Below, one piece after another: positions 1 through 64,000 of a stretch of 64,000 nt of DNA (positions are counted from its first letter, which is position 1; the number at the start of each line of letters is the position of its first letter). The notes under the pieces were generated by a model. It saw only the letters and a list, made by a program, of their open reading frames with translations. It made no database searches and was not told where the DNA came from. Source of the DNA: Combretum micranthum (taxonomy: Eukaryota > Streptophyta > Magnoliopsida > Myrtales > Combretaceae); assembly GCA_024138025.1 (NCBI GenBank), contig JAMXBD010001361.1, positions 1 to 64,000 on the forward strand, written 5' to 3'. Position numbers and translations under genes: made by a program.

Positions 1-39
<39 letters not shown>
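1..39. repeat. poly(C) tract
   Basis: 39 consecutive C at the window edge. Poly(C) runs sit at the same structural position in L9 (61438-61463) and, as poly(G) on this strand, in L4 (21211-21238), so it belongs to the element and is unlikely to be padding. Its true length is unknown because the window starts inside it. Confidence 0.8.
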
Positions 40-3000
40 TGCCCCCAAAAAAAAAAAAAATAAAAAATTCTGCCTTGTTTTATTTTTTTTTTTTCCTTCT
101 TTCATTCATCAAATACACTCATTTTTCTCTCTCTCTTTCATTTACTCCATTTACCTCTTTCATTCCTTAGCTTTTTCTCTCTCTTTTTTTCTCTCTTTTC
201 TTCTTCTTTGCTCTTGTTCTTACAAGGAACAAGCTGCCCCCATTTCTTTCATGAGCCTCCATGCATATTTCTTGAAGATTTTAAGCAAATCTTCATCTCA
301 AAGCTTCTATAGATGATATAGGTAAAGTGTAATGAGAGTTTCATGCATCAAATGACCTTTCATAAGCTTAAAAGCTTAGGATGATGATGCCAAAAAATGA
401 AACACTCCTCTTCTCCATTATTACTATCTTATATCATTATTATTTTCTTGTTTAAAGTTATTATATTTTGTAGATCTAACTTTTTGTAGCTTTGATTTTC
501 GTTTATACCATAGATCTTGTCATTTAAGTTGTTATTTTTGTTATTTCTTATGATTTATACATAGATCCATCATCCACATGTTTATCTTAGTGATTCATGC
601 ATTTAAAACTAGTATAGTAAACTAGATTAAGTGATTTGAGTTCATAAAATGCATTAGACTTTGTTTTATGTTCATAAACAACTTGTAGTAGCATGATGAT
701 AGTAGGAAAGTTTTAGAAAACTCAAGATCTATTTTATTTTCAACAAAAATCATTTTTGAAAATTCGGATGAAAATGGAACCATATTTAGAAAAGTTGTTT
801 TTCAACTTTAAAATGTGTATTTTTCATTTAAAATGTAGGACTTAGGGTATAGACAACATAAATGAATGATTTTGATGAGTAAAGTTTAGATCTATGAGTT
901 TATAGCTTACTACCATGGATTTCATTTATGTTTATATTCATATTAAGTGTAGATCTTGGTTTTGGACTCAAACAAAAATTATGAAATTCATATTTTGGCA
1001 AGACCCCCATTTAAAAACCACTTTCCAAGTGTCAAAATGTAATTTTTACTTGAAATAATGAAAGCTTAATATATGTATATCATCAAGACTTCTTTTTACA
1101 AGAATCAAAGGTGATTTTCAAAAGTTATTTTCAAAATAAAAATCTTATTTTCGGATTTTGGCCAAGGCATATTTTTAAAACATGTTTTCCAACTAAAAAA
1201 TGAAGTTTTTATTCAAGATATGAAAGGCTCTTAAGATAGGATATGTAATGAATGGATTTTCATAAGTATAGATAGATTTTATCAAAAGATATGACAAAAA
1301 ATGAATTTTGTAAATTCGGATCCCAACCAAGACTAATTTTGAAAACCCACATATCAACTCAAAAACTCATGTTTTATGTGAAAAATGAAGGGTATAGGTA
1401 ATAGGTATCATTAAGTGGTGATTTTTACAAGTTGAAATGAGTTTGGATATGAGTAATGTGTAAAACAAAAAGTAGAATCAAGATGGAAAATTTTGAGTTA
1501 GTAGTCAATTTGTGAAATTCGTAATTTTGAATGAAGGCCATAAGAACACCTATTATCCAAGCTCAAAATGAAAGTTTTATGTAATGAATGGAGTCCTTAA
1601 GTAATAGGTACCATAAAGTCTTAAATTTTAATGCATTAAACAAGTTTTTCCCAAATGAATCATTCAAAAAGTGGATTTTCTAAAATTCGGATTTTTAGTA
1701 ATCATATTGGAAAACATTTGCAAAGTGTAAAATGCAAATTTTTGTGTAAGAATAAAGTTATTAGTGGTTATGTATGATTGAGCCCTAATTTTCTAAATAT
1801 CAAATGATTTTTACTTGAAGGAATCACTCAAAAACTAATTTCTATAAAATTCGGATTTTGGAATCAACCCTACTTGAAAACATGTTTACAAAGTGTAAAA
1901 TGGAAATTTTTATGTAGAAATGAAGGTCATAAGTAATAGATATAATGAAAACTCAATTTTGACAAAAATAATTATATTTTCTTAAGTAATAAATCCAAAA
2001 CAAATGGAAATGATCAAAGTTAGAAAACTAGATTTTTCATAAGTAGTTGTTATTATGGTCTTGCAAAATAAAAAGATATAAAATTCTCTTTTAGTAAAAA
2101 TCATCAAGATCATGCATACATTAAGCTCATCTCATGTCATTCATGTTAGGAAATCATTCATATTGCATGAATAATTGATTTGTCAAGTAGAAGCATTACA
2201 AACATTTACAAAACTATTTTTCGGAAATTGAAATTATTACTGCCCAAATCTGATCTGACCTTTTTAAGCTTCAAAGTTTTCAAAACTTAAATATAATATT
2301 AGAAATAGATAGATTTTCGAAGTAGATAGAAATCGATATATGATTTGCGAGATTCCGAGTTACAATGACCAAGTTATGGCCGTTTTAAGTTGGAATTCCC
2401 GCTTAGGACGAGAATTACGAATTTGATAGTTCGTATAAAATCGTTTGGATTAGTTTGAGTTGAAATACTTATTAGAGTATTTCTTCCTTTTTAGGTGATC
2501 TCAAAATCGACGATTCCCTACCACCGGATTACTTTTACTAAAAGACCGATGATCCAATAGCTGAGTGAGTTTTTCTTGTTTTGTTACCTTGTTTGTGCTT
2601 GTAGCTAGTTGCATTAAAATTATAGGAACAAGATAAAAATCGATACGAATGGGGAGGGGATATATGATGACATTGTGATGAATGTATGCCAAAGAATACT
2701 AAAGCATATCGAAACCACGATTTGATTGGATAACTGCACTGTTCATATTATTTATGTTATATGTATGATATTGGTTGGTCACTCTAAAGAATGTATGAAT
2801 ATTTGACCTAAGCAAAAATTAAATTGGTCATGCATCGCATCGAACATATTACATTTGGTAGCATGCTACTCCTACGTAGGTCGATCGGTATGGTCCGTTG
2901 ATGACTCGTTTGGATAGCGAGACCGGTGCCAGAGCTCATTCATGGGAACTAAGGCGCATCGGGGATGCATTCTATGTGTGAGCCTAGCCGAGTCGAGTAC

Positions 3001-3066
3001 TATAAGCCGAAGGCTTAGGGACTAGCATCAGTTGTGTAGACTTCAATACCATCCCTAACCCAAGAT

Positions 3067-3114
3067 ATAGAGGGCGTAAATCCGTTCTGTGTGTGGGTTC
3101 CGGATACCCATACA
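3067..3114 (+). other. HP1-HP2 two-hairpin module of L1
   Basis: HP1: arms ATAGA/TCCGT (one A-C mismatch, one T-G wobble), loop GGGCGTAAA. HP2: arms 3090-3097 and 3107-3114, TGTGTGGG/CCCATACA, 8 pairs including one G-T wobble, loop TTCCGGATA. It is homologous in position to the modules of the other copies. Confidence 0.6.
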
Positions 3115-3663
3115 TAATTGTTTGCTCATGTGTTTGTTCATGCATAGCATATGGTTGATTATAACTTGCTTGTTATGGTACAGAATTAAGGGAATTCTCA
3201 CTAAGCTAGTATAGCTTATACCCTAATAGATGTTTGAATGAACAGGTTATCTCAAGAACACAAAGTGGGGATCGAAATGGTTGGAGCCGAGAATGACTAC
3301 GAGATTTCGGCAAGGAATAAGAATGCTTAAAGTTATTAGCTAGTTTCATGGTTTGCCTTGTAATAGTTTATGTAGGGAAGTCTATGGATGAATGTAATTG
3401 AAGTTTAATGATTTGTATCTTGAAGTATAGTGATTCGTATATGAAGTATTGTGATTTGTATCTGAAGTATAGTAAGTGGTATTTCCTTTACATTGTTACT
3501 CAAGTGTATCAATATAAAATGTATCTCTCCAATTTGTCTCCTCTATATGTTAGACACCTTGTACATAGTATGGAAGCCTTCGCATGACTGAGGCGGTCAT
3601 TCTTAGGCTTTAATATTGTGTACGGCGGACTGTCATGTTTAGGATACCCTTCGAGGGGTGACA

Positions 3664-5821
3664 GAAACACCTATTTCCAATTACCAAAATGAGGATTTTA
3701 ATAGAAAAATAGAAGCCTTAGGGAATACATGCAATAAAGACTTAATTTTGACAAGGATAAGTGAATTTTATCGAGGTATAATCCTAAAACAAGGAAAGGT
3801 TTCAAAATATAGATCAAACAATGCTTTCATTCCTTAAAATCTTGTAAAATTCGTAACTTGGTAAAATCCCTATTTAAACATCTATTTTCCAAATCCAAAA
3901 TGAAGAATTTTATTAAAATAATGAAGGTGTTAGGCATATAGATCATTAAGGTTGTCTATTAATAAAAACAAGTGTGAATTTACAAGAAATAAAATTAGTT
4001 TTCTTAAATCAAGTAATTTAAAATGTTTTGCAAAGCAAAAGTTTTCTAAAAGAATTCTTGTAATCAAATATCATTAAGGATATACACATAAATAGGTCCT
4101 ATCATGGCATTCATGATAATAACTTGTAGATATTGCATGTACATATAATATACTTGGTAGAAACAAAGCTTAAGAAAATAGTGTCTTTCAAACCCCATAA
4201 AATATTGTCTAAGCACATGAGAAAATAGATTGATCAAAACCCATGAATCATGAATGATATTGAGTTATATATGTATATAAAAGGGTCTTTCAAGATATAA
4301 TGATAGTTAACTATCTATCAAAGCTTGTGCATGATGCTAGGATTGAAATTAGAATTTGATTTGTGGGTTGGGAATCTCGTATAACATTCTGTACCCTACT
4401 GTTCATGAACTAAAAACCTTTTTTCATGGAAATAAGTTTAGAAATAGATAGCTCGTCAAATAGGTAGAAATCGATATATAATATGTGAAATTCTGAGTTA
4501 AAATGGCCAAGTTATGGCCATTTTAAGTTGGAATTTCCTCTTAGGCGAACTTTGATGAACTTATTAAAATAGAATTTATAAGTTTCATTTAAACTTCATA
4601 GAAATACTCATTGGAGGTATTTCTTTTGTTAGGAGACTTGGGAGACGGACTAGATCTTCTTGAGGATTATTACGATTAAGAGGAATTTCGCGCCATGGCA
4701 AAGTGAGTTCACTTTCTTTAAATTACATGCTTATGATTGTGCCTGTAATGATAGTGGCATTAGAACTAGGACAAGATGAAATTAGAATGTGCATGTGAAT
4801 TCTATACGGTTGAATCGATGATAAGAATATTGAAATGGGAATTATTATAAATATGTGTATGATTTAGTATAGAATTGAAGTGTCTAAAATCTCTATGATC
4901 GCCTATAATTCACTTAAATAATATGCCATGACCATACAACTAAATTATCTGTGCATAACATATATTGAGTTACATTACATTTGTTATTATACCTTTGTGG
5001 GAAAAAGGCATAATAGCTAGGCAACAGGTGGGCCTGAAAACTCAGATATTGGCACGGGGTCGCTTGAATTAAAGTGGAAGTGGAGTAGGCACTTGAATCA
5101 ACTGCATAATTAATGAGTAGTAGGCACCTGAAACAACCACTAAATATTTGAGAGTAAAATTGAAATCTATGGTCGTATGGGCCTGAAACACCTAACCTCG
5201 AATGGAGGCTTAAATCCATTCAACATAAGACTCTCGGAAAGTCTTATGTATTGTATACTCACGTGCTTGTGCATTTCATATGATTGTTTAATATAACTTG
5301 CTTGCCCTATTGTTTGACAGGGTATTTAATTTGGAAGTGAAACTCATTAAGCTCGTAAGCTTATACCCCTATAGTTCCCTATTGTAGTACAATTATCTAT
5401 AGCTATCCCCAAGGGGACATTTCTCTTAGGTACAGCTTTTGGAATTTAAAGAGCTTTTTGAAGAAGTCGGGACCTAGATGTTAAGCATAGACTTCCAGTT
5501 AAATCTCCTTAATTATTATATATATATATATGTTGTTGTAAGAGACTTTTACGGACCCTAAAGACTCTTAATATTTTGACGAGAGTATGCCCCTTAGATC
5601 TTTGTAATAGATTAACCTTAATCATAACTGTTATGACTTATATTCTTAATGCTATGTATGTTTTCTTAAGCTATTTCGATTCAAAGTAAGGTCCCCTACA
5701 TGATGAACGTAAGCCTTACACTCGGTATCCAAACTCATGGAATGGCTAAAGTTGTCATACTTGAGTTTAAATATCGAGTGTGACAGACTGTTGTGTTTAG
5801 GCTACTCTTTAGAATGTAACA
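3664..5821 (+). mobile_element. LTR-like repeat L2 (family L), 3' part, host of L1
   Basis: Continuation of a family-L copy interrupted by L1; its 5' part lies upstream of the window. It carries the core block (4438-4538), an acceptor-like TTTTGTTAG at 4632, ATGGCAAAGTGAGT with GTGAGT at 4703, the paired HP1/HP2 hairpins (5201-5249), an acceptor-like TTGTAG at 5387 and a degenerate family terminus ending GTAACA. It is more diverged from the terminal consensus GGGGCGTGACA than L1, as expected for the older host of a nested pair. No coding content. Confidence 0.7.
5201..5249 (+). other. HP1-HP2 two-hairpin module of L2
   Basis: HP1: AATGGA (5201-5206)/TCCATT (5215-5220), 6 perfect pairs, loop GGCTTAAA. 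HP2: ACATAAGACT (5223-5232)/AGTCTTATGT (5240-5249), 10 perfect pairs, 7-nt loop CTCGGAA. This is the cleanest HP2 stem in the window. Confidence 0.7.
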
Positions 5822-5893
5822 CATAGTGCCTACACTAAGACTACCTCGTCATTCTCTTAACTCATTTGTATTCCATTTAAAGACCCCAATATT

Positions 5894-6293
5894 ACGTTTG
5901 GTATGCCGGAATGGATCCAAAATAGAATTGCGATTCCAACTTCTATTCTATTTCTTACATTTGGATGTACTTTTAAAAGTCGGAATCGTGATTCTTTAGA
6001 ATCAACGATTTTGGCTTCAAAGAGGAATTCGATTATGCTTTCTCAAAGGTGAAATCGTGATTCCATTCCAGCTTCATTAATTATGCCAAGTGTAATTACC
6101 CTTTTATCCTTTCACATATTTTTATTTGCATTTATTACTAGGGACAATTTTAACAAATAACTTTATAGCCATTCAATTCCATCTAACCATCCAAACATAT
6201 GAATGGATTTTTCATTCCGCAAACATTCCATTCCAATCTAATCTATTCCATTCTAATATATTCTATTAGAAATGAATCCTGCATACCAAATGT
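5894..6293. mobile_element. MITE-like element with terminal inverted repeats
   Basis: Left end ACGTTTGGTATGCCGGAAT and the reverse complement of the right end, ACATTTGGTATGCAGGATT, match at most positions. The interior is rich in GGAAT/ATTCC words. At 400 bp with no ORF it fits a non-autonomous DNA transposon. I cannot see a convincing target duplication, so the superfamily is left open. Confidence 0.65.
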
Positions 6294-8301
6294 GACATAA
6301 GTATAAAGATACCCCTTTTGAGATCAATACCCAATCAAGAATCACACAACAATATAACCCAAATAATAATTAATGTCATACAGATTCAAGATAACTCTAA
6401 ATAATTTCACTATTTAGCTCTTAAATCTTAGGGTTTGCTTAAATAAATAAAGTATTTTATATGTTTTTTTTTTTTGTGTTTTAATGAATGAAAATTAAAA
6501 GGATATGGACAAATATCAATACTCAAAAAACAAAAAATATTTAAGTCGAATTTTTTTGTGAATGAAATCACAAATCGTAGGTTCCAAGATTTACAAATAA
6601 TTTAAAGTTGTTGAAAGAATTAAAGATTCAATGAACTAGTTCACCAAAATTGAAAAGCCAATTTATAACAACTTACATCGAATAAAGAGAAAATCTCAAT
6701 CAATATTAAATATACTCATTCATCGAATAAAGAGAAAATCTCAATCAATATTAAATATACTCATTCACATAAATTTTTCAGTTCAAAAGTGAGAAAACTC
6801 AAGGCTCAAATTTCACTAATCAACAACTAACAATAAGTTGGCCTATTTATAGGATGTGGCCTTGACAAAAACCTAATAAAAAATTAGAAATTACTAAATA
6901 AAATATGACTAATTAACTAAAATAGCTAAAATAATAAATAAAAATAAAACCATAAAAATTAGTCGTTAACTTAAACAACAACAAACTCTAAGGTCAGATG
7001 ATATAACATAGCCCTCAAGTCCTATAGCTTAAGTTAGTTGACCAGGGCTAGTCGACTGGGGTTAGTCCACCTATGTTAGTTGATCACGAATGGTTTAGCC
7101 AATCCTTCTCGGGTTGTCCTTCTCGATTGGTTTTTCGCAATCTCCATGGACCCTTTTCACTTCTATGAGTATTTTGTTTCGCAATAACACCTTTATTTTG
7201 GCATGATTCCTAGTTTTGCCCCCTTGCTATTCATTGGAACTAACTTGATTCCAATTATGGTACCCCCATTTATAAGGATTTGGAGAACGTCTCTCTTGGA
7301 ATAGTTAATCCCTTTTCATCATTATCATCGTCCATGCATCATCTCACAATTGTTGTACCTTATAGTATAACACAAACACGGTTAGAGACTTCACACTTGA
7401 ATTGTAGAAATTAACAAAAAAAAAAAAGTTGATAGTACAATGAGAGAAAGAATTTGCACTTGAGAAAGCCCTAGAAGATCAACATTTAGCAGAAAAGGAG
7501 AGTAATACACTTCATGGCCCATTCACTTCATCAAGTAAAGAAGGAAATTGCAATTCTCCCTTCATTTCATAATACATGCTTGATAAGTTGTTTACTTAGT
7601 CATCACAACTATTCAATGGTGACAAAAATTCCATCAAATAATAAATAATTACCGAGAGAGACCTAAGAATAGCTGTAATCCCTAAGTTTTTCCTATCTTA
7701 AAATTGAGAAGGTTAATATCACATACTTTAGAATTATCTTTAGTAACTTATATCTTTTGTAGTATTTAAGATTTCATGGAAAGAATTAGAATCTAACTAA
7801 ACATGGTTTTATAATTTTAAATTTCTAAGTATAGTGAATCGTTAAACTTTTAAAATCTTTTAGTTAGAAAATAATAAATTAAAGATAAATCGCTAAGGTT
7901 GAAATGTACGTAATAGAACCCAATCAATGACTTCAATTATTGAAATGAGATCAAACTAAGATCTTAATATCAAAAACATGAAAATGAGAATATTTTGAAC
8001 TTATATAGTATAAATCTTAATTTGGTTTAAGGCATCAAACTCTAATTGTAGATAAAAGCCCTAACATTGTTTAATTGCATAAATGTAAAACACCATAAAT
8101 CAACTCAAAATTGTTTCTTATAAAATTTAGAATCTATAAATCTAACTTAAATGTTTTGTTTTTCTGATATAAATTAATAATTTTTCCATATATTCATCAA
8201 AATTGATCTGATGCCATAAATTACTCATCTTATATACATTATTATTACTTAAAGTTGAACCAACATATGAAAATTCCCAAAGAAATTCTCTATATTATAG
8301 C
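6294..8301. other. unassigned AT-rich repeat-like DNA
   Basis: No gene seen. It contains a 45-bp tandem duplication (6676-6765), a reverse-strand TATA-like CCTATAAATAGGCC (about 6841-6854), and a stretch at 7030-7105 where TTAGTTGACC, CTAGTCGACTGG, TTAGTCCACC and TTAGTTGATC recur. The layout resembles a degenerate LTR-like element on the minus strand, but I could not find termini. Confidence 0.4.
6676..6765. repeat. perfect 45-bp tandem duplication
   Basis: Two adjacent identical 45-bp units (6676-6720 and 6721-6765), each starting CATCGAATAAAGAGAAAATC. Complete identity in otherwise degenerate DNA implies a recent duplication or a local assembly effect. Confidence 0.95.
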
Positions 8302-9229
8302 TGTTAAAGAGAATTTACGCCTAGAGGAGAAAACAAATTGCTCAAATGATAAAGTTAGCCATACTTAGCAATTATTTTGATAGTGATATCTATTAGATAA
8401 TATATTTTATACATATATATTATTTAGATGAATTTACCTTTTTATCCCCTTTTTGAATGCCATTCTCCGCCACAAAATTATTCAAGATATTTAATTATTT
8501 AATTTAATTAAAATTCTTAATTTTAACTCATCAATTTTCCACCACAAATTACTTTCTTGCTTAGAACAAAAATCTATCTTTTTCTTCTTCTTTTTCTGCA
8601 TTCTTCTTCTTCTTCACCATGTTTCTTTAGCACATAAACACAACCCTAAAAATAATTGGTAAAGAAGATATAATATACAAGTCTTAGGAGAAGAATTAGG
8701 AATTCATCAAGTTCATTTAGAGGTAAGAGCTTCTCCTTAACACTTCTTTTTGTAAGGATTTGAAGTTTGATAAAACTTTACCAACCCTTTCTTTCTCTAA
8801 TGTTTTGGTGTTCTTGAGGAAAAGAAGAAAACATCTTCAATCTTCCTCAAATTAAGGTAACTTCTATCTTTCTTAAAGTTTATAACCATGGTTAGTCTTA
8901 TGTTTTAAGCTAAACGCCTTAGTATGCATGCATAAGGATTTAAAAGTTATTCTAGGGTTAGAAACTACTAGTACATGCATGTCTTAGTATGTGATACAAA
9001 GTATAGTAAATATCATGAGTAAATAAACTAAGTCAAACTTAAAGAGTAGTAAGAAAATCCGTAGTCTTAACTTTGTAACTATGAACATATCTATCGTTTT
9101 AGAACTTTTGCGAAGAACCTTTAAACTAGAATAATAAAGACCAATAAAATAGTTTATAAGGCTAAAACAAAGTTAGAATTACAAAAAATACTCATGCTCA
9201 AACATTTTCAATTAAACAAAATAAAAGTA

Positions 9230-9660
9230 CTAATCACAACTGTTATAGTAACCGTGATCTTCTTGGAAATAAAAAAATTAAAGCAATCATGGTTGTGTTC
9301 TTGACCGTGATTTCCTCTATGCTTGAACCAACACTCATCATGGGCGTAATATAGGGAGTGATTTTCTCGAAAAACAAAATTCATACCCATCACACCATGA
9401 TCCGCCTCGTGATCTCCACCGACTCTTTTCTTGTTCTTGATTGTGCGCATTATCATGGCTGTGATCTTCTCTGGAGAAAAATGTCATGACTTATCATGGT
9501 AGTATTACAGGCCATTATCTACCCTATCACGCCCATGATCTTACTCGTGATAGAAGCAAAAAAGAATTTCTTTTATCACCATCTAGATCACACCCCTGAT
9601 CACTTACCATGTTTCATCCCCACTTTTATCAAGCTCGTGATAAACTTTTCCTAAACAACA
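9230..9660. repeat. irregular array of TCACG/CGTGA near-palindromes
   Basis: Variants of ATCACGCCCATGAT recur at irregular spacing, such as CCGTGAT, TCATGGCTGTGAT, ATCACGCCCATGATC, ACTCGTGAT and GCTCGTGAT. The same motif recurs in M4 at 59640-59930. An 82-codon minus-strand ORF here has no domain and is composed of these repeats. Confidence 0.75.
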
Positions 9661-10351
9661 TTTTAAAAACTTGTAACAACTTTTATAATATATCTTTAAG
9701 TGATAAAAAGACAAAAAAAAATATAGAATTATAATATAAATATAGGACACTTAAGTACTAATAGGATTTGTTATCTAGCTATATAGTTAGTAATGTGTGT
9801 TTACTATCTTATAGGAACTAGAAATCAAGATCCAAAATTCCCAATAGATTACTACGATGACTAAGCCAAGATGTATAGGTGAGTAACTTGAATCTTCTCA
9901 CTCTGTTTGTGATTGTAAAGTGTAATGTATGTTGCCGATTGTTTAGAAGTTAACTAGTTACCAAGAAATCTGATGTAAATGTTAATCGACCATTAAATAA
10001 ATTAGACATGCATTACACGATAGCATAACTTGCATTTTCATGGTATTCACGTCATGTATTAACTTCTCGGCTCTAGGGTAATGCTTTGTTATATCTAGTG
10101 AACCTAGTTAAGATTACTCATGAGCTGTTGGCCTTATAGAAACTAAGTAAGCACCGAAGGACATCGCCTAATGAGAGTTGATTTAAAGGTAGTTAATACT
10201 TACTGGAGTTTCTGAGTTCTAAGATGAAGTCGAGATGATATTAATTTTATTTATATATATAAATAGTAAATGAGTTTGAAAAGTATATCTCCTTCCTTAG
10301 TTCTTCGTCTCCCGTGAGCATGAATTACTTGAGCTGATCTTTCAACCCTTG

Positions 10352-10397
10352 AGAGAGGATGTAAATCTCTATTGGTTTGGATTTCGATCATCCAAAC
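10352..10397 (+). other. HP1-HP2 two-hairpin module of M1
   Basis: HP1: AGAGA/TCTCT (10352-10356 and 10366-10370), loop GGATGTAAA. HP2: GTTTGGAT/ATCCAAAC (10375-10382 and 10390-10397), 8 perfect pairs, 7-nt loop TTCGATC. Stem sequences differ completely from family L, while loop type, order and spacing agree. Confidence 0.65.
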
Positions 10398-10961
10398 TAT
10401 GTTTGTTGCATATGCTTGATTGTTGCACTGCATATGTTTGTTAATTAAACTTGCTTAATATTGATTGAGTTGTGATAAGGTTTAGTTATTCACTGAGCTT
10501 CTTGAACTCATGCTTGTATAGATTGTTGTTTACAAGAATTAAGGGGAAGGGTCAAACTAAAAAGTTAAAGCTAGTATAAGATATCACTGAAGTCTGGACA
10601 TGAGCTAGAGAAAGAATAGTTGTATTTGTAGAGAAGTTTTGAAGACTAATGAATGCAACTTTTTTAATGTGATGAAATTTTTGGAGACTATTAGCAATAG
10701 CTGTAAAGTTGTAATATTATGATGTAACGACCAAGGACTTTATGTATTGTTATTCTTTTATATGACTTATAGGTATAAAATATTTTTCTTATTCTAATCA
10801 ACTTTCGATCATGTTATAGCCATCCATGCCACAAAATATTCTAATTGTGTTATGTTCATGTGCTTTTTTGGAAGTCACAGAGAGATTAATTTAAATATCT
10901 GTGACTTCAATTTGTTGCATGTTACATAATTACTACTAAGGTACTCTGTGGAGGTGTGACA

Positions 10962-13300
10962 ATAGCTATTATGGTTTTGTGCATTATCACATCCCATAAT
11001 TACCCTTTACTCAATTATAGGCCCAATCAATCCCTCTTAGCTTTAACCACACTTTAACCTTCTATCCCAATCTAAATGCACCAAAACCTCATCAATCTGT
11101 TAATGCAAGTAAGAGAAAGAGAGGGATGGAAATACACACAGAGACAATAAAAGAAGAGAGGGATGACAAATTCCAATATTTCTATCTATTGGACAAATTA
11201 AATAAACATGAAAAAAAAATGATATAAGATTCGAGCATTCCTTTTCATTACAATTAAATTGAAAAGACTAAATGTGCCAGAGGAGAAATAAGCAACAGGA
11301 GAAAAAAAGAAATGACTAAATCTAAGTTTTCCATCTTCTAAATGAATTTTTCGAGAAACAAAAAGGAAAAACAATTTAAAAGTTAAGCTTTCCTTATCGT
11401 TGACATCTTAGTTCCAAACAAACAGTGATAAGATGAGAGGAGAGAGAAAAGAGAGATTACATCATTTTGTCTTTGTAGTTCTATTTTTTCTTAATAAGAT
11501 AAGAGATGACATACAAAAATATAAATGATTGAATGTTTGAAGGAGAGAGAAAGAAGGAAAATTTAGTCATTTATTTTATATTTGCAATTTTATCCCATGG
11601 TAGCCTTTCTATGCAATTAACCATTGTAATAAAGCTTTAATACAGGTCAATTCAATTCATAACGAATAGCAATGCTTTTAGGGTGTATTGCATCTGTTGA
11701 AGTGAACATATCAAAAGAAATTATAATATTAACTTTGATTAACTTGTAATCTTAATACAACATTAATAGAGTTAAAGGTGAATACATGGGCTTGGCCAAG
11801 TCTGTTTCTAATATTGGTGCTCTTATCTTTGATTAAAGGCACTAAATCAACTATTCAAGCAACTGATATTGAAAAAATTTAACCTCTGGTGTGTTCCTTA
11901 ATATAGACAACACAATTATTGTAGAGACAAATGCAAAAGTCAATGTAATCCAATACCAAAGTTTAGGAGATGGTGGAAAAAATCAATAACACTATGCGTA
12001 CTTTGATGAAAACAATTCAGGAAAAGATTGTGAATTATGATAAATGTCAAACCTAAATTTTGGTACAATTCATATAATTAGGATTAATGTTTAATATCTT
12101 AAACACTTTATTGCCATAAATAGAATTAAAAATATGAAAGTTTTATGGAGATGATTCCATAGGCTAGATCCTTAAAATTAAAGATTCTTTCACGTTCAAT
12201 ATGTCCTTGAATACGAGTGCTTCTTATTACATCCTTTGCAATGGAAGAGAAAGCTGTTCAATGGTCTAAGTGGATGGGTTGCAATAATTAATTTAGTTCT
12301 CGATAGCACTTTCTTCATGCTTTTATGGTTTATTTTGGTATTTTGAACATTAGGATATGCAAGTTATATTGATGACATTGTGAGGTGATCATTCTCTAGT
12401 GGTGACTTGAATTTTAAACCATCAACTACAGTGTGTTAGTTAAATAAATGCAATGCTTAATTGTTTTCATTAGATGGCTCTTAAGATGAATTTGAATACA
12501 CAAAGACTATTAATGTAAGAATGCAGGTAAATAATAATCTTCTACATTCAAGTCACCTTCATCATTGCCATAATATGAATATTTTTAGAGACATGACAAA
12601 AAAACTTTCTATATTTTGACATATGAAATTTTTCATGGGACATAGACTTAAAAACTATTAGTTAAGCATAACAGGGGTAGGACCTAAAATATAAGACGAC
12701 CTAATTTTTTAATTGCTAATGTATATCCTTTTCTCTTTTTTTTTTTTTCAAATTAGGCCAATTTATTTTCCACTGTTGAGGATAAGGTTATTTTGAATAA
12801 AGGAAATGTTAAAAACCAAAAGAATAAAGAAGAATTGAAGGACAAGGTTGTTTTGAAAAAAGGAAAATGTTAAGAAGAAGAAAAAGAAGCAATAGAAACA
12901 GCAATAGCAAGAAGGGGAGAAGGAGGAAAAAAAGGCCAATGTGGCAAGCACATCATCAAATTCAAAGTATAGATTAGTACTCTTTAGTCATTTTCAGTCA
13001 CATGGCAACTACTTTTAAGAGAGAATGTTAAATTCATATAAGATATTATGATAAATACTAGTATAAAAAGAAAATAAGAAATCCAAATAATGATCTCGCT
13101 TTCATTATTACCACCATCTCACTATTATTGTACCACCCAACACATCACAAGAACATTAGATCAAAGATTTACCCTATAATTGCAAAAATGGCAAATGTCA
13201 TAAATGTTACTTTAGAGATTTACACTATAATTACAAAAAAGGCTAATGTCATAAATGGTACTTAGTGATCCACTGTAAAAGTATAAATAAAAATAAAGAG
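10962..13300. other. unassigned AT-rich DNA
   Basis: No gene, RNA gene or recognisable element boundary. Minor features are purine-rich GAGAGA patches (11105-11165, 11437-11460, 11540-11562) and a stretch of A/G-rich triplets at 12840-12935. A 62-codon reverse ORF there is only low-complexity Phe/Ser/Cys. Confidence 0.5.
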
Positions 13301-14789
13301 TGAATTCTTCCAGTAATTATACTAAGTCAAATCAAGTAATATAATGATGAACATAATATCGATGCCACGAGGATTACTTAAATACTAAACGGGTATTATA
13401 TTCTACTATTATCCAGGCAATTGAATATAGAGAGAATTAACTAATTAACTACTAAAAAACCTAGATTATGATTATCATTAAGAGCAGAAAGAGTGTTTAA
13501 GAGAAATATTTCAATGAGCGTGGGAAAACAGAATCCACCCTAGTTTCACTAATTAGATTGCTATCATGTTATAATAACAATTAGCTTTGTGGATATTCAC
13601 ATGAACTTATCAAGACCTTAATCCTTTTACAAGTTTTAAAAACTTTAAAACCACAATTAATCCATTACTTTCGCTATACAAATTAACAATGGAATCTAAT
13701 TTACAATCATGAATCTTCCAAATCTATGATTGACTAATGCCCTAAATCAATTCCTCTTAATAGAGAAACTAATCCAAAACATTGCATAAATCTCTAAGGA
13801 TAATTTCTAAACCAAATTAAATATCGTTGCTTTTGCAATTATTATTTAATCTAAATTTAAGAATTCTTATGAACCCTAATCTCTCCTTCGAGTTATCAAG
13901 ATTCCTATAAACCTAGTTCAATCAAGAAACACGATTTATAGTAGGAATTACAACATGAATATTCCACAAATCTAATAATGCTATAACAAAACTACAATAT
14001 CCTATTAGCAATCCTAGGGTTTCATCATATTTCGCAATAAAAACTTAGAACAACATGGATTTATTCAAATAACCACGAATCAAAGTAATTACAGTAAGAG
14101 AATTCATCTTTAAAATCAAAATCACAAATGAAATTACAAAAAGATAATAGATCAGATGCCACCAATTTTAATCACAAATTATATCCTTGTTGCAAAACTT
14201 CAACAAATTTGAGTATCAATCCTTTAAAATGATTACAAGGCTTCTTAATCGAAAAACTTGAATCCGGAACAACTCTCTCACAAATCCAATCTAGGATCTA
14301 TATTCTAATTTAGATCTTATGGATATCTTAAGGAAATTTCGAGCTTGGAGTTCTTGATCAGCAACACACGGATTTTATAAGCAAAAACCAAAGGAATTCC
14401 ACCCGTTAGTAGTCAGGCCGACAGTTACAATCTGTACGCTAGCAGCGTTGAAGGCAGTGCAAAAGTACACTGGCTAAAGGCAAGTAGTGTTGTAGCCAAG
14501 TTTAATATTTTTTATTCTAACCATGTTCAAAGCTGATACAACGTCGGCTACATAAATATCCCAGATGTCGGCGTACATTGTATTTTCAAACATTAATGAG
14601 ATTTTGCTTATTGAATGCTGGCGATTATCTTCTTGCACTTTAAAGGCTGGCGGCCTTTATCTAAAATTTGCCAATGTACAATGTAAATTTGAAAGCTGGT
14701 GAAATTCTTCTTCTAAGCCAACTGTGTTTGTTTTATCAGATGAAGGCTGCCTTGGTTGGCCTAAATCCTTCATTAGCCGACATACTTTG
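13301..14789. other. unclassified repeat interrupted by L3
   Basis: Non-coding. The last 380 bp (about 14400-14789) contain scattered GCTGGCGGCC, GCCGAC, GTCGGC and GAAGGCTGCC words resembling the GC-motif array of M3. The text stops abruptly at the L3 start and seems to resume after 22514. It may be a fragment of an M-type element; no termini recognised. Confidence 0.4.
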
Positions 14790-17700
14790 TGTAAACCCCC
14801 GAAAATTTTCATAATTCATAAAATAATCATAGAAGTCTAATATTAAAATTGAAATCCGAAAATCGACTCAAGTTAAAATCAAATTCTAAATCAAGTTAAA
14901 CACAAAAATTCTTAGTCTTGAGAAAACGAGAACCCTTGAAACAAGATATAAAATCCAACTATTTATTGAATCAACATCCGTACACCAATCAAATGATCTA
15001 TCCGATTCCTAAAACGCAAAATAATGCTCAACAACGAAATGATAAGATCTTAAAATCTTCGGTGAATTTTAGAATTAGAAATTTCGATTTTCACTAAAAG
15101 TCAAACTAAGTCAACTTATAACCCTAGACTGGTTAAACGATCCCGAGAACTAAAAACTATTAAATAATCACAAATAAAATAAGATAAAATAGATATCGAG
15201 ATAAAAATATAAAACGGTCAAAACTCGAAAATTATATGATTTTACAAATAACTCAATAAAACCGGAAGTCAAATCAGAACCTTAAAAGTCAACAAAGCTT
15301 ATAACAAACCCTAGTGTTTAAGATCCGGCAATCTCGCGCTCTTAAACCCTAAACAACGAAATGAAAATAATTGTTGATAATAGCATGTAATAATATAGAG
15401 AAGCTTAAAAATATCAGATTCGCAAAATTTAAGTGTCCTTCAGATCCAAACGAGATCAGTTTTCAAAAATCATGTCTCGGTACACCGGATGACAAAAATA
15501 TTCCGTTAATACCAATAGACTCGTAAAAATATAAGGTTTCCAAAAATATCAGTTTTAGAATTTTTTGGTAGCTAAAAATTACAGATATCGCATTATTACA
15601 CGTATTTTTATTACTACCGGTACTTTAATTGTCTAGTCTACTATTCATATTACTTTTCTACTATTCATTACTATTTCACTAGCTCTGCTTTTTCTTACAC
15701 CTATTTCTTACTACCTACACACCTATTTCTTACTTTTTATATTTTCAATACAACTTTATTCACATCAAACCTTACATTACTTCTTTTATTACAAAACAAA
15801 CTAAAATAAATCAATTCTTCCCCTCTACATCACCAAACCGGCACCTCCCCTCTCTCTCTTCCATCAAATTGTTTTTCTTTTTCAATTTATTTTATTACAT
15901 CTAATTTCCACTCCAAAAATCTATAAATACCCCATTCCTCCTTCATTCTTTCACATAATTCATTTCACCACCAAAACTCTCTCAAAATCTCTCCACAAAT
16001 CCTCTCTTCAAGAATTCTCTTTACCAAAACTCTCTCAAACAAATTCCTCACAAAAATCATTCCTTATACATAAACTATCTACCACATATCATTACTCACA
16101 TAATACCCCTTTCATCTACCATCTTCATGCCACATAAACACTTTAGGTAAACTTCTTCTAACCATTTATATACCCATGTCATATAATTTAACATGACTAT
16201 GGTGTTGTTTTGAAACTCATATGAGTAGTAAAAGCAACAACATGTTCATGTTTTGTTCTTGCACATGAACTTCCTATTTTATTATGTTGTTATGTTGATT
16301 TTATTATTCATATCTAACTAAATATATTTATGTATATATATTTAATCTTTAGAGCATATAAGCTCACTTGTTATTTATTTATTTCATGATTTGCAATTTA
16401 TTTATTTCATGCTATTTCTTTAAAACTAGTTTTTCTAGACTTAGACTTGTCCATATCAAGTCAAAACAATCTTTTATTTATTTTCTTTATTCTTTTGGGA
16501 CCAATCCATTCTTAGTCCTGGGATGCCTTGATGAAGCTAAGGCTCCCAATACTTGACCGGGATATCTTGATGAAGCTAAGGTTCCCAATACTTGATATTT
16601 TATTTTCTTGCTTATTATTTGTTTCTAGTATTTTCTTATTTTCTTATGTTCTTATTATTTTGCATGCTCATAATACTTGCATCTACATAATGTTATTGTC
16701 TCAACTAATTTGAAATTAGAATTTTCTTTACTAAAGGAACTTAAAACCAAATTTTCTATTATGTGATTTCTCACAAAATAATGAAGTTATTATCAACAAT
16801 ATAAAAATAAAGTAATACAAGTTTTCTCAAGTTTTTCTCAAATAACAAAGATAACTTTACCAAAGAAACATAAGGAATAAATATTTTCTTTGTATATTAT
16901 GGTAACATAAGTTTTAGTAAAATAATTTGTTAATATTCAAAGTTTTTACAAAAAGCTTAAGATTTAAACTCTTTTTCACTCCATAACAAAGCTAAGAAAC
17001 AAACTAATTTTCAAGATAAGATGAATTCAACCCATAAAGTTATAAACCCACTTAGGAAAAATAATGATTTTCAAATTTCTAAAGAAAGAACATGTTTTCA
17101 AATAATATAAACAAGATAAGATTAAAACAAAGGGTTTTATCAATAAAGAAAATTCTTTTCAAAGGAAATAAAAGAACAAGTTTTAGAAAAAAAACTTATA
17201 TTTTAAAAATAATAAATATAAGAAGACAGGACTCATTTTCTAAAACCATTATAAATACAAAAAGGTTTTCAACAACTTAATACACTTTTGATAAATTTGA
17301 TCTTTATCACTAGAAGTAAAACTTATGAAGGACTAAGATTAAAAGAAAATTTACTTGTTTTTGGAAAGGAATGAAGAAAATAAAATAAGAATATACTCAT
17401 TATAATAACCTATGAAAATATAAAGTTTCTTCAAAGACTTGAAAAGAAAATTGTCAAAGTTTAAAGTCTTAACAACTCAAAAATAAATTGTTGAGGCACT
17501 ACCATTAGAATTTGTGCATATAAAGTGAGCTTGTCTATATACTCAAAGGATTTATCAATTATATATACATATATATATATATTATCTATATTTTTACTAA
17601 AGGATTTTTGAATGAAGTTGAGTTAGAAAATGGATTTGCAAAAGTTTAGAAATATTCGTTTCAAATCTATACCCAATGTTTTCGGAGCCTAAATGACCTT

Positions 17701-18423
17701 ATATGCCAAAGATAACCTTAGAAATGGATAGATCTTTTCGAATAGGTAGAAAACGGTATACTATATGCGAAATTCCGAGTTAAAATCAGCAAGTTATGGC
17801 CATTTTAAATTGGAATTTCATTTTATACGATTTTGATGAACATAGTGAAATAGAATTAGAAAGTTCAAGAAGAATTTCTATGAAATACTCATCCCAGGTA
17901 TTTTTTTTGTCTAGGTAACGAAAGATTCGAGATTATCCTTCTTGAGGATTACTACGACTAAGAAGATTGCAAAATGGACGAGTGAGTTATTCCTCTTAAT
18001 TTCGTTACATTGCTTGTGCTTGTAAAGTAGTAGCATTAATATACTAAGAGAAAATAAAAAATGGATATATATTTAGGGATTTCGGGATTATGAGTATATA
18101 TGTGATTCTATGTTTATGCGTGAAATAAGAATTAAGAATATCATAACTTCAAACTGCTTGTTTAAATAATTTTCTTTACTTACTTATATGATTGTTTATT
18201 ATTTGCTAAATTGATTGATCGCCCCCTAATAAACCCTAATAAGGTTTGGCTTAAGAAAAATAAAACGCTCACGCATAGCATCCATTGAGTCACATCTCTT
18301 TCAGAAGGCTGCTACTCCTACGCGTAGAGTTGGATTGGTAGTGATCGTGCGGTGACATAGCCATGTTCCTTCCTAGAGAATCCAAATCACTCGAAAAATG
18401 CGACTCTAGGTTCGGAGCCGAGC
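14790..18423 (+). mobile_element. LTR-like repeat L3 (family L), 5' segment
   Basis: Begins TGTAAACCCCCGAAAATTTT. Contents: TATAAATA (15922-15929), CT-rich leader, donor-like TTTAG|GTAAAC at 16146, a hairpin-prone segment including GAGCATATAAGCTC (about 16352) and a tandemly duplicated 'CTTGATGAAGCTAAGG' unit (16518-16596), core block (17719-17819), acceptor-like TTTTTTTTGTCTAG at 17914, exon-like 67 nt, and GTGAGT at 17982. The element is split by L4 and continues at 21815. Net length is about 4.3 kb, longer than its relatives because of extra sequence before the TATA box. The flanks CTTTG (left) and CTTGT (right) are at best a degraded duplication. Confidence 0.75.
15922..15929 (+). promoter_or_regulatory. 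TATA box of L3
   Basis: TATAAATA followed by CCCC, then a CT-rich leader 30-100 bp downstream. The same CTATAAATACCCC arrangement occurs in L5, L6 and, reversed, L7, so it is probably the element promoter. Confidence 0.55.
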
Positions 18424-18937
18424 TGTCACGCCCCATAGGGTATCCTAAACGTAACAGCCCGCCACATACTATAAAAGACTCTCGAATTTCTATCCGAGCC
18501 TTTCTGGAGTCTTGTATAGATGTAAAGCGTCCCTTTACGACAATAAAATACTCAATCAATGGAGTTAAGAAGTTTAATGTGGTATTCATTAGCCATAGAT
18601 AATAAACCAAAACACGTATATATACTTTACAAAATCTAAGGGGCATTCCCCCACAAAATAATATCAAGTCCACTACAGTCATCCAGAATCCTTTAGTTTC
18701 CAACAGAAGTCTAAGTAAAAGCGAAGTAAACTTCTATGGGAAACTCCTATCTCCAGTACCTGAGCTATGGCTTGCCTCGGCCTAAGCCAAATGAACTCGT
18801 GCTGCAACAAATAAAAGCTATGGCGGCGTAAGCTAACTAGCTTAATGAGTAAGAACTTCCATGTCACAATTAATACAATTCACTCAAGCAAGTGATTATT
18901 CACGCAAATGTATGCATCAGACAAATGAGTTCAACAA

Positions 18938-18987
18938 ACATATGACCAGCCGAAAATCATATGTGGATGGACTTACGCCCTCCATCC
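18938..18987 (-). other. HP1-HP2 two-hairpin module of L4
   Basis: On the minus strand HP1 is GGATGGA/TCCATCC with loop GGGCGTAAG. HP2 is ACATATGATT/GGTCATATGT, 10 pairs including two T-G wobbles, loop TTCGGCT. Confidence 0.65.
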
Positions 18988-19029
18988 CGGGTTAGCAGAT
19001 TAACGAATCCTGCTGCACAACGCCGTTTA

Positions 19030-19142
19030 AGCTCACGGTCAACTGAACAATAATTCGTTTTATGGATCATGATTAACCAACATACTGGTTTTATGGATCA
19101 CGATTAACTGAACAATAATTCGTTTTATGGATCACGAAAAAC
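19030..19142. repeat. short tandem repeat shared with L9
   Basis: Units of roughly 30 bp containing 'TTTTATGGATCACGATTAAC' recur three times with changes. The reverse complement is the three-unit repeat at 63575-63660 in L9, so this is an element-borne minisatellite. Confidence 0.7.
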
Positions 19143-21210
19143 CAACCAATGCTAATGCTCCATCCCCGTCATGATATGAATGAGTCCAATTATAATTGAA
19201 GTCAAATATACATTAATTCGATTCTTTTAGGTGACCAACAATTATCCGCAGACAATCCATACAAAATGCTAGCTAATCAATCAATAGCTTAACACCCGGT
19301 TTCGATATTTCTTAAATTCCATTTCGCACATCAACAGCAGACAATGCATAATTCCCATATACCCCATCATACATTTCCATTTTTATCTTTGCCTACACCA
19401 CTAGTGCCACTAACAATACAATCACAAACATTAATTGAGAGTGGAAGTAGTACTCACTCGGCCATGGTTCACCGGTCTTTCAGTAATAGTAATCGGGTGG
19501 TAAAGTATCGTCTTGCTCGGGATCACCTACCAAATAAGAATCTCATCATTTAATTATTCCAAGCTATGCATCTAAACTAGATGAATTCGGAATTTGTGCT
19601 CTTTGCGGAAGTTTTAACTTAAAACGGCCATAACTTGGTCATTTTAACTTGGAATTTCGCAAATTTTATATCGATCTCTACCTACTTCGAAAGATCTATC
19701 TATTTCTAATATTATTTTCAAGTTTTGAAAACAGTAAGGTCACGAAACAGTAGGATCAGATCTGTTCCGTAAATCCTCCAATTCTGAAAATTTGTTTTGC
19801 ATTTGATAAAAATGTTCCTAGTTGATGATTCATGTATAGATGGTACATGAATGAATTCCTAATATGAATATCATGTAATGAGCTCAATATATATGCATGG
19901 TCTTGATGATCTTTGAGGATGGACTCTTATGATCTCTTAATTATTAAGAATTTCCTTAATGACTACTTATAAAAAGCTATTATTTCCAACCTTACATTCC
20001 CTAGGGTTTTCATAATTTTCTTCTTGAAATTTGCTTGTTATCCAACTAAAAATAAGTTCCCAATATCTATACTTATTATGACCTTCATTTATGCATAAAA
20101 ATCCCCATTTTTCATTGGGTAACTATGTTTCTAAACAAGCTACTCACAAAAATCCGAATTTTGTAAATTTCCTTTTCTTGCAATTTCTTTGGGAGAAAAC
20201 TTGTTAATGCATTAAAATTGAAGCTTCATTATATCTATTATCTAAATACCTCATTTAACTCATAAAACATCCAATTTAAACTTAAATACTAGGTGTTCAT
20301 GTAGGCATGATTCTAAATTACGAATTTGACTATTAATCCATATATCAATATTTTTCATTTAACTCCGCTACTTGTTTTACATTTTTTATCATGCCTAAAC
20401 TCATCTAAACTTTGAAAATCATTCCTTAAGGGCATCTATTACATATACCTTCCAATTTTTATGAAAAGCATGAGTTTTAAAGTGGTTTGGTGGTCTTTAA
20501 GGTAGGGTTCTAAATCCATCCGAATTTTCAACTAAGCTTTTCCAACAAAATATTTTCTTTTTCAAGTTCCTTGTCTTCTATACATGAAGATCTACCATCA
20601 AACATATCTATACATAGGCAAGGCTACATTTTTATGATCATCCATGCATGGAAATTAAAATGACCATATGAACATAAATGTAGATGAAGATGTGAATGCC
20701 TAAACACTAGATCTACTAAATATCATGCATGATTCATGAGTTTCATGGCATGAACATGAATATCTATGCATGATCCCCACTTTACATGCATGAACACAAC
20801 ACTATCTTCAACAAAAACTCATTTAAACTCTATATCCACTTCTTGTGATGGCTTGTTATTCTTGTACATGTGTTTTCATGTCCCTAGCATTTGATCATTG
20901 GGATTAAATGGAAAAACATACAAGAATAGCTTTGCTATTACAAGATTTGGCAGGAATAAGGCTTGAATCAACATACCAATGGAGATTAGAGGTGGAAATG
21001 AGTTGTGTGTGTGAGTGTAAGAGAAGGGGGGGGGTGTGGGAGTTCACGGCACACCAGGGGGAGAGAATGAGAGGTTTTTACTTTTGTAAAAATTGGAAAA
21101 AGGTAAAATGAGGAGAGAGAGAGAGAGAAAAAGAAGCTTATATATTTACATGCATTAGGGTTTTAGATGAATAAAATTGAGTAAAATAAAACAAATGAGA
21201 GGAAAAAATA

Positions 21211-21238
21211 GGGGGGGGGGGGGGGGGGGGGGGGGGGG
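21211..21238. repeat. poly(G) tract of L4
   Basis: 28 consecutive G, then A and five more G; the strand-flipped equivalent of the poly(C) runs of L1 and L9. A further G-rich patch lies at 21025-21060. Confidence 0.9.
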
Positions 21239-21814
21239 AGGGGTTGTGTGTGTGTGTTTGAAATTTGATAAATTTTTATTTTATGTAATTAAATGTAATA
21301 ATTAGATAGAAAACAAAAATTTTGCAAATGAAAATTGCAATGAGTAGTTATAAGGATGTAAGAATAGGGTATGGGTAGTGTGTAGTGTAGGTGTACTTGT
21401 GAATAGTAGACAATACATCTACTTTACCGGTTGTAACGAAAACACGAGAAAAGGCTATAACTGTAATTTTTATAGCCCGGAAAATTATAAATTGATATTT
21501 TGAAATCCTTATAAATTACGGTTCTAATGAATGTTCCGGAACATTTTTCTGAGTTCGTGGTCCTGGGGCATGCTTTTCCGTAATTTGAGCTCTGGAAGGC
21601 CCGGAATTGAAAAATTCCTGAATTTAAAACTTTCAAAGGTCTAAAATATACTTTAGAATGATAATTCATATTCATTTACTTTATAAAACTTCTTTTATTA
21701 TGAACCAAAGGAAAGCCGGATTTAGGGTTCCTAAGCTCTCTCACTAGACTTAAACTAAACCGGATTAGGGTTTCGCTTTTCAACTCCCGGGGTTTTCTTA
21801 ACTACTGAGATTAC

Positions 21815-22514
21815 TGGGTTTAACAAGCCAACCGAATGTTGTGGGTGAGGACTTAGGGACTAGCAGTAGAAGATCGAGGATCATCAACCCCGATTCCCTA
21901 ACCTTCGATACAGAGGGATAAATCCGTTCTATATATGGTTTCCGGATAACTATATATATTTGCGTAATCACGTGATTGTTGCATTGTATGCATAGCATAT
22001 GTGTGAAAATCTAAATGAACTTGTTTGAAAATATGGTACGAATGAAAAGGAATATCTCACTAAGCTAGTTGTAGCTTATACCCCTATGGATTTTGTTGAA
22101 ACAGGTATACCCGTGGCTTAAATTGAGGATCATGACATTAAAAAAGTCATGGAAGGATATTAAGCTTCTATGAAAGAAATGGGAACAAAAGATGAAGTAA
22201 TTTTGTAAGGTTATTTATATGTAATGACTTATATGATTAGTGTTATGTTGATTCCAAGATGCATATTTATTTGAAGTCAATAGAGGGATATACTTCTAAG
22301 AATTGTAACTTGATATGTTTATGATAAGTATTCTTTTTGTCTTGTTACTTATTTATTATCAATATAAATTGCGCTACTCCGATGCATTCCCTTGGTTGTG
22401 ATGTACGCCTTGTACATGATATGAAAGCCTTTGCATGACTGAGGTAGTCATTCCTAGACTTTAGTATTATATACGGCGGACTGCCACATTTAGGGTACCC
22501 CTCGGGGCGTGACA
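21815..22514 (+). mobile_element. LTR-like repeat L3, 3' segment after L4
   Basis: Resumes the 3' part of L3: HP1/HP2 hairpins (21910-21957), acceptor-like GTTGAAACAG at 22104, and the family terminus ending CTCGGGGCGTGACA. In L6 the stretch after the equivalent of the L4 insertion point is about the same length (703 bp), which supports this join. Confidence 0.75.
21910..21957 (+). other. HP1-HP2 two-hairpin module of L3
   Basis: HP1: ACAGA/TCCGT with a central A-C mismatch, loop GGGATAAA. HP2: ATATATGGTT (21931-21940)/AACTATATAT (21948-21957), 10 pairs including one G-T wobble, loop TCCGGAT. Confidence 0.6.
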
Positions 22515-22703
22515 CTTGTTTTCGTCACCAAATTTGCTCAAAACTCCTCCAATTTTGAAATTATTGCATTATAAGTCCTCCATGACCTGAAATATCAAAT
22601 TAAGAAAACTTAAGTACAAAGTTCTTTTGATTTCTATAAAATAAATAATATGTTATCATCAATTGTTCAATGACAAGTGTGTAAAATATGATTTTTTCAT
22701 TTG
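22515..22703. other. unassigned, flank of L3
   Basis: Probably the right-hand remainder of the repeat interrupted by L3. Nothing else recognised. Confidence 0.4.
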
Positions 22704-22930
22704 GACTTTGACAAAATATGCAACTAGGTACCTAGACTTTCAAATTGATTAATATAGTACCTAAACTTTAAAATTAATCAATTTAATACTTGAAAAATAT
22801 TGAAATTGATCAATTTAGTACCTGAAAGAACTTGATGGAGGTATTATTGATGTGCACAAAAAGTTCTTTCAAGTACCAAAATAATCAATTTTAAAGTTTA
22901 AGTATCTAATTACATATTTTGTCAAAGTTC
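22704..22930. mobile_element. short inverted-repeat element (MITE-like)
   Basis: Left end GACTTTGACAAAATATGCAA and the reverse complement of the right end, GAACTTTGACAAAATATGTA, begin imperfect inverted repeats of nearly 50 bp. The interior repeats 'TTTAGTACCT'-like words. 227 bp, no ORF, superfamily unknown. Confidence 0.65.
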
Positions 22931-22963
22931 ATGTATTATTCTTGACATTAACTCTTACAAAAA

Positions 22964-22967
<4 letters not shown>

Positions 22968-23015
<48 letters not shown>

Positions 23016-23090
23016 TGTGTGTGCATGGTTGTGTATGTGTGGGGTGGTGTGGGTGGGCGGGTAGAAGGAGAGAGAGGGGGAGAGAGAGAG
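22968..23090. repeat. (AG)n microsatellite and G/T-rich tail
   Basis: About 22 AG repeats, then GTGTGTGT, GGTGGGTGGGCGGG and GAGAGA blocks. Confidence 0.95.
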
Positions 23091-23402
23091 ATAAGATCAA
23101 TAGTTGACAAAAATCCTAGTGAACTTATAACCACAATGCAATGTTGGTAGAGTTAAAGATAACTATGTGGCATGAGCCACTTAGTTTCTAATACAACAAT
23201 GCTTTGAGTCTTTTAATTTATGGACAATATGTTATATTTAATTTTGTTGGCCATTCTCGTCACTTTTCTTTTCTTTTATTTTTTTTCCCATGTATATGTT
23301 TATTTATTTCATCTACTCAAATAACAATTTCCTCAACATGAAGAAAATAGAAAACTTTTTTTTAACCATTTCCCTCCTTTTCCCCATCTATGCCTCAAAA
23401 TA
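23091..23402. other. unassigned, T-rich
   Basis: No gene or clear element. Ends in the TA dinucleotide that forms the left target site of the pogo-like element. Confidence 0.5.
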
Positions 23403-24047
23403 CAATATAACCTCTATAAATTAATAAGGTTGAAAACATTAAATATTATTAATTTAGACAAGTATTAATTATTCTATATATATTGAAAATTTATTTATTT
23501 AAAGCTTTTTTTTTCAATTTAGCAAATATAAAGTTAATTACATAAAAAAATTGTATATCACTAATATATGTATCACATTCATGAATTAATTTAAAAGAAC
23601 ATTTATTGCACACATATATTTATGAAAATCCTTTTAAGGATGAAGCAAAAAATGATTCAGTACTGTTGGAACCCATCACACGAAAGGAAGCACTTACAAC
23701 AGTGACAACTCTTCACAAGTTTTTGCCTTACGTCAAGAACACGGCACTAAAACTTTTGAATGGAATGAGAAAAATTAGAAATGAATTCTAGATAGATTTA
23801 GGTTTTAAAAAAAAATAATAATAATTCATATTTTATGAAATTGTCCCAATTATGTTTATAATCTTAGAGAATTATTAATTTACTATATTGACAAGATTAT
23901 AGATTTATATAAAGGTGTGTCTAAAAGTTATTATCTTATTAATTATTGAAATTACTAATTTTGTAAATTAGCTAAAGTTGTAACAAAGAAATATTATTAT
24001 ATAAGGATTATTAACTTATGGAATATTAACTTATGCAAGTTTAATTG
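23403..24047. mobile_element. pogo/Emigrant-type DNA transposon remnant
   Basis: Left terminus CAATATAACCTCTATAAATT continues into AATA. The reverse complement of the right terminus is CAATTAAACTTGCATAAGTT, then AATA. About 18 of 24 positions agree, and the element is flanked by TA on both sides (23401-23402, 24048-24049). The left end closely resembles the inverted repeat of the Arabidopsis Emigrant MITE and its pogo-like relative Lemi1 (CAGTAAAACCTCTATAAATT, from memory of the family). At 645 bp it is far too short for a full transposase but encloses a 61-codon open stretch. Confidence 0.75.
23606..23791 (+). pseudogene. possible C-terminal remnant of a pogo-like transposase
   Basis: 61-codon ORF with an acidic, helix-prone sequence including LLEPITRKEAL and TLHKFLPYV. 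The style recalls the C-terminal region of plant pogo-type transposases or related CENP-B-like proteins, but I recognise no diagnostic motif. Its position inside an element with pogo-type termini is the main argument. The DDE catalytic core and helix-turn-helix are absent. It could be a chance ORF. Confidence 0.4.
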
Positions 24048-24049
24048 TA

Positions 24050-24485
24050 ATAGTATTCTTTTGCATTAAATAATGAGAGGGATATCGTGGGGCCACGAGT
24101 GCAGCATCCATAAACACAAGCACCATTGAAAAGAATACGAAGGCGAAATTTGGCTCTTAAGGATTCTAAAAGCCACACGATATCATACAAAAATTAAGAA
24201 AAAGCAAAAGGACAGCGCAATCCAGCGTCGATAATTGGCACTTACCCAGAGTCCACACCCTCCTCTCCTTTTCCTAACGATCGGTGGGCGCTGGAACATG
24301 GATGCGTATGAGCATTCAATACAAAGAAAAGTGTCAGTGAATAAATATTCTTTGAATAAACAACTTTTACTAATATTATTTTTCAATATCGTGACGTATA
24401 AAAGTTCTGTTTTTTTTTATATATAAAGCTCTATTGTTTACAAGATAGATCTTTAATGAAAAATATTGTTAAAGATAGATACTTT
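24050..24485. other. unassigned
   Basis: Short overlapping ORFs on both strands (about 24183-24426) show no domain or conserved motif. Slightly less AT-rich than its surroundings; no supported feature. Confidence 0.4.
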
Positions 24486-24611
24486 AAGGTTTTATTTACT
24501 TATCAATAATATTTTAGTCTAGTGCCATCTTTTCGGTATTTCAAGTGAAATGTATCATGTTTGAATTCCTCTTCTATTGTAATGAAAAAAAAAAAAAAAA
24601 AGGTTTTATTT
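24486..24611 (+). mobile_element. tRNA-derived SINE, about 102 bp, with 12-bp TSD
   Basis: Body (24498-24599) has an A-box-like TAGTCTAGTGCC and a B-box-like TGTTTGAATTCC, ends in ATTGTAATG plus poly(A), and is bounded by a perfect 12-bp duplication AAGGTTTTATTT (24486-24497, 24600-24611). A related copy lies at 39859-39961. Internal pol III promoter boxes, an A tail and long duplications are the hallmarks of a SINE. Unusually short for a plant SINE. Confidence 0.8.
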
Positions 24612-24988
24612 GCCTTTTCACTTCGAAACAAAACAGATTGTAATGCATTTATTAATATTAAACCATGGATCCTAACAAAAAATAATATAAAATAATAGAG
24701 ATAGGCAAGTTGGAATAGGGTATTAATTCATAGCCTAGTACAGTTGGGACGGGAACTACTAATTGTGATTAATAAAATGTGTTAATGTGTATGATTGATG
24801 TTAGTAGGTGTAAGTATCTAATCCTATGATATAAGGAATGGATTCACATCTTATTTGGTAGAGTTGGGATGAATATTGACGCTATTGAGGGGTCATTAAA
24901 TTAAGGCATGCTATAGAGAAATTGTTCTCGTAGGTTAGGATACAGACATAGATCTTTATATCTTATATCAATCCTAAAATTAGTATTG
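24612..24988. other. unassigned, left flank of the copia element
   Basis: No gene or element recognised. Confidence 0.5.
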
Positions 24989-25790
24989 TGTTGGGCTTTA
25001 GTTCCAACACATATGAGTAATATCATATAATAATAAATCCTAGTGTATCTTGCACAAAGAAACATGATATCTTTTATAAAAATATCTTATATCTTTTATA
25101 TATTTATATATATTTCAAAGAAAAAAGAAGAGAGTATCTCATAATATATGAGACCAGAATACTGCCGCAAATGAAAAGGGTGAAAAAACTTGCGACAATG
25201 GAGCATGGACAATTGCGATCAAGAAGGATTTGTGGCATTTAAAAGAAAGGAAAACAATAAGGCACTTTAAGTTCTGAGACATCATACACAAGAGCACACT
25301 GTAGAGAAATAAGAGTTTTTGGACTTCTCATTATCTTTCTTCGATATCCCAAGTCTAAACTAATTTTATAGTGGTGTTTTTGGATCCATGGTTGGATCCT
25401 CTATTAATTCCCGACTATGATAAAACTTCTTTCATTGGATTGTGGCATGGAGTTCTACAAGGTGATTATTTTCATTTCTTATTCGTCCTTCTTAGTTGTC
25501 TAGATTGAATAAGTATTTACGAATTACTTAATTTTGTGATTTAATCGACATCCATTATTTTAGTGAAAGATTAGTCATCCACTAGCATAATTAGAAAAGA
25601 AAAAGATTATATTCACATTATTTATTGATAGTGAAAGTTATTGTACTACAGTCGTGTAGTTTTTTCCTAATTTGGGTTTTATACATTAAATCCTAGTATT
25701 CATTGTTATTTTATATTTAGTTTTATTATATTAATGATCGCTATAGGTAAGAGAAAAAATTATCTTGTCATTATAAGACATTAATTTTTC
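24989..25790 (+). repeat. copia 5' LTR
   Basis: Shares long matches with 31143-31726, including 'GAGAGTATCTCATAATATAT' and 'ATTGCGATCAAGAAGGATTT'. The end is set just before the primer-binding-site-like motif and is approximate; no clean CA terminus is visible. Confidence 0.75.
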
Positions 25791-25798
25791 CTAATAAG

Positions 25799-25810
25799 TG
25801 ATATCAGACC
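25799..25810 (+). promoter_or_regulatory. copia primer binding site (initiator tRNA-Met type)
   Basis: TGATATCAGACC differs at two positions from TGGTATCAGAGC, the common plant copia site complementary to initiator tRNA-Met, and lies just after the 5' LTR. Confidence 0.75.
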
Positions 25811-25847
25811 AAAGTTTAAAAACAAAATTGTTTCTAGTGGCGTAAGG

Positions 25848-26976
25848 ATGGTGGAATCATTGCGTACTAAGATAAAGTTAAATTTTTCAAATTATTGAAT
25901 CTGGAAGTCGATGATGGAAGATCTTTTACATTGTAAAGATCCATATGCCCCTTTAGGTGGTAATAATGCGAAGCCAAAAGATAAATCTAATGAAGATCGA
26001 TGATCATACATCAAAAAAAGAACTATCGATTATATCTGGAAATAGGTATCATAGTGTTTATTATAATGTTGCTCAGGAAACTAAAGCTAATATTCTATGG
26101 AATAAATTGAAGTCCATGTATGAGAGGTAGACTGCCTTGAATAAAACCTCCTTGATTAGAAGAGTAGTGATTTAAAATATAAAGATGGATCTAACGTGAC
26201 AGAGCACTTGAATGACTTCTGAGGTCTTGTGAATCAGCTATCTGCTATGAAACTTGTGCTGATGATAAGATATAAGCACTTTTGTTATTGAGTTCACTGT
26301 TGATAGTAAGGAGACACTTGTGGTGTTAGTTAGTAATTCTGCTCCAAAAGGAAAGCTCACTATTGCAATAGTGAAAGATATTTTCAGGAACGAAGAAGCT
26401 AGAAGAAAAGAACTTTGTGCATGTTATCACACTCAGGCACTAGTTACAAATAAATTGGAAAGACGTGGTAAAAGCAGGACTAGAGGCTCATCTAATAAAT
26501 CTAATATATCTGACAAATCTAGTAGAAGATCAAAATCAAGAAGAAGAAATATTAAGTGCTATCCTTATGACCAACCAGGACAACTAAAGCAAGAATGTAG
26601 AATATGGAAGAGAAAGCAGACGAAAGGTAAAGGTGATGGAAAAGGTGATGACATGACTGCTATAGTAGTAGATGATGAGATTGTTATTGCTTGGGATGAT
26701 GACTGTGTTAGTCTCACTTGTCATGATAATGACTGGTTTATTGACTCTGGTGCCTCATTTCATGTGACACCATATGGTGAATTCTTCTTAACCTATACTG
26801 CTAATGATTATGGCAATGTTAGGATAGGAAACAATGGTACATCTAAAATTGTTGGCATTGGAAATATTATTTTGAAGACTAATACTAGTTGCAAACTCAT
26901 TCTCAAAGATGTTAGACATGTTCCAAATATCTGTCTAAACCTAATATCTACAAGAAAATTAGATGATAAGGGATAA
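25848..26976 (+). pseudogene. copia gag and aspartic protease, broken
   Basis: A gag start is visible at 25848; about 17 codons on, the reading meets TGA where a Trp codon would fit the family, then more shifts and stops. From 26320 a 218-codon stretch is open: basic linker, a degraded zinc knuckle (CYPYDQPGQLKQEC, with the second Cys and the His of CX2CX4HX4C lost), an acidic segment, then the protease motif WFIDSGASFHVTP with intact DSGA and the following glycine-rich segment. This is the normal copia gag-PR order. Not functional as a polyprotein. Confidence 0.85.
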
Positions 26977-27800
26977 AATAGTTTTTCTGGTGAAGGTAAA
27001 TGGAAGCTCACTATTGGCTCTCTCATGGTAGATAAAGGGAAAAGATAGTACTCTTTACTTAATGACCGTAAAACTAAGTAAGGAGAGGTGAACATGATGG
27101 ATAAGTCATCAATAAAACTTTAACACAAATAACTTGGTCACATGAGTGAAAAGGGAATACATAGAGTTGCCAAGAAGCAATTTCTACATGATGTGAAAGG
27201 TACACCTCTAAAAACTGGCATTGACTACCTTGCTAGAAAACAACATAGAGTTGCATTTCATAGAAATCCACCTACCATGGATCTCATGTTCTTTATTTAA
27301 TCTATAGTCCATACAGATGTGTGTTTCATGTAATATAGAACATAGGTAGTGTTCTTTATTTTGTGACATGTATTGATGATCACCCTAGAAAGTTATGGGC
27401 CTTTGCTTTGAATTCCAAAGATCAAGTTCTATATGTTTTTAAGAAATTTCACTCTAAAGTTGAGAGAGAAACATGAAGACAATTGAAATGTGTCCGATTA
27501 GATAGTGGTGGTGAATATAGAGGTCCTTTTGAAGAATATTGTAGAGCCCATGGAATTAAACTTGAGAAGTAGTTTTAAAGACCCATAGCAAAATGACATT
27601 GCAAAAACCATGAATCACACATTATAGAGAGAGTAAAGTGCATGTTATCTCATGTTAAATTACCTAAATCATTATGGGGAAAGCAATGAGGATAGTAGTT
27701 GATTTGATTAATTTATCTCCCTCTTATGCTTTAGACGGTGATATCCTACAAAGATTATCGACAAATAAAAGTATATCCTATGATCACTTATGAGTATTTG
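26977..27800 (+). pseudogene. copia GAG-pre-integrase and integrase core, broken
   Basis: Traces in shifting frames: HMSEKGIHRVAKKQFL resembles the pre-integrase zinc region, HTDVCF the first catalytic Asp context and RLDSGGEYRGPFEEYC the second. Several stops and shifts interrupt it. It ends where M2 is inserted, within a stretch resembling YDHLRVFG that normally precedes the RT domain. Confidence 0.8.
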
Positions 27801-30527
27801 TGAAATGAACCCACCCTTAGGGTGCTCAAAGGTATGGTTGTTTTGTCGCACACATCGCCTCCAAGAAGTATGTGTAAGGCATTCTGAAGTTACAATTAGG
27901 CTCGCAACCTAATCGGGGGGTGCCACTCCTAGAGTAAGCAACCAAGTAGCAGCCAACAATCATTTTAGCCAAGTTTAAATTCTTATTCTAGTTATTAATA
28001 CTATCATAGCAGGGAACATGTAATTACTACAGACCTGTCAATTGGTTTGAGCTTTCAAATCCCTTTGAAGCTTAATGTCCAATAATTGCTCACAATTGGA
28101 ATCGAGAATTAGTTCAAGTTTTAATACCTTTATTTCATGATGTTGTTTGCCACATCTAAGTCACTTTAATTTAACCATATCTACTCGAGGATAATATTTA
28201 AAAGGATCATTTGTTTCATCTAGCCAGGTCATCTAGTTAATTATGTAGGTTAAGGTCGGTTTTGAGGCTGGGTTAACCAACCCTTTGTAGGCTATACTTT
28301 GTGGTTCTTAATTCTTAATCTTTCAAGAATAGTTTCCCATAGTCCACTAATCTCATTTTTTTCTTAGTGTCTTACTCTGATTATTAAGTATGAATCATTC
28401 CACTCATGTGAGGCATTTGGATAAAAGTGTTTAGATGATGTACACCATGAATAAGGTATTAGTACTTGCTAAATACGTATTTCAAAGGCCTAAGAAGGTT
28501 AGAACTGGGTCAAGTTTCGTACAATTCAAGCGAGAAAAGGCAAAGTTATAAAAGGTCTAGCAAAGAGCACAAGGGGTACATGAGCACATATATTCCATAG
28601 TGTTCTTTCAGGTAGAGAAGCATGAAGGGTACAGGAGTGGTATACCGGGGTTAAACGTGCACATGTATTCTCCCATGTTCTTTTACAATTTGTTGAGTTT
28701 TGAGACTAGAGAGAAACATAGGTAGATACATTATCTCGTGTTGTTAGTCATGTTCTTCTAGAAAACTTGATTTTTAAGTTTTAAAGTTAGAGAAGAACAT
28801 AGGCAGATACACTACCACGTGTATCAACAGTGTTTTTCTGGGAAACTCATTTTCTATGAGTTTTTCAGGTTAGAGAGAAATACAAGATGTTACATGACCT
28901 TATCTTCCACTCGTATTCTTCTGGATTTCCATTATTTTGAGCTTAAACTCGGGTTTTTCAATAAAGAAAGTGTTTTTAGACAACTTTTTGGGGGTTTCTA
29001 TAAAAGATCATGTTTAAACCTAATCTTCATTTATTATGTCTCACCATCCCTTGAAAACATTTTTTATCATAAATTTCTAAAAAATCTAAGCATGAATCCA
29101 TCATTGTATAACTTTATCACCAAATATGCTAAATTCCTTCAATTACTAGCTCATTCTAACAAAACCTAACTTTCAAGTTGCACCCAAACACAATTTAACA
29201 CCACCATGGTAGACCTAACTCCAAAACCACCATAATCTCACATTCATAATTCCTTCAATAATTCATTCATGTAACTAATTAATCACCAATTTCATCAACG
29301 AAAGGAATTTCCAGCAGCTCAAACTCAATTCCTAAAGTCTTACATGCCACTTATACAATTAACAACCATACCTATATCAAATTTTAGCGCTATTGGCTAG
29401 TTTAGGTACTTGCCTTATTTTGTCTTGAACCTTCACTAATTGTTCCAGCAATAATCCCAAATGAACACATTCAAAATCTTCCAAAACCTAAAATTTAGCT
29501 ACTCCAAACATATACCCAAGTATCTAAGTCAATTTTTACACTTAGATGCTCATAAAAATCCTAAAAACATCCTTTAAATTTAGGGTCTTATCTTAGCATG
29601 AATTTTGTTGAACCTTGAGTGACTTCTCCATCCTCGTTTTCTCAACTTTCTAATATCAAACTACCACCTAAGGATAATATAATCACTAAGGGAGCTTATT
29701 AAGCTATAAAGAGAGCTAAAACTCAAGTTTAATACACTTTTCTTAACTTGGGTTTGGGTATTATTGAAACTCTTGAGCTCCTTTGATGTTCATGTCTTCT
29801 TCATTTTCTTAAGGAAGGAAGGAGAAAACTAGTCCTATCCTAATCTTTCATTAAACTAGGCTAAATATTACCAAAAGTTCATAAAAATATGGATTTTAGA
29901 GGCATTATACCTTATATGGGTCTTTGGGAAGTTTTAATGAAGAAGAAATGAAGGAAAGGAGAAGATGAAAGGGAGAAAAAAAAGGGGGGTGGAGGGGAGC
30001 CATCTGAATTTTTTTAGGATAAGGAGGTCTAGGGTTTTCTTCTTTTCATTTTATGGTGCCACTTAGCACCATCTATACGATTCATTATCACCATCTATAC
30101 CATTCATTTTTCCATATTCTAGAATTTGAAATTTTAATTAGTTTAGGACTTGTTATACATCTTCTGTGAAAATTATGATTTAATTTCTCAAATAAATTCA
30201 CTTTACCTATTTTAATTAAATTCCAAGTTCTAATTTACCTCAGAACTCAATTAAGGGAAAAATTGAAATTTTCCAAAAAAGAAAGGCTCTAATTGTATTG
30301 TTTTGACTTTTCTTATAAAAATTTCATTTAAAAATTATTATTAAATTATAATTGAACTTACTTGACATTTTAATTGTTTTTTAATTTTATAAATATAAGT
30401 TTTCAATTTAAGACTAATTTTGGGAATTTTGAAAAATTTAGCTATTTAAAACCTTGTGTGACTCTAATTGGATTTCATTGACTTTATTTGACTTTGATTT
30501 TTTATGATTAGTTTCTAGATTATTTCA
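27801..30527 (-). mobile_element. LTR-like repeat M2, inserted in the copia element
   Basis: Starts TGAAATGAACCCACCC and ends CTAGATTATTTCA, 2727 bp, flanked by ATTTG (27796-27800) and ATTTA (30528-30532), a 4/5 match. The copia text resumes right after the second flank. Minus orientation is inferred from the polypurine patch (29940-30000), which reads as a CT-rich leader on that strand. It contains a degenerate ~100-bp tandem array (28560-28930) and short stem-loops near 27810 (CACCC/GGGTG) and 27890 (ATTAGG/CCTAAT, 7-nt loop). The 116-codon ORF at 28819 lies in the array and has no domain. Confidence 0.7.
28560..28930. repeat. degenerate ~100-bp tandem repeats in M2
   Basis: Three to four units, each with a purine block such as AGAGAGAAACATAGGTAGAT or AGAGAAGAACATAGGCAGAT, then a CACGTG- or CTCGTG-like word and TTCTAGAAAACT or TTCTGGGAAACT. 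It occupies the same place in the element as the motif arrays of M1, M3 and M4. Confidence 0.65.
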
Positions 30528-30532
30528 ATTTA

Positions 30533-31130
30533 ATTGTAGGGCATTCATTCATGCATATTCCCAATGATGAAAGATCAAAACTTGATGCAAATTCAAAGCA
30601 GTGTATTTTTCTGGTTTATGCACATGATGGGCATGGGTACAAGTTATGGGATCCAGTAGAGAAGAAAGTTGTGAGAAGCAAAGATGTGGTTTTCCTTGAA
30701 AATCAAACTATTGAAGACATAGGCAAGCCAGAGATGACCAAATTCTCAAGCAAGATCCCAATCAATGTAGACCCAATGCCCTTTCTTGAAGATTCTAATA
30801 ACGATGTGCAAGATATACAAGATTCAGTTGAAGATAATGAGATATCCTAAGAGCCTAATCAGTAGATTGAGTTAAGAAGGTCTACAAGAGAGAGAAGACC
30901 ATCCAGTAGATATAAAGTGAATGAGTATGTGATGCTAACAAACGGGGGAAAGTTAGAATGTTATCAAGAGACTATGTTGCATGAATGGAAAAATGAATGG
31001 GTAAAAGCCATGCAAGATGAGATGAAATCCTTGCATGAGGACCATTCATATCATTTAGTGGAACTACCAAAGGACAAAGCTTATTTGTTGTAGACAGATG
31101 GCCAGTGTAGTAGGACCTCCCATATGAGTT
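30533..31130 (+). pseudogene. copia integrase C-terminus / reverse transcriptase start, truncated
   Basis: Resumes the copia reading after M2. HIPNDERSKLDANSKQCIFL and HGYKLWDPVEKKVVRSKDV are the conserved link between integrase and RT. EWVKAMQDEMKSL marks the start of the RT domain. The reading then jumps within about 40 bp to the tail next to the polypurine tract, so the RT catalytic palm with its YVDD box and all of RNase H are deleted. A stop at 30848 and a TAG near 31091 are also visible. Confidence 0.85.
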
Positions 31131-31142
31131 AGAGGGGGAGTT
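31131..31142 (+). promoter_or_regulatory. copia polypurine tract
   Basis: AGAGGGGGAGTT directly before the 3' LTR start TGTTGGGC, where plus-strand priming occurs in LTR retrotransposons. Confidence 0.85.
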
Positions 31143-31726
31143 TGTTGGGCTTTGGGTCCAACCTAATGGGTCGTATCATATAATAATCCTAGTGTATCTT
31201 GTAAAAGGATACACGATATCTGTTATAAAGATATATTATATCTTATATATATTTCAAAGGAAAAGGAAGAGAGTATCTCATAATATATGAGACCAAAATA
31301 CTGCCACAAATGAAATGGGTGACAAAACCTGTGGTAATGGAGCATGGAAAATTGCGATCAAGAAGGATTTCGTGGCATTGAAAAGAAAGGAATAGAATAA
31401 GGCACTTTAAGTACCAAAGACATCGTACACAAGAGTATAGTGTAGAGGAAAAAGAGTTTTTTGGGCTTCTCATTATTTTTATTTGATATTACCAGTCTAA
31501 ACTAAATTTATAAAGGTGTTTTTTTATCCATGATCAAATGGTCTATTAAATCCCAATTGTTATGAAACTTCTTTCGTTGAATTTATGGCATGGAGTACTA
31601 CAAGGTGATCATTTTTGTTTCTTGTTAATCCTTCTTAATTGTCCAAATTGAACAGGTATTTTTGTGAATTACTCAATTTTGTGATTTAATCGATATCCAT
31701 TGTTTTAGTGAAGGATTAGACCTTTT
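31143..31726 (+). repeat. copia 3' LTR, truncated
   Basis: Aligns with the first ~580 bp of the 5' LTR and then diverges after GTGAAGGATTAG. The last ~200 bp are lost or unrecognisable. Confidence 0.75.
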
Positions 31727-32289
31727 AGAAATTTTTAATTTGAAAAAACTCGAACTATTTTATTCCAAAAGAACTTATTATTTTTATTTTGAAAAAATTT
31801 CATTGTTTTTGTTTGAACTTCTAAGTTTTATAAAAGTGCTATTTATATTTTAATACTAATTGATATTGAAGTACCTCTAAAGTTTTTAACTTGAGAATAT
31901 GTTACAAGTTTTGCAATTTTATTTAACATCACATAAACGAACTTTATCTATTCCAAGTTTCAACTTTTACATGAAATTACCTTTTAAATTTCTTTCCAAA
32001 TGTTGTTTACTTAAATATATGAAAATAAAGTTTTATATATTATATAAAATCATATATATTACAATAAAATTTGAAATTTAAGAAAGAAAGAAATTCACAA
32101 GTTTTATTTTAAAGAAAGAAAAATGGTTTCATACAAGATGGGTTCTAGATACAAAATTTAGTAAACTATACCTTACGAGATATAGGAAAAATTTTATATT
32201 CTACTTGTCATGTAACTACTCCTCCCTATATATGTTACATTAGAAAAAAAAAAAAAAAGAAGTTTATCGCCATTTATTGCTATAGGTAT
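31727..32289. other. unassigned AT-rich DNA
   Basis: No gene. Contains a poly(A) run at 32244-32259. Confidence 0.5.
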
Positions 32290-33637
32290 TTATGTATAAA
32301 TGGGATTGTAAGCGACTCAAGCCTATTTATGAGCTAAGCAAGTTAGACTAAGTGATAGCTTGAATTCAACTTGGCTGCAATTGAGTCAAGCTCAATTGAT
32401 TCAAGTAACCCGTGAGCCTATTCAAGCTTTTTATATATTTTATTAAAAAATTATTGAACTTTTGGTTTTTCTCTTTTTAAAGCCTATTTTCTTACTTTGA
32501 TTTTTCCCCTGTAAACCTCCAAAATTTTGCGATCAATTAAGCTTAAACCCTAGTCGAAAGTCCAATTGGAAACCCTAAAGTCAACAAAACCCTAGTTAAA
32601 CATAACAGTTTAAGTCTGGTAATCCCATGTTCGCAACCCTAAGTGAGTGTGTAAGAGATTAGTATGTAGAATAGTTTGTAATAACATAAGGAAGCTTAAA
32701 AAGATCAGTTTAGCAAAACTGCAATCCATTTTGGACTCGAATGGATACAGTTCTTGAAAAACGTGTCTTGGGGCTCAGAATAGGAAAAATATTCCGAATA
32801 TACGATTAAACTCGTAAAAATATAAGGTTTTCAAAAATATCAGTTTTATAATTTTTTGGTAAGTAAAAATATTAGATATCGCAATTATACATGTATTTTC
32901 TTACTACCGGTACTTTATTAGTCATATCTATTTTACATTACACTATTCATTACTATTCTACATTATTCATTTATCTCTACTTTTTCTAACACGTACTCTT
33001 ACACTTTATACATGTAAGCCCCTAGATTTTTCGATAATATTAGTAAACCCTAAGAACCGGAAGTTGAAACGAAACCCAAAAATTAACCTAGTTCTATGTT
33101 TAGTCTAGTGAATCTAGATCCGGCAATCCCGTGTTCTTAAACCCTAGAAAACGAAATTGAGATAATTGTGGAATATGGTTCGTAATTATATAGGAAAGCC
33201 TAAAAATATCAGATTTGAATTTTTCTAGTGTCTTTTGGATCCGATCGGGATCAGTTTTCGAAAACCGTGCCCCGATGCACTGGATAGCAAAATTATTCCG
33301 ACAACACCAATAGATTCGTAAAAATATAAGGTTTTCAAAAATATCAGTTTTATAATTTTTCGGTAACTAAAAATAACAGATATAGGCCTTTTACGCGGAT
33401 TTTCTTTACTACCGGTATTTTAATTGTCTAGTCTACTATTCATAGTACTTTTCTACTATTCATTACTATTCACTTATCTCTACTTTTTCTTACACTCTAC
33501 CACACCTATACCTTACAATTTACCTTCCCCATACAACTTTAATCACATCACACTTTACACATTACTTCTTTAATCACATCAATTTTATTTTCTTTTTCAA
33601 ATTATTTAATTACATCTAATTTCCACTCCCAAAAATC

Positions 33638-33645
33638 TATAAATA
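33638..33645 (+). promoter_or_regulatory. TATA box of L6
   Basis: TATAAATA then CCCCC, followed by a CT-rich, ATG-poor leader. The same arrangement occurs in L3, L5 and L7. Confidence 0.6.
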
Positions 33646-34000
33646 CCCCCTTTCTCTTCCATTCTTTCACACAACAAAATTCATACCAAAACTCTCCCAA
33701 AATCACTCCACAAAATTCCTCTCCCAAAATCTCTCTCAAGTTCTCTCTTCCTTAGAAAATCCATTCCCACATAATATTACAACCCATTCTTTTCTTCTTC
33801 AACCAACACATAAACTTTAGGTAAAAATTTCTTATTTACTCATCATGTTCATATAACTTAACATGAGTTTAGTGTATGTTTCTTAGACTCATTGAGTTAA
33901 AGAAGCAACAATTTATTCATGTTTTGTTTTTGTTCATGTTCTATTCTTTTCTTTATGTTATTATGTTGTTATTGATTTCTAACCTAACTTATATAAGTAT

Positions 34001-34002
<2 letters not shown>

Positions 34003-34028
<26 letters not shown>
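34003..34028. repeat. (TA)n microsatellite
   Basis: About 13 TA repeats inside L6. A shorter TA run lies at the matching place in L5 (37124-37146). Confidence 0.9.
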
Positions 34029-34031
<3 letters not shown>

Positions 34032-35161
34032 TTAGAGCATATAAGCTCACTTGTTATTTATTTATTTTCAAGTCTTGCAATTTATTTATTTACTTGTTTT
34101 ATGCAAATATTAAGACTAGTCTTTCTAGTCTTAGACTTGTCCATATCAAGTCAAAACAATTTTATTTCTTTGCTTTTCTTTTCTTTGAGGACTAGTCTAT
34201 TCTTAGTCCCGGGATACCTTGATGAAGCTAAGGTTCCCAATACTTGACTTTACTTTTATGCTCTTATATATTTTGTTTATCTTATTATGTTGGTTTTATT
34301 TTATCCTCATTCATACATGAATATGTGATATTGTCTCAACCATAATGAAAATGAGCTTCCTTTAGTAATAGAAAGTAAGAACCCTCCTCAAAAATAAATT
34401 TTATCTCATAAGAAATTATTTTTCCATAAAGACTTAAAGTTTTGTCTTAACAAATATTTTTCTAAAGCTAGACAAGTTTAGCTCAAGTTTTAGTAATAAC
34501 ACTATATGAGATTTTATCAAGAAATACATAAAGTTATTACAAACTCTTCTTTCAAACAAATAAAATAAGAAAGTTTCTTTAAACATTCCTTAATCAACCA
34601 AAAGTTTTCTTAAACACATTTATCAAAATTTTCTACCAACATTTTAAATACTAAAGTCTAGATAAGTTTTCAAAAATTTACTTATAAAGATCATTTCTTT
34701 TAAAGTGGATCTAAGAAAAGCTATAGAACATATACCCATGAAGTATTTAGAAAAACTATGTTTTCCAAAACATTAGAAATAAAGTAGTAGGAATTTAAAA
34801 AGATTAAAATTAATTTTATTTAAGAAAAAGAATTAAAAGAAGGAGATGCTCACTTTTAGTAAAATAAGAAATTTCTTAACAAAACTAATTTCTTTACAAA
34901 ACTTAAGCTTATCTCACTTTCAAAACATAATGTACTACAAGAACATTGTTGAGACAACACCACCAAATTCATGCATATGGTTTGAGTATATATGTATTCA
35001 AGGGATTTTCCTTCAACCATATAATGTATCTATATTTTTGTACAAAAGCCCTTGAGTGAAGTAAAGTTTGAAAACTCTAGTTTTGAAGTTTGGAAAATTC
35101 GTATCAAATCTGTACGCTACTATTCCGAGGCCTAAATAACTTCTTTTGATAAAAATAACCT

Positions 35162-35263
35162 TAGAAATAGATAGATCTTTTCGAGTAGGTAGAAATCGGT
35201 ATATAATATGCGAAATTCCGAGTTAAAATGAGCAAGTTATGGCCATTTTAAGTTGGAATTTCC
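35162..35263 (+). other. family-L core block (L6 copy)
   Basis: The longest stretch conserved among L copies: TAGATAGATCTTTTCGAGTA, then GGTAGAAATCGGTATATAAT, then CGAAATTCCGAGTTAAAATG and AGCAAGTTATGGCCATTTTA. The last part can fold as GTTAAAATG/CATTTTAA around AAGTTAT. Equivalents: 2299-2400, 4438-4538, 17719-17819, 19611-19712(-), 38189-38288, 51902-52003(-), 62989-63088. Confidence 0.8.
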
Positions 35264-35937
35264 ATTCGATTTTTACGAATTCTCTAAGATAGAAGTATAG
35301 AATAGATCTTGGATGAAATACTCATGTTGGGTATTTCTTTTGTTTAGGTGTCGAGGATCACGATCTTGTCTTCCCCGAGGATTACTTCGACTCCTAGATC
35401 GCTATGGACGAGTGAGTTTCCTTTACGCTTATGTATTCGCGTATGTGCTTGTAGAATAGAGCACTAGATGTTAGGAAAAGATAAAATTGATATGCATGTG
35501 GGATATTATGGGAATTATGTATGTGATTCGTTGTGTGCGTGATCAATGAACGATAAGTATATCGGAACCGATTTGTGATTAATATAAATGTTTCCATGTA
35601 TGTATTGTTATGTGTGCAAATATTGTTTGATCGCTTTAAATGATTTAATGTCATATTGAAATCCCCATATAATAAATTGCTCATGCATATCACTTAGAAT
35701 ATCATTTCGAAATTTTGCTACTACTCCTCAGCGTGGGACCGGAAAGGTAAGCTACCTTGCTACAATCTTGAGAGTTAGGACGTTCGGGGAATACGGTCTC
35801 AAGGTGTAGCCGAGCCGGATCGATCGCTTTGGGTAAGGAAAGCCCGGGGACTAGTAGTACGGTTCGTTGGAACCCCAAGACGCGCGCAACTTTCAGGAGG
35901 TCGTTCGGGACCCAGTTCAAAGCATTCCCTAACCTCC

Positions 35938-35985
35938 GATGGAGGGGTAAATCCATCAAACATACGAAACCGGATAGTCGTATGT
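35938..35985 (+). other. HP1-HP2 two-hairpin module of L6
   Basis: HP1: GATGGA (35938-35943)/TCCATC (35952-35957), loop GGGGTAAA. HP2: ACATACGA (35960-35967)/TCGTATGT (35978-35985), 8 perfect pairs, loop AACCGGATAG. Relative to L2 (ACATAAGA/TCTTATGT) the sixth pair changes A-T to C-G on both sides. Confidence 0.7.
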
Positions 35986-36730
35986 AATGTTTGATCATAT
36001 GGTTGTTGCATTCATATGCTTGATTAATAAACTTGGTTGATTGTTTGTTATGAGTACTTTTGCGTAAGGAATATCTCACTAAGCTAGTAATGCTTATACT
36101 CCTACAGACTTTTGACTTGCAGGTTTATCTTTTTGCACCCGAGAATCTTGACCACCCGGGTAGAATCTTATTTTGAGAAGCTTTTGGAGGAATTCTATTT
36201 TGAAGTTATAGAGTAGATTTCTTCTAAAACCTTCTAGCTTTAGTTATGATATATTCAGTAGAACCATGTTGTTATATATATCGGGGGAATGCCCCTTAGA
36301 AGTTGTAAGACTTTATATTTTTATGAAATATATTAAGTGTTATTTTGTATGTTCCGCTGCCAACATCTTAAAATGCATTACTTCAACGGTCTCCCTTTGT
36401 TGTGAGTGTACGCCTTGTACCGATATGGAAGCTTTCGAGTGACTAAGGTAGTCATTCTTGAGCTTTAATATTGCGTACAGCGGGCTGTCACGTTTAGGGT
36501 ACCCGTTGGGGCGTGGCAATACACCTATTATCTTTACTTTTTACCTTTCTCATAACTTTATATCACATCTACTTTACTTATTATTATATTTAATTAACAA
36601 AACTACAAAAAAAAAAAAAATCATCTCTTACCCTCTCTCTTCTATATGGCTGGCGCCAACCTTCCCATTTCACTCATATTATTTTTAATTTTATTTATTT
36701 TAATCATACAAAATTCACTCCTCATTTCCC

Positions 36731-36738
36731 TATAAATA
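36731..36738 (+). promoter_or_regulatory. TATA box of L5
   Basis: TATAAATA followed by CCCCC and a CT-rich leader, as in L6. Confidence 0.55.
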
Positions 36739-38957
36739 CCCCCATCCTCTTTCATTTCTTTCACACTTCATCTACCCACAAATTCACTATCAAATCTCTT
36801 CGAAATTCTCCTCTCAATACTCTCTCCACATACACTATCAAAACTCTCCCAAAATACTCTCAAACCTCCTTCTACATACACAAAACCCACATTATTGCAA
36901 AATCCTTTTTAGGTAAATTTTTCTTTATATGTTCTTCTTACCATGCCATGTAACTTTACATGACTATGGTGTGAGTTTCATAAAACTTAATATTAAGGAA
37001 ACTACACTATGTTCATGTATTGTTCTTGTTCATGAATATCTATTTATATATATTTATGTTGTTACTTTACTTTGTTTATATTATGGTTATTATTATATCA
37101 AACTAAATGTGATTATGTATTCATATATATATATATATATATATATCCTTTAGAGCATATAAGCGCACTTGCAATTTATTTACTTTCATGCAAAGTAATT
37201 TATTTATTTTCTTTCTTTGCAATTATTTATTTCATGTTTTTTTAAGACTAGTCTCTAGTCTTACACTTGTCCTCATCAAGTCAAAACGATTTTCTCTCTT
37301 TTATTTTTCTTTTATTATGGGGACTAGTCTATTTCTTAGTCCTGAGAGCCTTGAAAAAGTTAAGACTCGCTATACTTGACTTTATTATTCATTATGTTAC
37401 ATTTGCTTGTTATTATTGTCATAATCATGCCCATAAACATTGTTGTCCAAATCTTTAATCTTCAATTATACTTTTGCAAAAAGGAGATTTTATCACCTAA
37501 GAATGGTTCTATATGAAATTTAGAATTTATGATTTAACAAAAGTAAATCTATTCTTTTCAAAACTTTAGGAAGAACTCACTATAATTATAAAGCTACCTT
37601 TGTTTGAAAAAATCGTTTTAATCATTTCTATATTACATTGTTTTCCAAAAGAAGATAACTTTTGATACTAAAATGTTTTCCATAAAAACATAATAAAAAG
37701 GGAATGAGAGTTTTCAAACCAAGATTTTTCGAGTAAAGATCAAAGAAAAGTTGTATATAAAAACTAATAGGAAAAGTGACACAAATATTGAAATTTTCTA
37801 AAAGGAAAATAGAGTAATTTATTTGTATTAAAAAGTCATTAAGGAAAAGTAAGATAAACATAAAATAATTCTTTGAAAAACAAAAGAATCAAAATATTCA
37901 TTTTAAATTTACAAAATGGATTTTCTATAATTATGGTTTTCTAAACTTCTAACTAACATTGTTTTACTAAAGAATTTTGGTTGGACAACAAACACTTGAG
38001 CATGGATGAAATATGAGCTATATATCTATGAAAAGGAATTTATTAACTATATACATAATTAGTATTTATCAAAGCAATTTTTGAATGATTTAATGTTTGA
38101 AACAAATGCTTTTGGGATGGGGAAAATTCGTGGTGAATCTGATCACCACTGTTTTGGAGCCTAAATGATCTAGTTTGATGAAAATAGTTTAGAAACGGAT
38201 AGATCTTTTTGAATAAGTAGAAATCGGTATATTATATGAGCAATTCCGAGTTAAAATGACCAAATTATCGCCATTTTAAATTGGAATTATCTTCTATGCG
38301 AACTTTGACGTTCTAATGGTATAGTTTTTGTCAAATTTCAAGAGGTTATCAAGAAATACTTGGTATTTTTCTTGACTAGGTGATCCCGAGAATAAATACC
38401 CGTATCCCAAGGATTATTTTGACTAAGTGAATTGTTTGTTCGATTCATCCATTTGGAAGATTTATCGCATGGCAACGTGACTTTATTTCCTTAAATACGT
38501 TACTTGATTGTGCTTATAGTTTAGTAGTACTAGAATTAAGCAAAGACAAATTGTTATGTATGTAAAAAACTGTTGAAAATTCCAAGAATATCGAGACGGG
38601 AATTGATTGTAAGTAATTGTTTCTTTTAGTATAGAACTTGATGTATGAGATTCTATGATCACCTTAAAATTGATAATAATGATGTTATAATATCTTAAAT
38701 AAATTTATTTATGCTTACACGAGTGAGTCACATTGAATGGGGTTATTATCCTTAGGTAAAAAATAGTAGCATAGTCGATAGTAGCACTTTGGCGCAGATC
38801 AAAAGCGATTGCTTAGCGACATGGAATTAAACCATTTCTTGGCAGTAAACCAATGGGCATGACTCAACCCGAGTAGACTTAATATGCTTGGTGGTAATGA
38901 TCGAAAACATAACTTAACCAAAACTACTCGTTTTGAGATTACTTATCACCAAACCCT

Positions 38958-39007
38958 GAATGGAGGGCGAAAATCCATTCAACATATAGTTCCCGGAAAA
39001 TTATATG
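38958..39007 (+). other. HP1-HP2 two-hairpin module of L5
   Basis: HP1: GAATGGA (38958-38964)/TCCATTC (38974-38980), 7 perfect pairs, loop GGGCGAAAA. HP2: CATATAGT (38983-38990)/ATTATATG (39000-39007), 8 pairs with one G-T wobble, loop TCCCGGAAA. Confidence 0.65.
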
Positions 39008-39858
39008 CCTTGCTTGCTCACGTGTATGTTGCATTTCACTCGATTGCTTAAATAACTTGTTTAAAATTTTACTACACAAGAAATTGCTTATGGAAATAAT
39101 TCTCACTAAGCCTATTAGCTTATACCCCTATAGATATCTTTTACAGTTTAACTATTTGTGGTTGAGGCCACGTGGACCCTGCAGCCAAGTATGTTCCCCC
39201 TTTTTGGTTAAGAAATTTTTAGATGAAGTTTAGCATTAGTTTGGATGTAAACTTCATAGAAAATTTCTTGTAATAGATTATAGTTATTTTGGCGGGAGAA
39301 TGCCCCTAAGACTTGTAAGACAATTATTATGAATGAATGAATATTATGAATTCCTTTTTCCTTTTTCTTAAATTGTTATTGTATCTTCTTAAGCTTCATA
39401 TTTCAAAGTATGGTCATCTAAATTTGTGAGAGCATGCCTTACACTTAATATCGAAGCTTTTAGGAATGACTAAGGTTGTCATGCTTAAGCTTTAATATTG
39501 AGTGTGGCAGACTGCTACGTTTAGGGTTTCCTTTGGGCGTGACATCCCCCTTAGATCTAATGGTTTAAATTTTTTGTATTTTAAGACCAAATCAACTAAA
39601 AATCCTATTATTCAAAATCCTAATACATTTTTAAATAAATATTTCAAGAATATTCAAGCTTAATTGAGTCAAGCTCTAGTCATCGAGTATTAATTCGAGT
39701 TAAGTTTGAGTTTTGAGTTTCTTCATTCGAATCGAGTTCAAGCTTAATATTATATTGTTGAACTCAATTCGCAAACAATCATGTGCATGAGGATACGTAA
39801 GAAGGTATTAAATATGACTAAAATAAGGTAAATATAATTGCTTAACTTGTTTTTTGTC

Positions 39859-39961
39859 ACCAATGACCTTATAGCCTAGTGGCATCATCTCTACATCTCA
39901 AATGAGATGTACTATGTTTGATTCCTCTCCCCATTGTAATGGAAAAAACAAAAAAAAAATT
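39859..39961 (+). mobile_element. tRNA-derived SINE, second copy
   Basis: A-box-like TAGCCTAGTGGC and B-box-like TGTTTGATTCC, then CCCATTGTAATGG and an A-rich tail, matching the SINE at 24498-24599. Flanks TTTTTTGTCACCA and TTTTTTTCTCATCA look like a worn duplication. Slightly better preserved in its promoter boxes than the first copy. Confidence 0.7.
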
Positions 39962-40057
39962 ATTTTTTTCTCATCATTTACACTATTTTGGTATAGAGGA
40001 ATTATGAGGAATGATTGGGAAGGAAACAAATTGAGAGGGATTAAATTTCATTTCTTA

Positions 40058-40440
40058 TCTATACTATTAAAGCAAAACCACCCCCTTTGGTATCTTTAGT
40101 ATAAATATTTTTAGTGTAAATGTTTTAAATATAATTTTTTAGCATATGGACAAAAAATATTTTCATACTCTAAAATCATGAAAATTAAATAGGATTTGAA
40201 TATAATTAAATAAGGGTTGAATAGACATAGTTTTTCTTTTTCTAGCATATGGCATAAAATATTTTTGATATCGTTGAAATCATGAAATTAAAATAGGTTT
40301 GAATAAAATTAAATAGGGGTTGAATAGACATAGTCTTTTCTACTTAAAATATTTTTGGTATTCTAAAATCATGAAATTAAATAGGGTTTGAATAAAAATA
40401 AATGGGGATAGACATGGTCTTTTCCCTTTTTAGCCTAAGC
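40058..40440 (+). mobile_element. probable Helitron 5' end with tandem repeats
   Basis: A|TCTATACTATTAAAGC at 40057-40073 resembles plant Helitron 5' termini, which begin TC after a host A. Three imperfect ~105-bp units follow (about 40138-40435), each with 'AAAATATTTT', 'AAATCATGAAA' and 'GGGTTGAATAGACATAGT'-like phrases. I did not find a CTRR 3' end with its hairpin, so the extent is open. Confidence 0.45.
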
Positions 40441-41417
40441 ATGTATCTTTATATGCCAATTTAAACCTCTGATACCATATTTATGTATGGCAGTTACCCA
40501 ACATGGAGAAACTACCTATGGAAAATACAATTGTAATTATGATTTGTAATTAATTTCCTAATTTTTAGGACTAATTAAGGTTGTCTGTCAAAATAATATA
40601 TCTATTTAATTTATAGATGTAATGTTGTTTTATTTGCACACGAATCGCTAGGTATAGGCAAAAAAACCGACCGAACCAAACCAATCCAAACCAAAAATAT
40701 GGTTTTTTTTCATGGTTTGGTTTGAAAATTTTCAAATCGAACCAATCCGTAAATTTATGGTTTGGTTTGGAAGGTAAACCAAACCAATCCGTAAAACCAA
40801 AACCGTTTTAGAAAAATATAATAATATTTTACTATATTTTTATATGATTTCATTTTATATTTATTATTTGGTGAATATTAATAAAAATCAACTTGTTCTT
40901 TTTTAAATTTTTTTTAAGCTCATGATATGTAATTTTTTCTTAATAGCTTTTAATTTTGTAAAGTATGAAATTTATTTATTCAATTATAAGCTTTCATTAT
41001 GTATTAATTGTTTAATATGTTTTGCCAGTTGGTTATTTTATTCATTGATGAATTTTGTTGATGGATGATTTTTTATTTTAGCTAAATTATTAGTAGATAA
41101 TTAACATGATGGTTATATTAAAAATCATAAATTATGACTTATTATGTATTGGTTAGTGAATATATTTTATTGGTGGATAATTGATTTTATAGAGAACTAT
41201 AAATTAGAAGTATGATGAATTTATAAAGTATTTTGTCGTGGTTTATAATATCAACTTTGTAAAATGATATAAATATTTAAGAATCTATACAAATGTGAAA
41301 AAACTATAACAAGAAAATTTTTAGTTAGAATTTTGATTTAAACCGTAATCCAAACCGAACCTGTAAGGACCCGCTATCACCCCTATATTTGAAATAGGAG
41401 ATAACGGTTCCCCAACC

Positions 41418-41442
41418 ACATATAACCCCTAAGATTATATGT
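41418..41442 (-). other. terminal hairpin of M3
   Basis: ACATATAA/TTATATGT, 8 perfect pairs, loop CCCCTAAGA, framed by AACC upstream and GGTT downstream. The homologous hairpin in M4 (58303-58328) has a 10-pair stem ACATATAATA/TATTATATGT. Confidence 0.6.
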
Positions 41443-42619
41443 AAGGTTGCCTGAAGGATTTGTTTAGTAATTGTTTATCTAATTCCATAAAGATAATATA
41501 CAATAAGAGACATAGCTTTTTTTTTTTTTTTTTCTAACCTTAAACAAAACTATACTACTACACTACCACTCATTTTGCAAAGGAATACAACTTAACTTTT
41601 AAATAGCTAAACACATACATATATACATATATATTACATCCAAAGGCTTCTTACAAGCCTTAGCAAAATCCTCAAAACACAATTCAACTAACACTATAAT
41701 TACACTATCAACAAAAAGAATCTCATTAATCTATCACATTCATAGGGTCCATTGAGTCCATGGTCATCTCTAATCCTCCAACCCATCAAGAAAATCTTCA
41801 AAGTCGGTTCCGTACCCTAGTCGTATAGAACTCATCGGAATCATCACCTGAAATAGATAAAATATGAGTCAAAGGCCCAGTACACAAGTAACAAATACAA
41901 AATGCGAAGTGGATCACACATTGTTATACTAAATGCACTATGCAACAATCACCTGTTTATTAATAAGTCTTTAATTAGTAAGACAACACGGGAGTATTCA
42001 AACTCCGGACAATAAGGATCTAGTATTACATCCGCCTCCCTGAGTGGTCCCTACTGTTCATACAGACTAGGCAGCCCCACCTTCCGGCGTAGCCCGTAAT
42101 ACTAGGGGATCCTGAGTAACGCATCACAACGCTCAGGGGGTTGATATGAGCAGCTAGGATACTCATATCTCCTAAACCATTCTATCCATTAACGAGAAAG
42201 TACCATGCCCCCAATCTGAGCAGGGTGCCACTCTTCGAACCAGATTCAACGGCAAACAACGACAGTCAACACTCATATACTAATAGGATTTTCTTATTTT
42301 AGAGTAGTTTGATCTTGATGCCTACCCTAGCAAAGAGACAGACAAGTTACTGCATATCTGAAATAGCTCGGGAGTTAACGGGATTGACTGGGCGAGGATC
42401 TATCACTGTTTAAATCAATATTAAATTCACACTTAGCTTAAGCACTAGCTAACTAGTATAAAAGATAAATATATCAAAGAAATTCAAATAAATTAATAAA
42501 GGTCATAATAAAGCATTTAAACATCCTAATATATCCTAGATCACTTAACAAATACTTAATTGATCATATAACAAACTTCGGAAAATTTTAGAAAAAGTTT
42601 TTAAAATTCAAAAGCACAG

Positions 42620-43075
42620 GGGATACGCCGACGGCTTTGAGCCGGTGTTTGATACTCTGAAAATCAACACTGCCAACGCTGGCAGTGTCCAAGGGTACGC
42701 CAACTGCCTTCATTCTATGCCGGCGGCCTTGAGCCGGCGTAGAATCCAAAACCCAAAATTTTCAAAACGTCCAGAGAGGTCTAAGCCGTCCGCTTACTCA
42801 GATACGCGGGCAGCTTTGACACGTACGCCGGCGGCCTTGATTCCCAGCGGCCAGCATACAATATGGATAAAAGAATGCCGGCTGACTTTTCTAGCGAAAG
42901 CCGGCGGCGTTCGGTCGGCTTTAAGAAATCTGATTCTGTGGGCTTTCAGCACCGCCTGTAGGCCGGCGGCGTAGATAATCAAATTGTCAACGATGTAACA
43001 AAGCGGCGTTAAGAAATTTGAATCCAATGCTGCCTCTACGCCGGCGGTGTTGAATTCCCAGGTGCCGGCGTACGT
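42620..43075. repeat. CpG-dense GCCGGCG motif array in M3
   Basis: Irregularly spaced variants of TACGCCGGCGGCCTTGA, such as TATGCCGGCGGCCTTGAG, TACGCCGGCGGCCTTGA, AAAGCCGGCGGCGTTCG, TAGGCCGGCGGCGTAG and TACGCCGGCGGTGTTGA. It stands out as a GC- and CpG-rich island in AT-rich DNA. Similar weaker words occur at 14400-14789. Confidence 0.85.
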
Positions 43076-43985
43076 TCAAAAACAGGCCTATACGAAAATT
43101 GTTTTTGATTTCCCCTGTTTTACTACACTTTGTTCATTTCTCAAAAATTTTCCAAACTTAGTCCAAACTTTCTAAAGCTTGTTATATGATCCAAATACTA
43201 TCCTAACAACATGAATTCTACTTCTAATCATCAAAACACTAATCACACTTCAATTTCACATATCTACTACTCATTCTTAAATCTTCCAAAATACTCATCC
43301 CCACACATCTACACTCCTATAAGATATATACTACTACTCCATTAATCACATAATCTCATCCAAACTATCATCCATGCACCAATTCAATCTCATACCAATC
43401 ATCACCTCAAAATCATATATATACTAACATTTACAAACAATTCAACATAGAACATAAAAATAAAAGATAGTGTTTGTATTAAACTCACATGATTGAATCT
43501 TGGCTTGGAATGATATTCAAATCCTTAAGCTTGTAATAAACCTTGGCTTAGGGTTTAAGATTTTGGGATGAGAAAAGGAAGAAAGAAAGAGGAAAAGAAA
43601 GAAAGAAGGAAAAGAAAGAAAATTCGGATGAAAGGAAGGGCTGCCCCAAAAAGTGTCCAAAACATGTCTAAACAAAGTCAAATCTCATCCAAATTTAGTC
43701 ATTAGGGGTATATTTGTCCTAGGATTAATTTGGGCAAATTTCAAATGCATTTGAATTGAATTTAAGTTCAAAAAGTGGGTTTAAAATTGGCTAAAATTTC
43801 TATCATATAACTAAACAATTCAAAAGTGAATTTACTAAGTTCTAAACATAACACATGCATATTAATTTGAAAAAGACACACACATTCATTACACTATACA
43901 CACATTTATAGATATCAAACAATAATATAAACTTTATAAGACTATACACATATAATTTAACACATTTACTAATTACATTAGCTAA

Positions 43986-43986
43986 G

Positions 43987-44023
<37 letters not shown>

Positions 44024-44024
44024 C
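43986..44024. repeat. (CA)n(TA)n microsatellite
   Basis: ACACACACACAC followed by about ten TA repeats. It generates a spurious Ile/Tyr/Cys-rich minus-strand ORF. Confidence 0.9.
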
Positions 44025-44215
44025 ATTCCAATAACATTTAGCATGCAATTTAAGGAATTCATGGCTATTTCCGAACCAAATTGTTATTTAATGGTTTAAA
44101 AAATTTATAATCCGAACCAATGTTTGGGATGGAAAAAAAACCAAACTGTAAATTATAGTTTGGTTTGGTTTGGTTTTAGGAAAAACCGAACCAAACCGAT
44201 CCGTGCCCACCCCTA

Positions 44216-45679
44216 TGAATCGTAGGTGCATCATCTAGTGGTTTATTTTTAAAAGGAAAGGCATGAGAAGGGAAAATAAGTGCAATATTTTTCCTGGTCC
44301 TATAATTTTTATTATCAATTCCAAAAAGGAGAAAATTAGAAGGAAAATGAGAAAAAATATATATGAAAATTACTCTTATACCCTTCTTTTTTAAATTACT
44401 TATTATCTTTCAAGGTCATATTAGTAAATTACCATTATATCTTATTTTGTCTTTTATAATTAATATTCTATCAATCTTCTTCCCTTTCATTATCCGAATA
44501 TATAAAAGGATTCAAATTCCCCATAATTTCTCTCCTCAATTTTCTTTCCTTTGACAATCTTTCATTCTTAAATCATTCGATTATACGAAATAGTGTTACT
44601 ATCACTATAATTATATTTCTATTATTACTACAAACATACATGGAAAATTCTATGGTCTCATCAATTATTTAATGACTTATATTCATATCCAACCATTATC
44701 GTACTCATAAAATACATAATATTTTACTTATTATATATTTTTTTTATAGTCAAATGATTGACTTAATAGTCCGATCGATAGGATTATAGAAGTTTTATAA
44801 TATAAACACACCCATACATGCAAAAAAATTTAACATAACAATATAGGAAAATAGTATGGTCCTATCATTAATTTTGATTGGACTGGTTCCGTAACTATCC
44901 AGCTACTGACACCATGCCCAACCATGATTGAACTACCAAAATAGTTAATATTCCCATTATTATATTTATTTTAATAGTTAGATAATTGTCTAGACAGCCT
45001 GTCGATAGAACTTTAGAAACTCCCAACAATATAATAGAGACATAAGATAAACAAAACTTTAAAAAAATAATAATAATTTGAAGATAAGAGTTATAAGAAG
45101 TATTCTTTAGAGAGACAACTATGAGAATATGGTTGTGTAGTGAATTTACATAAAACATTCTTGAGCCCACTTCAACCCAGAGCCTAGATATATTGAATTT
45201 ATTGGAATAAGTCACTAATGGAAACTTTATTTCATGTATTTTGTTCATGGAAAAGAAAATTAACGTTATTAATTTTTTTAAAAAAATTACGAAAGTTATA
45301 CTGGAACAAAAATAGTCCCAGTTTTAAGCACATTACTCCATTATCTTGAAGAGACAGAGTTAGATATAATAAAATGACGTTGTCTCTGCCTACTCAACAC
45401 CATTTTGTTCATTCATCTCCGCATCCTTTCACATTAGTGTAATCATCCTCAAAACCAGTAGCTTCTTGAATTTTCAAGCTCCCAATTTTTTAGAATCACA
45501 TCCCTCAACCTCCATCTCGGGCTTTAATGGCTTCTCTTCTTCTATGAGTTAATCAAATATAAATTGGTGAACGAAAAAAAAAAATAAATAATAATAAAAA
45601 TCAAATAAACAAAACAAAATGAACCCATCCATATAAAACAAGAGAAAAAGCATGTTTTTATAGTAACAAACATTGATGT
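44216..45679. other. unassigned DNA with a duplicated ~200-bp repeat
   Basis: No gene. Contains two direct copies of a dispersed repeat (44639-44835 and 44846-45045). The remainder up to the gypsy LTR shows nothing recognisable. The 117-codon minus-strand ORF at 44895 covers the second repeat copy and has no domain. Confidence 0.5.
44639..45045. repeat. tandem pair of a ~200-bp dispersed repeat
   Basis: Both units start GGAAAATTCTATGGTC / GGAAAATAGTATGGTC, pass through CCAACCAT, TTAATAT or ATAATAT, TTATTATAT, and AGTCCGATCGATAGGA or AGCCTGTCGATAGAAC. A third copy lies in reverse at about 55985-56190. Confidence 0.7.
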
Positions 45680-46196
45680 TGTTAAGCAAAGCCCAAACGT
45701 ATTCTAGCTCGACCCTATTACTTTGCTTAACCCTAATATCAAAATATCTCTCAGCCTCACTTTCACTCTCATGTTTATCTCTCTCAAATGAGTCCCTATG
45801 CCCTTTTTTTTCCTCTTATGTTTCTCTCAAAAACTAGGGTTTCTATGTAATGTGTTGTTTATGTGTTTATAGATGTGTATGAGCGATTTCGAGCTGCTCC
45901 TACTCCAATTGACTCAAACATGAGACATGCAAGATGGTAAAATCGGGATATTCCCAGTTCCTTTCATTTCATCTATTTATAAAGGGATTTACAACTAATG
46001 TTTGTTACAAATCTACTATCTTAATTACAAGATCTGTTAGAGACATGACTCTAACTATATTTTTGTTAAAAAGTATCAATTATTATAACTAAATTTATAT
46101 TCTTTATCCTAGATCTTGTAACCATATTATGAAACATAATAGTCTGACAACCAGACCAGCTTCTTTCTTTGTCGTTTGTTGTTATCGGATGTAACA
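45680..46196 (-). repeat. gypsy 3' LTR (left in window)
   Basis: 517 bp. On the minus strand it begins TGTTACATCCGATAACAAC and ends GGGCTTTGCTTAACA. It matches the right LTR along its length, e.g. 'GGATATTCCCAGTTCCTTTC'. Confidence 0.9.
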
Positions 46197-46212
46197 ATAC
46201 CCTCTTGAAAGA
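46197..46212 (-). promoter_or_regulatory. gypsy polypurine tract
   Basis: On the minus strand CTTTCAAGAGGGTATT lies immediately before the 3' LTR start TGTTACATCC; the AAGAGGG core is the expected plus-strand primer position. Confidence 0.6.
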
Positions 46213-46780
46213 ACACCTTATCCTTAAGGTGAAAATTAGGTATTATTGACAAAACCCTAGAAAATCCTCCCAAGATGTATCTTCTATAGGCAAACCTTGC
46301 CACTAAACTAATATTTAAAACACCCATCACTATTGTAGCCAAAGACGTCGTGTATCTAAAATAGCTAGGGGTTAGATCCCTGAGTGACCACTGAAAGCTT
46401 CTTTAGGCAACTCTATTTAAGAATTGCAATATGGAAAACATCATGAATTTTGGCTCCTTCTGGTAATTCCAACTCATAAGCAGCTCCTCCAATTTGTCTA
46501 AAAATTCAAAATAGGCCATAAAATCTCTTTGAAAGTTTTGAATATTTACCCCTGCGAATTGAAATTTGTTTGTAAAGCTGTAATTTTACAAAACTAGATC
46601 ATTGGGGTTTAAGTGACTATCAGTTCGATTTTGGTTAGTAGCCTTCTTCATCTTAGCTTGAGCTTTCTCCAAATTAGTCCTCAGTTTAGCCACTGATTCA
46701 TCCCTAGTTGACAAGTCTGAGCCCAATGCCTCAATGTTAGTTGTTCTTTTGAGTATAAAGGAATAAGTAGAGGAGGGCAT
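46200..46780 (-). pseudogene. gypsy integrase C-terminal region, broken
   Basis: 46586-46780 is an open stretch ending in LNPNDLVL, with the TNLEKAQAKMKKATNQNR segment typical of the post-core part of gypsy integrase. 46210-46290 includes HLKDKVFFQEGIVTS, resembling the short tail that closes plant chromovirus polyproteins. An intact chromodomain is not recognisable. Confidence 0.7.
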
Positions 46781-46879
46781 CCATATACTAACTCAAATGG
46801 AGTATTTTGACTCCCCTAATGTACTAATATATTATAGGAAATCTCTGTCCATGGCAACGTCAAAACCTATTCGTGTAGT

Positions 46880-47400
46880 GTATCCATCACAAAATATCCT
46901 AAATATTATTGTATGATTCTATTCATGACCTCAATTTAGCCATCTGTTTATGGACGATAGGCCAAACTATATGTCAATTTTGTTCCACTCAATCAAAATA
47001 ACTCCTTCCAAAACTTGCTCAAAAAAATAAGATCAAGATCCGAAACAATAGTCTTAGGAAATCCATGTAAATGAATAACCATTGAACAAATATATTGGTA
47101 ACTTTAGATGGTCCAAAATGTGTATCTAATGCCCTTAAATGACAGTATTTTGTCAACCTATCCACTACTACCAATATTACTATTTTACCTTGAGAATTTG
47201 GTAAACAAGTAATGAAATCCATAAATAAATCCTCCCAAACTTGGTTTGGAATAGGTAAAGGTTCCAATAAACCTAAACGGGCTTTTGTCAAATGTTTCAC
47301 TTACTGACAAATTAAACATCCTGCTATATAATCAACCATTATCTTCTTCATGCCTTCCCAAAAATTTGGGATGATATACGATGTAAAGTCTTAGCAACAC
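46880..47400 (-). pseudogene. gypsy integrase zinc finger and catalytic core, broken
   Basis: On the minus strand: a zinc-binding remnant (HDSPMGGH ... CLICQ), then [18 protein letters not shown] with the first catalytic Asp, [12 protein letters not shown], the second Asp in [12 protein letters not shown], and IEVMNR around the catalytic Glu after a stop in the usual QTDGQ motif. At least one frameshift near 47055 and several stops interrupt it. Confidence 0.85.
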
Positions 47401-47798
47401 CAAAAATGACCTCCCATAGGAGAATCATGAAACTCAAAAAGCAGAATAGGAATAATCTGAGAGGTAAGAATAAATAAACTATGTTCCCATGATATAGAAT
47501 TCCATTGATCCATTGTAAAGATCATTTCAACTGAGTACCCAACACCAACTGTTGAATAATATCCTTGAATTCCGAATATAAATGATATTCCTCTTTAAGT
47601 TTGATAACAATATCAACACAAGAGGAAGTAATAGACAACATCTATCCATCAAACTGTCTTGACAAGGCATCTGCTACTTTGTTATCCATACCAGTTTTGT
47701 AGACGATGTTGTAGTCATATCCCAAAAGCTTCACCAAATACAGTTGTTAGTCCGGTGTCTGTATCACCTAAGTTAGCAACTCCTTGACACTATGATGG

Positions 47799-48330
47799 TC
47801 AATACGAATAATAAAATGACTCCCCAATAAGTACTATCTCCATTTGCAAATTGCTTCCACCAATGCATGAAGTTCTTGAATATATGTTGAAGCTTTCATC
47901 AAGTGCGTTGGGAACTTTTTTGCTAAAGAAAGCAATTGGCTTCTCCTCTTGTAATAAGACTGCTCCTATCTCAGTTCCAGATGCATCAGATTCTATCATA
48001 AATTGTATATTAAATTTTGGTGGTTGTAATAATGAAGCCAAACATGGTGCTTATTTTAAAGAAACAAAAGCGTTAGTAGCTAAATCAATCCAATGAAAAC
48101 TGTCTTACTTGAGCAAGTCAATCAAAGGAGAAGCTATAGATTCTAATAAATCTTTGGTAGTAGCTTACCAATCCCAAAAACGCTCTAAGCTATTTCAATG
48201 ACATTGGTTGAGGTCAATTCCTGATTGCTTCAATCTTCATTGTGTCCGAACCCATAAATTCCTTAGAAACAATATAACCTAGGTACTTAACAGTATCTAC
48301 ACCAAATGCATATTTGGATTTCTTAACATA
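47799..48330 (-). pseudogene. gypsy RNase H and RT connection, broken
   Basis: SKYAFGVDTVKYLGYIVS is the RT thumb/connection region. IESDASGTEIGAVLLQEEKP and IAFFSKKVPNALDE form the start of RNase H with its first catalytic Asp in SDASG. Frameshifts follow. Confidence 0.85.
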
Positions 48331-49001
48331 AAAAGTATTTAAAAAGACTATGAAAAATTTGCACAGATATGACTTGAAAATATGATTCATGATCGACTAA
48401 AAAGTTGTTGGAGTATTGCTAAGTCTAAACGGCATCACTAAGAATTCATAGTGGCCTTCATGAGTCCTAAAAACAATTTTATGGACATCTTCCTCTACAT
48501 CTTTATTTGATGGTATCCAGCTCTAAGATCTAGCTTAGAAAATATTGTGGCATGTCTTAATTCATCCAACAATTCATCAATTGTGAGAATAGGAAATTTG
48601 TCCTTTATAGTCACTTGATTTAAGGGTCTATAATCTATGCAAAACAACCATGATCCATCTTTTTTATTTACTAAGAGAACTGCTGAAGAAAATGGACTCA
48701 TATTATCCCTTATTATTCCCTGTTCTAACATATCCTTAATCCGCCTCTCAATCTCGTCTTTCTAAAAATGTGGGTATCGATACGGTTTAACATTAACTGG
48801 TGAAACACCCAATTTTAAAAGAATATTGTGTTGCAAAAATCGATATGGTGGCAACGGCAATGGTGTTTCAAAAAGAACAGAGAATCTACCTAATACTAAG
48901 TCAATCTCAGTGTTGTTGGTGGTACCTATTAACTCTTGTACATGCACTGATCCATTGAGTGAAATAATGAAGCCACAACATCTACCTAAATCAACCGACA
49001 T
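48331..49001 (-). pseudogene. gypsy reverse transcriptase, catalytic box deleted
   Basis: Recognisable in order: [75 protein letters not shown], then [15 protein letters not shown] with a stop. After MNHIFKSYLCKFFIVF the reading goes straight to LNTFYVKKSKYAFG, so about 30-35 residues that normally include the FDDIL catalytic motif are missing. The two main ORF pieces are separated by a stop near 48740. Confidence 0.9.
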
Positions 49002-49129
49002 AGTTGCTGTTGATTAATATGTTTCATGCTATTCTGATTACCAATTAAGGTGTGCCTAATGTTCTGGCGATAAAATGACATGCAAAGCTTGGTGTAATCA
49101 ATAGTAATGGGTCTCAATTCCTTTAAACA

Positions 49130-49534
49130 TCATACCCCCAACACTACATCTGCTTCTTGTATTGGCAAGACATAAAATGTAACATGAAATGTACAATCTT
49201 GAGTTGTAATAGCCACATTACTACATTGCTCTTCACATTTTAATTTATGATGCTCCCCAATCATAACATGAAATACAACAGTTTGAGTAATAGGCAAATT
49301 CAAATATTTTGCAATTTTACTTTGTATAAAATTGTGTGTGATGCATGAATCCACTAAAACATTCAAAGTAGAGTTTGCTACTCTACTCGAAAATCGCAAA
49401 GTTTGAGGAATAAAATCACCTAATAAAGCATGATAACTAATTGTACAATTTTCAATTTGTTCATGCATTTCATCTATATCTGCTACTATATCATCGTTCG
49501 CCTTCCCTTCATCCTTATCAGTCAACAGAATCAT
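49130..49534 (-). pseudogene. gypsy aspartic protease, active site altered
   Basis: 134-codon open stretch containing VLVDSCITHNFIQSKIAKYL, where the family has a DSGA/T-type active site; the Gly is replaced by Cys. HVTFYVLPIQEADVVLGV is the conserved C-terminal segment. Upstream YHALLGD resembles the gag-PR linker. Confidence 0.85.
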
Positions 49535-49742
49535 AAATTTTGCCTTACATTTATGATTTCTGTGGAACTTTTGTCATAATTGAAACAGATCCCTTCTCTC
49601 TACGTCGTTGTATTTCTTCTGCTGATAAGCATCTGACAAGTATATTTTTCTATCCTCCTTGTACTTCTGCCACTTGTTTGATTGGATTAACTAGAGCTGA
49701 AAATGAAGTCTTTAAGAAAGAATGTTGTTTACCATTATTCCC

Positions 49743-50280
49743 CTATGTATTGACCATTTTACTTGTAAAAGAATTTTGATCAATATATTTGGATTCATGT
49801 AACTTTGCTAAAGCTATTCCCTGCATTAAAGAATTACACCTAGCAATCTGTAATTCACGTCTAATATGTAATTTCAATCCTAATATGAAACGACTAATTA
49901 AGAATGGCTCTGAAAGCCTTTGTACTTGATTTGATAAAGATTCAAATGCAGTTTGATATTGGCTCACAGTTCCTTTCTATTTCACATGAACAATGCCCCT
50001 TGAGGATCTTCATATTCAAATGGTCTTAAAACGTGTTTCTAATGCCTTATGAAAAGCATTCCAAGTTATCAAATGGTTGTTGACATGCATCCATTGGAAC
50101 CACTCAGACACATCACCCTCCATTGCAGATGATGATATTATGAGTCTATCAATTTCTTCGACTTTGTAAAAATTGAAGAACTATTATGTAGTAAAGATCC
50201 ATTTCTTGACTCCTTCTCCACAAAATTTAGGTAACTTCAGTTTAATGTTTCTTATTAAAGAATCATTCTTGACATGGAAT
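49743..50280 (-). pseudogene. gypsy gag, broken
   Basis: 49743-49967 encodes SEPFLISRFILGLKLHIRRE, the second half of the retrotransposon gag domain. Upstream in shifted frames SSAMEGDVSEWFQWM and WNAFHKALETRFRP give its first half. No zinc knuckle is visible before the protease. Confidence 0.8.
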
Positions 50281-50485
50281 GATGACTCCTCTTACTCTAA
50301 ATGTTGCTTTTCCTGTTGATTTTGAGTTTGACCATATTGTATCTCTAATTACTCCATTCTCTTGGATAATTCTTAGAGTATACCTTACAATTGTTTTTCA
50401 AATTAATGCTGTAGGCAAAAACATATTTTTAATAGACTCCATATCAGATGCCATACCTATAGAATATCTTATTGATGGTGCCATG

Positions 50486-50507
50486 CAAGAAGACGAGAGC
50501 ACCAAAT
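50486..50507 (-). promoter_or_regulatory. gypsy primer-binding-site region
   Basis: On the minus strand, directly after the 5' LTR end GCTTAACA, the sequence continues AATTTGGTGCTCTCGTCTTC. TTGGTGCTCTCG is the candidate primer binding site; I cannot assign the tRNA. Confidence 0.5.
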
Positions 50508-50623
50508 TGTTAAGCAAAGCCCAAACAAATTCTAGCTTGACCCTATTACTTTTCTTGACCCTAACATCAAAATATCTCTCAGCCTTTCTTTCATTCACAT
50601 GTTTATCTCTCTCATATGCATCT
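50508..50623 (-). repeat. gypsy 5' LTR, segment adjoining gag
   Basis: 116 bp matching the start of the left LTR (TGTTAAGCAAAGCCCAAAC). The LTR is split here by L7 and resumes at 53912. Confidence 0.9.
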
Positions 50624-51170
50624 TGTAACGCCCCGAAGGGTACCCTAAACGTGGCAGCCCACCACATATAATATCAAGGCTTAAGAATGACTACCTTAGT
50701 CATGCGAAAGCCTTAGTATTACATGTAAGGCGTCTAGCACGGTAATAGGAGACACTTTTGGGAAGCATAGTTTAAGCAAGTAAAAATGAACATACAAGAA
50801 TCCAGAAATAAAACATATTATATCATTAGTAACCAAAGGTCTATTACATGATTTCTTAGGGGCATACCCCCCGCTAATCCCCAGGATCGTAATAATCTTT
50901 GCAACATCCACAATACTACATTAAAGATTTCAAAGGAATTCTAATCTAAGTCTTCGAGTAGATTTCCTCCAAAAGCTTCAATATATAAAACTTACACGGA
51001 TACGGGGAGGCCTCGGGCACAAAAATAGGTGTCCCTGAGAATACAAATACCTATAGGGGTGTAAGCTTATGGGCTTAGTGAGTAAATCCCAAACTTCATA
51101 CTCAAAGTAAATTATCAACTAAGTTTATTGTTCAAACATATGGAATGCAACAACCACGTGAGCATACAAG

Positions 51171-51219
51171 ACATATGACTTCCGGGAATCATATGTTGAA
51201 TGAATTATGCCCTTCATTC
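51171..51219 (-). other. HP1-HP2 two-hairpin module of L7
   Basis: Minus strand HP1: GAATGAA/TTCATTC, 7 perfect pairs, loop GGGCATAA. HP2: ACATATGATT/AGTCATATGT, 10 pairs with one T-G wobble, loop CCCGGA. Compared with L5 HP1 (GAATGGA/TCCATTC) one pair changes G-C to A-T on both sides. Confidence 0.7.
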
Positions 51220-53215
51220 GGGGTTGGGTATTCAGGCCAATTACAGCCACAACTTTTAAAACACTTTTATAGATCTTACCGGCTCCTATACACCATCAAA
51301 AACTTGTAGTTATTACAGGCTCCTACTAGCCACCAGTTTTTGTAGTTTTTACCGGCTCCTACTCGCTACTTACATGATATACCGGTTATGTCTACCACCA
51401 CTATTATACACTTGTCCACCAATTGTATAGTAGTGAATGCAATGTGACTCAACATATGAAGTGCATGCATAATTTCTTAATTAGAGTCTAGTAATTATAT
51501 TTATCTTCTTTCAAGTGAGCAACCAATTTCAAACACTTCAAGATAGTAATGTACAACAACTTTATTACAACATATCAAGTTTCAATATACTTAACATTCT
51601 TTCAACATATTATCATACAACTTCCATTTGATTTTTGCCTAAATTCTAGTGCAACTAATTTTTTACAAACACAATCAAGAGTATGAAAAATAATGGGGAA
51701 TAAACTCACTCGGCCATGATGACACCTTTCTTGAAATGAATGAGTCGTTCGGGATTTCCACTAATCGTAGTAATCTTCAGGATACGAACAATCCTCCTCG
51801 AGATTATCTAATCAAGAAGAATACCCAAAATGAGTATTTCATGAAATTTCTCTTCTTGAAGATTCTAACTTTTCTTAAAATCGCAGTAAAATCGTATAAG
51901 AGGAAATTCCAACTTAAAATGGCCATAACTTGCTTATTTTAACTCGGAATTTCTCGTATAATATACCGTTTTCTACCTACTCGAAAAGATCTACACATTT
52001 CTAAGCTTATTTTCATCAAACTAAGTCGTTTGGGTCCCAAAAAAGCAGCGACCAGATTTGCCACGAATTGCAAAAACTTGTTTTCCTTCTTGTAAATATA
52101 ACTCATTTGAAAAGATGAATATTTTATGTATTTTGTAAACTTTTTGAAAGGTATATACATATATGTAATGACTCATAACAAATGTATGAAGTAAATGAAG
52201 TTGTCTCAACTTATGAAAAAGTAAAGTTTAAAAGATGTTGAACTTGAGATTCGTCGGAATATTCATTTTACTTTTGAAAAGATCTTGAGTTATTTGAGAT
52301 GAATATTTCTTTTTCTAAGTTTAATCTCTTGTGACTACTTTAAATTCCTAAGGAGTGGTTTTATTTTCTAAACTTAGATTCCAACAACTTTTAAAAGTAA
52401 TAAAATGATATTTTTTTTTCTTGTAATGATTCCAAAAGAATTTCTAATACTTGATGAAAAATAAGTTTTTATAAAACTTTTTTTATTTAAGAAAAATCAT
52501 TTCTAAGCATGTTCATGAGTTCTTTAAGAAATCTATTTTCTACATTTATTTAAAAAGAACCTTTAGTTTAAGAAAACATTCTCCTTTATTTTTGTTGAGA
52601 CAAAAACATTATGTTCATGCATGAATATGAATCATAAACTATAGAAATATAAAGGAATATAATAACTTGAAAGATTAAGCAAATAAGAAAGTATATCAAG
52701 TATTGGAACTTTAGCTTCATCAAGATACCCCAGGACTAAGAAAAGACTAGTCCCAAAAAGAAAAGAAAAGAAAAGTTTTGACTTGATGAGGATAAGTCTA
52801 AGACTAGTCTTAAGAACAACTTGAAATTAAATAAATTGCAATGAAATAAATAAATTGCATGGAAGGTAAATAAATTGCAAGACAATGAGCTTATATGCTC
52901 TAAATATTATATATAGCTATATAGATATTTAGATGGTTATGAACATAAAGGAAACATAAAGGAACATAAAGAAATTGTGATTATGAACAAAAACAAAATG
53001 AACCTATTGTTGCTTTCTTAACTTCATGTTTTAGAAAACACACACTAAGTTTATACTAAGTAGATGAACATAGAAATTCTTGAAGGCATATTACCTAAAA
53101 GAAAGAAGAAGAGAGGAACTTCTTGTAAGAGACTTCTTGGAGAGAATTCTTGAGAGATTTTGAGAGAGTAACTTTAGTAAAGAAGTGGTGTGAAAGAAGT
53201 GAAGGTATGAGGGGG

Positions 53216-53223
53216 TATTTATA
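53216..53223 (-). promoter_or_regulatory. TATA box of L7
   Basis: TATAAATA followed by CCCCC on the minus strand, same context as in L3, L5 and L6. Confidence 0.55.
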
Positions 53224-53911
53224 GGAAAATGTGGGAGATAAATTGTTAATTAAATAAATGAAAAACAAAACAAATGAGAAGGAAGGGGGCCAGCGCTACT
53301 TTGATGTAATGGGGGAGGAAAATTTTTTTTTTTTTTGTTATTTTGTTAATTAAAAGTAAGAAATAAAAGATGTGAAATTGTATTGGAAATGAAAATGTGT
53401 AAGAAATAGGTGTATGGGTTGTAAGAATAGGTTGTAAGAAAACGTAGAGATAGATGAATAGTAGAAAATAGTGTAATGTAAAAGTAGACATGACAATTAA
53501 ATACCGGTAGTAAGAAAATACGTGTATAAATGCGATATCTGATATTTTTAGCTACCGAAAAATTACGAAATTTATATTTTTGAAATTCTTATATTTTTAC
53601 GAGTCTAACGGTATATTCGGAATATTTTTCCTATTCCGAGCTCCGGAACACGTTTTTCGAGAACTGTGTCCAATAGAGTTCTAAGGACACTTGAATTTTG
53701 CAAAACTGATATTTTTACGTAACCTATAGTTATTACGAACCATTATAGCTAATTATTCCCACTTCATTTTCTAGGGCTAGAGAAAACGGCAATGCCGGAC
53801 TTAAGCGGTTACGGTAAACTAGGGTTTTGTTGACACTAGAAAATCCGATTGACTTCCGATTAGGTTTTAAACTATAAATCGAATCCAAAAATTTTGGGGA
53901 TTTACACATCT

Positions 53912-54308
53912 CTTTGCCTTTCTTTTCTCTCGTGTTTCTCTCACAAATTATGGTTTCTATCTAATGTGTTGTTTACGTGTTTGCAAATGTGTATGAGCAA
54001 TTTCGAGCTGCTCATACTCTAGTGACTCAAATATGAGACATGCAAGATGGTAAAACCGGGATATTCCCAGTTCCTTTCATTTCATCTATTTATAAACAGA
54101 TTTACAACCAATGTTTGTTACAAATCTGCTATCTTAGTCACAAGATCCATTAGAGACATGACTCTAACTATATTTATGTTACAAAGTATCAATTATTGTA
54201 ACTAAATTTCTATTATTTATCCTAGATCTTGTAACTGTATTATGAAACATAATAGTCTGAGAACCAAATTGGCTTCTTTCTTGTCATTTGTTGTTGTCGG
54301 ATGTAACA
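53912..54308 (-). repeat. gypsy 5' LTR, distal segment after L7
   Basis: Continues the LTR to its outer end at GGATGTAACA and matches 45800-46196 closely. Together with 50508-50623 it gives a 513-bp LTR. Confidence 0.9.
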
Positions 54309-54721
54309 GATGCATTCCATGATACCATGATAAATGTATAAGTATGTTATGTATGAACAAAATGGAATGAGGATTGAAGAGTAAAACCTAGAGAAGAAGG
54401 AGAATCGAAATCAATGATAGCGGAAAACTGAGGGATATCATGATTTGATTGAAACCTAGAGGAGATCAATCCTCGTATTCTTCTTCATCTTCTCTAGAAA
54501 CAAATAAACAAAAGAGGAATCGATGATAGTGAAGGGTCGAACCTCGTCTTTAGAAGAAACGAGGTTAATGTTGTGTAAGAGACGATGTCATCTACTTATG
54601 ACCTCATCTTCAACTTGCCTAATTTTTGGATTATTTTCGTCCCAATTGTATTTTTATAATTTTTTTAAAATTAATAATATTATTTAATTTTTCATGAAAT
54701 AAATAAAATTACTTTTTTTTT
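54309..54721. other. unassigned; contains an inverted fragment of the adjacent foldback element
   Basis: No gene. About 54607-54670 matches the right end of the foldback-like element (TTTTTGGATTATTTTCGTCC), implying a second partial copy abutting it. Confidence 0.45.
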
Positions 54722-55928
54722 AAATTACAAAAATTTCGATGAAAATAATCCCAGATTTAGACAATTAAAGAGACGAGTTCATTAGTATCTAAACTTGTCC
54801 TTTTAAGAAACAAGGTAGGTAGACTTAGATCATATTCATCTCATCTAAACCAAAATAAAAATATATTAAGATATAAATAAATATAAAATAAAAGTAGTGT
54901 AAATATTAAAAAAAAAGTAAATAATATTAAATGCTTTAACTATTTTCGAAGTGAATAGAAATTAGTTATTATTTATTCACAGCATTTAATGTGTTATTAA
55001 TAACAACACATTAAATAAATATAATTAAAATAAATATGTCTAAAGTACAAAAAAAAAAGGATATTACTTCTAAACAATGTGATACTTCTTTTATCTTCTT
55101 AATATTCCCACTTATAAGATAGCATGTCTACTCATTTAGCAGTGAAATTGTTTATTTATTGATTGTTGTATATTATTGCATATTTAGGTTCCTTTTTTTA
55201 GTATTCTTCCATTAGTAAATTAAAGATCCACAGTTTCTTATTATCGTCATCTTGGTTTAAATTCGTGGTGGTTGTTTTGATTTAATTTTTTTATGATTGA
55301 TTTTTTGGTGTTCGTGTTGGGGTTTTGAATATTTTTATGTTTTTTTTAATTATTTTTGGAATTATGGATATGTGTGTTTCGTTGTATTTTAATAGATTTT
55401 TCCTTGAATTTTTGGAACAAAATATCATGAGGATTTTGTGTTTTGTGTGTTAATTGAAAAAGGATTGTTTTTATGCTTTCACTTGTAAGAAAACATGCCT
55501 ATTTGTTTTATAGTGAAATTGTTTAAAAGAAAAAAAAAGTCACAAATTATTTAAAAGTGGGATTCTTCTTTTGATTATACTCTATAAAAAGCAAATAGAC
55601 GTGGTTTTTTTAATTATTTACGTTTAGTGTATTGTTATTATAATATTAAGTACTATGAATAGATTATAATTAATTTCTATTCATATAGAAAATAATATAA
55701 ATAATTAATATTATTTAATTTTTTGAATTTTTATATTACTTTTTATTTTATATTTATATATATCTCAATTTTTTTTTAAGACTTGGCCAAACTATTGGTG
55801 TAAGTTTATCAACTTCGTCTCTACAAGAGCTCAGTTTAGACATTAATAAACATGCCTCTTTAAGAGATGGGTTTAACTTATTTAAATCTAGGATTATCTT
55901 CATCTTGTTGGTATTTTTGTAATTTTAT
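54722..55928. mobile_element. foldback-like element with long inverted repeats
   Basis: Left AAATTACAAAAATTTCGATG pairs with the right end, whose reverse complement begins AAATTACAAAAATACCAACA. Symmetry continues inward: GATAATCC/AATAATCC, TCTAAACT, GATATAAATAAATATAAAAT versus ATATATAAATATAAAATAAA, and GTGAATAGAAATTAGTTATT versus ATGAATAGAAATTAATTATA. Arms span about 200-300 bp. The centre holds a direct repeat (near 55107 and 55480, 'GCAGTGAAATTGTTTA'/'TATAGTGAAATTGTTTA'). No transposase ORF. Confidence 0.65.
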
Positions 55929-55984
55929 TAAAAATATTATTATTTATTTACTTTTCCCTTTCTTTTCAAACAAGCTACTTTCAT

Positions 55985-56190
55985 CCAAATGTGCTATTTT
56001 GGTTTCAATTGCTTCAATGGTTCCATCGACGGGATTATTCAATCATCTATCTAACCGTTAAAATAAATATAATAATTTGAATATTAACTATTTTAGTGGT
56101 TCAATCACAATTGGATGTGGTGTGAGCTATTGGATAGGAACAATACTGGTCCCGTTAAAATTAATGATGAGACCATAGAATTTCCTAAAC
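55985..56190. repeat. third copy of the ~200-bp dispersed repeat, inverted
   Basis: The reverse complement contains AGGAAATTCTATGGTCTCAT, TTGTGATTGAACCACTAAAA and TAGTTAATATT, matching the two units at 44639-45045. Confidence 0.7.
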
Positions 56191-57830
56191 TTTTGTCCTA
56201 ATAGAATAAATTATCTATATATATGTATACTTGTAGATTTATAGTATGATAACTTGAGCCAGTACGATCCCGCTTAGATACGAATCATTGGACTTGGATG
56301 ATGCTTATGGTTTGGAGTAAATCTTCGTATCCTTATCGATTTCATTGCACAAGGTGATTACATACCCCTTTTACAATATAAGGATATCAAAAGAATTTTC
56401 CTTCTCTTCCTCACTTTTTTTATTTATTTTGATTTCAAATGGTATATTTAGTAAGTAGAAATCTAAATCCATATTACATTCCTTTATTTTATATTTATAA
56501 TTATTTTGAAAAGATAGAAGAACAATTCCAAATGAGCACTTTTATTTTACCATTTTAAATATATCTACTTGATTTACTTTATGATCTTATCTTATTATCT
56601 TACTCCCCCACTCCCCCAAAATAGATATACAATAAATATCAGCGGCATAACTATAAAAATTGTTGTTCTAGTATTTATTTGTATATGACAAACAATATAT
56701 ATATATATATATCTTGTGTTGTGGTAAGTGCACTAAACATGGTGTTAAGAACTTATACTATACGTTCTTCTCATGATGTGTGTACTATTCTCATTGTCCT
56801 ATCTTGTAATGCAAACCAAACACTATTTAAGTGATATGATATCCAGATTTAAATTATTATTATGAATTATCGAAATTTAAATTAGGTAACTATTACCAAG
56901 TATCCTATACTTGTGATTGATGAATTGATGAGCATATGCAATATTTCCAAGATTGATCATCTTGAAAGGGAACAAATTATATGATTACTGATCCACCCAT
57001 ATAAAAATTACACAAATACAAATCACATAAAATTAATTGTCAAAGTACCAATACAAAATCGCCTCTTCATAATGCAATTCATATGTTAATATGTGAATCG
57101 CATGTCTAATATTCAATTCACGTGTAAACATGAAATGCATGATCAACGCGTAATTCATTATAGCAAATCATGAATCGCTTATTCAACATGTGATTTAGAG
57201 TAGTATACGTTTCACTAAGTGGCATATTCATCATGTGTTTTTTTTTTTTTTTATGAAACCATGAATTGCAGCTTGCAAATGTGATTTAGCATCAGTAATT
57301 AGGGAATAAAATCATCTTATTTGTACGTAGGTAATTATAAAAAAAAAAAAAAAAAAAAACTTGTATACACTATTTCACTCTCTTTCAAGGTACATTAGAT
57401 ATGCGTGCATCATATGTACATAAAATCATCTTAATGATGTCTTTTAGCCTCTCCAATGCCTATTTTCATTCCAATCTATCATAAATGACACACTTGCATC
57501 TATTCATGTTGATTTTCTTTGATAAAATCCTTTTATATAGTAAATTTGGAAATAACATCTACTACATTTGCACCAAGAACTCCAATTACTTCTCTTCAAT
57601 ATCAATGGAATGTTCTTTTGATCAATCTTCAATGGAGTATCTAAGGAATGAGATTTAAGTTAAAAGAATAGTAAAAAATCTCAAGAAAATCCAAGGTGTC
57701 TTAAATTGGCATATCCCAACAATGACCAAGAGAATTAAGAGGATTTTAAGATTAATTGGGCATTACTGAAAATTTATAATACTTAAGAAAAGTGTGACCA
57801 CTGATAATAGAGAGGTTTAAATGGGGAGAG
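56191..57830. other. unassigned AT-rich DNA
   Basis: No gene or clear element. Includes a poly(T) run (57239-57252), a poly(A) run (57341-57359) and a stretch (57061-57240) where AATTCATATG, GTGAATCGCATG, CAATTCACGTG and CATGAATCGC recur irregularly. Confidence 0.45.
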
Positions 57831-58249
57831 TATCACGCCCTAACATGTACCCTAAACGTGACAGCCGCATCACTCGGAAACTTTCATATTGGTACAAAGC
57901 GTACGTTCACAACAAAGGGAGACCGGTGGAGTTATGCATTTTAAGATAATGGTAGTGGAACATACTAAATAATACTTAATATAATTCATCAAAGTATAAG
58001 GTTCTATAACTTCTATAAGGCATTCTCCTAATAAGTCTCCATAATAACAAAGTCTTACTAGACAAATAACTAAAACTAGAAAATTTTAGAAGAAATCTAA
58101 TCTAAGTCTTCAAAATAAAATTCCTCCAAAAGCTTTCCAAAACATAGATTCTACTCGAACGGACATGGTAGTCTTGGGTACATAAATAACGATCCTGCAA
58201 CATCAAAACTCTATTGGGAAATAAGCATAACTAGCTTAGTGAGATAATC
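57831..58249 (-). mobile_element. LTR-like repeat L8 (family L), 3' end only
   Basis: TATCACGCCC then CCTAAACGTGACAGCC is the reverse complement of the family-L terminus, with TG mutated to TA. It proceeds inward to AACTAGCTTAGTGAGATAAT, the conserved text near the third acceptor-like site. Cut at 58250 by M4; the rest is outside the window or lost. HP1/HP2 is not reached. Confidence 0.75.
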
Positions 58250-58302
58250 TATAAAGACCCAACCTACTAAACCTCGAGATATAGTGTTCCGAGTCCCCAA
58301 CC

Positions 58303-58328
58303 ACATATAATATTTGCATATTATATGT
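58303..58328 (-). other. terminal hairpin of M4
   Basis: ACATATAATA (58303-58312)/TATTATATGT (58319-58328), 10 perfect pairs, loop TTTGCA, framed by AACC and GGTT. Homologue of 41418-41442; the extra two pairs are matched on both arms. Confidence 0.65.
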
Positions 58329-59629
58329 AAGGTTATCTTAAAACTACCATTAATACAAAGGTATATACTTCAAAAAATTTCTTCCAAGCTTTCTTCTCAA
58401 AATCAAGGCCACTTGGGTCCTACTTGTCCTATTCGTCCATAAACTTCTCAAAATCTGACCCATAACCCGAATCATCATGTAGTTCATCATCAAGACCTGC
58501 GAAGCAGCGACAGTGAGCCAAATGCCCAATACACAGTAATAAATACACAAGCGAAACACCAAGCAAACTTATTTTAATGCAACTCATCAACAATTGAGTC
58601 ATTATCTTGCTTAATTCTCATTTAACAAAACAATAGTGGGGTATTCAAACCCCGACGTCAACCTTTAGGAATTCAAAAGTCCTGAGTAATAGCCGCTGCT
58701 CAGGGGGTTGATATAAGCAATCTGAATACCTATATCCCTTATATCTATTCAATAAAAGTAATCTCATCTAGAGTTTATAGCCGTTACTCAACTTCACTTA
58801 ACTTAATCCATAACATCATTCAGTTCACACATCCCCATAAACATTAAACTAAATCATATTACTTCATCTCAAGTGTAAGCAAAACTCTCTATCGATTAAC
58901 CGCTTAACCATAAAAGAATCGCTATTGCATCATAGTGTATCATTGCATCATGGTGATAGTCATTGCATCATGACAAAAAAGGTTAAAGCACCAATATCTA
59001 ACATGTCATTGCATCATGACAGGTTCTCGTTCCTCAAACCAGATTAAATGGCATAATAGACAATGAATTACTAAGCCAACTTAAATTAAGTCAAGTTCAA
59101 TTATGCCTATTCCTAGTATACAACAATCAAGCTACTACATACCTGAACTCAGTAGAGAATCACTAGTTTCACGCAGAGGAAAATCAATTGAAGAACCCTT
59201 TACTGTAACAAGAAATTCAAAATAAAATCAACAATTATACTTAAACTATACATACAACATAACTAATTCTAGTTCAATAATCATGGAAATTTGATTATTT
59301 GTTAAATCTACAAATCCACTTAATTCATGCTTAATTATATCACTCAATCATCATTACACATCAAATATCATTAATCTATCTCATTTTAGTCCAAAAAGAT
59401 CCATTTCCTAAGCAAAAACACATTTAGCAAACAAATACAAGTTTTTAAACTTTGTTTGGAAAATATATATGCTAAAAAAAAGTAAAATTTAAGCATTGAT
59501 AATTTTTTATTTTCAAAAAATTAAACGTGAAAATTGTAGATCTCTTTTTAGGCTTTCCAACGCAATTTGAATCACCTAAATATGAGTTTGGACGAAAAAG
59601 TTGTCATTAAAATGCGAAACAGTATTACG

Positions 59630-59940
59630 TCAGGGAAAACACGAGTCACGCCCGTGATTTTTGAAAAGCTGTCATAAAATGGCCTTTGAACTAAGAATCA
59701 CACCTGTGATTTTTGAGTTTCAAAGTTTTTTACCAACCCAAGGGTACCAAGGGATGGATCACGCTCGTGATTCATGAAAATTTCCTAAACAAAGCTTTTT
59801 CTCGCAAAATCACGCACATGATTCATGAAAACACCCACATTAAACACAACTAAGGAACAAATCACGCCCATGATTCATCAAATTTGTCCAACCTGAGCCT
59901 ACCAAGGCTTGAATCACGCTCGTGATCTGCTTCCTAATAG
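59630..59940. repeat. array of AATCACGCCCGTGATT near-palindromes
   Basis: Six variants: GTCACGCCCGTGATTTTT, AATCACACCTGTGATTTTTG, GATCACGCTCGTGATTCATG, AATCACGCACATGATTCATG, AATCACGCCCATGATTCATC, AATCACGCTCGTGATCTG. Spacing is irregular (about 40-70 bp). The motif is shared with M1. Confidence 0.85.
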
Positions 59941-61437
59941 CCTATTCAAACTTACATGTTTTTCAAACTCCTTTTTGTCCAAATTTGCACATTCTACTTA
60001 ACTTCCACTCATCTCTTTAACAACCAAATTCATGCTCAAACCTTAACTCAACTTCAACACAAACTAAACACTTCTAACATTACTCCCACACTTCAAAACT
60101 CATAAAACAACATTCCAAACACATTGTTACATTCTTTTACACTTATAACCACTTCCAACTTCCTTCTAAACTTCACATAACTTAACCTACTCAAAATCAA
60201 CTTCAAGCTTTGCCAACACTTCGCACTACTTCCAAAATATATTTAGCAAGTTAAATAACATCAAAACACAACCTATACTTCCATTAGCACATCAAACTAC
60301 TTAAACTCATACATAGCTAAACTTACACTAACATGTATTTCATATTCAAGGCATAAAGAAAGAGTAACAAAACTCATACACTTGCATGGACTTACATGGA
60401 TGAGGCATTGTCTTGAAGGAAGCTTTTGGACTTTGGTTGCTTGTCTAGTGAAGGGTTTAGGCTATTTTTCCCTAGAGAGAAGAAAGAAAAACAAAGAGCA
60501 AAGGAAGAAGGAGAAGTTAGATTTTCATATGGGGGAAATAAGCTGCCCAAAAGTGAGCCTTTTGATCAAAATATGGATTCAAACTTATCCTCAACTTGAC
60601 TTTTTAAGGCTACTATGGATTGGGCTTGCTTTTTGCATGTTTTGGGACTTATTTAAGATTAAAAAGGGCTTACAACATGGGCTAAAATAAGAGAAATTTT
60701 CTGCTATGTTTTTGGGCATTCAAAAGCTTATTTTGAAAATTTCCATGCTAAATTCATACTTATTAACTCATATAAAACACAAATATTAATTATACTTTAC
60801 ACACATTACTACATATAAAACAAAAGCATTAATTATTATCTCACATATACTGTAAATCTCGGTATTCTTGGTAGTTAAGAAACCCCGGGAATTGGAAGCG
60901 AAACCCTAATCCGGTCCGGTTTGAGTCCAGTGAGAGGAGCTTAGGAACCTTAAATCCGGCTTTACTTCGGTTTCATAATAAAAGAAGTTTTATAAAGTAA
61001 ATGAAGTTGAATTATTCTTCTAAAGTATATTTTAGACCTTTGAAAGTTTTAAATTCGGGAATTTTTCAATTCCGGGCCTTCCCGAGCTCAATTACGGAAA
61101 ATCTGCCCCAGACCACGAACTCAGAAAAATGTTCCGGAATATTTATTAGAACCATAATTTTATAAGGATTCCAAAAATATCAATTTTATAATTTTCTGGG
61201 CTATAAAGATTACCGTTATAGCTTTTTCCGTGTTTTTGTTACAACCGGTAAAGTAGATGTCTTGTCTACTATTCACAAGTACAACCTACACTACACACTA
61301 CCCATACCCTATTCTTACATCCTTACAACTACTCATTTCAATTTTCTTTTCCAATGAATTTTGTCTCTTAATTAATTATTACATTTATTACATTTTAATT
61401 ATCTAAATTACAAAAAATCAAATTTCACACACACACT

Positions 61438-61463
61438 CCCCCCCCCCCCCCCCCCCCCCCCCC
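61438..61463. repeat. poly(C) tract of L9
   Basis: 26 consecutive C directly after CACACACACT and before AGATGGCCGGCGCC. Confidence 0.95.
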
Positions 61464-63574
61464 AGATGGCCGGCGCCCCTCCCCTCTTTTCCGCCTTATT
61501 TTTGCCTTTTCTTCACTTATTTTATTAACTAAAACCCTAATCCATTAATATATAAAGCTAATGTTCATTCTCTCTCTTTATTTTACTTGTTTCAAATTTT
61601 TACAAAAGAGAAAAACTCTCTCTTTCCCCTCCTTAAGTGCCGTCAGCCTCCCCCTCTCCCACTCTTACATTTCCAACTCAAATCTTCTTCCTTTCTACCT
61701 TTGATCTCCATTGGTATGTTGATTTAAGCTTTGTTCTTCCTAGATCTTGTAATGGCAAAGCTATCTCTTGTGTGTTTTCTCTCATTTGATCCCAATGAGC
61801 TCATGCTAGGGACATGAAAACACTTGAACAAGAATATCAAGCCATCACAAGACATGGATCTAGTGTTTAGATGAGTTTATGTTAAGATATCTTCTTGTTC
61901 ATGCATGTAAAGTAGAGATCTTGCATATATATTGATGTTCATGCCATGAAATTTATGATTCATGCACTATATTTAGTAGATATAATATTTAGACATCCAC
62001 ATCTTCATCTACATGTATGATCATAGAGTTATTTTGATTTCCATGCATTGATGATCATAAAAATATAGCCTTGTTGTGTATAGATATGTTAGGTAGTAGA
62101 TCTCCATGTATAGAAGGCAAGAACATTGAAAAAGGAAAGGTTTTGTCACATATGAATTGTTGGAAATTCGGATGAAATTAGAACCCTACTTTAAAAACCA
62201 CCAAAACCATTTTTAAACTCATATTTCACATGAAAAATGAAGGATATATGAAATAGGTATCTTGAAGGAATGATTTTCATAAGTTTAGATGAGTTTAGTC
62301 ATGATAAAAATATGAAACAAGTAGTAAAGCTAGAATGAAGAAATATTGATATATGGATATATAGTCAAATTCGTATTTTTGGGTGATGCCCACATGAACA
62401 CTTAGTATCCAAGCTTAGATGGCATGTTTTATGAGCTAAATGAAGTCTTTAGATGATAGATATATTGGAGCTTTAATTTTTGATGCCCTAAACAAGTTTT
62501 CTCATAAGGAAAATGCAAGGAAATGAAATTTACAAAATTCGGATTTTTACAAATAGCTTTTTTAAAAACATGTTTACCAAATGAAAAATGTGGATTTTTA
62601 TGCATAAATGAAGGTCATGATTATTATAGACTTTGAGGACTTATTTTCATTTAGATAACAAGTGAATTTCAAGAATAAAATCACAGGAACCCTAGGGAAT
62701 GTAAAATTGGGAAAAATAACTCTTTAAGAATAACCTTTGTGGAATTTTATAACAATTAGAAGTTCCTAAGAATTCATCATCAAAAATCATCAAGACCATG
62801 CATGTATTGAATTCATTACATCACATTCATGTTAGGAATTCATTCATATACCATCTATACATGAATCATCAACTAGGAACATTTTTCATCAAAAGCAAAA
62901 CCAATTTTCGGAATTGGAGGATTTACGGAGCAGATCTGATCCTACTGTTCCGTGACCTTAGTATCTTCAAAACTTGAAAATAATATTAGAAATAGATAGA
63001 TCTTTCGAAGTAGATAGAGATCGATATAAAATTTGTGAAATTCCGAGTTAAAATGACCAAGTTATAGCCGTTTTAAGTCGGAGCTTCCGCAAATAGCGCG
63101 AATTCCGAATTCATCTAGTTTAGATGCATAGCTTGGATTAGTTACATGATGAGAATCTCATTAGGATTATTCTTACTTGGTAAGTGATCCCGAGCAAGAC
63201 GACACCCTGCCTCCCGATTATTTCTACTAAAAAGACCGGCGTCCAATGGCCGAGTGAGTACTACTTCCACTCTCAATTAATGGTTGTGATTGTAATGTAG
63301 TGGCACTAGTGGGTAGGCAAAGATAAAAATGGATATGTATGATGGGGTATATGGGAGTTATATAATTGTCTGTTGTTGATGTGTGAAATGGAACTTAAGG
63401 AATATCGAAACCAGGTGTTAAGCTATTGATTGATTAGCTAGTATTTTATGTTGAATGTCTGTGAATAATAGTTGGCCACCTGAAAGAACTGAATTAATGT
63501 ATATTTGACTTCAATTGTAATTGGATTCATTCACATCACGATGGGGATGGAGCATTAGCATTGGTTGGCTTTTC

Positions 63575-63660
63575 GTGATTCATAAAACGAATATGTTGGT
63601 TAATCGTGATCCATAAAACGAATATGTTGGTTAATCGTGATCCATAAAACGAATTATTGT
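63575..63660. repeat. ~30-bp minisatellite in L9
   Basis: Three units of CATAAAACGAATATGTTGG followed by TTAATCGTGATC. The first two are nearly identical; the third diverges after AAACGAAT. It corresponds to 19030-19142 in L4. Confidence 0.9.
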
Positions 63661-63719
63661 TCAGTTGACCGTGAGCTTAAACGGCATCGTACCGCAGGAT
63701 TCGTTAATCTGCTAACCCG

Positions 63720-63769
63720 GGATGGAGGGCGCAAGTCCATCCACATATGATTTCCGGTTGGTCATATGT
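63720..63769 (+). other. HP1-HP2 two-hairpin module of L9
   Basis: HP1: GGATGGA (63720-63726)/TCCATCC (63736-63742), 7 perfect pairs, loop GGGCGCAAG. HP2: ACATATGATT (63743-63752)/GGTCATATGT (63760-63769), 10 pairs with two T-G wobbles, loop TCCGGTT. Confidence 0.7.
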
Positions 63770-64000
63770 TTGTTGAACTCATTTGTTTGATGCATACACT
63801 TGCTTGAATAATCACTTGTTTGAATGAATTGTACTTAATTGTGATATGGAAGTTCTTACTCACTAAGCTAGTTAGCTTACGCCCCCATAGTTTTTACTTA
63901 TTGCAGCACGAGTTTATCTGGCTTAGACCGAGGCAAGCCACAGCTCAGGTACCGGAGATAGGAGTTTCCCATAGAAGTTTACTTCATTTTTGTATAGACT

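Follow-up and report, generated by a model that had tools for sequence, protein, structure and literature searches.

A hairpin array with co-varying arms in the long terminal repeats of a Combretum micranthum chromovirus: a candidate signal of unspliced genomic RNA

Structured leader signals are known for LTR elements, in retroviruses a signal inside an intron marks the unspliced RNA, and long-LTR chromoviruses account for a substantial share of many plant genomes. In yeast, RNA dimerisation of the Ty1 retrotransposon has been modelled through kissing loops, and compensatory changes were found to rescue its stem-loops, according to the accessible part of that study (PMC5454406). The array described here shares with Ty1 the proposal that hairpins in the RNA of an LTR retrotransposon initiate dimerisation and packaging through complementary loops; however, in the accessible text the Ty1 hairpins lie at the RNA 5′ end together with a pseudoknot (PMC5454406), whereas the CCGG loop reported here lies about 2.3 kb past a TATA-like box in a long LTR of plant type. 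Retrotransposons must also avoid packaging spliced RNA, and BARE, like the carrier described below, is a plant LTR retrotransposon, the spliced RNA of which must stay out of replication (PMC3735527, available portion). The available portion of the same paper gives BARE a 104-nt intron at the end of gag and two promoters (PMC3735527), whereas the putative intron considered here lies inside a chromovirus LTR.

Among chromoviruses, the Tekay clade comprises Del, Bagy-1, Legolas, Peabody and Retrosat-2 (PMC6317226, accessible text), and Retrosat2 has LTRs of over 3.2 kb (PMC3485330, accessible text). Tekay members resemble the present carrier in having a chromodomain in the integrase region and very long LTRs, but the accessible parts of these two papers (PMC6317226, PMC3485330) describe neither a hairpin array nor an LTR intron, whereas the carrier has an array and a putative intron. 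Residual conservation in long R regions can be due to stem-loops, as stated in the available text of a hidden Markov model study of LTR structure, in which plant Metaviridae LTRs could not be modelled and where such an array does not appear in the text available (PMC3601003). Among the open PMC papers surveyed, mostly by title and the beginning of the abstract, none was named for a conserved RNA structure in chromovirus LTRs, and a three-hairpin array inside a plant chromovirus LTR intron was not found.

The module, its carrier and the surrounding LTR

The window is the whole stretch of 64,000 nucleotides of contig JAMXBD010001361.1 of C. micranthum that was analysed here. A sequence-only reading of it had listed nine copies of a module made of two adjacent hairpins, HP1 and HP2, in which the stems differ between copies and yet stay paired. 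All nine copies are located where that reading had placed them, and each forms two adjacent hairpins when excised alone, although the lowest-energy fold of the copies at 3067 and 21910 takes another HP1 register than the one previously written. Both-sided changes occur at 11 of the 17 pairs among the nine copies, in agreement with stems that differ and stay paired; the proportion of paired cells is 92.1%, compared to 80.5% in shuffles and 26–42% with slid partners. The HP2 loops, which had been described as clustering around TCCGGAT, are better captured by the core CCGG, which is found in six of nine copies and is absent in those at 5201, 10352 and 18938. The reported G-T intermediates hold for HP2 (125 G.U versus 54 A.C cells in 144 distinct rows) but not for HP1 (19 G.U versus 99 A.C).

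Folding energies were lower than those of dinucleotide shuffles in seven of nine copies (z from −2.3 to −4.6), with a weak z of −1.2 for the copies at 10352 and 21910. Because HP2 was retained in the minimum-energy fold of seven of nine copies, and HP1 in that of three of nine, when each copy was folded together with 30 nt of flanking sequence on both sides, HP2 is considered the firmer hairpin. A scan of the window with the full covariance model, which is no independent test in that the model was trained on the same nine copies, returned these copies at E-values of 8.6e-16 to 3.3e-12, the next match (0.0044) being the reverse strand of the copy at 5201. The Rfam search that the sequence-only reading had suggested gave four window matches at E up to 5, none of which reached its gathering score or overlapped a module; the module thus matches no Rfam 15 family among the covariance models with which the window was searched. 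An ENE contains a U-rich internal loop, and an ENE-type poly(A) clamp was rejected on inspection of the folds, HP1 and HP2 being without such a loop. An ENE poly(A)-clamp element has been reported for Evade in the available part of PMC12501189. Table 1 also lists features that the earlier reading had missed: HP3, the boundaries of the LTR, signals resembling splice sites and a conserved peptide end.

Table 1. Positions, in the window, of the carrier LTR, its putative signals and the module copies
Feature	Positions	Strand	Evidence or remark
Solo LTR carrying the 35938 module, 3,506 bases, TGTAAGCCCC...GGGGCGTGGCA	33013..36518	+	5-bp target duplication ATACA at 33008-33012 and 36519-36523
TATA-like box CTATAAATA	33637..33645	+	transcription start predicted ~30 nt downstream
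Putative exon 1/intron 1 border, TTTAG/GTAAAA	33820..33821	+	TTAG/GTAA in 9/9 distinct rows covering the site
Second hairpin cluster, four hairpins, in putative intron 1	34111..34239	+	RNAalifold, 7 family rows, -46.2 kcal/mol, computed without a null
Putative exon 2, peptide end ...FPEDYFDS* in one frame	35348..35411	+	frame ends in stop in 10/10 family rows picked
Putative 5′ splice site GTGAGT	35412..35417	+	7/9 window copies; 30/37 copies picked from loci
Putative intron 2, 711 nt	35412..36122	+	predicted; would hold the hairpin array
HP1, copy 35938	35938..35957	+	fold
HP2, copy 35938, CCGG in loop	35960..35985	+	fold
HP3, TAAGC...GCTTA	36080..36096	+	branch-point-like CTCAC 36075-36079 just before
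Putative exon 3 start after acceptor TTGCAG/G	36123..36124	+	splice-like signal
Module copy, F3067 family	3067..3114	+	putative exon 2 at 2495-2564, exon 3 from 3246
Module copy, F5201 family	5201..5249	+	fold, window scan
Module copy, old F10352 family	10352..10397	+	fold, window scan
Module copy, F18938 family	18938..18987	-	fold, window scan
Module copy, F21910 family	21910..21957	+	upstream part differs; exon 2 not found
Module copy, F38958 family	38958..39007	+	donor is GTGACT
Module copy, F51171 family	51171..51219	-	putative exon 2 at 51710-51807, exon 3 from 51034 downward
Module copy, F18938 family, near window end	63720..63769	+	fold, window scan

The right end of the carrier LTR coincides with the common end of homology with loci L002-L008. 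Pieces of locus L141 match the Pfam domains RT_RNaseH (9.4e-36), SH3_Tf2-1 (1.6e-13) and Chromo (1.3e-07), and the RNase H, SH3_Tf2-1 and Chromo matches precede an LTR whose start resembles that at window position 33013. These domain matches identify the carrier, the LTRs of which measure 3.5 kb, as a Ty3/gypsy chromovirus, and from the chromodomain and the LTR length we tentatively assign it to the Tekay clade. By eye, TGGTATCAGAGC was seen in L007, 8 nt beyond the end of the LTR, and TGGTGTCAGAGC in L006, and L007 also has a candidate gag-like stretch downstream; presumably, TGGTATCAGAGC and TGGTGTCAGAGC represent a putative tRNA primer binding site and the stretch in L007 a putative gag.

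Several side observations concern the element and the window at large. At L047:2441-2498, the LTR appears by eye to be recombinant, with an F18938-type module but F3067-like exon 2 and HP3 surroundings. Six short matches of 97–99% identity in reversed order at G000:C193:1419194-1479505 hint that the window has a counterpart there, either allelic or duplicated. A 218-codon frame at 26320-26976, which by eye we take to be a Ty1/copia gag-to-protease piece, is unrelated to the module.

In the carrier LTR, the module is the start of an array of three hairpins (HP1, HP2 and HP3) located 2.3 kb past the TATA box. Putative exon 2 is preceded by an acceptor-like, T-rich TTTAG at 35347, and in the 10 rows picked its peptide ends in PEDYYD, PPDYFY and similar sequences (pattern GD.E....PEDYYD*), with TAA, TAG and TGA all used as stops. 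An upstream exon with a start codon for this peptide was sought by eye in the LTR and none was found. In several families, ATGGNCGA followed by GTGAGT (35404-35411 for the part before the donor) places an ATG eight bases before the donor; if unspliced, the frame from this ATG would read ATG GNC GAG TGA, i.e., three codons and a stop. The distance from GTGAGT to the module is 466–526 nt in window copies and 435–522 nt in copies from loci, and putative intron 2 measures 711, 675 and 681 nt in three copies. In many F10352 rows, HP3 has TGAGC/GCTCA instead of TAAGC/GCTTA, which is a compensated pair. Of the 40 blind loci introduced below, 31 have a YAG 13–33 nt past the HP3 block, compared to a shuffle mean of 18 and a maximum of 27. 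On these signals, the array seems to lie near the end of a putative LTR intron of approximately 700 nt; it is likely that the array is part of the transcript, and we lean towards its position inside an intron.

Further upstream, the stems of the second cluster (34111-34239) vary between families, yet largely pair. A 39-base unit of this intron-1 hairpin (GGGATACCTTGATGAAGCTAAGG...) occurs at 16520-16595 in about two tandem copies. A frame beginning ATG AAG CTA at approximately 34229 was set aside as likely due to chance; it overlaps a hairpin. It was also observed that, in the copies at 51171 and 63720, the donor AGTGAGT and the ACTCACT at HP3 are reverse complements of each other, and nearly so in others (in the copy at 35938, the two places are 35411-35417 and 36074-36080), which raises a possible long-range pairing.

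Covariation of the arms among element families

All relatives were taken from one genome of 1.86 Gb, in which they were gathered by seven DNA queries built from different copies; the loci taken from the query match lists amounted to 38/40, 20/40, 2/40, 12/40, 30/40 and 8/41. The covariance model was run on 92 sources (the window and the 91 of 140 loci that hold the LTR) and yielded 141 matches, from which 31 overlapping, one spurious and one cut-off match were removed to leave 108, and a 97% identity cut reduced these to 97 rows. In addition, a blind sample of 40 places was chosen by the downstream HP3 motif CTCACTAAGC-N5..9-GCTTAYRCC, which has 37,899 exact matches in the genome, whereas its reversed control has none there. 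These 40 loci were picked for HP3 loop variety among the first 100 listed places and are all on contigs C1 and C2; HP3, being their selection motif, cannot be tested on them. The merged set of relatives and blind loci comprised 135 rows after the same identity cut. Three of the 38 F10352 relatives (L105, L115 and L116), which are among the most decayed, were missed by the model search, and both the 97-row and the 135-row sets therefore lean towards pairing.

The HP1-HP2 model matched upstream of the motif, on the same strand, in all 40 blind loci (E-values of 8.6e-18 to 1.1e-5). Damaged arms were seen in two of them, L150 being without most of HP2 and L166 without one arm of HP1.

Covariation was assessed by a self-written test in the manner of R-scape, which combines a tree and parsimony changes with nulls in which the count of changes is preserved either for each branch or for each column. 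For the 97 copies, the score summed over 17 pairs was 391, compared to null maxima of 147 and 116 (200 simulations each). In the merged set (n=135) the sum was 627 versus a null maximum of 149 (200 simulations, per-column null only), and in the 40 blind loci alone it was 130 versus 64 (per-column null only). Counted singly among structure pairs only, 2 of 17 pairs fell below 0.05 in the 97 copies, 4 of 17 in the merged set and 3 of 17 in the blind set; when all column pairs of the 97 copies were counted, no structure pair reached E<0.05, the best being 0.45. An alignment of the 40 blind loci made from sequence alone and covering HP1, HP2 and HP3 (22 pairs) had 91.5% of cells paired, compared to 87.3% in shuffles and 26–45% with slid partners. 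In this alignment, both-sided changes were found at 10 of 22 pairs versus 5.7 in shuffles, and none of 500 shuffles reached 10; because HP3 was the selection motif, all 10 of these pairs fall in HP1 and HP2. Covariation between families is visible in the sums, which exceed the tree-based nulls, and in the comparison with shuffles, but rarely in single pairs (at most 4 of 17, structure pairs only). RNAalifold recovered HP2 and HP3 on a 331-column alignment of the blind loci but not HP1, in place of which a 3-bp CCC/GGG pairing appeared. The arms of HP1 and HP2 co-varied as element families diverged, and the structure is very probably under selection.

The timing of compensated double changes on the same branch bears on when this selection acted. 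On internal branches of the 97-copy tree, 11 such changes were counted (null mean 1.3, maximum 6), compared to 3 at the tips (mean 1.9, maximum 7; 300 simulations). The merged set gave 13 internal changes (mean 1.4, maximum 5) and 9 at tips (mean 2.6, maximum 11), and the blind set 7 internal changes (mean 0.7, maximum 3) and 5 at tips (mean 1.1, maximum 4). The tip excess in the blind set fits less neatly, and would be accounted for if tips there are mostly family branches; a tip of this set is often the sole sample of its family. One-sided tip changes kept the pair as often as under the null in all three sets (0.41 versus 0.41 in the 97 copies, 0.44 versus 0.43 in the merged set and 0.40 versus 0.40 in the blind set), and one-sided changes on internal branches exceeded the 95% null bound in the blind set only (0.57 versus 0.52), remaining within it in the other two. 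Old F10352 relatives, 79–87% alike to the copy at 10352, have visibly broken stems; among the 38 of them, L116 was not matched at any E up to 1, and the scores of others fell as low as 10.7 bits, compared to 56.9 bits for the window copy. Since one-sided tip changes look neutral, selection probably acted while the families replicated. The sequence-only reading had claimed selection on a fold in dead solo LTRs: its arms do co-vary across families beyond tree-aware nulls, but the neutral one-sided tip changes and the decay of old copies do not support selection in dead solo LTRs. The families probably evolved under selection while replicating, and inserted copies decay.

Possible functions of the array and competing explanations

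The paired arm changes point to a working RNA signal in the life cycle of the element. If the array is transcribed and lies within the LTR intron just before the acceptor, only unspliced genomic RNA would have it at the 5′ end, and the array could then be the cis signal by which unspliced RNA is chosen for packaging. The CCGG loop of HP2 is self-complementary and is a candidate site at which two RNAs could join loop to loop as a dimer. CCGG is found in 25 of the 40 blind HP2 loops; another 12 differ from it by one or two changes, and in several of these the difference is the one that CpG decay would produce; in the 97 copies, 50 loops contain a 4-nt and 14 a 6-nt palindrome. The core is only 4 nt long, with the three exceptions among the window copies given above. 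A conserved paired structure, which characterizes retroviral-type packaging and dimerisation signals, is present, and a location in the RNA leader is predicted. Because both splice signals lie in the LTR, the 3′ end of the transcript might carry the array as well. A cis packaging or dimerisation signal of unspliced genomic RNA, held in the LTR intron, is the best explanation available, and we offer it tentatively, at somewhat less than even chances; once selection, transcription and the intron are granted, the chances of a packaging or dimer signal are about even.

The close rival to such a packaging signal is splicing control, in which the hairpins would set the rate of LTR intron removal, for example through exposure or masking of the branch point (CTCAC by HP3) and the acceptor. 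HP3 indeed touches the branch-like CTCAC, at a median of 44 nt before an acceptor-like AG in the 31 of 40 loci where one was found, and the complementarity between donor and HP3 noted above would suit this role; however, it is not compensated in the copy at 38958 (GTGACT and CTCACT), HP1 and HP2 lie approximately 135–185 nt upstream of the acceptor in the copy at 35938, and the splice sites are themselves predictions, so that we consider splicing control possible rather than probable. The acceptor-like signal that follows the array also bears on a structure for poly(A) or 3′-end processing of the 3′ LTR transcript, for which the location in an LTR region past the TATA box, with T-rich sequence further on, could be cited; with an acceptor-like signal in that place instead, this reading appears quite unlikely.

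Other explanations do without a sense-strand RNA or without selection among replicating families. The G.U versus A.C strand test found no sense-strand preference (12 G.U versus 26 A.C internal events), and the HP1 counts argue against reading this hairpin simply as sense RNA; in the model, HP1 of the 10352 family may be out of register. Because the test did not favour sense RNA, DNA-level explanations, such as paired half-sites for a protein or cruciforms, remain candidates, and HP1 and HP2 are both near-perfect inverted repeats; nevertheless, the arms drift in sequence while remaining complementary, which a fixed protein site would not do, and order and orientation relative to HP3 are constant in nine window copies and 40 loci, making DNA palindromes unlikely. 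Template switching inside hairpins, by which one arm is copied from the other, could produce compensated changes without selection and would give double changes on one branch, such as the tip excess of the blind loci. It is an improbable source of the pattern in view of the two separate hairpins kept in the sampled families next to a poorly kept sequence just upstream of HP1, and of the loss of stems in old copies. That the fold is maintained by selection in solo LTRs after insertion, as first proposed, draws on the fact that the nine window copies still fold, and is hardly credible given tip changes at the null level in three sets and the decay of old copies.

Returning to the packaging and dimerisation signal, the complete picture would be that of a plant chromovirus LTR intron that hides a multi-hairpin signal, such that only unspliced RNA is packaged, the LTR is kept from losing its own intron in each cycle and the spliced product carries a conserved peptide end (..PEDYYD); taken as a whole, this picture is still doubtful. 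The 37,899 exact HP3 motif copies in one genome represent a large natural alignment for finding cis signals of chromoviruses, and with the array it can be tested directly by what means a plant retrotransposon distinguishes its genomic RNA from its messages.
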